This document shows positions 1-64,000 of a stretch of 64,000 nt of DNA, piece after piece (the stretch's first letter is position 1; every line of letters starts with the position of its first letter). Made by a program: the position numbers and the translations under genes. This DNA comes from Anastrepha obliqua (lineage: Eukaryota; Arthropoda; Insecta; Diptera; Tephritidae), in assembly GCF_027943255.1 (NCBI RefSeq), contig NC_072895.1:47218001-47282000 (forward strand), written 5' to 3'. The notes below the pieces were generated by a model. The model worked only from the letters and a program-made list of their open reading frames with translations. It was not told where the DNA came from and did no database searches.

Positions 1-99
1 ATATTTTTTGATAAAAAATTAAACTCAATTTTTTTTAACACATTTTTTTGCACATTTTCTCTTTCTGACAAATCCATGAACTTTTTTGTAAGGAGAAAA

Positions 100-215
100 A
101 AATCGCAATATTTCTGAGCCAACTCAAACTTGGATTTTACTTCTATTATACTAAAATGGGCTATAAAATTGCATACGCAAAATGTTGTTTAAATTCTGAT
201 TAAAAATTTTGAAAT
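100..215 (-). repeat. Dispersed noncoding repeat, copy 1
   Basis: Reverse-complement match to a short motif, roughly GGTATGCAGTTTTATAGCCC, that recurs at 3669, 25937 and 44243 with partly similar A+T-rich flanks. No coding potential. The core here lies at about 158-177. It is probably an old MITE-like or satellite-like repeat; full boundaries are not visible. Confidence 0.45.
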
Positions 216-689
216 GTTGGTGAAATATTGTAGAATTTTTATACAATAAATATATTTATAAAATATTTTTATAAAAAACAAAACAATATGAATTATGAAA
301 TAGATATATAAATGGTCAAACTTGTCGGAATGTTGAGGGCCTATATTATTATCGCGTGCTGTATGTCTATCTACCGTTTAGGTTGTTAGAAGCAACTGTT
401 GTGAAAGTGAACGAAATCATAGTGCCCATGAGAACTTGTCATTCATTAAAACTTAGTGGACTAGTGTGCACGTTTAGAAATATATCAAGCTATCATGTAA
501 TTCCCTATTTATATAGAAAAAGACATGCCATATCTATGTCTCTACTGCAATTAATTTCATCTCTGAACCTAATCAGAACTCAAAAGAATGGAGCTGGTGG
601 TGAGTAAGGATAATATGAAAAATCTTCCAATCTCTAACAGTCTATTGGTCCTCTTATTATACCATAGTAGACTACCGTACCCGGTTACT

Positions 690-1110
690 TTAGTGATTCC
701 TCGCCGCCATCGCTCAACGTCCCGATTCGGCCGTCAGGTACGCCATGAATACTCGTCTAAGCCTCGAAGACTCATAACAACCCGCCACGCTCTTACAGAA
801 GCTTCTCCAAGAGTCCCTCCTAGCCTGCCTAATTTCAGACTATATAGATTCCTAGCCTATAGTAGGGCAGTTCCCATCTAGAGGGAGACTTAATTATTTT
901 CGGCCTATTAAATAGACGTCGGCGTGAAGCCCTAATATCATATAGTTCAGCTGTTCAAAAAGGTGGTTTTCCTTCCTAGGGAGCGTTCTAAGTGAACAAG
1001 AGCTTTCAAGAGGACTGTTGCAAGCCGATGTGAAAATCTCCACAAATTCGTCAATCTCTTCTTCCGAGAGATCTACATTTTCTCCCGATTTTATCTAGCA
1101 CCATTGTATT
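690..1110 (-). pseudogene. LINE fragment, linker between endonuclease and reverse transcriptase
   Basis: Read on the minus strand across frameshifts, this shows blocks typical of the stretch between the endonuclease and reverse transcriptase of RNase H-type fly LINEs: ENVDLSEEEIDEFVEIF, then a LRTLPRKENH block, then ARRDSWRSFCKSV, SSRLRRVF and a PDG..GEESL block. A similar linker (KRESWQDFCSTMED) is present in the LINE at 44,375-46,040. Several stops and frame changes make it a dead fragment. No ends, poly(A) or target duplication were found. Confidence 0.5.
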
Positions 1111-2789
1111 TGGTAAGCATCGCTCTGAGATATTGAATACCAAAAGAGTATCAGAAAAAGTCTTATGATTTTCGGATCTACTGTCTACTACAGTATATCT
1201 ACAGTATCCACTTTAAACTAAATAAAAATACAGAATAATGACACTGGCGGTGAGTGAGGACACTATTGACAGTGAGGTATTTCAAAACCCTTATTTGCCG
1301 CAATAACGTCACTGTTGCTGGAATCTTCTATAAATCTCACTCCAAACCTTAACATATTGATCGATCCAACAGCAACACTTTCACATAATTCCTTTTTACT
1401 TCTTGTCTGGTTAAAATGCGAAAATGTTGCACAGTGCACAATAGCAAGCTTAATGAACTTACACACGTAACTCGCAGTAGCTTCGCTCAAATTAATTTCG
1501 TTCAACTGTAAACAGCTCGGTATGACTTCAAAATTCTCACTATTTCCTTGATGTCCATTCAATTCCTAGTTTAATATTCAATTTATTAATCTTCCCGCTG
1601 GGCTGCTATAAATTTCCAAACATAAATTGCCATTTTAACAAGCTGAGGCTACCTGTCGGACTGCCTCGGCTGTGTGCGACTTCGCATGTTCGTTGGCGAC
1701 GTGTCGACATGTTGATGCTGGCGACCAAAGTGCCACAAGCCGCTGCCGACAACAAAGTTTGTTGTTGTTTTTCTTCTTTTTTTCAACCACAACCACAACA
1801 AGTTGTCATTGTTGTTATTAGTGTGTCAGTGCATGCCTTTATTGTTGTTATTTTTGCAACGCTGATACCTGAATTGTAACACCTCGTAAATTTCGCACTT
1901 TTTTCCACATTTCTTACTCTGATCGCCACCTCTCCAGCAGTGGACTTCACACATTGCCCAGCTACAAGCGACGGCCGACAATCCGAACAATCTTAGCGCG
2001 TCTTTTTGCTGTCTTATATGTATGTAAGTACTCGTAACACAACGTGCAACATATATGAAACACTTGCCACACATGCAATGATTCAAGCGTAAGTTGGCAG
2101 CATCTAAAGTTAAAGCGCGACATTGTTGGTGTTGTTGATGCATACCCTTCGTGATAAAACACTTTGCTGCTTTATATTGCACCTTCCGCCGTACAAACGC
2201 ATACACACACACACATTCGCAAATGTTCGTGCATATGCAACGTGAATTTTATTGTTTTATAGGTATTGTGTGGTTAATGCCTGAGGCAAGTCAAAACTAC
2301 GGCTATGGCATTCGTGTCGATTGGCAGACAACCAATTTTTGTATGGTTGACTCAATGGCTTTGTTATCAAAATCGAGCTATGCACCGCTGAGGTTTATTA
2401 CTAATTGAATTTGTGGTATTCAAAATACAATTCGCAAGTCACTTGTATTGGTACGACTATGATTGCATCATAGGCGATCTGATGTAGATGCTTTTCGACT
2501 TGCTTATATTGCTGCTGAATTATGGAAATTGTTTGTAAGCAAGCTGGACCTTGGATAACGGCAGTTCTGCATGTAAGTAAGCGGACGGTATTGCAGTTAA
2601 TATAAGTTCATCATTTAAGTTGATTAAACATTTCTTATTTAATGCTATTCTGCATAAATTTGTTGTGGTAATTAAATTCACTCAACTACGGGCGGCAATC
2701 GAATGTTTATTTTTTATTTATTTTTTAATTTTTTAAAAGCTTAAATAACAATTGAATTGCTAAATAAACAAAAAGATAACGCAGCGCTA
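1111..2789. other. No recognisable gene
   Basis: A+T-rich sequence with GTT/CAA trinucleotide patches near 1750-1820 and a short CA run near 2200. Open frames of 66-128 codons occur, for instance minus 1263-1562, but I recognise no domain in them. Confidence 0.5.
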
Positions 2790-2800
2790 GCAACTTAGTC

Positions 2801-3226
2801 AACTTAGTCAAAAATAAGCCGATTTGAATGATTCTGGGTTCAAAATAATCGTTATTACTTACACGAGCGACTTCATGCAGAAACAATTGCAAAAAAGTAG
2901 TTGAAAATGTTTTATTTTGCAAAAACCAAAAAGTGCGAAACAGGTTTCAAAAGTTCATTACTCAAAAACAACTCATTTTAGCTACTAGGCATTCAGCTCA
3001 ATTAAAGTTTGAGATGTCCTTTTGATTTGGAAAAAGTTATAAAAAAGCAAAAACACCCTTTTTGAAATATTGAATTTCGAAAAAAATTCAATTTTTTTTC
3101 TTTTTTGCTAAATAAAAAATTTTCAACTACTTTTTTGCAATTGTTTCTAGATGAAATCGCTCGTGTAAGTAATGATGATCATTTTGAACCCAAAATTATT
3201 AAAATCGGTTCATTTTTGACTAAGTT
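2801..3226. repeat. Foldback (inverted-repeat) element
   Basis: Two arms of about 120 bp, 2801-2921 and 3108-3226, are reverse complements of each other with scattered mismatches. Shared blocks include CAACTACTTTTTTGCAATTG and GCTCGTGTAAGTAAT. They are separated by roughly 185 bp of A+T-rich sequence, so the single strand could form a long hairpin. No coding region lies inside. It is likely a MITE or foldback relic; its target duplication was not found. Confidence 0.6.
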
Positions 3227-3559
3227 ATGGGCTTTTAAAAAAAAATTTCTTATATTATTAAAAAACAATCGATTTTGAGCCGAAAAACAAAATTGCCGAT
3301 AAAGCTTGAAAAAAATTTTTTTCGGGCGAACAAAAAAATACGTGTCTCATTATTTTGATCAGAGAGCAACATATTTAAGTTACATCGAAATCGAAGAACA
3401 TGACCCGAATAGCCCGGTTGAATTGAAATGGAAAGCATCCTATGCATATATTGACACAAAAAATATAATAAAGATTTACCTATACTCTTTGCGAAGACGT
3501 TTCACTTAAAAATGCCATATCTTCGGAGTATTTGAGCTGAAGCACTTCGCTCGCAAATG

Positions 3560-3800
3560 AACAGTCAGTTTTCGCTCAATTTTAAATGACATGTACCTTT
3601 TAAATAAGTATGAAAAAATGTTGCTGGTATCATGTTGCGCGATTTTTTCAGACTTTACACAACTTCTAGGTATGCAGTTTTATAGCCCATTCAATTTTCA
3701 TATAATAAAGTCAAGGTGTAAAGTCACTCAAACACCACGTTGATTTTTGAGAATTTTTTGCATTCGATGTTGAGAAATTTCTTGTATATAAAATACAGGA
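3560..3800 (+). repeat. Dispersed noncoding repeat, copy 2
   Basis: Contains the core GGTATGCAGTTTTATAGCCC at 3669-3688, followed by an A+T-rich stretch with AATAAAGT, as in the copy near 44,243. The boundaries given are approximate. Confidence 0.45.
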
Positions 3801-4189
3801 GATTAATAGTCCAAACTTGTCAAAATATTGCCATTCTATTATTTGGTCCGTCAGTGTACATAATAAAACCAATTATACAATGAATGAACTTCTCATGCGA
3901 TATGTCCGATTGTCTAATTATTGCAGCAATATTATAGACTTTTGTGTTCATATTCAAAGATTTCGACCTAATCTTTTTGTAGCTCAAATATTATATCAGT
4001 CTGTCAAATATTTATCTGTAGAATAAAATAAATAATTAGATAAATACAATAAATAGAAACACCTTATATGACCTCACATAAGTATCCAAATAAGTGTCTA
4101 ACTATGATGATTGAATTTAGTACCGCTTTTAACTTTAAGGACCTTGAATTTTGTTTCTTAAGCATCCCCTCCACAAAGTCCCTTCCATA

Positions 4190-4290
4190 TACATACATAT
4201 ATAGGTATGTGGCACAGAATTTCTTGAGTGCACACAATACACATATATACATAAATACATACACATACATATACATACACATGTAAGTAT
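4190..4290. repeat. ACAT-type microsatellite cluster
   Basis: Interrupted runs of ACAT/ATAC units around 4190-4210 and 4240-4282. Similar patches occur at 11,140-11,220, 31,449-31,480, 36,545-36,570, 37,820-37,875 and 59,620-59,720. They are simple-sequence DNA with no gene. Confidence 0.7.
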
Positions 4291-4445
4291 CTACGCAGCT
4301 GAAGTTCTTTGACGACTTTGCCATAAAAGCTAAGCAAATTGCATGTTTCCACTTGAATTTCCCTTTTCATTATCGCTGAGGGCATGTTTGCCTGTTTGTT
4401 CATTCGATTATTTCGCATTTTGTCATTTAGTTAATACCCCACATA

Positions 4446-4804
4446 AAGAGTCTTTCAAAAGTGACGCCTAGATGCCAGTACTGAATAATTTTATTATGGC
4501 ATCTTCAACATTTGTCAAGTAGACAGAAGTAAAATTTTAATCATGAATACAACGCGTTAAAATTTTCTAAGGATATTATCATATCTCGACATCGATATAC
4601 CGACGTTTTCAGCAATTAGACATTCATGAATCGACTGTTTTGCGGATTTTACCTCACCTTTAGAAGTGCTCATGGTGGGCTTTTAAATGAAGATATTTTT
4701 CACATATAATTGTCAAGAGCCGTATTTTGAATAAAAATAGTGAAACTTCAAAGAGTTGTTTTATTTCAAAACAATATCTAGGCGCATCTTTTGAAAAACC
4801 CTTT
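4446..4804 (+). mobile_element. Short mariner-type element (deletion derivative), family A copy 1
   Basis: About 360 bp with imperfect terminal inverted repeats. The left end reads TCTTTCAAAAGTGACGCCTAG and the right end, in reverse complement, TTTTTCAAAAGATGCGCCTAG. The interior keeps scraps shared with the element at 23,576-24,135 (TTTGTCAA.TAGACAG near the left end, GTATTTTGAATAAAAATAGTG near the right end) but no useful reading frame. It is a MITE-sized relative of a mariner-type transposon whose encoded protein, judging from the sister copy, starts with a helix-turn-helix domain. A TA precedes the left end; a matching TA on the right is not obvious. Confidence 0.6.
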
Positions 4805-5220
4805 TCAATGACGGATTAAGAAAAGCTGCATGTACTCGTACTCATCCCAATACCACGTAAGAAAAAATGTTTTTCGTACAGAAACCATTTTAAAGATACA
4901 GCAAATACAGACTAGATTTCCAATTTGCCCATGGTTGGTATTAGATTTTCTAAGTTAAGTTGTTCAATTAAAAGCAGACAAAAATATTACAATTTTTGAA
5001 GCAGTTAAAGCCTCAATTCAAATGACTGTGGTATCAGAATGGATCGGCAACGATCTAAGTGAGTGGGTTTAAAGACCGACTGCCACTTCTACCTACCTAA
5101 AGACCAAAAGGCGAAAATTCTTGCCAGCATCCAAAACTTCTGAGAAATACAACGAAAACACGTGTCTCTTTTCGCTGATGGAATAGTGTAAAATTAAATT
5201 TTAAAGGGCCAGCTGTAAGC
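4805..5220. other. No recognisable gene
   Basis: This is the sequence downstream (in minus-strand sense) of the stop codon of the DUF4780-like ORF, so it may be 3' sequence of that retroelement. I see no reverse-transcriptase motif in it. Confidence 0.4.
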
Positions 5221-5288
5221 TCAATTGTCGTACTCATTTTCTACTGTTTCAGTACTGTCAAAAGCCTTGACAAATTTCCAGTCCGCCG

Positions 5289-5326
5289 CACAGTGGTTCT
5301 AAATCGACGAAAAGCGGAAACAATTC
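5289..5326 (+). promoter_or_regulatory. Transposon end with heptamer, 22-bp spacer and nonamer
   Basis: Heptamer CACAGTG (5289-5295), 22 nt, then AAACAATTC (5318-5326). The opposite end carries the same heptamer and AAAAAATTC after 12 nt. The presumed role is the binding and cleavage site of the encoded transposase. The heptamer equals the consensus of recombination signal sequences. Confidence 0.7.
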
Positions 5327-5860
5327 AATATCTTGCAAACGGATAGTCCGAATGAGCTGAAAATTGGTACACTGAAAATTCATAAAATGTCTAAGCTAAA
5401 ACTAGAAAAAATTTTGGAAATTCTAAATAGTTTTGAAAAACTACGGAATTGAAAATAATATTTTACAAAAACTTGTCCTTTTTCTATTATGAATAAGAAT
5501 AAAAACGGATTTCAAACTCGTAAAAATAAATTGTTAACCCTTCTAACTGCTTATTTGTCAGGGTTGAAGTGACCCAAAGGTCGTTTAATTGCTAAAAATA
5601 AATAAAACTCAATTGCATTATTGTTTTTTATGTTTTAACTTATGTACTAAATCTAGTCGCAGTAGAAAAGTTTAAAGAAAATCATAATTTCAAAAATTAA
5701 GTTTAATTTCAAATGGTTTCAGTAAATATGGCGTTAATTAGCACTACTAATATTTTTTTGTTTTTGTGTTTTATTTTAAAAAGATTTTTTTATAAAGATA
5801 ATAAAAAATCATTATGAAAAGTTATTATTATTCCTTAAGAAAAAAACGAATATTATTACT

Positions 5861-7397
5861 TTATTCGTTATTGTTAATATCGCGTAACAAGTTTTTTGCC
5901 TCATCACTTAAAATAAGAAATTTCTTTTTTGGAGTCGGTCTTAATTTGTTGATAAAAGGGTCAGATGATAGCAGCATCATGTGCATAACATCTTCATTTG
6001 TTGAAACCCTATCACACTTTCTTGTATGCAGATTCCGATAGCGTTTATAATCCTTGTTTCTACATTCTTGAGCTTCTTCAGAAAGCGCGCCAACAGAAAA
6101 TGTACAGTTTTCAATTATTTGCTTACCATGCAATAATACTTTATGTACTGATGATGGCATGTTATACCATCCATAGTTGGCGACTAACATTTTTGCAGTA
6201 TCATATGCATAATTATCAAATTTACAACTATCCACCGGTTCTGTGCAGGTTATTGCTTCTAAAATCACAGCACATCTATTAATTATTTCTTCTTTAACAC
6301 CTGTTATTTCAGAAGCTAACGCAGGATTGGCAAAAAATCTCCTGGATGTGTTGCCATCATTGGTAGTTCCCTTACCTTGCTTTACCATATCTAATCTAAG
6401 TCCAGTTTTCTCCGCAAATTCATTCTGAATTTGTGCTTTTCGCTTTTCTTTTATTGGACGCGTTTCGGCATTCGTTTTCCAGCACATTATTGGTAAGTTA
6501 TATGCTATATGTAAAATGTATTCCATAAATTTGATACGCGCGTGTAAAGGAGACATACCAAATTTGATAGCTTCAGGATTTATAGGCCGAGCTTTTTTCT
6601 AAGCAATTCATTTGAGATGTGGTTGCGAGACATATGAAGCAAGAAGAAGATGCAGGAGTTTCGGTTACAGCTTGAGCCGTTTTGCCATCCAACATTGTAA
6701 AGAAAAACTCATGCCGAACTTTAAAAACTCGATTTCGTATATCAACAACTGAATCTTGTATTTGTGCGATTTCCGCATCTACTCTATTTTTTTCAGCTCG
6801 AATCTTTTCAGGGGTTTCCTTTGCGAATTGAAATTGGATACATCGACAATATCTCGTAGAAGAAGGACGTTCGTTTTTCCATACTACGTTGTTGTTTATT
6901 CGACAGGACAAATTTAATGGCACTATTGATGTCATAAATACATTAGAATCACATAACTCTTTATCACCAAGTTTTTGGCTGTATTCGCATTGTCCAGACG
7001 CACCATCACAACCCCATTTAGAATACATTATTAATGATTCATCGTCAATTTCAGCGATTTCATCCTCAGTCATCGAATGAAGCAGCCGCTTTGCTGTGTG
7101 GTCTATAAGTTCTTGTAAATCAATAGACGCTGAAGTATCCGTAATTGCCATGCTTTCAGGATAACACCTTTTCTTCGCATCCAAAATCTTACTATAAGGA
7201 GGAAGAATGTCGTGGCCCTCTTTTCTTAAACCTTGTCTCAAAACTTGGTATTGGTATTTCGACATTTCCGTTTGTATAAATATAGCAAGTGCTTTGTCAG
7301 CGTCGATATGGTGCATTTTTGGAGCCTTATCAATGATCTTTTTATACAAAATTTTATAGGAAATCGAAAAATTTTCCATTTCAATAAAGTAATTCAA
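5861..7397 (-). pseudogene. RAG1-like / Transib-type transposase (one frameshift)
   Basis: Two minus-strand frames, 7397-6573 (274 codons) and 6556-5861 (231 codons), form one protein joined near 6590 by a 1-nt frameshift at an A-run; in the shifted frame the text RPINPEAIKFG leads straight into the second part. Matches to the RAG1 core as I know it: first catalytic Asp in WGCDGASG (residue 131); zinc-type CxxC in SSSCFICLATT (253-256); a block of the second part beginning SPLHARIKF; TTNDGNTSRRFF (residues 64-75); SVHKVLLHGKQII (136-148), where RAG1 has FHKTLAHVPEII; and SEEAQECRNKDYKRY, whose Glu (residue 164) aligns with RAG1 Glu962. The second catalytic Asp is not assigned with confidence. 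About 505 residues in total, somewhat short for Transib, so a 5' exon between 7400 and 8400 may exist. It is the catalytic enzyme of the enclosing transposon. Confidence 0.8.
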
Positions 7398-8444
7398 TAA
7401 ATTCTAATTATTTAAATAAGTATACTCGTATAGAATCTACGGAATGTTTGGTTTGTAAGAAGGAGCGAGTATTTTCCTAGTAAGTGCAGTATGTCAATGA
7501 ACTTACACAAAAAAAGATGGCATCAAAGTAAATCCAACTGCATTAATCAGAGACTGAACCCATTACAAAATGTTGTCTAAAAAGCTAAAAATTAATGTCA
7601 GGGTTGAAACTTTGATAAGATAGAAAATATTTATTCATTAACCAGTGCACAATATACTTGTAAAACAAATTATTTAAATGAAATATGAAATTAAGCAAAA
7701 TGCAATTAGAAGAATGTGTTCTTGCTAATTTCGAATAAAGGCAGCTAAATTATATTTGTCGAACTCTCCAAGATAACGCTGCGATTCGCCGGTGGCTACA
7801 CTTTTTAATGACATTTATTTCAGCTCCTTGACTTTATTCTCAAAAACATTTTTTTATTATTCCAAATGCTACTTCGACCAGTATTTGTATTTCATCAACA
7901 AGTGCTTTTACACAGTACATAACACAATTGATTTCATCAAGATTTTGAGCTAATACGAACATTTAAAGACCTCAAACGGCCAAGGTGGCAGCTGGTGGCA
8001 GCTGATTTTACATCTATCTGATTGCGCAGAATGTACTTAATACTAAAATATAGTACTCAGCTTGGAGAAGAGTGGAGCTTTTTTTATAGACCTCCTAATC
8101 GCAAACTCTTTTACATATTTTCTTTCGATTAACTGATTTATGTTCTACTAAGACCATGATAACTGGAGGAACGATATTATATATTCTATCTAAGGTACTA
8201 TCCATACCTAATATAAAAATCATAAAAGATTTTAAATATTGTTCATCCAGCTAAGGAACTTATTAATCAACCTTTTATGAAAAATATTCAGAAAAACCTG
8301 CTGCCAGCAATAGTACAACTTTGGCGATTTTTCCTGCGCAGCACATATCATATAAATAAATGAATTTCTTTTTTTCAGAAACCTCATTAAATTAGCTATT
8401 CAGAAAAAATTTTTTTAAATATTTTTGTTAATTTTCATCATTTG

Positions 8445-8472
8445 GAATTTTTTCCGCCCAGAAACCACTGTG
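8445..8472 (-). promoter_or_regulatory. Transposon end with heptamer, 12-bp spacer and nonamer
   Basis: Reading inward on the minus strand: heptamer CACAGTG (8472-8466), 12 nt (GTTTCTGGGCGG), then AAAAAATTC (8453-8445). The shared inner block GCGGAAA.AATTC ties it to the other end despite the 10-bp spacer difference. Confidence 0.7.
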
Positions 8473-8900
8473 CGCCGTTGGAAGGCCTCGATTGCATGCA
8501 CTTATTATTTGCATGATTTGCTGTGGGTCGGAGGGTGTAGGGACCCAAACTCGTGCCGTCGGTTGAGACGGGATATCTTTTTTATCTACTACCACGAGCT
8601 TTGCTCCCGGGTAGACTTCTCCGATCTTCGCTATTGCTGCTTTATATAGTTTTACCGACCTTTCGTCGTTGCAGGCTATAATTTTAATTTTGCCTTGATA
8701 CCAGCCAGCGTCAGTACAAGATGGTGGCTGACCTGAATTGCTTAGTAGCATTTCCAGAATCACATTAGTTAGAGCAGTCTACAATCATTTCCATTGAGCC
8801 CGGGCAATTCTTCCTTCGGGATCACCCTCATCCAGGACACCAATGATGATGCGATTGCGGGCCACTTCTGCCGATGTTTTATTAGGCGCTATGCCTCAAT

Positions 8901-9227
8901 GGCGGCCGCCGTAGCCCGAATGGGTTGGTGCGTGATTACCATTTGGAATTCACAGAGAGGTCGTTGGTTCGAATCTCGGTGAAAGCAAAATTAATAAAAA
9001 CATTTTTCTAATAGCGGTCGCCCCTCGGCATGTATTGGCAAACCTCCGAGTGTATTTCTGCCATGAAAAAGCTGCTCATAAAAATATCTGCCGTTCGGAG
9101 TCGGCTTGAAACTGTAGGTCCCTCCATTTGTGGAACAACATCAAGACGCACACCACAAATAGGAGGAAGAGCTCGGCCAAACACCTAACAGAAGTGTACG
9201 CGCCAATTATTTATTTATTTTTTTTTT
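8901..9227 (+). mobile_element. tRNA-derived SINE, copy 1 (full length)
   Basis: A 10-bp target duplication, ATGCCTCAAT, lies at 8891-8900 and 9228-9237. The head has an A-box-like TAGCCCGAATGGG (8912-8924) and a B-box GGTTCGAATCTCGG (8966-8979), the internal RNA polymerase III promoter of a tRNA gene. The body contains TCTGCCGTTCGGAGTCGGCT and a terminal CGCGCCAATTA followed by a TTATTTATTTT tail. Inserted into the DUF4780-like ORF. Confidence 0.85.
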
Positions 9228-9700
9228 ATGCCTCAATTTTTTGGTCTTTTCGCTGACGGCAGACCTCTTCAGCAGACGTCTGTCTTTTGCTGACAGCTGA
9301 CGATGTGGTTGGCCTTTCGAGGGTGAGGTTAGGTAGAACCTTCTTCGCCCACTGTATCGACTCGCCTACCTCCTTCGTCAGCTCATCCGTTGTTGGTGGT
9401 GTTTCGTGCAGCATTTTGAGTATCTTGACGGCATTACGCCTCTCCAAGTACTCTGCTTTGGTTGGATCAGTGATCCTTACTGTCAGCCATTTTCCGGCGG
9501 GAGCATTGGCCTCGGTGCTACGTGTGGCAGTATCTTCCCCAGCTCTCCGCATAGCCACAGGACGTCGACTACTTGGTTTGGTTTAGACGACTGTCACAGG
9601 AGGTGTCGATGCACTGGAGCTAGGCTTAACCTCAGCCCCAGTGCCAACGCTTGCCGTCGGTCCATTCTGACTAAGTTTGACTTCAGTCACCGTGGTGGCA

Positions 9701-10175
9701 GATTAAGAGCTCGTTTTAAACGCTGCTCGTTTCTCGGAGCTTGCTGCCCCTTCAGGTTTGTTTGTTTGTCTTAGTTTTTTGTTATTGTTTAGGTTCATAG
9801 TTGGTTCCACGAGTGTCGGAGAAGAGATGTCCACCTGTGCAAAGCTTCGAACTACACAGGCAAGGCTAATTATTACAGAGGGCGCCAGGTATCCGTAAGC
9901 TCACGCTAACGACTGGGCTATTTTTGTAAAAGAGCCCCAGCCAGGCTGATCCTCGGCACGGGTCGCATAACACCTTGATCCGGCCCTTTACCTCACACCA
10001 TAGTAAAACTCCATTTACAAATGCTGTACTATTGAGAAGTAACAAACACTTGTCCGTGAAGTCTTACCTTAGCTAGCTACCTCTCAACTGCGTGCAGAAT
10101 GAGAACTGTGGTATCTATTACCAGTCGGCACCCTCGGGGAGGGTTCAGTGGAGGAGTTTTTGCCAACCCCCTTAA
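9701..10175 (-). other. Probable 5' part of the DUF4780 retroelement
   Basis: Locally more G+C-rich than its surroundings, with a run of CCC/GGG words up to about 10,170, where the base composition falls back to A+T-rich. No start of transcription or target duplication can be assigned. It may be the 5' untranslated region of the same retroelement. Confidence 0.35.
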
Positions 10176-12689
10176 CTTAACATAAACGTTGATATTTATT
10201 CGATCCGCTCTCGCATAAAATCGAATGAATCAATGAACTGTTAGAGAAAAAATGATCAGGAGGTTGACATGCTGATGATACGATCGCTACTTCATGTTAA
10301 GTGTAGATCCAGCGAGCTTATCAATGCCAACGCGTTACAATTTGTATATTCTTAATAAATTCAATGAAAAAAAATTTTTGGGATGACATTATTATTTTAA
10401 CAATACCTTCGGAACAATCATATGAACCATGGTGCCATTTGTCATTCTAACTAACTGAACTTCCGTTGAAAAATCAGCAAGTAGAATTTTCTTTGATGAA
10501 ACAAATTTTTTTCGCACTCAAGCAAAGCCAAATGTGATAAAAGTGCAGAATTATACTTTGATTTATTAACATAATAATTGAAAGTAAGTACCCACATACA
10601 TACACACATTTACATCATTTTCATATGCAATTATTCAATATAGGGCGACATATGGAATAAGGAAACTTACAACGGCATTAAATCCCAGCAAAACAATCCG
10701 TTTATGTGTTAAATGCATCGAGTGTGGGTTGGATTCCTCTTTTGGCTGGCTGTTGTAGTTGCTCTTATTACTAGACTGACTGACAGACCTACTGGCAGCC
10801 GATCATGTTTGTGGTTGATTTTTAAGGCTGGTTGTTTTTACTTTTATACTGCGGTTGCACTCCACAACTTATTATAAAAATGATCGCATTCGCCGAAAAG
10901 CCCATAAAAATGCGGCACATAAAAATATCGGCATCCTTTTTACTTTGGCCATAAGCGTAACAGCAACAACATATTAAATCCCTTTTTGTATGCATTTAAT
11001 TAAAATTTTGCTGCTCTCGCTTAAGGTGGGAGTAGTAGGAAGTCGGAAGTAAGGGGAAGAGAGTGAATGTGTGTGTACGATATGTGAGTAGAGTATAAGG
11101 GAAGTGTGGGGAAATGACAGTTTGGCTGGGGTGTAAATTAGTCAACTACACATACATACATAATAGCACACACAAATCTATATAGGTATGTGTGTGTATA
11201 GATACATATTAGGGTGTGTATATTTGTATGTAACAATTTTTCTCGACATCGTTCCTAGCGGATTCGAATTCTGCATAAAAATTCTAATAAAAAACTCTAA
11301 AGACCTGGGGTAAATTTGAAGCCTCCAAATTTAAAAAAAATATATACGATTTGAAGAACTATTGTATGAAAAAATTTAATATTATAAAAAACTAAAACAA
11401 AATTTACTATTATGAATTATGTTAGAAAATTAAAAGACATATAAAAAATAATATAAATAAAAAGTAAGAAATGTGAAAAAATTTAAAATTATAAAAGGCT
11501 AAAAAATTGGAAATTATTAAAAACAAATTAAATGAAATTTTTTTTTTTTGTTTTATTACCAGTTTTAGTTCGATTTACATTTAAAAAAATACATACCCTC
11601 ACTTCTTCTAATGCAGTATTAAAAAATTAAAAATTATTTGCTTGGCAGCGGTTCTTTATATAAAAAGATATATCCAAAATAAATTCTTCGTACCAAGAAA
11701 TAAAAAGTTGTATTATAAATCAAATAACAATCGTAATACTTTGGTCAATACATATCTTCATATAAATTAGCTTTAATTAAAGGTAACTTCTTTTAAAATT
11801 CGGTGGGCTCGAAATTGACTTAAGAAGTAAGCTCTAGTGGAATTTTTCCTTATAACTTCATGAAGAATCTAAAACTGATAGGGATGATGTCGAAACAAAT
11901 TTACTCACCCTAATATATATACATACATATACATATGTATGAAAACATTGAGCACAGATACAGGATGAACCATAAAGCGTTTGGAGTTTAAGCTATCGAT
12001 TTATTTTGCTTTGTAAGCTAAGATAAAATCCGTAATCGCATGATTTGCCACAAATAAATACGCTGTGGCCGCAGCTAAAAGCATTGCCATCACGCCCTCA
12101 CTAATGTGTGAAAGGGAGACATTTGTGACGAGGTAACAAGACAAAGACAAACTTCAGTAACAATGAACTAGGCAACGTACGACCATCACTATTCTGCAAC
12201 CAACCCGAGCAGAAAGAGGTCAGTCTACGACCCAAACATATCTCTCCGTGCGCTAAGACAGTTTACTCGTCTGCGGCTTGGCCATACAATTGTAATCCAT
12301 GTCCATCTATTACAACGAAGCTTGAGCGACACTTGCCAGAAACAGCAGCGTCTAATATGATTAACAATAGGTGCAAGTCGCCAAGAGATTTTGGAATACG
12401 CCGACCACATCGAGATGTTAAAAAATCACACCCTTAAAAAATTTTCAATTAATGTATAACTTTCTGAAAGAGGTTGATCGGTTCCGATGAATTTGACACA
12501 ATCGCTAAAAGCAATTCGTAAATTTCTTTGCATACGTTGCAAAGGACAGCCGACGGCCCCGTTTCCAGTGAAGCGAGTTGTATTGCTTTTTTTAGAGTTT
12601 TTAATTATTGTACAAAAATACGAAAAAAAAAATTTTAATTTATGAAAAAATTCTCATAAATTATATTAAGAAAATTTTTTTTTTTTTTA
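10176..12689. other. No recognisable gene
   Basis: A+T-rich sequence with CATA microsatellite patches (10,595-10,620; 11,140-11,220; 11,920-11,940) and long T and A runs near 11,540 and 12,670. A small open frame at 12,225-12,410 on the minus strand has no recognised domain. Confidence 0.5.
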
Positions 12690-12835
12690 TTAGGCATTCA
12701 CGAATGGGTCGTTTTTTGCTCAGCAAAAGTTGGGAAATATAAGTTCGTATATCGAACATCGTGAATCGAATAATCAGCCGAAATGGTGGTGTGAATTTGC
12801 CCTTTAGGAGCTACAATATGACTACATAGATTAGG
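12690..12835 (+). mobile_element. Scrap of a mariner-type transposase
   Basis: Around 12,765-12,830 the plus strand reads RIISRNGGVNLPFRSYNMT. This resembles the block just before the third catalytic Asp in the elements at 15,641 (RIISRNSDINWPPRMCDLS) and 24,847. The similarity covers only about 20 codons, so the call is weak. Confidence 0.35.
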
Positions 12836-13309
12836 TTAGGTTGAAGCGGTTATCCTGTGAGACACACTCAAGCTCATAGTCCATTGTGATGCCGCGTGGG
12901 GGAACTTGTCCCTATTTCTCCTAAAACCAGTACTTCTCAAAATTATTAAAACTTCCCTGATTTCCGCAGAAATGAGATCTTCCAATTCATTAAAATATGG
13001 TCTAAATAAAATAGTTAACCTCCTTCTGAATAGAATAGGACAATGGTACAGAAGGTGAGAGATCGTCTCTTCCTATGCCACTGGCATGGGTGGATCGGCC
13101 GTCCAAAGTTAGTGGGGGTCGGTCATACATTTGGACTCGATTCGAGCACTCTAAATGGGTCAAAGTGCGATTTTTCGTTCGACCCAAATTGGGGGACATC
13201 AGAATTCGTTTTAGAGGTATGGTTCCTTCGGCAAAGTTTCTTATTTTGATCCCTAGAATACGATTTTCACAGAGCAATGAGCGATTTTTAAATCGACCCG
13301 CTCTAGTGT

Positions 13310-13440
13310 ATAGCCTCGGTAGTCTAGCGTAAGAGCACTAGCCTGCCATCCAAGAGGTTGCGTGCGCGGTCCTCGCACATTTCCAAATTAACCTACTTCA
13401 CGTTTCTACAAACAAATAAAAAAAAAACAACAAAAAAAAG
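13310..13440 (+). repeat. tRNA-like sequence with A-rich tail, possible SINE head
   Basis: At 13,314-13,378 there is a tRNA-like layout. A T-arm-like hairpin, GTGCG-(7 nt)-CGCAC, occupies 13,362-13,378, preceded by TAGTCTAGCGTAAGAGCAC, which resembles a D-arm/A-box. An A-rich tail follows at 13,409-13,440. The loop lacks the usual TTC, so it is not a working tRNA gene. It may be a second SINE family or a tRNA pseudogene. Confidence 0.35.
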
Positions 13441-13550
13441 CCTCCATAATTAAGAAGCACGTTCACCTTCTTTTGGCCGAGTTTATCAGTATATCTTTCC
13501 GTGTTGATTAAGCAACATCGAGCTGTTCATTAAAATAAAATATCTAAAAA

Positions 13551-14058
13551 ATGGATAGGAAACAAAGCAAGGCGACTTATAGACGACCATAAAGATCTTT
13601 TAGGGGTAATCGAAATACATCTGAAAATTCAGTAAATCATACAAGTATATCGGCGAAAAAATTAAAAGATAGTGAGCAATTGAAAGTAAATGTCAATCCT
13701 ACTTTCAGTTATTCGAATTGGTAGTAATAACCAGAACAATAATGAGAGTTTCAATTCTTGTGTCTGGCAGCTATCGCCAAAACATCAATTTGTTGGTAAA
13801 AAAATAATTGATATTGCCACTTATATTTCCGTCTGCACCTTTAATGGAGGATTCGCCGCTGTTTTGAAAATTATGAAGGTCATGGGTATCATTATCGGAT
13901 TACAAGAGGAGCAAGTCGTACGAGACCGCGACGCGCTTCGAGTATATAGTATACAGCCAACCATCGAAGTACTGATGAATCAAAAGAAGCTCAAATAGCG
14001 CGAAAAAATCAGAGGCAAGAAGAATCATTGGAGTAAGAAGAAATAAAAGGAGTTCTGT
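13551..14058 (+). pseudogene. Mutator-like transposase, N- and C-terminal parts joined
   Basis: It starts MDRKQSKATYRRP, continues FRGNRNTSENS and SAKKLKDSEQLKV, a basic N-terminus that I associate with an arthropod/cnidarian Mutator-like family. Without the catalytic middle it passes to NNQNNNESFNSCVWQLSP, then IIDIATYISVCTFN, blocks typical of that family's C-terminus. The last part, EAQIARKNQRQEESLE then EEIKGVLY, is reached through a frame change with one stop and ends at a GTAAGT donor. No complete DDE triad is possible. The family name rests on recalled motifs; the broken state is clear. Confidence 0.55.
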
Positions 14059-14113
14059 ATGTAAGTATTAAAATTTTCTGAAATTTTTGAAAATAACCAC
14101 TCTCAAAACTTAA

Positions 14114-14764
14114 GGGGTTATATACCTTGTGTTGGACTAAAAAATCGAATCGTGGAAGCGCGCGACCTTTCTTGGAACGAGAAGTGCACGCAAAACTTTA
14201 GGCGCGATTATCTTGAAGTCGTGTTTTTTGAAAATTACCGATGCGGTGATCATTATTTATCAACAACCATTTGACCGATTTGCATAAACTTTTTTTTTAA
14301 TTATTCGAAGTTACAGCCTCGTGAATCTGAACGGTTCACTTTTTATAAATATTTGCATAGTTCGCTGGAATTATTTTTTTTTCTAATTTTTCAACCTCTC
14401 AAAAATTGTTTTTTTGGTGCAAATCGGTTTTCATATCGAGAAAATTTTTTTTTTGGGTAATTAAACCATTCAGATTCACTAAAAAACATTTTTCTAGAAT
14501 AATCATATAATTTTTTTGATTTCAGTTGAGCTGCTCATGCGCTAGCGTGATCACCGCAAGCCTCTTCTAAAAAACGGCGTTTCGGGGGAGGGGCGATATC
14601 AACAATAAATAATAACATTTTTGAAAATAAAAACACCAAAATGTATTCTTCGAGAGTTACCCTTCAATATGATATATGCCTCATTTGAATAAAAGTTCTA
14701 AAACATATTTAAAAAAAATTATGACAATCGTCCATTTTTTTGGGCTCACAAGGTACATAACCCC
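14114..14764. mobile_element. TTAA-flanked MITE, copy 1
   Basis: 651 bp between TTAA at 14,110-14,113 and 14,765-14,768. The ends are inverted: GGGGTTATATACCTTGTG on the left, GGGGTTATGTACCTTGTG in reverse complement on the right. No transposase is encoded. The TTAA duplication suggests mobilisation by a piggyBac- or Kolobok-type enzyme. Paralogous sequence at 59,240 shows the uninterrupted target. A core at 14,571-14,595 (ACGGCGTTTCGGGG) is shared, inverted, with the MITE at 46,678-47,398. Confidence 0.8.
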
Positions 14765-15640
14765 TTAAAACTCAATTATCTCAAAAATACTTATTTCGGC
14801 CTGCTGCTGCCAACAAAAAAAAACCGAATCGTCTGAAATTTTAATATCTTGTGCACAAAATCAGTGGTTATCGCCCGCACTAGAATCATATTATTATTTC
14901 AATTATTTCGTATTTTTTTTATTAAAATACTGAAAACAACCCGATTTTTAGAGTGTCAAATTCAAAACCACGTCATTTTGTCAATTTTTTTTTCTTCTAG
15001 TATGGGACATAGCTGCAGTTATACTGATTTATAATTTGTTTGGTTTTTGTTTCAGATAAATGGAAGAGCCAAAATGGACAACACCGTCCAGGTACAATTT
15101 TTCGGGAAGGTGAAGCTTACCATTTTTTAAATTATTAAAATTAAAAAAAAAAAAAAAAGTTTTAATTTTTGTATGTAAAAGAAGTTAAATAAAAAGCCTA
15201 ATAAATTTAAATATCATCTTTCATTTTTTATTGCAAAAAAAATTCCTGAAAATACTCTTAATTTTCGAGTTCTAGACCATCCGGACCCCATAGGAGTCAG
15301 TCACAATTGTCGGGTGATTCTGAAGGGGGTTTTTTTACGCTATCTTTCATTCTTCGGTCAATTTGGTGTCAAGTCTCGCTAGTTAACGGTTCTAAAGTTA
15401 CCCTCAGTGTCCCAATAGCCTTACTACACAGCTCTATTACTTAGCTAAACTCCTTATGGTTACAAATAATAAAGGTTATGGCATTACAACCAGCTTAATC
15501 TAATGCACCTTCTCGCCTACATAACCTAACCTATCAGAGACATTGGATAAATTGAGAATAAATATATCATACTAAAATATTTTATTGCCGCTTTGTGCTT
15601 GCAGGAGGCTTTGAACCCAAGGTCTACTGTTGGCTGCACA

Positions 15641-16389
15641 TAAAGGGTGGCCCATATAGCGTTTGCTTTTTGAACTACCTATTTTTTGAGAATGGTAACA
15701 CAAATGACATGTCAAATGTGTTCATAATTTACTTATACGCTTGAACAAAATTGGGAAATATTGAAAACCTATTTCCAAAGTGGTGAGTCTTCTTCTTTTT
15801 TTCTGATGAAGCTCATTTTCACATCGGTGGCTACGTCAATAAGCAAAATTGTCGAATTTGGGGCTCAGAAAATCCACACGTTACTGTAGAGAAGCAAATG
15901 CATCCACAACGAGTCACTGTTTGGTGCGGTTTTTGGTCTGGCGGCATCATAAATGGCGAGTGTTACCGTGACATGCTCAACGAGTTGTTTCCAAAAATTG
16001 AAAAAAAACCGAATAATCAGCCGAAATTCCGATATCAATTGGCCGCCTCGGATGTGTGATTTAAGCCCGTTGGACTATTTTTTGTGGGAAGCCGTTAAGG
16101 ACAAATGCTATGCGAACCATCCAGAGACGATTGATGCTTTAAAACACGAAATCGAAGTTGCCATTCATGAAATTGGAGCCCAAACAATCGAAAATGTGCT
16201 TAAAAATTGGGTTGATCGAATGGCCTACTGTAAAGCCAGTCGTGGCAGTCATTTGAACGATATTATTTTTCATTCATAAATGACAATGTTCAATCTTCAA
16301 AATAAAAAAAAAAAGTTTGAAAAAATATTGATTAGTTTTTTTTTTTATAGCCGATTCAAAAAGCAAATCTTACATGGCCCACCCTATAT
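15641..16389 (+). mobile_element. Mariner-type transposon, internally deleted
   Basis: Ends are imperfect inverted repeats: AAGGGTGGCCCATATAGCG on the left, and in reverse complement TAGGGTGGGCCATGTAAGA on the right. Both are followed by a TTTGCTTTTTGAA block. The TA at each side fits the mariner/IS630 target. Coding (plus): from about 15,800 the text SDEAHFHIGGYVNKQNCRIW carries the first catalytic Asp. The second-Asp segment is deleted after LFPKIEKKP. The frame continues RIISRNSDINWPPRMCDLSP LDYFLW with the third Asp and ends at 16,279. The N-terminal DNA-binding part is also gone. It cannot make an active transposase. Confidence 0.75.
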
Positions 16390-17458
16390 AAATATCATAT
16401 GTGTATGCCAGGCACAAGCAGAATATGTGCACAATAATTTTATATGTACATACGTAAGTATAATTTTTGGAAAACAATGAATTATTCAGCCTTTCGTGGT
16501 GATTATAGGTGTGTGCTTATCTGTCTGGCGCACTACAACCATTCATATATTCATTCCGAATTTCAATGACACTTACAATTGTATCGAAAATAACAATTGA
16601 CAATGACAACAATCGGAATGATGTTTTAATTTTGTCTCGTTTATTTGTCATACAAATCGTTTGCTTTCTTCAATTGCAAACTGCTATTCAAATTTAAATA
16701 AAAAATCATAAATATTTTTACAGCTTTGTAATATCTCATATAATTCCATAGCACGATCATTATCTTTACATTGTCAAATGCCTCAATGATTTATGGAATG
16801 TTTTTGATTTTATTTTTTTACAACTGCGACATCATAATTACCATATGTCATATTGGGATCGATAAGAATAACTCCTGTGGCTCTTATGTTTGGATTTATT
16901 TTTTATTATCCGCCGTTTTTCTCAATGCGCGCTTCCCTAATCTCAGCCGCGCTCTTTTCAGGTAGAAAATAAAGTGAGTTGTATTTTAGAATTATTAGTA
17001 ATAGTTCGTGCCGTCTTGGAGAGAATAATGAGGTGGCGCCTATCGTGGTACCGTTACTTTGCCCTCAGCGAATTTGGCAATATCAGCTGATTTTCGTGAC
17101 ATCGGACTAGTGCAATTGGTGATCAGTGATTTAGCCTTTTTTTGTTATCTAGCCTCGGAGTTTTAGTTTTTTCTTTCAGACATTTTTTAACCTCTTTAAT
17201 TATAATGTGATGTTCATAAATTCGTAAAATATTATATTATTATTTTTTTTGATAGTTCAATAATTCACTCAGTTCTATTTAGCTTTAATTTTTTTTATCA
17301 TCTGTTCATATTGTCGGTGATTGCGATTATTGTTGGTTGATTATTCGTCTGTTATTTGTGTGTGACATTTCTTCGCTTTATTTAAATTTTTTCTCAAGTT
17401 CGTTCTTCTACTTCTCTTTCGAGCGGTAAAATCGCTCTCCCGCAACTGCAGTGTTGCC
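16390..17458. other. No recognisable gene
   Basis: A+T-rich with short open frames (for example plus 16,771-16,965) that show only hydrophobic, composition-driven residues and no domain I know. It ends at the target duplication of the hAT-like MITE. Confidence 0.45.
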
Positions 17459-18186
17459 TAGTTTTGGATATTAAAAAACACTAAAATGCCCATTTAAAGA
17501 AAAGAGAATACCAAATTTTTATTGAGTTACTTAAAGAACTTTGTATGCGTGACAAATTGTCTTTACTGTGCGCGTTTTTTTTTTTCAAATAATTGTGATA
17601 TGGTTATGTGCAATAGACTGTATGAAAAAAACAGAGTTTCACAAATCCATCTTTGTATTTAAGACTTTTTTTAAGAGAATTTCTTTAAACAAAGGCCGAA
17701 AAACACTTTTTTGCTATATTTGAGGTTATGTAACAAAATAAGGTACTCCTTTCTCAAAACGGTCGTTATAATTTCTTCAGTACTATGTGGTATTTTTTTT
17801 TTTGTTTTTTTGTACTATGAATACAACTCCATGGCTTTAACTCGCATTCAGTAAATTCAAAGGCTTTTTAAAATGTTTTAAATATTTAGAAGAGTTGAGA
17901 GGAGAAAATGCCTTTTTATTGCATAACCTCAAATGGAGCAAAAAATCAGATTTACAATTTCAAAATATCAAATTTCATAAAAATCAATAAATTTTAAATA
18001 ACACTGAAATCTTCTCAGCATAAGCTTTAAATACAAGAGTGGCCCTTTTTAGCCTTTTTTACTTACAGTTTTGGTAGCTTTAAATTTAAATTAAAAAAGA
18101 AATAAAGACCAAACTCAAACATTTTCGCATTTTGGGTATAAAAAAGCACTCAATTTATTCAGAAGAGAAAGGGTTTGGCAACACTA
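17459..18186. mobile_element. hAT-like MITE
   Basis: 728 bp beginning CAGTGTTGCC and ending GGCAACACTA, the terminal pattern common in hAT transposons. It is flanked by near-identical 8-mers CGCAACTG (17,451-17,458) and CACAACTG (18,187-18,194), as expected for the 8-bp hAT duplication with one change. A second, inner inverted repeat, ATTTGAGGTTATG at about 17,720 and its complement near 17,930, gives a strong hairpin. No protein is encoded. Confidence 0.65.
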
Positions 18187-18819
18187 CACAACTGCACCAA
18201 TGCGCCGTCACGCGCTCTCTGATGGCCGCAATCTGTTGAGTATTTTCTCAGTAATAATTACACTGGTTTACAGCCAAAATGCACCAGAGACGCCGTTATG
18301 AAATTCCTATGTAAAATCACCGTCTGATTCCGAAAATCAAGGTTATTTTTTATTCTATGGTAACGTTTTTGAGATATTTACGAATTACCGTTATTTCAAA
18401 AAAACAAAAAATTGGGCCCACTTAATCATATATATCTCGAAAACGAATTGAGCGATTCCAAAACCGTTTAAAGCTTTTAAAAGGTAATAAAATTTCCTAT
18501 AAACTGTGTGTAAAACACTTTTTGCTAGGCCCTGCAGATTCAAAGATAACGAACTATCATAACGGATTTTTTAAATTTTTTTAGTAAAAATATAAAAAAA
18601 ATTGTACTTTGAGAGAAAGGATCTCGAAAACTTTTTACTTTTTCGTGTATTTTTTGTTTTCACTCTAAGCTCTGTTTTATTACAAAAAAAATAAACTTTG
18701 ATTAAACAAAATCGATGAACTAATACAAAAGTTACAAGCATTCAAGTAAATATATCCATATAGTAAAACTTAAGTACCCTACAAATAATAGCATATGTAC
18801 ATATGACTCTGTCTTAACT

Positions 18820-20524
18820 CTATGATCTTATTTTATAATTGAAAAAGTTATGTGTCTTGTTTTGACGCTTATTTATATAAGGATCGGTTTCTCTTATGAG
18901 AAACCAACAGTAGTCACCCATCATAGCGACATCCCAGAATCCTTGATACCGACTTTCAATCATTTTCATTTGCTGGTGAAACCTTTCGCTATGCTCGTCA
19001 CTTTCGTCGCCAAGATTTTGCGGGAAAAAATTTAAATGGGAGTGCATAAAATGAATTTTTAAAGACATATTTACTCCTGAAAGAAAATTAAAAAAGGAAT
19101 TAGATAAATACGTAAGTGACACATTAGCATATAATTTTCTTAGGCTGGGTTAATCTTCCAATTCAGAACAAATTTTGGTCGTTCTTGTTTGTTCGGAGCA
19201 GGGCAATAAATTTAGATTAAGAGCTATATATTCTCATGTAAATTTAAAAATTTGCTTTAAAATTTTTTGTTTAGTTTTAAAGTTAACTGAGAAAACGGTC
19301 TTATATACATATATATATATATTGTATATATAACGGTCTTATATGTGTTTTTTATTTACCCATTTCCGCATTGTTTTTGATTAAATCGTTCTCTATCAGC
19401 TCGAAGGACTTTTGTGTTTGCCTAAAAAAGAAGTAACGACCTTTTCAAAAGAGTCCCACGCCGCTGCCTCCACTGGTGACAATAGTTCTTTGAAATGGGT
19501 ATTGACCATTATTTTCCTTATTTGCGGCCCCACAAAAATCCCTTCCTTTATTTTTGCTTCTGAAATCTGTGGAAAGATTGTTTTCAAATAATGAAAAGCT
19601 TCGCCTTCTTTGTCCAAAGCCTTGACAAAGTTTTTGATAAGGCCGATCTTGATGTGGAGCGGAGTATGAGTATTTTATGTTATCCACCCCAACTTGAAAC
19701 GCGATTCGTTCTGGCCAATCCTTTATGATGTAGTGGTCTTGACGTGCTCGGCTATCTCATTTGCATAGAAAGCAACAGTATTTTGTGTATCCAGGTTGTA
19801 GACCACATAGCTTTCCAACGACTTTTAGATCGGTACATATTTTTCAATCATGTTCTTCGTATTTAATTAATTCAAGCAATTTTTGCATTGTCTCATATGT
19901 TTCCTTCGCATTTACTGCATGCGCGATCGGGATAGATGGCTTTTGGTTGCCAATATGCAATAATACGGCCTTTAAACTTAATTAATTGCCGTCTATGAAC
20001 AATCGCCACTCTTTTGAATCATATGGTTCACCAAACTGTTTAAATAGACCAGCAATGTTTTTGCAATAACAAACACTGTCCTTCTTCGTATAGTACTGGG
20101 AGAATTGTTCGTGACGAGTCATATAATATGTTACCTTAACACCGGATGAAACAAATTTAAATTGTTGCATACGAGAGGCGTGTAGTTTGGCCTTTTCTTT
20201 TGACAATTCCAAATCCCTTATCCAATCATTGAGTTGTGCTTGTGACAAAGGGTTTCTTTCGTTTTCCGTTTGCAATTCAGTACAACATGATGCCGCGTAA
20301 TCAGATACTGCTGTTGACAATGAAACTGGAGCCGAAACTAAAGTTAAATTTGATTCTGGCAATGTAGCTTCCGTTGAATTTAGTTCTGGTAATGACACTG
20401 TAGATACGCTCGCATAGGTTACTTTTCTTGACTTTCCAACCCCAAATACTTTTGTAGTACAAATATAGCAGTCCGTTGAATGGCAAGTTGGTTCCCTCCT
20501 CTTCATTGGTGTAATAAATTTCAT
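18820..20524 (-). pseudogene. Transposase-like gene of the CACTGG element, copy 1
   Basis: Minus strand. N-part 20,524-19,982 has paired cysteines (TDCYICTTK), later LSQAQLNDWIRDLELSKEKA and KEWRLFIDGN. It runs on in frame past a TAA (19,982-19,984) as LSLKAVLLHIGNQKPSIPIA, then DLKVVGKLCGLQPGYTKYCC, with TGA at 19,844-19,846 and 19,757-19,759 where the family has Trp. After a shift come NFVKALDKEGEAFHYLKTIF and SEAKIKEGIFVGPQIR (19,617-19,396). A GT-AG intron fits 19,359-19,077, and the last exon has MSLKIHFMHSHLNFFPQNLG, SERFHQQ and GDYCW (ending 18,820). I know this protein type from many arthropod and cnidarian genomes as a transposase-like protein but cannot name its superfamily with certainty. 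Confidence 0.7.
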
Positions 20525-20574
20525 ATGTCGCCTAAATAGATAGTTTAAGAATCATATGTACATATGACAGAATC

Positions 20575-21100
20575 ATATGTACATATGCTACTATTTGTAG
20601 GGTACTTAAGTTTTACTATATGGATATATTTACTTGAATGCTTGTAACTTTTGTATTAGTTCATCGAATTTGTTTAATCAAAGTTTATTTTGTTTGTAAT
20701 AAAACAGAGCTTAGAGTGAAAACAAAAAATACACGAAAAAGTAAAAAGTTTTCGAGATCCTTTCTCTCAAAGTACAAATTTTTTTATATTTTTACTAAAA
20801 AAATTTAAAAAATCCGTTATGATAGTTCGTTATCTTTGAATCTGCAGGGCCTAGCAAAAAGTGTTTTACACACAGTTTATAGGAAATTTTATTACCTTTT
20901 AAAAGCTTTAAACGGTTTTGGAATCGCTCAATTCGTTTTCGAGATATATATGATTAAGTGGGCCCAATTTTTTGTTTTTTTGAAATAACGGTAATTCGTA
21001 AATATCTCAAAAACGTTACCATAGAATAAAAAATAACCTTGATTTTCGGAATCAGACGGTGATTTTACATAGGAATTTCATAACGGCGTCTCTGGTGCAG
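20575..21100. repeat. Right long terminal inverted repeat (partner 18,281-18,805)
   Basis: About 525 bp, inverted copy of 18,281-18,805. Its inner edge carries two copies of the palindromic word CATATGTACATATG, and the left arm one, marking the point where the repeats diverge. The counterpart arms in the second element are 50,194-50,720 and about 52,500-53,028. Confidence 0.8.
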
Positions 21101-21131
21101 AAAAAAAGTTGAAATTTGTGATCCAGTGTTA

Positions 21132-21634
21132 TCTGGTAGCAGAGTTCTCAGGAATAATCAACTATTCTATCTAAAAGAGAAAAATTAAGGAAATTCAATT
21201 GGAGAAAATTTTTATTATTATTATTACTATTATTATTTATTAAAATATAATTCAAATTATAGATTAATCTAATATAAAAGCTCTAGCTACCAGGGCTATC
21301 GGCTTAGTCACTGGAGAAAATTTTACATACGTTTTTTTTATTATTTTCTTTCAATTCTCAAAAGCAATTATTTTACTTTTGTTAGCTAAAATCTCTCTTC
21401 TCGCACTCTCAACTTCCACTTCCGCTATGTATAAAACTTTGAATAGCCATGAAGTAGTGTTTGCATAAAATACCGTATCTCGAAGTTTTTTTTAAAGGTT
21501 TCGAAGTGGTGAGCTTTACATATACGCCACATATAATTTGAAACAACAACCTTTTTGAGATGATATTCAAGCTCCCCCTCCAACTCTGTAATAAACTTCG
21601 GTTTAGCAGAGAAATATCAAAAGCACTCTCGTTA
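21132..21634. other. No recognisable gene
   Basis: A+T-rich with an ATT-repeat patch at 21,210-21,240. Nothing identifiable as coding. Confidence 0.4.
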
Positions 21635-21636
21635 TA

Positions 21637-22185
21637 TAGGGTTATTCAATAGGTGCGCTTCAACTTTTTTCCGATAGGGTGGGCGAACGACGCAATATTT
21701 TTTATTTTTCGCTTGTCATTTGTAAATTTCATTAGTATACATTTCATCATGGAACGCTACACATTTGAGCAACGATTGCAAATCGTGCAAATTTTTATGA
21801 AAATAATCGTTCTGTTGCTGCTACTTTAAGAGCATTACGGCCATTTTACGGTCCATTTAACAAGCCGTCCCGTTTTGGGGTTATGTGAAGTCATTGGTCT
21901 ACAGTAACAAGCCGGCGACGATTTGTGAGCTCAGAGCCAATATTGAACGCGAAATTGCTGGAATTTCACCCGATTTATGCAAAAGAGTGGTCGAAAATTG
22001 GGTTCAACGATTGGACTTCGTAAAACGTGCACGCGGTGGTCATGCAAAAGAAATCCAATTTCATACTTAAATGTATGTATATGTTCAAACTCGATAATAA
22101 AAAAAAAATTAGTTAAAAAAGTCAAACCGTTTGTGTTTTATTCAAAAAAGTTCAAAAGTTGAAGCGCTCTTACTGAAAAACCCTA
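21637..22185 (+). mobile_element. Mariner-type deletion derivative (549 bp)
   Basis: TA duplication at 21,635-21,636 and 22,186-22,187. The ends are inverted repeats TAGGGTTATTCAATAGGTGC and, reversed, TAGGGTTTTTCAGTAAGAGC, both followed by GCTTCAACTTTT. The plus strand keeps the helix-turn-helix start MERYTFEQRLQIVQIF (from 21,749). It then jumps over the catalytic core to the C-terminus YVKSLVYSNKPATICELRA and ENWVQRLDFVKRARGGH, ending at 22,070. So it is a transposase gene with the whole catalytic domain removed. Confidence 0.75.
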
Positions 22186-22344
22186 TATTTTATATACATT
22201 ACATATATCCATTAATGTGTTGCAGATGGTCATACAGTTCAGACACAATTTTTTTTCTATTTTTGGCGTACTCCAATGATTGTGAACAAGTGCTACTTTG
22301 CACTAAGTAGACAATGGAGCAGTTAAACCCTCTCTCGACAAACA

Positions 22345-22767
22345 AAACTAACACTTTATAAGGCACTCTTCATGCCCGTCCTATCATATGAAGTGTGTTT
22401 GAGACAAAGATTCTGAGGAAGATTTTTGGACCTTTGCACGTTGGTGACAGCGAGTATCGTAGGCCATGGCTCAATGAGCAGTATAGGCTTTACGACGACA
22501 TAGAGTAGCAAATAAAGAACCAGCGGCTTCGTTGGATGGGTCATGTCGTCCGAATGGATACAAACGCTCCGGCTCTTTAAATATTTGAAAGCTGGTGGTA
22601 GCAAAGCAGGCTTACTCTGCGTTAAAAAAATCAGGTGGATAAGGACTAGGCTTCACTTGGTGTGCCGAACTGACACCGGTTAATACAAGAAAAAAAACGA
22701 CCGGTGCGCTTTGTTAACCTCAGCCAAAATTGCGTAAGCTGCTATCGCACCAATCAAGAAGAAAAAG
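22345..22767 (+). pseudogene. LINE fragment, C-terminal reverse-transcriptase region
   Basis: On the plus strand, with frameshifts: TKLTLYKALFMPVLSYEV (a block like LYKTLIxPVLTYG), then FGPLHVGDSEYRRPW in a shifted frame, then QRLRWMGHVVRMDTNAP, typical of the C-terminal part of LINE polyproteins in insects. It ends in CCAATCAAGAAGAAAAAGAAG, which looks like a 3' end. At least two stops interrupt it. The clade (RTE/CR1-like) is a guess. Confidence 0.65.
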
Positions 22768-23575
22768 AAGATGATCATAAAGCAAAAAAGTCGGCACAAA
22801 AGTTCCGCTCATATTGACTTATTAGGATTTTCGATTGCTACAGCAGGCCATTAAATGTATTTAGCTTGTTTAATGCTTCTTCATTTTACTCCGGTAGTAC
22901 GCATTTTTTTTACATACGAATAAAGTATTGTTAGTGTACTTCTCAGGTACCAACTCATTTATCGCTCTAAGTATTTGCACTTCTAATTTACAACGAAAAT
23001 ACAATCCAGTGGAATGCAGAAGAGTAAAAAGCAATTAGAACGAGTGATCTAACGCCTTAATTTTATTCGATGCTTAAAGGTATCGGGACATCATATATAA
23101 ATGTTTTAAATCAATTAATAGTATTTCTCTTTTTGGTTATCGAATCCCTTACCTTATTTGATTACTTCATCGTTTCTACATCAACTTATATGCTACGAAC
23201 ACGCATACAGCTATGGTCAGCTAAATAATAACATGAAGGTAAGTAGTAGTTTCCATTAGCCTAATCCGGGCGATATGCTCGGATGGCCGGTTTATTGAGA
23301 GGCACATAAAAGTGCCTCAGAAACTAAGATCAGAAGTCGTTTTTTAAGAAAAATGAATTAAGCAGTTCAGAAGACATTAAAATTTTAGCAAAATAAAAAA
23401 AATGGCATTAAAAACAAAAATCAAAAACTCTTTCAAAGCATTCATCTGAGGAATATTCTCTGGTAGCGGTGGGAATTCTCAAAGAAATTCCGCCACTGTA
23501 TATAAAAAAAATAAAAGACAGGTTACATTTTTCGTATTAAGCGAAAATAACACACGCAAAGGCTGCAGTATAATT
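22768..23575. other. No recognisable gene
   Basis: A+T-rich. I see no domain, hairpin or tail worth naming. Confidence 0.4.
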
Positions 23576-24135
23576 CCTAGACGGTGCATTTTTTATGTCA
23601 TCCTTGATATTTGTCAACTAGACAGATATACAATTTTACACGATAGAACAACGCATTAAAATTTTTGAAACTTATTATGAAAATGTTCGATCTTTAAGAA
23701 CAACATTTCGCAAAATTCACGTCTTTTTTTGTTGGAAATAATCATACGAATGAGTCGACAATTCGAAAGTGGATGAAAAAATGTCAAGAAGGTGGGGTTG
23801 AAAAAAGGCTGGCAGACCGACCAGAGTCGGATTTTCTGAAAAATAGAGTGTATGTGATTAAGGAAACAACGATTCCAGGCTGAAACGCAACATGCGGATC
23901 GAGATAGGTGAACTCAATGCGATAATGTGTGAGCGAGTCCCTACAAATTTTAGTTCTCGTAAGGCAGCCTGAGACGTGCTTATGGTGGACATTTATAGTA
24001 AATTATGTAATTTTTGATAATTGCTATAAGCTGTATTTTGAATAAAAATAGTGAAACCTGAAAAAATCGAAATGTTTCCATGTTTTATAATATTTTAATA
24101 CAACACCTAGGCGCGTCTTTTGAAAGACCCTTTAT
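23576..24135 (+). mobile_element. Mariner-type element, family A copy 2
   Basis: The right end, CCTAGGCGCGTCTTTTGAAAG, matches the family A end at 4804; the left end is cut at CCTAG. The plus strand from about 23,640 reads IEQRIKIFETYYENVRSLRT, then HTNESTIRKWMKKCQEGG, a two-part helix-turn-helix as in the N-terminal domains of mariner relatives (DUF4817-like). Then comes a noncoding tail with GTATTTTGAATAAAAATAGTG. The catalytic region is missing, so it is non-autonomous. Confidence 0.65.
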
Positions 24136-24846
24136 AAGAAATTGCTCTCAGGCATCATCGGTGCGGAATGGGTTAAAATCAATGTGTATGCCGCTGCGTT
24201 GCTAATTAGTCGTCCATCGCTGTATCTATATTTTAAACGCGCGTATACCAAACTTCGAGTAACTCTGAACGGAAGATATTAAATGAATATTAATTCGTGT
24301 AGGATTTTAGTTTAACAAATTTTATTTTAATTCAATTATCACCAATTACCGATCGACTGCTTGGCTTTCTGTTTAGCGAGTCAACAAAAACTACTGAAAC
24401 TATCATACATACGTACTATAATTAATACAGTTGCATTCAATTGTATATTATTAGAACAAATGTTCATACTTACATAAACAGATACAAATGTAGATGCCAG
24501 TTAACTTTAAGGCCTTACGCAGCAAGAGTAAGTCATCGAAGTTCACTTGATTATTGATGGACTAGTATTTGTAGAGTAACTGCTTCTAGTTGTTAATTAA
24601 ATAATTGAAAAAGAAAACAGCGAATAAAGGGGCTAATTTTCAAGTATTTATAACGAGTGTTTTTTAAGATGTACAACTTTTTTTAAATAAAATATACAAG
24701 AAAATTGACAAAAATGCCAATAATTTGGCTTATTAGCTTGCCAAATTAGACTGTTTAAAAGGTACCTACTCGTAGTTTGCGCTAAGTTACACTGCGTTCA
24801 AAATAATAGGAGCGTGACGAATTTCCAAGTTTTTACTTTTTTTGTA
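24136..24846. other. No recognisable gene
   Basis: A+T-rich spacer between two mariner-type elements. No coding evidence. Confidence 0.4.
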
Positions 24847-25772
24847 AAGGGTGGCTAAGTTTCAAGGGCTTGTGTTGATTTTCAATAAAATACAATTTTT
24901 TTAGGAAATTATTGTCATTTCTCTTTATTATGATAATACTGTATGGCTCAATTACGCATAGAATATAATATCGGCCAAATGGCTGCCGTGGCCTCGGCGG
25001 AACACCTCCATCCGATGGTCCAAATTTTCGATGACGCTGAGGCATAATTGAGGTTCTATGCCGTTAATGTGCCGAATTATCTCATCCTTTAGCTCTTGAA
25101 TTGTTGCTGGCTTATCAACGTACATCTTTTCTTTCAAATAACCCCAAAGAAAGAAGTCCAACGGTGTCGAATTACACGATCTTGGCGGCCAATTCACATC
25201 GCCGCGACGTGAGATTATTCGCCCATGAAATTTTTCGCGCCAGAGAGCCATTGTTTCGTTAGCTGTGTGACAAGTGGCACCGTCCTGTTGAAACGACATA
25301 TCGTCCACATCCATATCTTCCAATTCGGGTCATAAAAAGTTCGTTATCATCCCACGATAGCGAACACTATTCACAGTAACTGCCTGACCGGCCTCATTTT
25401 GGAAAAATGTACGGCCCAATGATGTCGCCGGCCCATAAACCGCACCAAACAGTCACTATTTGTGGGTGCATTGGTTTTTCGGCAATCAGTCTTGGATTAT
25501 CATTCGCCCAAATGCGGCAATTCTGCTTATTGACGAATCCACTGAGGTGAAAATGTGCCTCATGACTGAAGATGATTTTATTCGAAATGCATTTTGGATT
25601 GAACGCCCGTTTTCATAATAAGCCTGAATAACTTTAACGCTTGCTCGATTGTGTATCTTTCCATGGTTCAAATTGAGTTAGTCTGAAATTGAAAAATGTC
25701 AAATGAAATGCAGAAAAATACTTGACGTTTAGGTGTGGTTCACATTCAACATCGGCCCTTAAAACCACCCTT
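24847..25772 (-). mobile_element. Mariner-type transposon, internally deleted
   Basis: TA at 24,845-24,846 and 25,773-25,774. Ends read AAGGGTGGCTAAGTTTCAAG and, reversed, AAGGGTGGTTTTAAGGGCC. Minus strand: start MNHGKIHNRASVKVIQAYYE (25,671) with HTH character, then a deletion, then HFHLSGFVNKQNCRIWAND (first-Asp region) and MHPQIVTVWCGLWAG. After a frameshift near 25,330 comes FQQDGATCHTANETMAL with the second Asp. The third block, WPPRSCNSTPLDFFLWGYLK, has Ser-Thr-Pro-Leu-Asp. It ends at 24,952. Part of the helix-turn-helix region is lost and the frame is broken. Confidence 0.75.
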
Positions 25773-25899
25773 TACTAATTTTTTTTTTACGTTTTTACAA
25801 AATGAATGCACAATACAAAATGCATACAATAAAAGTCATATGACTCCAAGCTCCCAACATTGTATACAATTCAAAAAATTTTACAAATAAAAAAAATAC

Positions 25900-26060
25900 A
25901 TCACAATTTCCAACTTTTTATTCAGAAGAAATTCTTGGTATGCAGTTTATAGCCCATTTAATAATAGTGCAAAGTTGCACAGTGAAAGTTTCAAGTAATT
26001 CAAATTCTCGTTTATGTTTGGCAATTTTTTTTTCAGGAAAAAAATGTTAAAAGAAGCGAT
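25900..26060 (+). repeat. Dispersed noncoding repeat, copy 3
   Basis: Core GGTATGCAGTTTATAGCCC at 25,937-25,955. The downstream flank includes TGTTTGGCAATTTT, also found after the core in the copy at 44,243. Confidence 0.45.
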
Positions 26061-26239
26061 TTTGAGAAACTTAAAACTTTCCCTTTATTATACTAGCATA
26101 GAATTTATTCTGCTATAAAACGGCGTACCAAGAAATTTTCTAAAAATTCGCATTAAAAAGTTGAAAATTTAAGAAGTAAATGAACCAAACAGGTACATAG
26201 AAAAAAAGGAACTTTCGATTAGAAGTTGACGACCAACAG

Positions 26240-27960
26240 TGGATAATTACATTTGCATTAACAGCTCCAAGCTACTGATGGAAGTCAACATGTGATACCT
26301 CAATATCCGCAGGAGTAACAAAAAAATTAGAGCCCAAATATCTAAATCTTTGCCCGACGAGAGCAAGGTAGCTGGGAAGAAGGTGATGAGATGATTCCAT
26401 CTCAACCTCCAGACAGCTTCTGCAGAAAGGACTTCAAGCAATCCCAAGTCTCACCGCATGGACACCTAACGGACAATTTGCGTAAGGTTACCTATCAAAT
26501 TCGAGGGCTACAGATTTGTTAGCCTTAGAAGTTCCCTCGAGTGCCCCCGATCTACCCGTGTGCAGAAGGATCTCGCGGCCTTGCACGTTTGCACACTAAC
26601 CCAGCGTGCTCCATTTTTCCAGGCCTAGACCACAGTTTCTCAGAGGAACCCCAATCCTCTCGTTTTGCGATGAAACCATCTCCAGGGTCTCTGCCTAGCC
26701 ATCTCATCAGCCCAGCAGTCTCCGTCTATGACGCTGTGGCAGGGAACAAAAATAAGCTTAATATCGAAATATTCGATTGCAGCCTAGAGAGAAGCCAGGC
26801 ATTCCCCGACTAATTTCGAACTCACAAACAACGATCCCAAGGCCCTAATTGGCGCTTGACTGCCGGAGTAGATAATTACGTTCTTTGCTGTAATTACAGA
26901 AGTAAGCAAGCAATCCAATGATTTCTTAATTGCGCCTACCTCCGGTAGGAAAACAGTGCCGTGGTCCGGAAGCCTAAATTTAAACTTGATGAGGAGCTCC
27001 TCGCATGATACTCTCCCACCTATTCTTCCGTCCAACTTCGAGCCATCCGTAAACATGTTTGCCATGCCCCGTCTCCAAATATTGAGGGAATATGAATCCT
27101 TGCGATGTCTGATGACGGCTATCACATTTAGCATGGCGTTAAGTGCTAGAGGTGAAGTGGTCTGAAACGCCCCAATGAGGGGCTGACATCCAGCAATTTT
27201 CGCCAGGCAAACAGTCCCTACAACAAAATTGGCTGTGCAGTTGTGTTATTGAGCCAAAATGTAATTATAAGCGGGTGCCCTATATTCTGCCGATAGCGCC
27301 CTTATATGCATACAAGATGACTGTTGCCTTCCGAATTCTCTCCTGAATATTGGGTTTCCACGTTAGCCCTCTGCCAAGAATGAGTCCTAGGTACTTCACT
27401 CTGTCAAGGAGCACCAACGGAACGTCTGCTATTGAGGGGAGAAAGACTCTAGATATTTTATATTACCTCAAAAATAAGAAGGGTTTCGTCTTCAGAGGAT
27501 TTAGCGAAAGAGCGCCATCTGCGCTCCATTTCACAACCAAATTTAGATAACCTTGCATCAGTTCCATCAGAGTATTTAAAAACTTCCCTCTGACAATAAG
27601 TGCCTCGTCATCCGCGCAAGCAATCGCAGTAATTGCAGTTTTTCCTCTTCAGCTCCTCCAACAAGTCATTAAGCACAACGACCGAGAGAAGTAGCAAGAG
27701 ACCCTGCTCATATGCCTAATAAGATCGCTTCCTATCCCTTTTTTATCCAGAGACCTGGTGATTACCTCCGGAAGGACATTGTTAGAAGCCCCCTCAATGT
27801 CGAGGAAGGCGCCCACAGTGAACGCTTTCTGAAAAAGGGGCTCCCCAATATCTTTAACACTAGTATGCAACGGAGACCCTACGATCTGCGTTTACAAAAC
27901 GTATATTGAGCGTACGATAAACGCCCCGAGGAATTTGCTAGGCTAAGACAGCAGCTTTTT
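26240..27960 (-). pseudogene. LINE with reverse transcriptase and RNase H, degenerate
   Basis: On the minus strand from the right: the reverse-transcriptase block AFTVGAFLDIEGASNNVLPE (27,870-27,649), then heavily shifted sequence including a TPQGG-like segment. RNase H follows at 27,134-26,784 as MFTDGSKLDGRIGG (first Asp) and LPDHGTVFLPEVGAIKKSL (Glu). The third acidic position reads YSGSQAPIRAL, Gly instead of Asp. A C-terminal segment near 26,340-26,450 resembles the LVARRLKSLG block of 31,627-31,812. The domain order (RT, RNase H, Cys/His tail) fits I/LOA-type fly LINEs. Clearly dead. Confidence 0.7.
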
Positions 27961-29079
27961 CTGATAAGGTTCGAGCCCATTCTCCAGTAATATTTCATAA
28001 AGCTCATAAATGGAAAATGAATATTTCTTCTAAAAATATATGTTTCTACTTATGTAATGCTAGTTAAAATTGTTTATGCTGAGTGAAAAGTTTTTAATAA
28101 ATAATTATGAAGCCTTTATGGTTTGGTCATTGCTAGAGAGAACAGTTGAACACACAGAACGTGCACTTTGCAAGTAAAATGTCACGATTTGTAAACTTTG
28201 TTGGGGTCGCATAATAATTTGCTAGGGTACAGTGAACAGAAATGCTATAACCATCAGTTTTCTTAGACAGCAAGTTTGTCGCAAGTTTTAGAACATGTCC
28301 ATCTATAAAGACACCCGTTATAGTGATAAGTGTTATTTATATGAACATTATTTTCCTTGAATACATTACGTAAATTTGCTGCAGTATGAATGTAATATTT
28401 TTAACCCACACTAAGCTAAATATTATAAGTAAGCACTAATTAGTGCAAATTGAGGAAGTAGTAAATTATGTCTGCACATACAATAGTAAACGAAATAAAC
28501 TTAATAATCTATGATCACCAACAAGATTTAGACAATCAAAGTAATTTAGTAGTTAAAATGTAGCTTTTTATACAAAGTGGCGCGAAATTAGCCGCCCTAT
28601 CGGAAGATTTCCAGTTGTTGCAAATGGCGTGGTATGCCAATCATATTTGACACTTGCGAATTAGACAACTGTAGTATACAAACAAACAACCAAAAAGTTG
28701 TTCAAAAACCACTTTCGATGATTAATCTTGCACCACCTTCCATATACCTTCGCCCTTATGCCAGAAACATGAATGTGTAAAAATGAAAATGTTGGGAAAT
28801 CAAGTTTGAAATTTTATTGCTTTGGTAAAATTATTTGGTATGGGAATAGGTTTCCACCGTCGTAAAAGAGGTGTCGCTGCTGATACTATTTTTGTGTTCG
28901 CTTTAGTAATATACTGGTGATTTGAAGTGTAAAGATTCTTTTTTATCTGACGTCAAAAATGTCTATGTTCGTCCCAGCATTTGACTTCCCGCAAGCTTCA
29001 TTATCCCCTTTTCAAGAAAAGTGCAGCTGAAACGTGTCGTATATTGATCAGTATTTACGGTAATCACGCTCTATGAAAT
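27961..29079. other. No recognisable gene
   Basis: A+T-rich; short open frames without domain character. The right part may include unrecognised 5' sequence of the following mariner. Confidence 0.4.
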
Positions 29080-29960
29080 GTACTTGTAAATAGTGGTTTC
29101 GACGCTTCCAAAGTGGCAATTTCGACGTGAGTGATAAAGATCGAAGATCGCGAAGGGGCACCAAAAAAATTCGAAGACACTCAACTACAGCAATTATTGG
29201 ATGAAGACGCAAGTCAAACACTTGATGAACCCTTGATTGCTGACAGATCAACCGTTGATAAACGCGATGGGACTAGTCCAGGAGGAAGGTAACTAGGTGT
29301 CCCATCAATTGAAAGAGAGGAATATCGAGAGACGTTTGGTGACGTGCGAGATGCTTCTTGAATGGCAGAAAAGAAAAGCATCGCATAGTCACTGGCGATG
29401 AAAAATGGATCTATTATGATAAGCCTAAGCGTCGAAAATGTTGGAGTCACCTGGCAGGCTCATCAAGCCCATCGAAAACGAAAAAAAATATTAATGCTTC
29501 AAAGGATATCAGAAGGATGTCATCTATTATGAACTCCTTAAGCCATTTCAAACCATCACTGGCGATTGCTGCCGACTGCAGCTAATGCGTTTGAATCGAG
29601 CTCTCAACGAAAAGTGGCCGGAATGGGACGGTAGACATGACAAACCGCTTTTGCTGCATGACAACGCCCGGCCACACGTTGCTAAATCGATCCAGAAATA
29701 TTTAGATGCACTGAATTGGGAAATCTTGCCCCATCCGCCGTATTTCCAAGACATTGCACCTTGTGATTACCGTCTGTTCCGATCAATGCAGTCAGCCCTT
29801 ATTGGAGAGCGGTTCACTTCTTACGAGAGCATCGCAGACTGGCTCAATGAATCGATCAAGTCAAAAGAACTCGAATTTTTCGTCAGAGGAATCCGTATGC
29901 TGCCTGAAAGATGGAGTAAAGTTGTAACTTCCAATGGCACGTACTTCATATAATATCATT
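29080..29960 (+). pseudogene. Mariner transposase pseudogene (DD34D type)
   Basis: Plus strand, three pieces in different frames. A linker with KKFEDTQLQQLLDEDASQT follows a FQSGNFDVSDKD block. Then VPHQLKERNIERRLVTCEML leads to VTGDEKWIYYDKPKRRKCW (first Asp, from about 29,389). From 29,585: PLLLHDNARPHVAKSIQKYL (second Asp) and HPPYFQDIAPCDYRLFRSM (third Asp), ending ERWSKVVTSNGTYFI at 29,953. All three catalytic Asp are present, but frameshifts and stops prevent expression. Terminal repeats were not found. It is probably of the mellifera/cecropia side of the mariner family. Confidence 0.8.
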
Positions 29961-29984
29961 TATTATTTAATTGTTTAAAGAATT

Positions 29985-30640
29985 CATAAAATTGGCTAAG
30001 AAAGGACGCAATCTTATTCCCATACCCAATACTTCAATTTTCGGCATTAAAGCACCACACTTAGCCAGAATGAGACGCTGGTACAATGAGTTCCAAGATC
30101 GTCATGTAACATATCGCGAGATAGAGGCATCCTTGGCCATTAATGAGACCAGCATACATTTAATATTGCATAAACATTTTCAGAAAATCAGGTTATGTCG
30201 CAACTGTTCCACTAGAGAAACTTAAAACGGTTAATTCCAAGCGATACACAACCATTTTGGTCGCCAGAAGTTTTCGCAGAATTAAGAAAACCCAACCGGA
30301 GAAGACGAATCATCCTTCAAAAGGACAATGAGAGCTCTCACGTATCGGTGTCAGCCAGAGTATCAGTGACAGAGCTTTTGAGCACGCCAAAGCTCGCATT
30401 AATGGGTCATTCGCCTAACAGTCCTCATTTGGCACCTAATGATTTTTTCTTTTCATGTGCGAACATCAAAAATAAAATGCGAGGTTGACGTTTTTCAACG
30501 CCTGAAGAAACTATTGAAGCTTTTAAAGAGTTCGTTTTGGAGGTATCCACTTCTGAGTAGCAAAAGTACTTTGAAAATTAGAACAAGTGAATGTAGATTT
30601 ATATTGACTTTCAAGGAGAATATTTTGAAAAACCATAACC
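29985..30640 (+). pseudogene. Second mariner transposase pseudogene, different lineage
   Basis: It begins about 30 bp after the previous one in the same direction. It has RRWYNEFQDRHVTYREIEAS and SIHLILHKHFQKIRLC (DNA-binding linker), and RRRRIILQKDNESSHVSVSA (second Asp, about 30,325). HLAPNDFFF (third Asp, about 30,433) is followed by RFSTPEETIEAFKEFVLEV and QGEYFEK near 30,630. The segment with the first Asp is missing. Stops occur after KMRG and STSE. It is not the continuation of its neighbour because both contain the third-Asp block. Confidence 0.7.
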
Positions 30641-31544
30641 CGCCCTCAATAAATTTCTTAAAGTATGCAACATCAAATGCGACATGCTACCAAATATATT
30701 TAAATTTTGCTTATTGTAATTTTAGTATTTCGAGCCTAAATTATTTTTAATTAGTTCTATTTCAAATAAATAAACAAATAAATATTTATTTGTTGCTCTT
30801 TCGACAACAAAAATAATAAATAACCCATTACGCCTTTGCCCTTCCAAACAAAATTCTGCGAATATTTAATGACAATATCGATGGTACATACATACACATA
30901 TGTGTTATATTCCTTTTTCTTTATTTACCAGCGAACTGGCAAGATTCTCAATATTTTCTCTGTTTCAATTCCGTTGCGCTCCTTACTTCGTTTCAATTTC
31001 TGTTGATGTTTCGAAAATTCAAAATTTTTTATTTTTCCATTGCTAGCGTTTAAAACGTTTTTCCTCTCATTTTCTCCAATTGCTGCTAGTGCAGCAAGAG
31101 ACTCAATAAAATTAATTTTTTTTTTTCTACACTACCATTGCTTGGTTGGTCTTATCAGCCACTTTGCCGTGCAGCATTGACTACTTTGGCAGCTCAGCCA
31201 ATCCCAGTTCGTAGAGACACGAATCGAGTATAGCAGATAACAACTGGCGAAGCTGTTAACAAGTGTTGGCTGTATTTGTCTAACTCGCCATTGGATTTTA
31301 ATTTTTTGCAGTATTTTAGTCGGTGTTTATTTGAAGGCTTAATAGAGCATCTCAATTTATTTAGAGGATAGTATTTAGAATATTTGGGCAAAATATTGAA
31401 AAAATAATTAAATTAAATAGACGGCTGGATTTTACTGGATGGTGAGTATGCACATATGTATGTATGTACATATACTCGTATAAAAAGTCTAGGTAGGTAG
31501 GTGAAATGGTGAAGTACTACTCCTAGTAGCACTAAAGCGCCGTT
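30641..31544. other. No recognisable gene
   Basis: A+T-rich, with a CATA/ACTCGTA microsatellite patch at 31,449-31,480 and GTAGGTAGGT at 31,492-31,502. Confidence 0.45.
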
Positions 31545-32110
31545 TTGATACCATTATGAGACCACCAAAACGCAGATATCTACAGCCAACCAGAGCTAGT
31601 GATGTATTGGAGAAGATTGATGGAATTTAGATTAGCGCACTGCCCAAGGCTGTCGAAGAAGAAGCACCCAGTGACTTTAATCGTCTAGCTACCAAACCCG
31701 GACTTTTACAGAGAAAGTGCTCAACAGTATCTTTCTCTGAAAAGTCCCCACAGTTTCTGCAATGGGAATTAAATAGTAAACCTAGCTTTCCTGCGTGCGT
31801 GCCGATCATCAAATGGCCGGTAAACGGGAAGTTTGGAAATTAAATGACGCGGAGTACCCAGGACTTCCTGAGTCCCACATTTATTATACTGGGGCCAAAG
31901 AATTTTCACAATAGTATATGAAGAAATGGAGCTCCATCTGTAATGCGCTTTCCTGAGAAAAGGGAATTGCAACTGTTAACAACAGTCAGACGGATGCCGA
32001 TGATCGGGTAGGAGGTCTCTGAGACCAAATGAGTCCCCTTCTTGGCAATCTCATCAGGAATTTCATTTCCCTCTATGTTCCTATATATGTCCTGGAACAC
32101 AGATCAGAGA
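31545..32110 (-). pseudogene. LINE fragment, end of RNase H and Cys/His tail
   Basis: Minus strand from 32,100: DIYRNIEGNEIPDEIAKKGT is the last RNase H block (usually WVPGH..I.GNE..DELAK). A frame change follows. Then HCRNCGDFSEKDTVEHFLC and KSPGLVARRLKSLGASS form the Cys-Cys-His-Cys tail found at the C-terminus of RNase H-bearing LINEs. It ends at a stop at 31,627. Confidence 0.65.
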
Positions 32111-33130
32111 AATGTTATTTGTTAAAAAGTCTAACTTTTGAAAAAATCGACTGCAGTTAGCAAATTTTTGTGTATGGAAGAAAACACCCAACACAGGCAG
32201 TAAAAAAAAATGTCAAAAAACCACGCAAGTTTTCAGCCACTAGAAACTTGCACTTTATTACATCAAAATTCGAGTGTCCTGTATGCAGTTTTGTAAAGAT
32301 TATGTTTAAAAGGTGTGAAAATTTGATGGAAATTCATCACATTTAAATTTTCTAAAGTTTCAAACTTGGATTTGTATGATTGTCTTTAGAAAAATTAACT
32401 ACATTTTCATTATTGCGGGCTCTGTACCGTTTATTGTGTTTGATTATAATTGAAGACTCCTAATGAATTAAAGCCCTTTCTAGGACTTTCTGTTCCATAT
32501 CACCAATGGACCCACAGTCATCACATCTATGAAGATGAGTGAGAGGACGTGAAACACCAGACGGTGCTTCATCGCCCATCTAGCAAAACTGTAGGCCGCT
32601 TGACTCTACGAATCCTACAAGTAGTTTCCTGAAATGATAACGAAGGCTACAGTCAGAGTTCGTAAGGCCTTTCTATCGAGATTTAAGAGCCTACTTCACG
32701 CTTCTCTGCAAGGAAAGGTCAATTATCATATTTCACGTGAATTGAGTCTTAGAAAATTTCTTTAAGTGGGATTTAGTAAGCCCGCAGAAGTGCTCTGGTC
32801 CACGGAATTTTGATGTGGTGCTAAATTTCGCTAGACAATACACCTGTTCTTTGCTATCGTCACTTTCATGTCCTAGTACTTCGCCCAGCAAGACTGTGTT
32901 TTTTACCCCACCCAGGATATTGAAGATATTGAAGCATTCCTCAACGAGTTTAGATGTAATTTTGTGAGACTGCAGTACACATAGGGCTGCTTGGCTGTCT
33001 GACAAAATGCAGATTCGCTCCGAAGTAGTACCTCTTCGTAAGCATTCTCTGGCACATATTTCTATATCATGGATCTCCGCTCGTAAGACTTTGGCCTAGC
33101 CGCCCAGAGATGCCCGCTCCAGTTGAGAGC

Positions 33131-35269
33131 CGTTCAAGTATTACGTAAGCAGATTTATTACAATTATTTACCCCCCCATCCCCCTTGGCAGCAAAAGTAA
33201 GCAATGCTTTTACCCCCTCCCCCCATGCTTACGTAAACATTTTTCAATTAAAAATGTATTTTTTTATATTATAATTATAATGTTATAATTATAATTTTAA
33301 AAATAAGAAAATAGATTTAGAATAGAGATTAGATTTTACTGATGCAGTATTCAACATAGAGTAAGGGACAAAAATATTATAATCTTACGAACATAACAAG
33401 CTTATTTAAAATTTTTGGTACACATATTAAATTCAAATTGACAGTCTTCAGTCCATGAAACCCGAATCCATGATTCTAAGTTTTCGATGACATTGGATTG
33501 CTTCGATTGCTGCTTCGTGTTGTGAGTCTGCTCACTTTCATCCGATTTTGGAATGTCTACGTCGTTCTCATCGAGCCATTCAACATCATGGTGCTCTAAA
33601 TTTTGAATAATGCACATCAGTTCATTAGCACGACGAGCAGCGACTCTTACAGGTCTAACATTCCTATCAGTGTGCGTGTTTACTTTTTTATGGATCTTCT
33701 CGATGTGACGATTTAGTGACTTGATGGAAGCATGATAAAGACCACACGTTTTGCATGTTCGACTTCATAGCCTCAATTTTACCATGACAAAAATAATCGT
33801 AGGACATTTGCAAGAAATCTTTGAGTGAAGCACTTAAGCGTAGAGCTAAATTGACTGGAAGATCAAGAAATTGCTGCTTATAGGTGGTGGAAGAAACCTG
33901 TTACCTAGTAATATAATCTGAATAGGCCACTTCTTGGACGACAGCATTATGTATTTCTACATTTCACAATTTGAAGCAAGTATTGGCTTTCACGCAGATG
34001 TCCTGAATACCATTTAATGTCTGGAAAATCAGGAACATCTTGTTGACCTGCCCCAACATATTTTGCAGTAATTTCCATTGAACTCCATACTTCAGCAAAT
34101 ACATTTCCTGCAAATTCGAAATTAGATCTTTCTAAATGTTCATCAATTGTAACCCCACGTTCATCCAAATGAGACCCAAAATGGTATGAGGCAATATTAA
34201 ACCAGCCAGTTCCCGACTAAGAGGAGCCATTCTGCGCTCTACTCTGTTGTACGCACTTCTTCCAGGAGCATTGGTAGCTAAAAACAATGCATCGAGATCA
34301 TATCGCTTAAAGTGTTGTATAGCAAACCCTATGACTTTTTCATAACGCGGATTTCATTTGGCCCTCCATCAACCGTCATGATTATCACTGGTTTTACTAG
34401 TCCATGGTCAGTTTTAGCTAATGGTCGAAACTCTTCAAGTTCGAGAAGCGTCTCGAAATCCTGAGCATGAGTATTAGCAGTAGATGAACTATGCTTTTCA
34501 CTTCGAATAGCGATGTATGTTGGTCCAGAATATCCAACGGCTTCCGGTTGTCCTAGCATACTGGAAGTGATTTTGATAACAGCATAAACAGATGGTACTA
34601 ATTTGTGACGCTCAGCGATTACCTAATCGTGGTCAGATAATTTGATTCTATATTCCATGTGCATTAGAAGAGGTGCTTGCTTATTTGCCGCAGTTACGCC
34701 AATAGGGACTCGAGCTTTATCATCTTGGGTGTCTAGGGTGTCTGTCTGTTCCGGATAAAGAAATCATTTCATCGCGCCTAGGGCCTGCAATCCCGGATTC
34801 GATAGTCTCGCTCGGTCGCCAGCTTGATTTCTTGATTTAACGTATTACCGGTTTCTCGGAGACTCTATTATTATCGGACCCCGTCAAAATTTTTGGCTAT
34901 ATCACCCGATTTTAAAAAACGAAAAGTCCAAATAAAAAAAAAATTGTTGTCACAACAGCCAGATTCACCTGACTCATTATGTACGGCTACCAGTACGTGT
35001 ACTGCAGTATACTGCAGTGTCGACAACCTGGCTCACTATAAACGTACCCTAAAGCGAGTGCCTAAACGTATGCGTGTATATTTGCGGGAATCCCCGAAAA
35101 TGCGTTTCGTTTTCAAGCATAGACAATGTGAGGGTTGCCATTCGTGTAAAAAAGTAAATAACTACCGATGACGTAATCATCATCTAGACTCCCCTACCCC
35201 CCATGTCATCCAAAATAAGCAAAACAAAGACCCCCCACCCCCTCATAGTGCTTACGTAATACTTGAACG
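33131..35269 (-). mobile_element. DDE transposon with perfect 21-bp TIRs, superfamily not assigned
   Basis: 2139 bp. The first 21 bases, beginning CGTTCAAGTATTACGTAAGC, are repeated inverted and without mismatch at 35,249-35,269. Just inside both ends are C-rich runs (33,161-33,230 and 35,190-35,245). Minus strand: SQDDKARVP-like DDKARVPIGVTAANKQAP, LLMHMEYRIKLSDHD then a stop, HKLVPSVYAVIKI, SGPTYIAIRSEKHSSSTA, KPVIIMTVDGGPNE. After a frameshift come YDLDALFLATNAPGRSAYNR, TIDEHLERSNFEFAGNVF, and WYSGHLRESQYLLQIVKC. The two acidic motifs (DDKARVP, VDGGPNE) suggest a DDE transposase. I recall this protein family from arthropods and cnidarians but cannot name its class. Inserted in the RNase H region of a LINE. 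Confidence 0.65.
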
Positions 35270-35339
35270 GCCCGTTGTACTATCCATCCGCAAGCTACGA
35301 CGCATCTGTGCACCAGATTTGCGAGTCAGATTTCATATG

Positions 35340-35612
35340 GTCGCCGTAGCAGAATGAGTTGGTGCGTTGCTACCATTCGCAATTCGGAGAGAACGTAGTT
35401 CGAATATCGAAGAAACATCAAAATGAAGAAAGATTTTTTTCTAATAGCGAAAAAAGCTCCTCATAAAAATTATCTGCCGTTCGGAATCGGCTTGAAACTG
35501 TAGGTTCATCCATTTGTGGAACAACATCAAGACGCACGCCACAAATAGGAGGAGGAGCTCGGCCAAACACCCAAAAAGGGTGTAAACGCTAATTATATAC
35601 ATATATATATAT
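35340..35612 (+). mobile_element. tRNA-derived SINE, copy 2
   Basis: The head starts GTCGCCGTAGCAGAATGAG (A-box-like). The B-box is degraded to AGTTCGAATATCGA near 35,397. The body has ATCTGCCGTTCGGAATCGGC, TTTGTGGAACAACATCAAGA and AGGAGGAGCTCGGCCAAACA, and it ends in a TATA-repeat tail at 35,595-35,625. A target duplication was not resolved. Confidence 0.8.
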
Positions 35613-35850
35613 ATATATGTATATATTCAATGTAGGGCGTTATCTCCCTCCCTGAAATTCAGGTCACCAAATTATCCGCATTACCTTGTGTGTCAAGCAC
35701 TTGAACATCCAGATTAATTAAGACTTCATTCATAACCGACGGCCACAGAAGAGGAAAGAGTGCACTCTTAAGGCAAGTCTTCAGAAAGATGCCCTCTGAA
35801 GACATAGTCTGGCCCAAAATTATTTTTAAATTTGCACAATGTTTCAAACT

Positions 35851-38800
35851 TGGATTAGTAATTTTTTTTTGTAGAAAATTTCGCCATATTTGTATGATCT
35901 GCCCTTTTCTGTCAGATATGCACCATCTTTTGTGTCCTCTAAACTATAACCGGGCTTAGTATAGCCAAGCCCTTGACCTTTGTGCCTTAAAAGTTATTAG
36001 GTTTCATTAACTTCCATGCGCTTGGTAGTTCTCTCATTCACAAATCCCGCACAGCGCAAATAGGCTCCAAATTAATGTTATTGGGACAACGGAAACCAAT
36101 GTCAAGGAAGCCTGATAAAAAGGTTACACTAAAAAATATGTTAGATTCTCTACAATGAGAGTCATTTATGAGCATATATATTAAATGCATACCTTTTGTA
36201 TTCTTTGTTAAATAACTTCCTTCAATATTTTCTAAAAACATATATTTTTTCTTTCGCTCTTTTTCAAAACAAACAATAATTTTGCAGACTTTCCTTAAAA
36301 AAATTATCTACTTCAGTTAATGTATATCTAAACGATCAGTTATTTTGCGTTTCATATTCAAGTAAATGCGTTCTCATTCATATCAATCGAATTGCAAATA
36401 ATCTTCGAGCGAAGGGGCCTTGGCGAGATATTGCATTGCATACACATACAAATACGTCAATGAATTTGATTAATGATTTCGAAAATAAATTACACTTGTA
36501 ATGGTAATAAGTAGCAAATGAGAAGACTCATTTATTTGTGTAAATGTATATATGTATGTATGTATATGTGAGATATACGAGAACTTGCAAGTGATAATCT
36601 ACAAGTGATGCCCATACTCGTACAAAATTCATCACACAACTCAAGCATTCAGTCAACCATTTGCAAGTGTTTGCATTTACATACAAACCTCATCTACAAG
36701 CATGAAGGCACACTTGTTGTCAGTATGGTGGTATGTAGCACATACTCGTATATATGCATGTACACATAGCCATATATATCGTTGGGTGGAAAATTGTTAG
36801 ATGTTGAACATTCAAAACAAAACTAAAAAAAAAAACAAATGCCAAAGAAAAAACGCATAAAGAAAGTTACCCGCTTACACAAATTTCCGTTCGTCAATGT
36901 TTGCCACCAATTTAGAATTGATGAATACAGCATTACAAATTGCGTTACCGCATTTGTTGTTGTTGTTATTCTTGTTGTTCGGAAAGATATTATGCCAAAT
37001 GAGCGGAATATCAATTAACGCCCTCTCCATGCTTGTCCATCTCACCCCACCAACATCTGCATCATCAACAGCACAGTCAACAGTTATAAGGCGCAATACG
37101 CTGCAGCATTGCTTCAAACCACACCACAACACACCACCCCATCCAGTTTTTCCTTTACATTACTCTAGTTGGTACACTGTAAATTTCAAACTCTCACCAG
37201 CTCATAGCTCACCAGCCAACCGAGGCGCTGGCAGATAAAGCAGTTAGTCAGACAGCCAGCCAAGCAGGCAACCAACCCACGAATGGGTGAAGTTAAGGTA
37301 AACGCTTCACTAGCAGCACCCACTTTGACTGATGATGCAGTGAAAATGTAATTAAATGTTGTTGTTGCCTTTGCTGTCTTTCCGCCACAATATGCTTTCG
37401 ATATATACATATTTATTTTTTTCTTTTGAGTTTTCGTATTCATGTTAATACAGTACTGCTTTTGTTGCTGTATTCATCTATTTTAAATGAGAGTAAAAAT
37501 AGAGTAATTCACTTCACACATATAGGCATGTACATACATACATACTCTGTGTGTGGAAGTAGGGGAATGCATTTACAGTTGCTTTTTACATCTATTGGCT
37601 GTTTATCAAAAAGGTGAAAATTATCTCACGATCTTTTATCGATGTTAGTTTTGTTATTTGTTTTATGTAGCAAAGCAAAAACAAAAACCAAATTCGTAAA
37701 TTGAGAAAATGTTAAAGCAGTCAATAGACTGCGGGAAAACTCGTATATATTGAGTTAATGAATTTTGTATTTTAAGCGGCCTATTAGCTTATAAAAAGGT
37801 ATGCACACACATTATATATATTTTTATGTACATACATATATGTATGTGCATATGTACATATATGTGTATATTTACCTAAACCTCGTATGTTAAGAACAGA
37901 TAAATGTATTGTATTATAAAAAGATAATTTATGCCAAATTTACAGATAAGTGCATATTTTCCATAGGAATTCAGGGGTAACTTTCAAAGTTTGGCGGCAT
38001 GCGTAAGCATTAAATTAAAAAAATTTAACATGTAAGGAGTCATTTTTTGGGCCAAAGATTATATTTAGGGGGTAGCATCAAGACAAAAATAGATTGTTTA
38101 GGTCGTTTTAATTGAAAGGTGTAAATATTCGACCGAAAAGGGTAGTAGGAATTAAGTTTATCTGAATACATAATCTACCATAGCTGCAACTATTTTGTCA
38201 GCGTTTTTATATAAATATTTTTTACAAAAAATTCTCACATAATTTTAAACAACAAGTTATGGTTGGAAGTAATAAATTAACAGAATAAAAATCTAAGTAT
38301 GCAAATTTTTATTTAAAATGTATGTTTTTTTTTTCTTATGTAAAAATATTACTCAGGGCCTTTACAAAATAATAATATGGTATTTTTAATTCAATTAATT
38401 TTTTCTTACCAAGAGCTAACTAGAGAAAAATAAAAAAAGCATGCTGATTGTACGATTATTTCGAAAACTGTTGAGATGAAATTAATACAATTTCAAAGTT
38501 GATAAACGCTCGTGGCAGATCGTCATCGTCAGAAGAATCCCAATGAAGTCTCCAAAGGATGATAAGAAATAAATTAGATTCTCATAGTGCACGAAAATCA
38601 ATTAAGATGGAATACATACAGTGGTGGGCATCAACATGAGGACGCCAAAGCATAGGAAGTGGAAGCCAAGATTTCAGTACCGACCTGCTTTGACTAACAC
38701 AGCAAAGAAAAATAGAGATTAGTCTAAACTGGCGAGGTAGCTAAGTAAGCAGCAACGATTTAATTCCTTTTGGATCGATAAACGAGTTATTTTTCTCAAT

Positions 38801-39833
38801 CAACCTTCTGTTCAGTTCAAACACGTAACATATGAGATAAACTATGTACATGGGCTGTAACGAAATATAAGCCGGATCGTACGGCCCTAAGAGAGCAATC
38901 TCCTATGTCATTGTTCCCGTCAACAGGACCAGAAGTGCTTATTTTAGATTAGAGTTGAGTGATTTTCACCTTATACAGTGTACGAGTATATTGAGGATCA
39001 CAGAAGCAGTTTTTCTAAATGTATTACCGCTGAAGAAAGTGCTCTTTTCATAAAGTTACCTATTGAGTGGGGTTTCTGTTTTGAATACTTACGAATGGAG
39101 ATCTGTTAAGCGAAAAGTACAAACTTATGGAAATCTCGGCGGCGCTCTTTGGCGATAGGATAGTGGCAAAGGTAGTACCCAACATTCTTCACCTACTTCT
39201 CGTGTGTGCTATGAATTTTTCGATGGAAACTCAACTTTTTATCGTGTGTAACGATGAAACAGACGGATTATCAATCTAATAGACCTATTTTCAATCACTT
39301 TTGGTCATTTTTACTGTTTATTGAGTTGAAGTTCCATAGTGTTTCTATTGGTGTCATTTCCATGAATATCAATCAAAGTCTGTACAAGCATTTGGGACGT
39401 CTACTCTTTTGGGAAAGTTAACTAGGAATAGTTTTGACTCTTTTTTCGCAGAGCACTTCTCAAGGACCTCCCTATGACTTGTAATACACTTGTAGTACAT
39501 TACGAGGCCAGTTCGTTCAGAACCCTCCTACATTTGTAGCTGCCTTCGGGGTAGAACCGTTTGATTTTAGACAATTAGCAGCAACTTAACCAAGTCTAGC
39601 GATAGAGGTTATGGCTCAAAGATCGACCTTTTTAATTGCTGTGAATTATACGGTGGAAAGAATACAGAAGGTGGCGACATCCACGAACCGCTATTCCGCT
39701 TTTAGTGAATTTGAGAGATTCAGCTCATTTGCTGAAGTAATAATTAAATATTTGTATTCGTTTATTTTTGTTGTTTTTTATTTTTATTATAATGCCGTTC
39801 TCTTTTTTATTTATCTAATCGTTGCGTCATATA
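35851..39833. other. Long stretch without a recognisable gene
   Basis: A+T-rich, with microsatellites at 36,545-36,570, 36,740-36,780 and 37,820-37,875 and a TTGTTGTTGTT run at 36,957. A block at 35,850-35,890 (CAAACTTGGATTA) resembles words at 127 and 32,365. Open frames such as minus 36,038-36,241 and plus 36,897-37,238 show no domain. A TIR-like CATACAGTGGTGG lies at about 38,621. Confidence 0.45.
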
Positions 39834-40951
39834 TTGGGTTGGGGAATAATTTGTTAGCGTTTTCATATTTTCAACGATTTGTTTGCTGTTTAGCAAGGGG
39901 TAAGTATTCATTCGATAAAACTCTTTCTGGGCTACAAAACTGTGTTATTTGTATTTTTTAGTTATTTACTTTTTTATTAGCTTTGATGCTTAAAAATGGT
40001 ATACCCATGAGCAAAAACCAACATTTTTGGCACCTGATCTTTTTTGCTTTTCATCGAGGTCAAACAGTTACCGAAGCAGCCCGGGACATTTGTGCCGTGT
40101 ATGGAGAAGGTGTCATAGGTGAGTCTAAAACACAGAAATGGTTTGCAAAGTTCGAAAATGGTGACTTTGACGTCGATGACACGACCGGCAGCAGAAGGCT
40201 CTCTGAATTCGATGAAGAACGTCTCCAAAAACTTTTGAAGCCTTCGAATTGCTGCTCAACATCTCACCCGCCATCGTGCAACACACCATGGTAAACAGCG
40301 CTTTTTGTACCGAATCGGCACTGGAGATGAGAAACGGTGCCTATACATCAATATGAAGCAAAGAAAGGAGTGGGTGGCACCAGGGAATACGCCAAAGCAG
40401 AGAGTCAAGCCGGATCTTCATCCAAAGAAGATCAATATATGTGTTTGGTGAGACTGGAAGGTCATGGCGCACTGGGAAATGCTCGAAAAGAATTCCACGG
40501 TCAACAAGGCCCAGCTACAACGAGTGAATGAGGCTATTCGGCTGAAAAGATCTGATCGATATAGTTAAACCACACTCCTACACGACAACACCAGACCCCA
40601 TTTTGCACAAAACGTCAATGCCGCACTCCATGAGCTCGGCTGGGAGATCCTTCAGCATCCGCCGTATTCTCCGGACCTTGCACTGATCGCTTGCCATCTT
40701 TTCCACTCCCGCTCAAACCATATGAAAGGCGTTATCTTCGATAGCAAAGAGGTCCATAAAACTGGCCTAAAAACTTATCTGACACCATACCAGGCGATTT
40801 TTGGCCAAACGGCATCAACAAATTGGTCGAGAGGTGGGAAGAGGTTGTAAACAGCAACGGCGAATATTGATTAACTTATTAATATAATTATTGTTTTTTG
40901 CTTAAATAAAAGTCTTCAGTAGAAACGCTACGAACTTATTCCCCAACGTAG
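39834..40951 (+). mobile_element. Mariner transposon, degenerate but with both ends
   Basis: 1118 bp; TA at 39,832-39,833 and 40,952-40,953. The left end is TTGGGTTGGGGAATAATTTG; the right end, reversed, is CTACGTTGGGGAATAAGTTC, then TAGCGTTT in both. Transposase (plus, from 39,983): FHRGQTVTEAARDICAVYGE and TQKWFAKFENGDFDVDD (helix-turn-helix region). A deletion follows, then RIGTGDEKWCLYINMKQRKE (first Asp), NICVWWDWKV, LLHDNTRPHFAQNVNAALHE (second Asp) and HPPYSPDLALIACHLFHS. The position normally occupied by the third Asp (APSDYHLF) is changed, and stops are present. Dead. Confidence 0.8.
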
Positions 40952-42752
40952 TACATAAATACACGGATGTCTCGTAATCCATCGTTTTTGTGTCAGCTCA
41001 ACCTGACGCACGCTGATCAGACGGACGACACCCTGGGTTTAGTGCAAGATCATTGGAGTGAATTGAGTTGCATACACTGGTGTTGTGACCTAGAGGAATT
41101 TGCATGCTTCTCGTAAATAAGTAATATGAACGAGTATGGAAATCTACAATAACTTCCTCACTATTGCTCCAACATTAAATGCCCTCTTGCTGTTGAGAAA
41201 GTACGAATGCCGTTATTTTTTATAAGTCTCTCATAGTCAGAAATATTTAGTATACCTTGAAAGCCTTTTTCTGCCAGTTGTCTGAATTGAATCAACCTAA
41301 CTCCATTTATATTGCATATAAAATTACGCTTCGCTTGAATTTTTTTAGCCACCACTGTATGTGCACATCCACACTGAAGTGTTTATGTAGAACAACAATA
41401 GTAACGTTAGCATACCAATAACAGCTATGGTAAATTGAAAACGAGTCGATAGCAGTTTGCTCCGAGGTTAAGTAATTAATAAAACACCAGTTTTACCATC
41501 ATTAATAATGTCAATTTCAATTTGTCAGAAGAGCGAGAGGAAATTAAAAATGTAAAAAAGTCAAATGATAATATGAAACGCTAGTATTTAGTGGTTTATT
41601 AAAATACCAAACAAGTTAAATTTGACCGAAATATACAGATATGAAAAATGTAAATTGATGAAAATGGCATTATTTTTTTCTTTGGACTCTTGATTGATTC
41701 TATAAACGCCTAATCGATATTGCTTCGAACCAATACAGCGCACTAATCGTTTTGTTTTCTTTCACGTGGTAGCTGACGCCAGTTAGCTTTCAGCTAAGAA
41801 TAACTAAATTTGGGTTTTCCAACACATAAAATGCCTCTTCAGCGCTAATTTCAAGACCTTTATCGGTTAAATAGCGAATATTTAGTAAGTGAGTTTTTAG
41901 AATTTAGTTAATATAATATTAATCCCATTATACCGCATTATTTATCAGGCGTTCTAATAAGAGCTCACTCGAGGTGAATCCCACGAAGTGACGTCTGAAT
42001 TGTTCTTTTTCTTTCTTGCGATTTGCTGGTTGGAATATGCCAAAATACACTGGCTTCTTTTGCCCGGCCTTATTTGTTTGTTTGTAGTCTCATTGAAACT
42101 TTCACAATCCAACAGCCAAATTGCAAAAACAAAATATAAGTAAATGTTGTTGTTGCTCTAGCGAACTTGTTTTTTATGAATTAGCTTTGAAATTCCTCAT
42201 GCGCATGGACTTTATCGAACCATTGTACAAATTTATAAGTAAAAACACTCTCAGCTTGTCGTCAAAAAATCCCCCCAGCTGAGATCACGTGATTCGAAAT
42301 CGCTCTTTTATCTTACACGGTTGCGCAACAAATTATTAAATTTCATAGAAAATCATATCAAAAAGTCTAAAAAATTTCGTAAAATTTGAGATATTTCTCA
42401 ATAAAAAAGGCTTACTATAGCTAAGAAAAATATTAAATATAATTGTTATTGTAAATTTTCCAAGTCAGAGATAATATATTGTATTTTTCTTTTTTAATTT
42501 TTATTTGGCAGTAGCAACTCCGCACTCACACTATTACACACTTGACTGACTGTCAAACTCACACCTAGGGTGCCTGTTAATTTCTAGAGAGGTTTTGGCC
42601 TATAGTGGCAGATATACCATCGATAAGTGCAGATAGTGTCAATTTTGCGAGGCTATCATATTCGTATATTTGGCTTTGATCACGACCTGCGAATCGATGT
42701 CATAATAAAAATATTTCATGTTTCAGCTTCAACTTAAACTTTTATATAAATA
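40952..42752. other. No confident gene; possible transposon end
   Basis: Minus 41,355-41,161 is an open frame beginning VAKKIQAKRNFICNINGVRL right at a terminal-repeat-like CATACAGTGGTGG (reverse complement near 41,356-41,344). The same word stands at 38,621 in opposite orientation. This could be the two ends of a decayed Tc1-like element that contains the mariner at 39,834, but nothing else matches. The rest is A+T-rich. Confidence 0.3.
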
Positions 42753-43964
42753 CAGGGTCCGGCACTCGAAGGGCAACCAATTAAAAAGGCCATAAATTTA
42801 GTTTCGAAAATTACTTTTATTCAATTCAAACTAAAAATTGTATGAAAATAATACAAAATTAAGAATCAATTTACTTTTGCTCGATATGATCACCTTTTGC
42901 CTTGCCTGCCACCTATGGCCTTAAGACGGTCCAGAAGCGAATCGCAAGCTGCCCGAATGTGACTTGCAGGTATTTTGGATCACTCGCGGGCAATGGCTTT
43001 TTTCAGCGCCTTGAGACTGGTGAATGTTTTCGTTCGGACTTCGCTCTCCAAAATGGCTTAGGATTCGGGTCTGATGAATTTGAGAGGCAGTATGTGGACG
43101 TGATGAAGTTCAGAACGTTGTTTTTAGCCATTCTTGGTTCACGCAAGCTTTGTGAGTTATTGACGAATCCTGTTGAAATGTCTGCCACCGAAATGTTTGT
43201 CTGCCCACGGCTTGAAAGCAACCTCCAAAATACTTTCCCGATAATATTTCGCATTTACCTTGACGCCAGGCTCGATGAAAGCGATTGGCGGTTGCAGCGA
43301 TCCAAACCATTACCTGTGGCGGGTGCTGCTTCCTGGTGACTAATTGATAACTCAAATTCTCGTACGAACAGTCGATCAAATAAACCCTATCGTTTTGGGA
43401 GTTTACGAACTATTCAATTTGAAAAATTTTCTGGTCAGAAAACACAATGTTCGGAAATTGACCGCTTTAGTCTAAGCAAAGCAACTCCTTCGCTCTCTCA
43501 AGTCTGACTTGTTGCTGCTTTGGTGCGGGATCATGCACCTCTTGGATCTTGTAAGGCTGGACTTTGAGATCATTTTTCAGAATACGGCAAATGCTACGGT
43601 CTGATATTTTCAGTTCTTTCACCATTTAATTGGCACTTCATCGGGGATTTCGCTCTCACTTTTTCATTTTTTTAATAAATTCACGTTGCAGTCTTTTGAT
43701 GACCACCTCCATCACGTTTCACGATGCTACCAGTATAATTGTAATGAGTAATGATGCGATAAGCAAAAAATTTATTTACTTTAAGATGCTCGAGCTGACG
43801 AACAATCGCTGGTTGGGATTTTCAGGCAACTATAATTCAATCACTTACTCTCTACAAAATGCTTCCGCGCTCTTGTAAACAATACTCTGCACTGTCATTT
43901 AGCCAACTAAAGGCCAACTTCGCGAGCGGTGTGAAGTTGGTTACACTTCAAATACCGTACCCTG
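42753..43964 (-). mobile_element. IS630/Tc1/mariner-type transposon with degenerate transposase
   Basis: 1212 bp; TA at 42,751-42,752 and 43,965-43,966. Inverted ends CAGGGTCCGGCACTCGAAGG and CAGGGTACGGTATTTGAAGT. Minus strand: VKELKISDRSICRILKND (DNA-binding), NIVFSDQKIFQIEQFVNS (first Asp), SYQLVTRKQHPPQVMVWIAA, then FQQDSSITHKACVNQEWLKT (second Asp). The third block is degraded to SSDPNPKPFW. After a frameshift the C-terminus reads ALKKAIARE and RAACDSLLDRLKAIGG down to about 42,900. It keeps its whole length but has several frameshifts. Confidence 0.75.
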
Positions 43965-44199
43965 TATGAAGTACATGGTCTGTTCAAAGGTATCAACGAA
44001 ATAATTTTTTTTATTTGGAAGACGCATACAAGTATGTATGGTATGTATCACTACACATTTGTTCAACATATTGTCACGTTTGACTATTTCTTTTTAATTG
44101 CAATAAGTTTTTATAAAAATAGAGTTTGTTCTATAACAAAGACAATTTTAATACCGGTTTGAAACTTCGTACAAGGTTTAAAATAAGTCGTGATTTTTT

Positions 44200-44345
44200 A
44201 TAAAAATTTCAGAATTTTTAATCAGAATTAAAAACAAAATCTGGTACGCAGTTTTATAGCCCCAACAATTTTAGTCTAATAAAGTAAAGTAAACTTGTAA
44301 ATTTAGGCAATTTGTCTCTTTTTTGTTTGGCAATTTTCCGTAATA
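44200..44345 (+). repeat. Dispersed noncoding repeat, copy 4
   Basis: Core GGTACGCAGTTTTATAGCCC at 44,243-44,262. The left flank TTTTTAATCAGAATTAAA matches copy 1 in reverse; the right flank has AATAAAGTAAAGTAAACTTG and TGTTTGGCAATTTT. It is immediately followed by a LINE. Confidence 0.5.
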
Positions 44346-44374
44346 CCTTGTTACTTGAACGAAATTTTCCATCT

Positions 44375-46040
44375 ATAGTACTTGATTTAACACTCTACAC
44401 AAGCAAGCATGTTATGGGAAGTGTTGAGAGGCCCTCATTCTCTGATCACAGATACATAAGCTTTCAAGTTATATTCCGCTCAAAAAACAAACTTATATCC
44501 TTTAGAAATCCTAAGAACACCAACTGGGACTTGTATAGGGATATACTATCAAAAACACCAATGATACCCGGACAAAAGTCGCACGTCGCACTTGAGAAAG
44601 GGGTTGAATTGTTTGCAACTACTCTTGTCAAAGCCTTTAAAAGATCCTGCCCTTCAACACGTAATAAACGCAAGGTGAAGCCTCCTTGGTGGAGGAATTA
44701 GGAGCACAAAGGCGTACGGTACATGGATTCTATAGATTAGCCAAAGTTGCTGACAATGAGTTCTGTTGGAAAGAGTATAAAGATCTACTAAAAGTATACA
44801 AGAAAGAGATACGTAAGGCCAAGAGAGAATCTTGGCAAGACTTCTGTAGCACTATGGAAGACACTAACGATGTCGCTAGACCTAGGAAACTGTTATCCAA
44901 GAATCCGTCTATACCAAGAACAATACGAAAAATTAACGGCGAGTGGGCTGACAGCTGTGAGGACTCTCTAGAAGACCTAGTCAGCACACATTTTCCAGGG
45001 TGTGCGGATACTGTAGATCTCGAACCTAGAGGAGATATTGTGCAAGAAGTCCCGACGAACGTAATTAGATAGAATGGGCGATACAAAGTTTCGACCCATA
45101 TAAATCGCCAGGACTGGATGGAATCTTCCCAGTCATGCTCCAAAAGGTAAGCCATCTTGTGGTACCATGGTTAAGAACGATATTCAGGAGATGCCTGAGG
45201 TTCAGCTACGTTCCTGTATTGAGGAGAGAAGTGAGAGTTGTGTTTATTCCAAAAGCGGGAAAAAGCAACCCTCTCTACTCAAAGGAATACAGACCCATTA
45301 GTCTGACCTCATTTCTCCTGAAAACGTTAGAGAAGATTCTAGACACATACATTAGAGACACAATTGCGCCGGACGAATTATCCAAGGCGTAGCATGCTTA
45401 CACTAAAGGCAGATCTAATGAAACTGCACTTCACTCACTTGTACTAAACATAGAAAAGGCATTAGAATATAAGAAGTATGCTCTAGGAGTATTTCTAGAT
45501 ATATCAGGGGCCTTTAACAACGTGACAAAAGATGCCATTTTAAATAGCATAGAGTCACTTAGTATGCAACCCGCGGTTTATCTATGGATAAGGCAGCTAT
45601 TAGCTATCAGAAAGATAAGAGGGGGAGTGGAACGAAGCGATCGTCACCAAATATGCATGCAGAGGTACTCCGCATGGTGGGGTACTATCGCCGCTATTAT
45701 GGTTACTTGTAGCAAATGAAATGCTCAAGAAACTTGACGGAGGGGCACCAAAACTAGTGGCATATGCCGATGACATAGCTATAGTAGTTACGGGAAAGCT
45801 TGTCCGGCATTATTAAAAACGCGACTAAGATGCCTGGGAGCCCCCTTGTTAGAGGGTCTGGAGGACGTCTCAAAAGCGGAGCTCGCAGCTCTACTTAGAT
45901 TCGCCAAAAGCGCTGACATCCTACATGATGTCTACTTTGGGTATTCATAGAGGTCGGTCTCCATCTGGTATCGCTAGCGACCAAAAGGTCTATGCGTGGC
46001 TTATTGCCTACCAGGCTAACCTAACTTAACCTCGGTCTAA
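44375..46040 (+). pseudogene. LINE: endonuclease end, reverse transcriptase, internal deletion, Cys/His tail
   Basis: Plus strand. The end of an APE-type endonuclease, ERPSFSDHRYISF, is near 44,440. The linker is KKEIRKAKRESWQDFCSTME. The RT start FDPYKSPGLDGIF (shifted frame, about 45,090) is followed by REVRVVFIPKAGK, EYRPISLTSFLLKTLEKILD, GVFLDISGAFNNVTKDAI, and the active site AYADDIAIVV at about 45,757-45,790. Only about 20 bp later the text becomes CPALLKTRLRCLGAPLLEGL, part of the C-terminal zinc tail, so the connection and RNase H domains are deleted. It ends near 46,030 in CTAACCTAACTTAACCT. There are stops at several places. Confidence 0.75.
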
Positions 46041-46673
46041 AGTCGCATTTTTTCCAAAAATTTTAAAGCGAGTGATCTGCTTGTAGAAAAAAATCAGTTG
46101 CCACATCCCAACCAGCAAATGGCTCAATTAGTTTTAGTACAACAAACTCACCCAAAGATATTGACACTGATTTTCATTTTTGCCTAAATATGGAAACGCA
46201 TTTATAATATACATATTTACTTGCCAAATACGATGCGATCCAAAATTTGATTCCAAATGTACTCGGTTTATGAGGCTTATACTGGGTACATTTGCACCTT
46301 ACTTTAGTGGAAAGTATTATTGATCAATAGTAATATTTTGTCCTGTCACATAGTAATTTTGACATTTTTTAATTAAGGGATTCCAAACGTTTGAGATCAG
46401 GGCAAATTTGTCGCTTGTCAGTGACTTGACTTCATTCATATTTTATATCAAACTATATAAGTTGCAGGATATCCGTAAAATCTGATCTAGTCATGGTTTT
46501 TCTAAAAACTTTAGGTCTCCATTTCATTGACAATAAGTAAGACAATTTTAGATTTAAATATAATCACATAAAATTGCTAATAATTTAATAAAAAAATTTG
46601 TCTTCTGTTAAAATATACTATTTTCCAAGAAGCAGGAATGTCTCGGCTAGAGCCGGGCATATGCAAAAAAGTG
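46041..46673. other. No recognisable gene
   Basis: A+T-rich spacer between the LINE 3' end and the TTAA-flanked MITE. Confidence 0.4.
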
Positions 46674-46677
46674 TTAA

Positions 46678-47398
46678 GGGGGGACTCTACTGTAAAAATC
46701 AAATTTTCATGGATTTTGTTTTCATACTTGTATTAATTTAATTAGTAAAAAAAAGTTTAGGGTTACATAAACACAGGTCTTGAGTGTACAAAAAAATTTT
46801 TTAAATTTATTTTCATTTCAAAATGGCAGCTGTACAGCCGCTTCCCCGAAACGCCTTTTGAAATCTGCCCACACTGTCGCGCATTTAAAAAAAATCTGAA
46901 ATAAAAAAAAACAAATTTTTTTTATTATATATCATTATTTTTAGTTGTTAAGCCTATTACTTGCAAAAAAAAAAATTTTTTGTAAAATTTTTGAAGTTTT
47001 TTAAAAAATCGACATTTTTTTGTTGTCATTTTGTTATTAAAAAAGGGGTTATAAATAATAAATTTTTTCCCACCATAGCTTTAAAAACTAGTAAATATTG
47101 TTAAAAATATACTATCAAAGTTTGAGCTTGATATGTTAATTTTTCACGGAGCTGTGATGTGGGCAATTTTGAAAACGTGGTTTCGAGAAAAACACGCTTA
47201 AACAATTGATCAAGCGCATATGACCGTAAAGCGCTCGAGCGCTCAGTTTATAGCTGCTTTGCTAAAACTTTTATAACTTGAAAACTATTCAAGATTTCTT
47301 TTTAAGATTTTCATGGAACATTCTGGAGTTGTTTCTGAGTATGTTTCAACAAAAAGTAAAAAATCGATTTTTTTTAAGTTTTACAGTAAAGTCCCCCC
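46678..47398. mobile_element. TTAA-flanked MITE, copy 2 (related type)
   Basis: 721 bp between TTAA at 46,674-46,677 and 47,399-47,402. Inverted ends GGGGGGACTCTACTGTAAAA and, reversed, GGGGGGACTTTACTGTAAAA, one mismatch in 20. No transposase. A core near 46,838-46,860 (CTTCCCCGAAACGCCTTTTG) is the inverted form of the core in the MITE at 14,114-14,764, although the ends differ. Confidence 0.8.
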
Positions 47399-47505
47399 TT
47401 AAATTATTTCCAACTCCTCCTCATTCCTGCAACTACGACAGAAATTTAAGCCTAATCTCCTTGCATGATTTTCTATGAGACATTGTCCTGTGAGGGCCCC
47501 TACTG

Positions 47506-48296
47506 CTAGCAAGTTGCGAGAGGTACCCACATAAAATTAGTTATGTTTGGCATACAGGTACTTTCTCTTGCAAGTTGGTCAGCCCTACAGTTCCCTGCTA
47601 TATCTTTGTGGCCTGGAACCCAGCATAAGATGATGCGATATTGTTTGGCCATCTCATTAAGAGATTGGCGGAAATGTAAGACACCCTTTGATGTTATTTG
47701 GATTGCGTCCAGGGCCCGTAGGGTAGCTTGGCTGTCTGATAGAATGCAGATATCCGTTGAAGATATTCTGTTTATCTTTAACCATTTTAAGGCTTCATAA
47801 ATAGCGTTTATTTCCGCTTGAAAAACACTACAGTGATCCGGTAGTTTAAAGGATTCACTGATAGAAAGCTCTTCGCAAAATAACCCTGATCCTACACCGG
47901 TGTCCATTTTAGATCCGTCCGGGTAGATCTTAACGGGTGTGATGGGTAATGGATCTTCTTCAAGTATAGAAGGAGTTTTCATTAAGAAATTCCTTTCGAA
48001 GCAGAGAATGGGAGGTTGGTAATCACAATCTCTGGGTATATCCGTATAGGAGTCTAGGATGGCTGAATGTCAACGTTTGACTTCGATTGTGAGCTCGCTC
48101 TGATCTTTAAAGCGGAACAGGCCGCTGAGTATTTGCAGAAGAGATCTAGAGATGACAGATGTAATAAGATATCCAAAGCCATAGATGGCGTGATTTTAAT
48201 GACGCCACATATGGCTTGGTATCGAATGAAACAGACACTGCTATATCTAGCATCAGCACTGATATATTTGTGTTTGGACTGAAAAGTGTTTGCCAC
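47506..48296 (-). pseudogene. LINE fragment with a well-preserved RNase H domain
   Basis: An open minus-strand frame of 158 codons (47,982-47,506) holds a complete-looking RNase H: IYPDGSKMDTGVGSGLF (Asp), SVFQAEINAIYEALKWL (Glu), ICILSDSQATLRALDAI (Asp), and WVPGHKDIAGNCRADQLARE (His and last Asp). Upstream, 48,296-48,054, ITPSMALDILLHLSSLDLFC is the spacer that follows RT in these LINEs (compare PTAGMEALLNLPPLH at 60,850). The RT itself is absent. It is a 5'-truncated copy; the RNase H frame is unusually clean. Confidence 0.75.
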
Positions 48297-48300
48297 ATAT

Positions 48301-48706
48301 CAACTCACACTAAAATTATTCTTAACGTATTTTTTGATAACATATAATACTATCTATCGGTGAAGGAACCCAAGTTTGGTATACTGATAAGTCCGAGCTG
48401 GAATAGAGAAGTAATGGGCACATCTCCACCATATTCCAGAAGAAAATTTTGCAATTGTAATCTGCACGCTCTCTGCTCCAACGACCATAGACTCACATTC
48501 AATCGTTCTTCGAAGCTTGGGGACGGCGGCGAAATGTTTATGTACCAATTGGAAATCCATATAAAGATAACATTGTGGTGTATTTCAGAGCATAAACAGT
48601 TTGAAGGCAACGGGAACGGCTTACGGTCTCGCAGATCATTAGGTCAAACCTCGTCTATATGATCAAGAGCCTTTATATGAACCATCCAAGGATTACAAGG
48701 TAAAAC
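48301..48706. other. No recognisable gene
   Basis: Open frames of 60-100 codons on both strands without recognised domains. Confidence 0.35.
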
Positions 48707-48708
48707 TA

Positions 48709-49608
48709 CAGGGTAGGCCATTTAAAGCGGGCCCATTTGTTTCTGAAAAAAAACATTGAAAAAAACATTTTTTTTTGTGTTGATATGAAAAATCATTTAT
48801 TTTGATTCAAGGAGATTTGTTCCAGCTAGTTTTTGAAAATGATATCCTTCAAATGTTTGCCTCTGGCCTTGATGGCCAAATGTGTCCTTTTTTCGGCGTT
48901 TTCCATCGTTTTGGCCAATATTTCGGCCGGTATGGCGGCGATTTCGCGTCGGATATTGTTTTTAAGTTGAGTTAGAGTCCTTGGCTTGTTGATGTATACC
49001 TTGGATTTCAGATAACCCCACAAATAAAAGTCCGGTGGCGTCAAATCTGGTGATCTCGGTGGCCACGGAAAATCACCATTTTTCGAAATCAACCTTCCAG
49101 GGAACAATGGCTTCAAAAAATCGATTGTAGCGCGTGAAGTGTACGGAAACATTTTCAAATCGATGCGAATTATGCGCCTGAGTGTTGTCCTGGCGATGCC
49201 TAATTCCTGAGAACGACGATAACTCGATGTTCGCGGAGCCTCCTCAACACTGGCTCGTACAGCCTCGATATTTTCAGCAGAACGTCGTGTACGTTGTCTG
49301 GATGCGTGGCTGGTATTGCTGAGACTACCGTGGTTAATAAATTTTGCGTATAAACGCTGTAAAGTGCTTTTGGATGGCGCACTTTTAACTTTATTTTTTT
49401 TTTTAAACGCACGTTGAGTTTTCACAATTGAGAAGTTATTTTGGATGTAAAGCTGAATTATTTCAGCGCGTTCTTTTGGAGTGTACTGCTCCATGGTAAA
49501 AATTGTCTTGGACTGACGCTTCCAACGCGCTATGTCATTAGTCGATCTGACGTTCCTGTCAAAAGTTATAGGGTTGCCAGATGGGCCCGCTTTAAATGGC
49601 CTACCCTG
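48709..49608 (-). mobile_element. Mariner-type element (900 bp) with perfect ends
   Basis: TA at 48,707-48,708 and 49,609-49,610. The inverted ends, 28 bp without mismatch, begin CAGGGTAGGCCATTTAAAGC at 48,709 and, reversed, at 49,608. The clean ends and open frame suggest a young copy. The coding part lacks the catalytic centre (see the next entry). Confidence 0.9.
48826..49494 (-). CDS. Mariner-type transposase lacking its catalytic centre, 222 codons open
   Basis: It starts MEQYTPKERAEIIQLYIQNN and has two helix-turn-helix units (residues 1-60, and about 65-115 with SRQRTRRSAENIEAVRASVE). Then LGIARTTLRRIIRIDLKMFP jumps directly to RATIDFLKPLFPGRLIS, WPPRSPDLTPPDFYLWGYLK and the normal C-terminus ending LKDIIFKN. 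In relatives in this window, the region between holds the first and second catalytic Asp (SDEAHF and QQDGATCH). Here it is cut out in frame. The third-Asp block reads SPDLTPPDFYLW. If expressed, the product could bind the element ends but not cut. Confidence 0.7.
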   Translation of the reverse strand: MEQYTPKERAEIIQLYIQNNFSIVKTQRAFKKKNKVKSAPSKSTLQRLYAKFINHGSLSNTSHASRQRTRRSAENIEAVRASVEEAPRTSSYRRSQELGIARTTLRRIIRIDLKMFPYTSRATIDFLKPLFPGRLISKNGDFPWPPRSPDLTPPDFYLWGYLKSKVYINKPRTLTQLKNNIRREIAAIPAEILAKTMENAEKRTHLAIKARGKHLKDIIFKN

Positions 49609-49798
49609 TATTAAGCTATACTATAGCTTGACCGTAATGAAACCGTCCATTATTTTCTATGCGCCTGCCCAGACCTATCAAAATTCTCGTTGCTTATATG
49701 CCTGATAGCCTAAGGCTTTCAGTGATCTTATTTTTAAGGCTATAGGCAAACAATATTTTTATTCCGCAGCACAGGATTATGAAACGTGTGGAAATTCA

Positions 49799-50165
49799 TC
49801 AAGTTGGCAGCATTCCTAAGCAAATATGATAATGATGGTAATTAATTGCTATCGCGCGGATCACTTGGCACATAGTGCCGGAACAAATTATATTCCATTG
49901 ATTTCGATTTTCAGCTTTTGCCTTAACCTGTGCACATGTCATGTTTTCGACTCTATGATCAAGGTCATCCATATTGGTACGTCGCCATGAGCCTCTTGGA
50001 CGTTCTCTATTTCGTGCTCCCTGTGGATTCCAATATAAAGCAGCTACGCTGACTTCATGCGCTAGTTTGGGCAAAGTATGCCATATCCAGCGCCATTTTC
50101 TTTCTCGAATCTGAATACTTCTTGGCCGGTATCTTGAAATTGTGGAGTTTCGCAGAAGCCGAGTT
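49799..50165 (-). pseudogene. LINE fragment, C-terminal end
   Basis: Minus strand: RERKWRWIWHTLPKLAHEV, then AALYWNPQGARNRERPRGSW and VKAKAENRNQW. This is the R.RKW.WIGHTLRK...AL.WNPQG.R.RGRP pattern at the end of many insect LINE polyproteins (RTE/CR1-like). The frame stays open for 91 codons to 49,799. It is cut on its 5' side by insertion of the CACTGG element at 50,171. Confidence 0.75.
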
Positions 50166-50173
50166 GTAGATTA

Positions 50174-53056
50174 CACTGGTTTACAGCCAAAATGCACCAG
50201 AGACGCCGTTATGAAATTCCTATGTAAAATCACCGTCTGATTCCGAAAATCAAGGTTATTTTTTATTCTATGGTAACGTTTTTGAGATATTTACGAATTA
50301 CCGTTATTTCAAAAAAACAAAAAATTGGGCCCACTTAATCATATATATCTCGAAAACGAATTGAGCGATTCCAAAACCGTTTAAAGCTTTTAAAAGGTAA
50401 TAAAATTTCCTATAAACTGTGTGTAAAACACTTTTTGCTAGGCCCTGCAGATTCAAAGATAACGAACTATCATAACGGATTTTTTAAATTTTTTTAGTAA
50501 AGATATAAAAAAAATTGTACTTTGAGAGAAAGGATCTCGAAAACTTTTTACTTTTTCGTGTATTTTTTGTTTTCACTCTAAGCTCTGTTTTATTACAAAA
50601 AAAATAAACTTTGATTAAACAAAATCGATGAACTAATACAAAAGTTACAAGCATTCAAGTAAATATATCCATATAGTAAAACTTAAGTATCCTACAAATA
50701 ATAGCATATGTACTGTATGTATTCTGTCTTAACTCTATGATCTTATTTTATAATTGAAAAAGTTATGTGTCTTGTTTTGACGCTTATTTATATAAGGATC
50801 GGTTTCTCTTATGAGAAACCAACAGTAGTCACCCATCATAGCGACATCCCAGAATCCTTGATACCGACTTTCAATCATTTTCATTTGCTGGTGAAACCTT
50901 TCGCCATGCTCGTCACTTTCGTCGCCAAGATTTTGCGGGAAAAAATTTAAATGGGAGTGCATAAAATGAATTTTTAAAGACATATTTACTCCTGAAAGAA
51001 AATTAAAAAAGGAATTAGATAAATACGTAAGTGACACATTAGCATATAATTTTCTTAGGCTGGGTTAATCTTCCAATTCAGAACAAATTTTGGTCGTTCT
51101 TGTTTGTTCGGAGCAGGGCAATAAATTTAGATTAAGAGCTATATATTCTCATGTAAATTTAAAAATTTGCTTTAACATTTTTTGTTTAGTTTTAAAGTTA
51201 ACTGAGAAAACGGTCTTATATACATATATATATATATTGTATATATAACGGTCTTATATGTGTTTTTTATTTACCCATTTCCGCATTGTTTTTGATTAAA
51301 TCGTTCTCTATCAGCTCGAAGGACTTTTGTGTTTGCCTAAAAAAGAAGTAACGACCTTTTCAAAAGAGTCCCACGCCGCTGCCTCCACTGGTGACAATAG
51401 TTCTTTGAAATGGGTATTGACCATTATTTTCCTTATTTGCGGCCCCACAAAAATCCCTTCCTTTATTTTTGCTTCTGAAATCTGTGGAAAGATTGTTTTC
51501 AAATGATGAAAAGCTTCGCCTTCTTTGTCCAAAGCCTTGACAAAGTTTTTGATAAGGCCGATCTTGATGTGGAGCGGAGTATGAGTATTTTATGTTATCC
51601 ACCCCAACTTGAAACGCGATTCGTTCTGGCCAATCCTTTATGATGTAGTGGTCTTGACGTGCTCGGCTATCTCATTTGCATAGAAAGCAACAGTATTTTG
51701 TGTATCCAGGTTGTAGACCACATAGCTTTCCAACGACTTTTAGATCGGTACATATTTTTCAATCATGTTCTTCGTATTTAATTAATTCAAGCAATTTTTG
51801 CATTGTCTCATATGTTTCCTTCGCATTTACTGCATGCGCGATCGGGATAGATGGCTTTTGGTTGCCAATATGCAATAATACGGCCTTTAAACTTAATTAA
51901 TTGCCGTCTATGAACAATCGCCACTCTTTTGAATCATATGGTTCACCAAACTGTTTAAATAGACCAGCAATGTTTTTGCAATAACAAACACTGTCCTTCT
52001 TCGTATAGTACTGGGAGAATTGTTCGTGACGAGTCATATAATATGTTACCTTAACACCGGATGAAACAAATTTAAATTGTTGCATACGAGAGGCATGTAG
52101 TTTGGCCTTTTCTTTTGACAATTCCAAATCCCTTATCCAATCATTGAGTTGTGCTTGTGACAAAGGGTTTCTTTCGTTTTCCGTTTGCAATTCAGTACAA
52201 CATGATGCCGCGTAATCAGATACTGCTGTTGACAATGAAACTGGAGCCGAAACTAAAGTTAAATTTGATTCTGGCAATGTAGCTTCCGTTGAATTTAGTT
52301 CTGGTAATGACACTGTAGATACGCTCGCATAGGTTACTTTTCTTGACTTTCCAACCCCAAATACTTTTGTAGTACAAATATAGCAGTCCGTTGAATGGCA
52401 AGTTGGTTCCCTCCTCTTCATTGGTGTAATAAATTTCATATGTCGCCTAAATAGATAGTTTAAGAATCATATGTACATATGACAGAATCATATGACAGAA
52501 TCATATGTACATATGCTACTATTTGTAGGGTACTTAAGTTTTACTATATGGATATATTTACTTGAATGCTTGTAACTTTTGTATTAGTTCATCGATTTTG
52601 TTTAATCAAAGTTTATTTTTTTTGTAATAAAACAGAGCTTAGAGTAAAAACAAAAAATACACGAAAAAGTAAAAAGTTTTCGAGATCCTTTCTCTCAAAG
52701 TACAAATTTTTTTATATTCTTACTAAAAAAATTTAAAAAATCCGTTATGATAGTTCGTTATCTTTGAATCTGCAGGGCCTAGCAAAAAGTGTTTTACACA
52801 CAGTTTATAGGAAATTTTATTACCTTTTAAAAGCTTTAAACGGTTTTGGAATCGCTCAATTCGTTTTCGAGATATATATGATTAAGTGGGCCCAATTTTT
52901 TGTTTTTTTGAAATAACGGTAATTCGTAAATATCTCAAAAACGTTACCATAGAATAAAAAATAACCTTGATTTTCGGAATCAGACGGTGATTTTACATAG
53001 GAATTTCATAACGGCGTCTCTGGTGCAGAAAAAAAGTTGAAATTTGTGATCCAGTG
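50174..53056 (-). mobile_element. CACTGG...CCAGTG transposon with long TIRs, copy 2
   Basis: 2883 bp flanked by TTA (50,171-50,173; 53,057-53,059). It differs from the copy at 18,261 by few substitutions, one small rearranged patch near 50,710 and an extra GACAGAATCATAT unit near 52,487-52,499. The flanks are unrelated to those of the first copy, so each arose by transposition, not by duplication of a larger segment. The left insertion site lies in a LINE fragment. Confidence 0.85.
50735..52439 (-). pseudogene. Transposase-like gene of the CACTGG element, copy 2
   Basis: Same structure as 18,820-20,524, shifted by 31,915 bp: N-part 52,439-51,897, middle part to 51,311, probable intron 51,274-50,992, and last exon to 50,735 (MSLKIHFMHSHLNFFPQNLG, then GERFHQQ, where copy 1 has SERFHQQ). 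It carries the same TAA (51,897-51,899), the same two TGA (51,759-51,761; 51,672-51,674) and the same frame change before the intron. The shared lesions mean the parent copy was already broken when it moved. Confidence 0.7.
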
Positions 53057-53059
53057 TTA

Positions 53060-54239
53060 CCGGACTATAACCCGCCTGGCGAACGGCGAATAGGAATAAT
53101 GGGTATGGGTGGTCTGGCCTTGAGGTATGACAAGTCTTTCAAAAAATTCACTACATCCGATAATTCCTACTGGTGAATAAGCAGCAAATAAGCCTCAAAT
53201 AAGCATTTTGCCCTGATTCCGCATCGCAGTGTCTGTCTTCATGGACAACATCTATAGCGGTTGTCTCTTGGAAATCTATTACCGGCAAGCTACACCTAAG
53301 GAGGCAGGAGGGAACAGCAACGCAAGGATAGAGACTCTTATCTAACACCCTATCACTACGAAAGCACATTGTTACTGGAATGTTAAGTAAACATGCCTTG
53401 TCGAAATTACCACAAAATCCTCCCTTTTGGTATCACCGTAATTTATTACATGTGTCCACTCTAAATACGGAATTTTTTGCAGGAATGTTAGTTCATACCC
53501 TATTAAGTAGGTATATCTTTAAATCCTTTTTTTGCAGTAGATTAAAATGATTTAATACGCGTTATAATAACGAACTATTTTTGTTTTATAACGCAGAATA
53601 AAAAACAAAACGACGAACACGTTTCTGGCCACCAGGCACACGCCACAAAATTCTCTCAAAAGAAACACAAACAACCAAATAAAATATTTTACCAGTTGCT
53701 GTTGTCAATTCCCCTATAAAATCTACAAAATGTTTTATTAAATTCCACTCACTATTAGACAACACACAAAGCCATATTTTCGTTCTTAAATACTAAGCAA
53801 ATGTGTTTGTGTTTTACTATGGCACCATTTAAAACGAAGAAAAAATAAATCAAACCGGGCATCTTGATATTAAAAATAAATCAAAAATTTTGTGGGTGAT
53901 AATGAAAATGCAATAGACTAATAGGGTAAGCTGGCGAATAGGGTGAGCGGGCGTGGAATGGCTTGTGTTATTCTTTTGTATTTTTATTATGGTAATGTTT
54001 TTTAAATAAAAAATACAATTTCGTAACTCATCCAGTTTTTAATATGTTTTGATGCAGTTTTTTTAAATATTCGAAAGCAGTTTCTCTATAGATTCAATTT
54101 TTGATAATATATTTTTATTAAACAATTTTATAAACATAATTAAAGTGTGACATACGACGTAAAACACATCCTTTTTTGTTTTTTTGAATGACATAAATTG
54201 CAAAATTTTTCGAGACTCCAAAATTCGGCTCGACAGACT
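53060..54239. other. No recognisable gene
   Basis: The first 330 bp are less A+T-rich and hold a minus open frame (53,369-53,151) without known domain, possibly a LINE tail. The remainder is strongly A+T-rich. Confidence 0.4.
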
Positions 54240-55025
54240 ATAACTAACTAAGCATTGAGACTAACTTCAGACATTCCATTCAAAATGCCGTACAAGCTGG
54301 ATTTACGTAAATCTGTCGCCAATCTGTTTGAACGACTCAGTACAAGTGAAATTCTAAAGGTGTTTGAAGATAAACCAATCTCCCGTGCGACTATTTTTCG
54401 TGTGTTCCGGAATGGAAAAGAACCGGAAAATAAGGTTATACAGGATCGCCCACCCAAAAGTAAGTGCCGCAACAACGAAAAAGCTGCTGTTAAGTGCCAA
54501 AAACAAGGTTGGTCAATCAACATGCAAATTAGCATGAAAATTGGCATTTCAAAGTCTGTTGGCATTTAAATATGCCAGCAAATAAAAATTCGAGCTGAAG
54601 GTGCAGGTGTGGGTGGCCATTTCTTCGAAGGGTGTTTCAGATTCCATTGATTCGCAAAAACAAAGCCAAAGCGATCAATGCTGATTTTTATATCGGCCAA
54701 TGCTTGCCAAAATTGAAGAAATTCATCGATAAATGTCAAGAAAGCGGCGTAATCATGTTTTGGCCAGACCTTGCAAGCTGCCATTATGCAAAAAAAAAAC
54801 ATTGGATTGGTTAAGTTAGCAAAAAATACCATTTGTGCCAAAAAAGATAATGCTCCAAACGTGCCCCAGGCACGTCCAATAGAATATTTCTGGGCATTTC
54901 TCAAGCGGGTGGTGTACGAAAAGAGCTGGGAGGCAAGAAAACGAGCAACAGTTGATGAATCGAATCAAGCGAAAGCTGAAAGGAATCGATATAAGCACCG
55001 TCTAAAACTTAAATCGGGAGTTTTC
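54240..55025 (+). pseudogene. Tc1/IS630-like transposase pseudogene
   Basis: Plus strand: MPYKLDLRKSVANLFERLST (54,284) with a paired-type helix-turn-helix, SRATIFRVFRNGKEPENKV and DRPPKSKCRNNEKAAVK. After stops come RKNKAKAINADFYI and LKKFIDKC. WPDLASCHYAKK (second-Asp block, about 54,764) is followed in another frame by FVAKKDNAPNVPQARPIEYF (third acidic block) and FWAFLKRVVYEKSWEARK. It ends near 55,020, where a SINE tail begins. The first-Asp segment is missing and several stops occur. I could not find its ends. Confidence 0.7.
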
Positions 55026-55030
55026 GTTCC

Positions 55031-55355
55031 ATATATATATATATATAATTGGCGCGTACACCCTTTTTGGGTGTTTGGCCGAGCTCCTCCTCCTATTTGC
55101 GGCGTGCGTCTTGATGTTGTTCCACAAATGGAGGGACCTACAGTTTCAATCCGACTCCGAACGGAAGATATTTTTATGAGGAGCTTTTTCATGGCAGAAA
55201 TACACTCGGAGGTTTGCCATTGCCTGCCGAGGGGCGACCGCTATTAGAAAAAAGTTTTTATTAATTTTGGTGTTTCACCGAGATTCGAACCTACGTTGTT
55301 TCTGTGAATTCCGAATGGTAATCACGCACCAACCCATTCGGCTACGGCGCCCGCC
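55031..55355 (-). mobile_element. tRNA-derived SINE, copy 3 (best preserved)
   Basis: Minus strand: A-box TAGCCGAATGGG (55,344-55,333), B-box GGTTCGAATCTCGG (55,291-55,278), body as in copy 1. The 3' end contains AACACCCAAAAAGGGTGTAC, a small stem-loop, then CGCGCCAATTA and a TATA-repeat tail (55,031-55,047). Confidence 0.85.
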
Positions 55356-55429
55356 AGTAATAATACAGTTATTAAAAGTAAAAGACAGACACAGTATAGG
55401 CCTACTAATTTCAAAGGACTTGAGACTTA

Positions 55430-56290
55430 AAAGCATGAGACGAGCAGAATAAGACGACTATGGGATCAATAAAATACATAGACAGAAGGGCATATTTGAG
55501 AAATATTTTTTGCACACGTTCGATTCTATTGATAGCCTGCCAACTACACGCTCTCCAAATAAACACAGCATATTCTAAATGAGATCTAACAAAAGATATA
55601 TATGTAGAGTAACTTAATAGTGTAGGGATCAGAGAACTTAGTGGCGTTCCGTCTGACGAAACCCAACATCGAAAAAGATTTTGACGTAATATAATTTATA
55701 TGGTTATTAAAAGAGAATTTGCTGTCAAAGATAACGCCAAGGTCCTTAAACTCGCTAACACACTGCAGGACACATGTCGAGATACTGTACTTATTGCACA
55801 AAATGTTAGATGTTTTCGAATAAGATATTTGAAAGCACTTAGATAAGTTCAGCGAAAGTCGTGAATTCTCGCACCACAAGTAAAGCCTATTCAAATCGGC
55901 TTGAAGTTTAGTAGCATCTTCTTGAGTCTTGATCGCTGAGAAGATCTTAAGGACATCAGCATAAAACAAAATTTTAGCATATGAGAAACAACTTTTGATG
56001 TCATAAATAAATAACACAAATAAAAGCGGTCCCAAGATATTCCCTTGCGGAACACCAGAGGTGGCAGCAAAGGGGGTAGATGAAATACCATCAATTGTTA
56101 CAACACAACGTCTATTGCTCAAATAAGTGTTTATTCATTGCAGAAATGCAGAATGAAAACCAAAACAAGCTAATTTTTTATCTAAATTTCTATGAGAAAC
56201 TTTGTCGAAGGCTTTCAAAAAGTCGGTGTAAATACAATCGGCCTGGAAGCCAGCCGAGAAAGAATCAATGCAGTATTCACTAAAAACGGC
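55430..56290 (-). pseudogene. LINE fragment, reverse transcriptase (jockey/I-like)
   Basis: Open minus frame 56,122-55,586: VTIDGISSTPFAATSGVPQG, then NILGPLLFVLFIYDIKSC, the RT palm. The active-site block is ILFYADVLKIF, so the YADD aspartate pair is reduced to one. Then LNLSKCFQISYSKTSN, SEFKDLGVIFDSKFSFNNHI and MLGFVRRNATKF. Below 55,586 the frame changes (FVRSHLEYAVFIW, RIERVQKIFL). Sequence 5' of 56,122 also fits RT in another frame (FLKAFDKVSHRNL). No ends were found. Confidence 0.75.
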
Positions 56291-56408
56291 CTATTTTAAA
56301 ACAAATAGTTAGGTTAACCTGTTGCAGATTATCAAACACAGATGATGAAGCCATTAACCTTAAATATTTTTGGGTTATTCATTTAAAAATTAGATTTTTT
56401 TAAATATA

Positions 56409-57148
56409 CAGTCTGTGTCAGAAGAAAATTACCGGTTATGTTCTTGTAACTTCAAGATATATTTCGTTTTGCTTTTTGCAGCGTAATAGTCCCACTCAAG
56501 GGCTACGACGCCAGTGTTAACTCAGGTCAGAGTCGTTCGAAAATTTCCCGTAAACGCAACCAAACCGAAATGAGTGAGAAGTGCGCGAAGCGTGTCGAAG
56601 TGTTTCGAAAAGTGATTAAAAATCAAAAAAGTTTGTTGTGATGTGGAATCAGCGGGGATATAGTGTACAAAAAAGTTGATGACTTGAAGCGAGCGACGAC
56701 AAACACATTAAGAAACAACAAAACAAGAAAATGACGTCACAGTAATGGACTGACCTTCCCAGTCCCCAGACGCCAACCCCATTGAAAATATGTGGGAATT
56801 ATGAAAGCGCATCTTGCCGGAAAGCCAGTCCATGATTTAAAGCAATTCGTGCGTCAAGTTCACAAAATCTGGTCCTCTTTGTCGACGAGCTACGCAGAAA
56901 AGCTGGTTCAAAGCATGCCGAGAAGATGCACGGCTTATTGAGTAATTGCGAGTCGTAGTTTTGTACATATTTTCATGCAAAAAAATTTTAAATATAATAC
57001 ACATCTTTTATAAAAAAAATAAATAATTGGCGCGTACACTTCTGTTAGGTGCTTGGCCGAGCTCCCCCTCTTATTTGGGGTGTGCGTGTTGATGTTGTTC
57101 TTTTATACTTCATGAATAATCGCGTTTCCTTTTTTCTGACACAGCCTG
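56409..57148 (+). mobile_element. Tc1-like transposon remnant with both ends
   Basis: TA at 56,407-56,408 and 57,149-57,150. Inverted ends CAGTCTGTGTCAGAAGAAAA and, reversed, CAGGCTGTGTCAGAAAAAAG. Plus strand: MSEKCAKRVEVFRKVIKNQK (N-terminus, 56,571). The core is deleted. Then SPDANPIENMWEL (third acidic block, about 56,760), KAHLAGKPVHDLKQFVRQVH and YAEKLVQSMPRRCTAY, ending near 56,940. A 5'-truncated SINE sits inside at 57,013-57,109. Confidence 0.8.
57013..57109 (-). mobile_element. tRNA-derived SINE, copy 4 (5'-truncated)
   Basis: Only the 3' 97 bp: GAACAACATCAACACGCACA to CGCGCCAATTATTTATTTTT. Target duplication CTTTTATA at 57,005-57,012 and 57,110-57,117. The 5' truncation with intact tail and duplication is the signature of target-primed reverse transcription. 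Confidence 0.85.
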
Positions 57149-57639
57149 TAGAGGTGCATTTATTAGGTACACTTTGAAATTTAATTTTTTGTCTCTTAAA
57201 ATTCTTTTTCTCCTTGTACGATTGCCACATTAGTGTGAACTGCCCTATTGCCTATAAGTTTTTATTACGACAAAATCATTTTAATCGGAGACATTTGCGG
57301 GAGCCATTTGCGTCAAGCGAAAGCATTTTCGTGCGTCAGACTTGATTTATGTATACAAACAGAAAATTAGTATAACAAATGCATATGTAGGTATGTGTTT
57401 ATGCATTTATTTATTTGTAGAGCAAATGTGTTTTTTCATTAAGTCATTTAAGAAACTTTGATATAATACGATAGAAATACCGAGGAGCTTATTAGTAAAG
57501 AAATTTATTACAAAAGAACATTTGTTAATGACAATCTGACAAAAATTGTATTAAAATCCGAACTTCTACAATGCATTTAATATACACTCTCAAACAGGGC
57601 AAAGACAACCGTGCAGGAAACCTATGGCAGATGTCATTA
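57149..57639. other. No recognisable gene
   Basis: A+T-rich sequence. Nothing identifiable. Confidence 0.4.
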
Positions 57640-57980
57640 AAAGTTACGTTACCTAAGGGCTAATCTGGTAGGAGTGGAAGCTGTATTTTGTGCGACCAAC
57701 TCGGTGTGTCATACTATTAACTATTGAAAGCGAGTAAAACCAACGCAGGAGGTCAGTTTCTAATGTCATTAATGCGTATGAGTCACGCTGCGCACTGGCC
57801 ACAGTGTCAAGAGAAACCGCACATTAGGCATCATAGCGCTAAAGGGGTGAAGACGTACATACACTTAGAAGTACTGAAATGGAAGGTCTTACCTGGCCTG
57901 CCGTACTCTCCAAGCATTGCTTCTTCCGACTGCCATTTTTTCGATCGATGGTACCTACTCTTGCTAAGCAGCATTCTCTA
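57640..57980 (+). pseudogene. Mariner transposase fragment, C-terminal half
   Basis: Plus strand. GRSCILCDQLGVSYY is followed by LLKASKTNAGGQFLMSLMRM (usually LLK...T....Y..QLMRL). Then LEVLKWKVLPGLPYSPSIAS and SDCHFF, the third-Asp block. The second-Asp block is too altered to read. It ends near 57,980 in an A-rich stretch. A diverged relic without ends. Confidence 0.6.
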
Positions 57981-58066
57981 AAAACCAAACAAAAAAAAGA
58001 GGAAAAAACAAACATAAATATTTAAAAAAAATATAAAAACAAAATTAAAAAAAACGACGGACATTA

Positions 58067-58352
58067 GGCGGTCCCTTAAACGATTGGGTTGATGCGTGAC
58101 TACCATTCGAATCTCAGGTGTATGAAACACTAAAATGATAGGACAAGTTTTTTTCTAATAGCGGTCACTCTTGGCAGGCAATGGCAATCCTTTGAGAGTA
58201 TTTCTGCCATGATAAAGCTTACAAAAAATGTCTGGTGTTCGGAGTCGGCTTCCAACTGTGTGTCGCTCTATTTGTGGGACAATATCGAGGGCACACCACA
58301 AATAGGAGAAGGAGCTCGGTAAAATATCCAAAAACGGTGTAAGCGTCAATCA
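58067..58352 (+). mobile_element. tRNA-derived SINE, copy 5 (diverged)
   Basis: The head GGCGGTCCCTTAAACGATTG has lost most of the A-box, and the B-box is reduced to a TTCGAATCTCAGG remnant. The body has TTTCTAATAGCGGTCACTC, GTTCGGAGTCGGCTTCCAAC and CACCACAAATAGGAGAAGGA. The 3' end GTGTAAGCGTCAATCA is followed at once by a mariner end. An older copy. Confidence 0.75.
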
Positions 58353-58354
58353 TA

Positions 58355-59070
58355 AAGGGTGATAAATTTATAGGTATCGGATTTTAAATTGAAATAAAGC
58401 AACGAAAATTCAAATTGATTGGGAATCTTTACTATTTTTGTATAGAATCATTCATGACATTTGTTGGTCCCAAGTGCACTATAATTCGACCATCCGTAAA
58501 CACCAATTTTAAATGAGTCGCTAGAGGACTTCGGTCGGTCGGTATCTCGTGAATAACTTCAGTAATGTTGGCATCTAACTCCTCAATTGAAGCTGATTCA
58601 TCCAAAGTATTTAGACTTTACATACCCCCACTAATAAAAGGCCAAATGAACGGTCTTTGCGGTCAATCCAGTGGTCCGAGACGAGAGATAAATTGCTCAC
58701 CGAAGCGACAACGCAGTAAATCCATTATTTTATAAGCTGCATGGCAAGTAGCGCCGTCTTTTTGGAACGAAATGTTATGGAGATCACAGGCTTCAATTTC
58801 CGGCATCAAAACGTCGTTCATCATGGCGCGATTGCTTTCGCCAATCACTGTTATATTGGCGCCAGCCTCGTCTTTGAAGAAACCGAGGATTCCTCCAGCC
58901 CATAAGCCGCGCCAAACGGTTGTTTTCAATGGATGTAATGTCTGTTCTTGAATGGCTTCGGGTTGCTCTTAAGCCCAAATATGGCAATTTGGCTTATTGA
59001 TGTGGTCATTAAGCAAAAAATGGGCCTCATCGCAAAATTTCTGGCCTGAACGCACGATGAATTGTACGAT
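58355..59070 (-). mobile_element. Mariner-type element, one end only
   Basis: TA at 58,353-58,354, then AAGGGTGATAAATTTATAGG, a typical end of this group. Minus strand from 59,050: CDEAHFLLNDHINKPNCHIW (first Asp) and TLHPLKTTVWRGLWAGGIL. Then FFKDEAGANITVIGESNRAM, NISFQKDGATCHAAYKIMDL (second Asp) and RCRFGEQFISRLG. After a frame change and deletion of the third-Asp block comes the C-terminus SIEELDANITEVIHEIPTD. The other end and the DNA-binding domain are cut off at the junction with the Mutator-like piece at 59,083. Confidence 0.75.
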
Positions 59071-59082
59071 TTGTAAATGGAT

Positions 59083-59410
59083 TTTTTTTTCTTGATATCT
59101 CAAAATAGGTTTTTGAGAATATACTGTGAAATTTTTGGAAAGATACTCCCAGTATTTTCGATTCTACAGCCCTTTTAGCAGGTAGAGTCAGATTCGTCCC
59201 GCGGCGGCATCAATGGTTGCACTTAAATGGTCAAAACTTTAAACTCAATTATCTCAAAACTACTTTTTTCGAACTGGTGTTGTCAAAAACAAACAAACTA
59301 TTCAATTGAATAGTCTGAAATGTTAATATGTACTAGAATCATATTACTATTTCAATTATTTCATATTTTTCACATTAGACAGTTGAAAAATAAGGCAATT
59401 CCATGGAAAA
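59083..59410 (+). mobile_element. Mutator-like family, noncoding piece, copy 2
   Basis: It matches 61,620-61,300 (reversed) and 14,060-14,990 without the MITE. Shared words include CTGTGAAATTTTTGGAA, GTCAGATTCG, ACTTTAAACTCAATTATCTC (59,242-59,261) and TAGAATCATATTACTATTTC. It contains the unoccupied TTAA target of the MITE seen at 14,110. No coding part. Confidence 0.6.
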
Positions 59411-60489
59411 GTCCGCTGTAAACCATATGAATACGTGCTATACAATTCGCTTAAATTGTTCTATGTAATATTACGTCGCGCTGGTGAGGCTACTGCAAAA
59501 AGCCCAAGTTCAAGTAACGATTAACACTTTTCACCTTTCTAAACGTAACCCAGCCACAATAATAGCATATAAAAGCATATTCTCATGATGTTTTTTTTAT
59601 TTTTATAACCGCACTAAATATGCACAAACATACATATGTATGTGCATATGTGCATATTCACCAATGTAAGCACGCGCATAGGTGGTGGCTCCATATATAT
59701 AGTACATATAAGTATGTATATGTGCACTCGTTCGTACAGCACTTGGCCATTTCGCCCCACTTAAGCATTCTTTATTGACGGGATTTTATGTGCGCCGAAC
59801 CTGTTCAAATTCACACAGCGTTTAGCCAGGAGTCTATCGTACCCACTTAGGTACATACTCATATGTGTGCGCCATATCTACATTTGTATGCATGTTATGC
59901 TAAACGTTACGACTATATCTCAAAATGCTGTAGGACAAGCATTCAGAGCGTTGAATGCTCGCTCTATGATTGTTCTAAGCGCTCTTGCCGCACTTTACGA
60001 CCAAATTATCCAGTGCAAAGTTGTTACGAGCACCTTAACGTGTTACAAATTCTCAAGCAGCAATAGCTCAAATATTGTTTTGTTAAGCAAAATTTTTCGT
60101 GGTATTATCTTTTGTTACTTTGTGTTTACTATTAAATTTGTATTTTCTGCTTGAGCTTTTAATTTTTGCAATTTTTGGTCTTTTGTGCTCCTTTTGTGCC
60201 TTTGGTTATTCCTTCATTTGGTTGTAGTGCATTTTCTCCATTACTGGAGTAGTAAAATTATACGATTAGGAGCAATTTGGGCAATAAAAAACTCCCACGG
60301 TCAGTGTCCAATTTCGCTGTATCCATTGCATAGCATTAATACTTCTGCTTCAGGTGTGTCCATGAACAATGTGACCATCAACAAAAGCTACCAACACTAA
60401 GGTAATTTTACATAGCTTAGTGGAATTTCCTTGTCGGGAGAATCGGAATAATTTTCTAGTTCAAAGCTGTCACCTACTTCGAGAAAAAC
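59411..60489. other. No recognisable gene
   Basis: A+T-rich with a CATA microsatellite at 59,620-59,720. Open frames 59,863-60,154 (plus, two frames) have no known domain. Confidence 0.45.
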
Positions 60490-61066
60490 CACAATTATCC
60501 CCTTCACAAGAAAAAGAAAGTTGGTGTTTCCTATATTGAAAATAAATGAAACAGTGATAGAACTAAAGGAAGAGATCAAGTATCTAGGTTTAACCTTAGA
60601 TAAAAAACTCAGTTGGGAGGCACATATAAATAATATAACAACAAAATCCAGGAAATCTTTGTGGACAACCAAACAATTACTAGGGAGATCCTGGGGCCTC
60701 AGCCCTAGTATGGCCCTCTGGATATACACCCGAATGGTTAGACCAATCATACTGGGTCACTAGTATGGTGGAGCAAATCTATCCAACAAACAGCGATAAC
60801 CAAACTGGGAAAAGTACAAAGGCTTGCTTGCCTATGCATCACAGGGGCTATGAGAACTACCCCAACAGCTGGCATGGAAGCACTCCTTAATCTCCCACCA
60901 CTTCATATAGCAATCCAAGAGCAAGCAGCTACGCAAGCACTCATGCTACACATCAAAGAAAATTTCAAATTAGGCAACGTCACCGGTCACCTAAGTATCC
61001 TAAATAAAATCAAAAACACCATAAGCATGGCTCAAGTTTCAGACCACATTGACCCAACCCTAAAAA
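60490..61066 (+). pseudogene. LINE fragment between reverse transcriptase and RNase H
   Basis: Plus strand: IKYLGLTLDKKLSWEAHINN (the block after the RT palm), SLWTTKQLLGRSWGLSPSMA and LWIYTRMVRPIILG. After a frame change come KLGKVQRLACLCITGAMRTT and PTAGMEALLNLPPLHIAIQE. It ends at VSDHIDPTLKKK, where an A-run meets the Mutator-like piece. It belongs to the RNase H-type LINE group, but no RNase H remains. Confidence 0.75.
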
Positions 61067-61067
61067 A

Positions 61068-61620
61068 AAAAAATTATTTTTATAATTTTAAAAATGGCGC
61101 TGAAGTTGACCCTACCGAAAAATTGGACCTGGACGGTGTTGTCCTTTTTTGGGTCTTCTATTTATCTGAAACACAAAAATCAAAAAAATTATTAATCAGT
61201 ATGACTGTAGCTATGTATCGTACCAGAATAAAAAGAAAAAAAAATTGCGAAATGACGCGGTTTTAAATTTGACACTCTAAAAATCGGGTTTTTTTCAGTT
61301 TTTTAATAAAAAAAATAAGAAATAATTGAGATAATAATACGGCTCTAGTACGGGCGATAGACATTGATATTCTCAACAACATATGAAAATTTCAGACGAT
61401 TCGGTTGAATAGTTGAGTTTAAAGTTTTGACCATTTAAATGCGACCATTGACGCCGCCACGTGGCGAATCTGACTCTACCTGCTAAACGGCTGTAGAATC
61501 GAAAATACTGGGAATATCCTTCCAAAAATTTCACAGTATATTCTTAAAAGGTATACTTTTGAAATATCAAAAAAAATCGATTTTCTGAAAATTCTAAACC
61601 ACCGAGACCTCTTAAGACTG
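61068..61620 (-). mobile_element. Mutator-like family, noncoding piece with one terminus, copy 3
   Basis: Minus-strand copy of the same repeat as 14,060-15,160. The terminus near 61,605-61,620 reads GAGGTCTCGGTGGTTTAGAA inward. The inner end includes TTTCAGATAAAT and ACAACACCGTCCAGGT, as at 15,053-15,098, followed by an A/T-run. It carries the uninterrupted TTAA target. Joined to a LINE at 61,066. Confidence 0.6.
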
Positions 61621-62040
61621 CACTGTTTCGTTACTACCGCAAAAGTGATGTGGGGCATACGAAATTCCATTTATCGAATTTAATACCAGTTCCGAAATAA
61701 TGAAAAACGCATTCAACAGGGTAACTGACACTTTCCAGGCAACTTTGACATTTTCAGAGTAAAATTCATAGGTTTGGCTTAAAATATACCACTGTTTCTC
61801 CACTAGTATTGCAGTAGTGGATTTCCTTGCATGGTTACGTACAACTAAGCAAACACAAGTACAATAGTAGTACCGCCCACTTTACATTGTTCGATCGAAA
61901 TCGAATTGAATTCATTATAAACTCATTCGCCAATTCGCCGACAACGTCAAATCATATCTCTACTCATTTTCTCTGTGTGAGTGCATATACTCGTATGCAC
62001 ATAGATAACACATCAATACATTTATTGGAGTGAAGCAGTC
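61621..62040. other. No recognisable gene
   Basis: A+T-rich spacer. No domain or repeat recognised. Confidence 0.35.
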
Positions 62041-62290
62041 GGCTGCCGTAGCCGAGTGGGTTGCGCGCGATTACCATTGGGTGAATGCAGAGCTGGTTGT
62101 TCATTTTGAACCTGAAAACTAACATGATAAAACGTTTTTTTTTTTCGAAAAAGTTCAATTAAAACAATTCTGTTCGGAGAAGACATAAAACTGTAGGTGT
62201 CTTCAGTTGCAGAATAACATTAAAAAGCACAACACAAATTGGGGAGGGGGAGCTCAAACAAGCACCTGACAAAAGATTTATCCCCCAATT
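62041..62290 (+). mobile_element. tRNA-derived SINE, copy 6
   Basis: The A-box TAGCCGAGTGGG (62,049-62,060) is intact; the B-box is degraded. Body words: CTGTTCGGAGAAGACATAAA, ACTGTAGGTGTCTTCAGTTG, AACACAAATTGGGGAGG. The end is ATCCCCCAATTAAG. Diverged from the others. Confidence 0.7.
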
Positions 62291-63666
62291 AAGCACAAGA
62301 TGAACCATATAAATGCATACATGTAAGGCAATCAATTGGGAATGTGTAAGCTTATGGCCATGCATCAAATACTTAAATGGGTAAATGGGTGTGTACTTAA
62401 GGGAGCGAGCAATTCAACCAATCCGTTGTGAGAGCATAGAATTGTATATTATTACCACTTGTAGATATATCAATATCGTATTCCAATCATTGTCCGCATT
62501 AAGTGATTCACCACGTCTGATGGCTCGGCTGCATAGCCACTTTTAGCGACCCTGCAGGAAAAATTTTAACTAATTAGATGAATTTCTAGTTCACAGTTAA
62601 TCACTTAAGTAGGCTACAAACGACGAGCAAATTTTGATTTTCAGCGAGCGGCTCGCACATCATCGTTTGTGGTGTGGTGCGCGAACATTACATTGATAAC
62701 AACAACAACTATCGCATTTTGTGTTGATGCTTGAAGTTTGCACATCGACGGAAAATTAGTTAAGTGCCTAAAAAACTAGCTAGCAATATGGCAAATAAAA
62801 AATGAGAAATATAAAAAAACGAAAAACCGAACAAATGGAAGCATTGGATAGGAATGAATGGCTTTAGTGCAGATAAATTGCTGAGCATGTTTCTACTACT
62901 ATTAAGCCGAGAGACTGGAATTAAATATTTTCCATGAATTTCCAGCCTGAGGCAAGGAATCTTAATGTAGCGGATAAGCTTTCGTTTGGCGTAATCGCGT
63001 TTCGCATTGATATATTTTTTTAACAGTTGCAGGCGTTACCAATTCGAGAATATTCGCAAACAATTTTTATAATATCTAAAATCCGACAATTCGAAACCAA
63101 TTAATAGCTATACATGATATCTTTCTTCTGTTTCTATTAGCCAATCATTTACCCATTTTTCGGCGTTTTGCTTTTTGTGTTTGCTCTCTTTCCCTGTTTC
63201 TTTTTAAACAAGCATAAGCATTTTTGCTACCCATCTTTACGTTATCAGCACAAAAGCACATATGAGCCGCTCAGCGTATGTGGCAAACGACAACGAGCAT
63301 GCACACGAGCTAATTTATTGGAATTATGTACTCTATTTAATTTTGGTAAAAAGGTTCCCTTGGCTATCAATTCCTAAGACTATTCAATTTTTAAAGGCTA
63401 TTTTAGATAAAAATTCATGGTTATTTTAGAGATATCGGAATGGAAGAAGTATCAAATGCTCTTCATGGATAAAATTTTGCAAGATAAATAAATTCTCCCA
63501 GTGCTAAATTCAATTTTTTAGTCCCACCAATGCCACAAAACAATTATGTAACTGCAATTAGTGAGATTAGTTACAGGCGCTAAATTCGCGGATGGTAACA
63601 AAGAAAACACGTGAAAAATATAAAGTTTTGTGCTTTGCTTGGAATCGAAAAAAAACTCAAAATTGT
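62291..63666. other. No recognisable gene
   Basis: A+T-rich. The plus frame 63,168-63,377 and others lack domains. Confidence 0.4.
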
Positions 63667-63750
63667 AACCACAAATAAACAAATATATCCATGATCAAAA
63701 AGTACCGGAACCACAAATAAACAAATATACCCTATGATCAAAAAGTACGA
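63667..63750. repeat. Two-unit tandem repeat, 42 bp
   Basis: AACCACAAATAAACAAATAT opens both units (63,667 and 63,709), and both contain ATGATCAAAAAGTAC. There are few differences. Confidence 0.75.
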
Positions 63751-63829
63751 ACCGCGCACGTGGGAACCGGCCCATATTTTTTCCTTATGTTGGTGGGACT
63801 GTAAAACACACATCTGTCACTATTTATTC

Positions 63830-64000
63830 ATTTTGAAGCGTTTGAGAGATGCTGTACGTCGCAAACGGCTGGAAATGTAGGCAAACAATTCTTGGATTTT
63901 GCATGATGATAACGCACCATCGCACCGAGCCCAAATTGTGCTGGATTATTTATTATACCATCGTGTAAACACCACATTCACCTGATATGGCCCCGTGTGA
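63830..64000 (+). pseudogene. Mariner transposase fragment, cut by the window end
   Basis: Plus strand: LKRLRDAVRRKRLEM, a stop, then NNSWILHDDNAPSHRAQIVL (second-Asp block) and FTxPDMAPCD (third Asp) at the very end. The stop (TAG near 63,878) and the altered HPPYSP motif show decay. It continues beyond the window. Confidence 0.7.

Follow-up and report, generated by a model that had tools for sequence, protein, structure and literature searches.

Unequally spaced ends in Transib transposons of Anastrepha obliqua

Transposons of the Transib superfamily, which are related to the source of the recombinase of our antibody genes, are marked by inverted terminal CAC..TG heptamers and by GC-rich target duplications of 5 bp, whose GC bias has been described (PMC8289069). 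Most families are symmetric, among them HzTransib of Helicoverpa zea, which is described as having little or no nonamer (PMC8289069) and which duplicates 5 bp of its target (PMC1852546), as does the family treated here. Unequal ends have been published as well: PMC8355894, citing Kapitonov and Jurka 2005, lists as 12/23 Transibs Transib 5 of Drosophila melanogaster and Transib 2, N1, N2 and N3 of Anopheles gambiae, with nonamer spacers of 12 or 23 ± 1, and gives spacers of 27/31 for ProtoRAG. The ProtoRAG/RAGL transposons have CAC ends, 5-bp duplications and a RAG1-like core (PMC7204232) in common with the family described below (family A), but carry RAG2L, whereas two copies of family A with open transposase frames (L011 and L013) show one long frame only. 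The vertebrate RAG1/RAG2 system with its 12/23 RSS shares with family A the heptamer, spacers of 12 and about 23, an A-rich nonamer and a related core fold; family A differs in its autonomous mobility, in a spacer of 22 instead of 23 and in lacking a second long frame in the same two copies. Compared with the 12/23 elements as listed, families A (12/22) and B (12/23) of Anastrepha obliqua have the heptamer, the nonamer-like block and the unequal spacers in common, and differ in being of a new family and host and in a downstream spacer of 22 in A and 23 in B. Family A is a new family within the already published 12/23-type Transibs; the first-pass annotation had presented the 12/22 arrangement as a close parallel to the 12/23 rule outside vertebrates, and as a novelty this was anticipated by the elements of D. 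melanogaster and A. gambiae in PMC8355894. A literature search for Transib together with Anastrepha led to a study of Drosophila.

The window analysed here, a stretch of 64 kb of A. obliqua DNA, contains what is probably a non-autonomous cut-and-paste copy of family A. This internally deleted element of 3184 bp spans 5289–8472 (minus strand) and is flanked by the target-site duplication CGCCG at 5284–5288 and 8473–8477. In gene orientation (minus strand), the end upstream of the transposase gene reads CACAGTG-12-AAAAAATTC (heptamer 8466–8472, spacer 8454–8465, nonamer-like block 8445–8453, all on the minus strand) and the downstream end CACAGTG-22-AAACAATTC (heptamer 5289–5295, spacer 5296–5317, nonamer-like block 5318–5326, all on the plus strand). 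The heptamers, the 12/22 spacers, the matching A-rich nonamers and the perfect duplication, all of which had been proposed on first inspection, were confirmed in the window sequence. Because GCGG precedes both A-rich blocks, the 10-bp offset between the ends holds whichever bases are assigned to the nonamer. The pattern CACAGTGGTT-N{2,24}-GCGGAAAMAATTC, which was derived from the window ends themselves, has these two ends as its sole matches in the 64 kb and was matched in 0 of 100 shuffles; beyond the first 10 bases, 12 of 13 bases are common to both ends at offset 10, a value reached by 10 of 2000 shuffles. Taken for a single element, this match at offset 10 exceeds chance, if only moderately, and it is the copies that settle the question; a further copy was not found in the 64-kb window by blastn.

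The first part of the transposase (6573–7379, minus strand) begins with the ATG of MENFSISY, which is also the start of the open frames in L011 and L013, and holds the motifs CDGAS and MLDGK, predicted by alignment to HzTransib to contribute the first two catalytic Asp residues; the second part lies in another frame (5861–6556, minus strand) and contains LSEEAQE, aligned with the catalytic Glu. Both frames match the transposase of HzTransib (at 3.3e-46 and 8.3e-60, respectively), and the second scores 22.9 bits against Pfam RAG1, below the 25-bit cut-off. The core fold is common to family A and HzTransib (PDB 6pqn, 6pqx and related) over residues 145–627, with 39% identity; as the alignment starts at family A residue 145 (HzTransib residue 21), the solved chain seems to be without most of the N-terminal domain. 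In a protein search 659 homologues were obtained, and among the best 120, which were listed, is LOC129248151 of A. obliqua, 97% identical across 55% of the query. Against L013, the window copy has suffered an in-frame deletion of 369 bp (junction at 7328–7329, minus strand), or 123 codons, which removes the N-terminal domain and, with it, the GRPxK motif (GRPQKKF), and its frame is broken because 5 bp are missing at 6595–6596 (minus strand), in an A-run that leaves the exact place ambiguous. Of the “complete RAG1-like Transib transposon” that had been annotated, the superfamily, the RAG1-core-like transposase (from the HzTransib matches and the core fold) and the completeness of the ends stand; the transposase itself is split over two frames and without those 123 codons. 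A scan of viral_contigs and genome_contigs found no relatives.

The copy number of family A rests on a genome search in which 40 of 97 candidates were scored, so that its 73 matches are a lower bound (at least 73), and on a search with the right end alone, which gave 29 matches, 28 of them at ≥97% and one at 77%. With the 27 loci fetched (L011–L037), 28 copies including that of the window were available; both ends are present in 27, L034 being without the left one. All 27 show the 12/22 layout and a perfect 5-bp duplication; they represent 26 insertions, since L014 and L023 have common flanks (97% over 405 bp). The earlier suggestion to compare spacing and nonamers in other copies was carried out: equal spacers were not met in these 27, and the nonamers are kept, so that neither of the outcomes named beforehand as refutations occurred. 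Substitutions in the upstream end number 0 in the heptamer, 0 in the spacer and 1 in the nonamer, in the downstream end 1, 6 and 1, respectively. The duplication is CGNCG in 22 of the 27 copies, and over the 26 sites read in both orientations, the four outer positions are each conserved in 49 of 52 cases, with an A in front in 33 of 52.

An open 630-aa transposase frame, from the same ATG as in the window copy, is present in L011 and L013, where it is the longest frame of the element; the whole frame is open in no other of the 27 by that test, and some keep long parts; most family A frames are broken. Seventeen near-full-length copies (3457–3562 bp) differ by 0.25–1.43% (mean 0.86%), their variable sites being even over codon positions (42/36/37), from which family A appears as a recent burst that is now drifting. 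Because the copies are about 99% alike, the constancy within family A alone proves little, and in copies so young it could be due to mere descent. Three copies (L036, L015 and L031) carry internal kilobase insertions, and L036 contains a 409-aa frame unlike the transposase.

As descent could account for family A alone, other families of the same genome were examined. A genome search with the protein P0001, which scored 71 of 1868 candidates, gave at least 87 matches spread among many families. Nine loci that first came up as weak matches at the DNA level (L038–L046) form a second family, B, in which a search that demanded perfect duplications found both ends in eight of the nine; in L038 the 23 end was found and the 5′ end was not. 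The ends of family B read CACA(C/G)TG-12-AAAAAAGTC upstream and CACACTG-23-AAAAAAGTA downstream, that is, 12/23 with the polarity of family A, the short end being upstream. A full-length copy (L048) has an open 624-aa frame and the duplication CGCCG, and L058, which matches L048 at 97% along 1.9 kb, is a further copy. The transposase of L038 is 87–90% identical, piece by piece, to A0A2A4ITJ8 (P0006) of the moth Heliothis virescens; set against an identity of only about 50% between the A and B transposases, this suggests horizontal transfer.

Of twelve representatives (L048–L059), eight gave both ends: L048, L049, L051, L050, L052, L054, L056 and L059. Among them, L050, L052, L054 and the near-identical pair L056/L059 make up four symmetric families. 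Ends were not found in L053, L055, L057 and L058; in L055, comparison with L052 gave just a 5′ end, and L057 yielded none, nor did the longer L060, nor L061. The pair searches demanded heptamers and matching duplications and were thereby biased to good ends, which is also why the duplications are perfect in all nine elements whose A-runs were compared. The ends of L049 and L051 align ungapped (22/30 and 26/40). The layout of L049 recurs in a second insertion (L062/L063), whose target duplication is CATTG and whose upstream heptamer is altered; in a second copy of the L051 type the 3′ end is unchanged (L065) and the 5′ end was not found at the predicted place (L064). L047, which has no recognisable transposase, has kept 12/22 with a 4-of-5 duplication. 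Target duplications are CAATG or CATTG in the clade of L049 and L051 and mostly CGNCG in A and B; CCANTGG is the published target motif of hopper and transib2 of D. melanogaster (PMC3276498). Copies of several Transib families (L030, L033, L045, L048 and L052) seem to have entered a single dispersed repeat at an identical CGGCG; the flanks of L030 and L033 are 86% alike, and the others were assigned by eye on the strength of flanks such as GGCTACGGCG and CGGCGGCC.

Past the first ten bases, the best 12-base match between the two ends lies at offset 10 in A, 11 in B and 10 in L051, and at offset 0 in L050, L052, L054, L056 and L059. Out of 3000 shuffles, such a match was reached by 28 for A (measured on the sister copy L013, with 30 and 28 in two runs), 1 for B and 35 for L051, and by 58 for L050, 4 for L052 and 0 each for L054, L056 and L059; the best match of L049 is also at offset 10 but is not significant, being reached by 432 and 409 of 3000. 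A-runs, taken as three or more A with the distance counted from the heptamer, are common in AT-rich DNA. They lie at 12 and 22 upstream and 22 downstream in family A, at 12 and 21 upstream and 23 downstream in B, at 16 and 23 upstream and 26 downstream in L051, and at 24–26 at both ends of the four symmetric families. L049 has a single upstream run, at 25, and one at 26 downstream, which reads as symmetric; it is best called ambiguous between the two types. These positions weaken the case for asymmetry, in L049 and in general: an enzyme that reads the distal A-run alone would see the ends of A, B, L051 and L049 as nearly symmetric.

The 630-aa transposase, supplied in trans, would pair the ends of the window element and cleave at the heptamers through a nick and a hairpin, by analogy to HzTransib and RAG, and insertion would occur with a 5-bp stagger. 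Less surely, the 10-bp offset, one helical turn, may be maintained because it lets the two ends be distinguished and paired, the N-terminal GRPxK segment being a candidate for the part that reads the A-rich block. That unrelated ends resemble recombination signals by chance is hardly credible; heptamer-like words are common, and for a single element shuffling does reach the offset match (10 times in 2000 or about 30 in 3000), but perfect duplications exactly at these heptamers in 27 of 27 copies have already refuted it. The RSS-like layout of the ends is all that would point to a domesticated locus of programmed, V(D)J-like recombination, which is contradicted by dispersed copies with target duplications and by frames whose decay is spread equally across the three codon positions, and is improbable in the extreme. 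A more serious alternative, though one we think will probably not hold, is that a single 12/22 founder multiplied recently and that the enzyme recognises chiefly the heptamer with the bases close to it, or else an A-run at about 22–25 shared by both ends. The copies are about 99% alike, A, B, L051 and L049 have a second A-run at 21–25 in their upstream ends, symmetric families with runs at 24–26 live in the same genome, and HzTransib is symmetric with at most a slight nonamer in the description cited above; against this stand the offsets of 10, 11 and 10 with identical polarity in A, B and L051, and the low identity of the A and B transposases.

In an unrooted tree of 21 proteins, A and B group with P0001 and P0006 (100/100) and L049 and L051 with P0088 (100/100); with L049 counted as asymmetric, asymmetry needs two changes on the best tree, and one change suffices in 0% of 200 bootstrap trees, the second clade being L051 alone if L049 is left out. 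A single clade of asymmetric families is not rejected by the AU test (p 0.083), so that a single origin is neither shown nor rejected by these sequences, and gain and loss cannot be distinguished because the tree is unrooted. An asymmetric layout ancestral in these Transibs and lost in the symmetric families, instead of gained twice, is consistent with the AU result and at odds with the two-change tree and its separate supported clades; we regard it as a possibility somewhat short of an even chance. It is unlikely, yet worth stating, that on two occasions or more (in A and B and in the L051 lineage) symmetric ends with an A-run about 24–26 bp from the heptamer were shortened by roughly a helical turn, each time on the upstream side of the transposase, a RAG2-free 12/22-23 pairing rule being an easily reached state. 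Were this so, such a rule would have been selected repeatedly in this enzyme family instead of being a one-off of the vertebrate ancestor, which bears on the origin of the 12/23 rule; HzTransib, the structure-solved Transib found here, is described as symmetric. What A. obliqua adds are asymmetric (A 12/22, B 12/23) and symmetric families side by side in one genome, with open transposase frames, and because recently multiplied asymmetric families with open frames occur in a genome that also has symmetric ones, both the enforcement of unequal spacing without RAG2 and the reader of the A-rich block are directly testable.

The likeness of the GRP segment to the RAG1 nonamer-binding domain is weak. 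GRP is present in 32 of 35 aligned homologues, in register with GGRPR of RAG1, the AT-hook that precedes the helices of that domain, which is weak evidence alone; in a ranking of 5002 sequences, 5000 of them shuffles, RAG1 segments came 14th and 17th. A fold search with the 63-residue GRP fragment gave 0 chains, a direct sequence search with residues 1–150 gave no RAG1, and matches of the whole-protein fold search barely cover the residues before 145. Among translated loci, 9 of 12 have GRP (L013, L048–L054 and L057); it was not seen in L055 and L056, whose frames are shorter, or in L059, which has TGRKCTDNF there. GRP was ruled out as a marker of asymmetric families, since three of the four symmetric ones (L050, L052 and L054) carry it.

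In the window, the element sits inside an open frame of DUF4780 (8428–8763, minus strand; E 4.4e-12), which, when the flanks are joined at one copy of the duplication, continues for about 20 more codons past the junction. Two loci about 32 kb apart (19982–20524 and 51897–52439, both minus strand) encode an identical 180-aa protein, without a Pfam match, in non-identical DNA. A DUF4817 helix-turn-helix, mariner-like by eye, lies at 48826–49494 (minus strand; E 5.6e-12).
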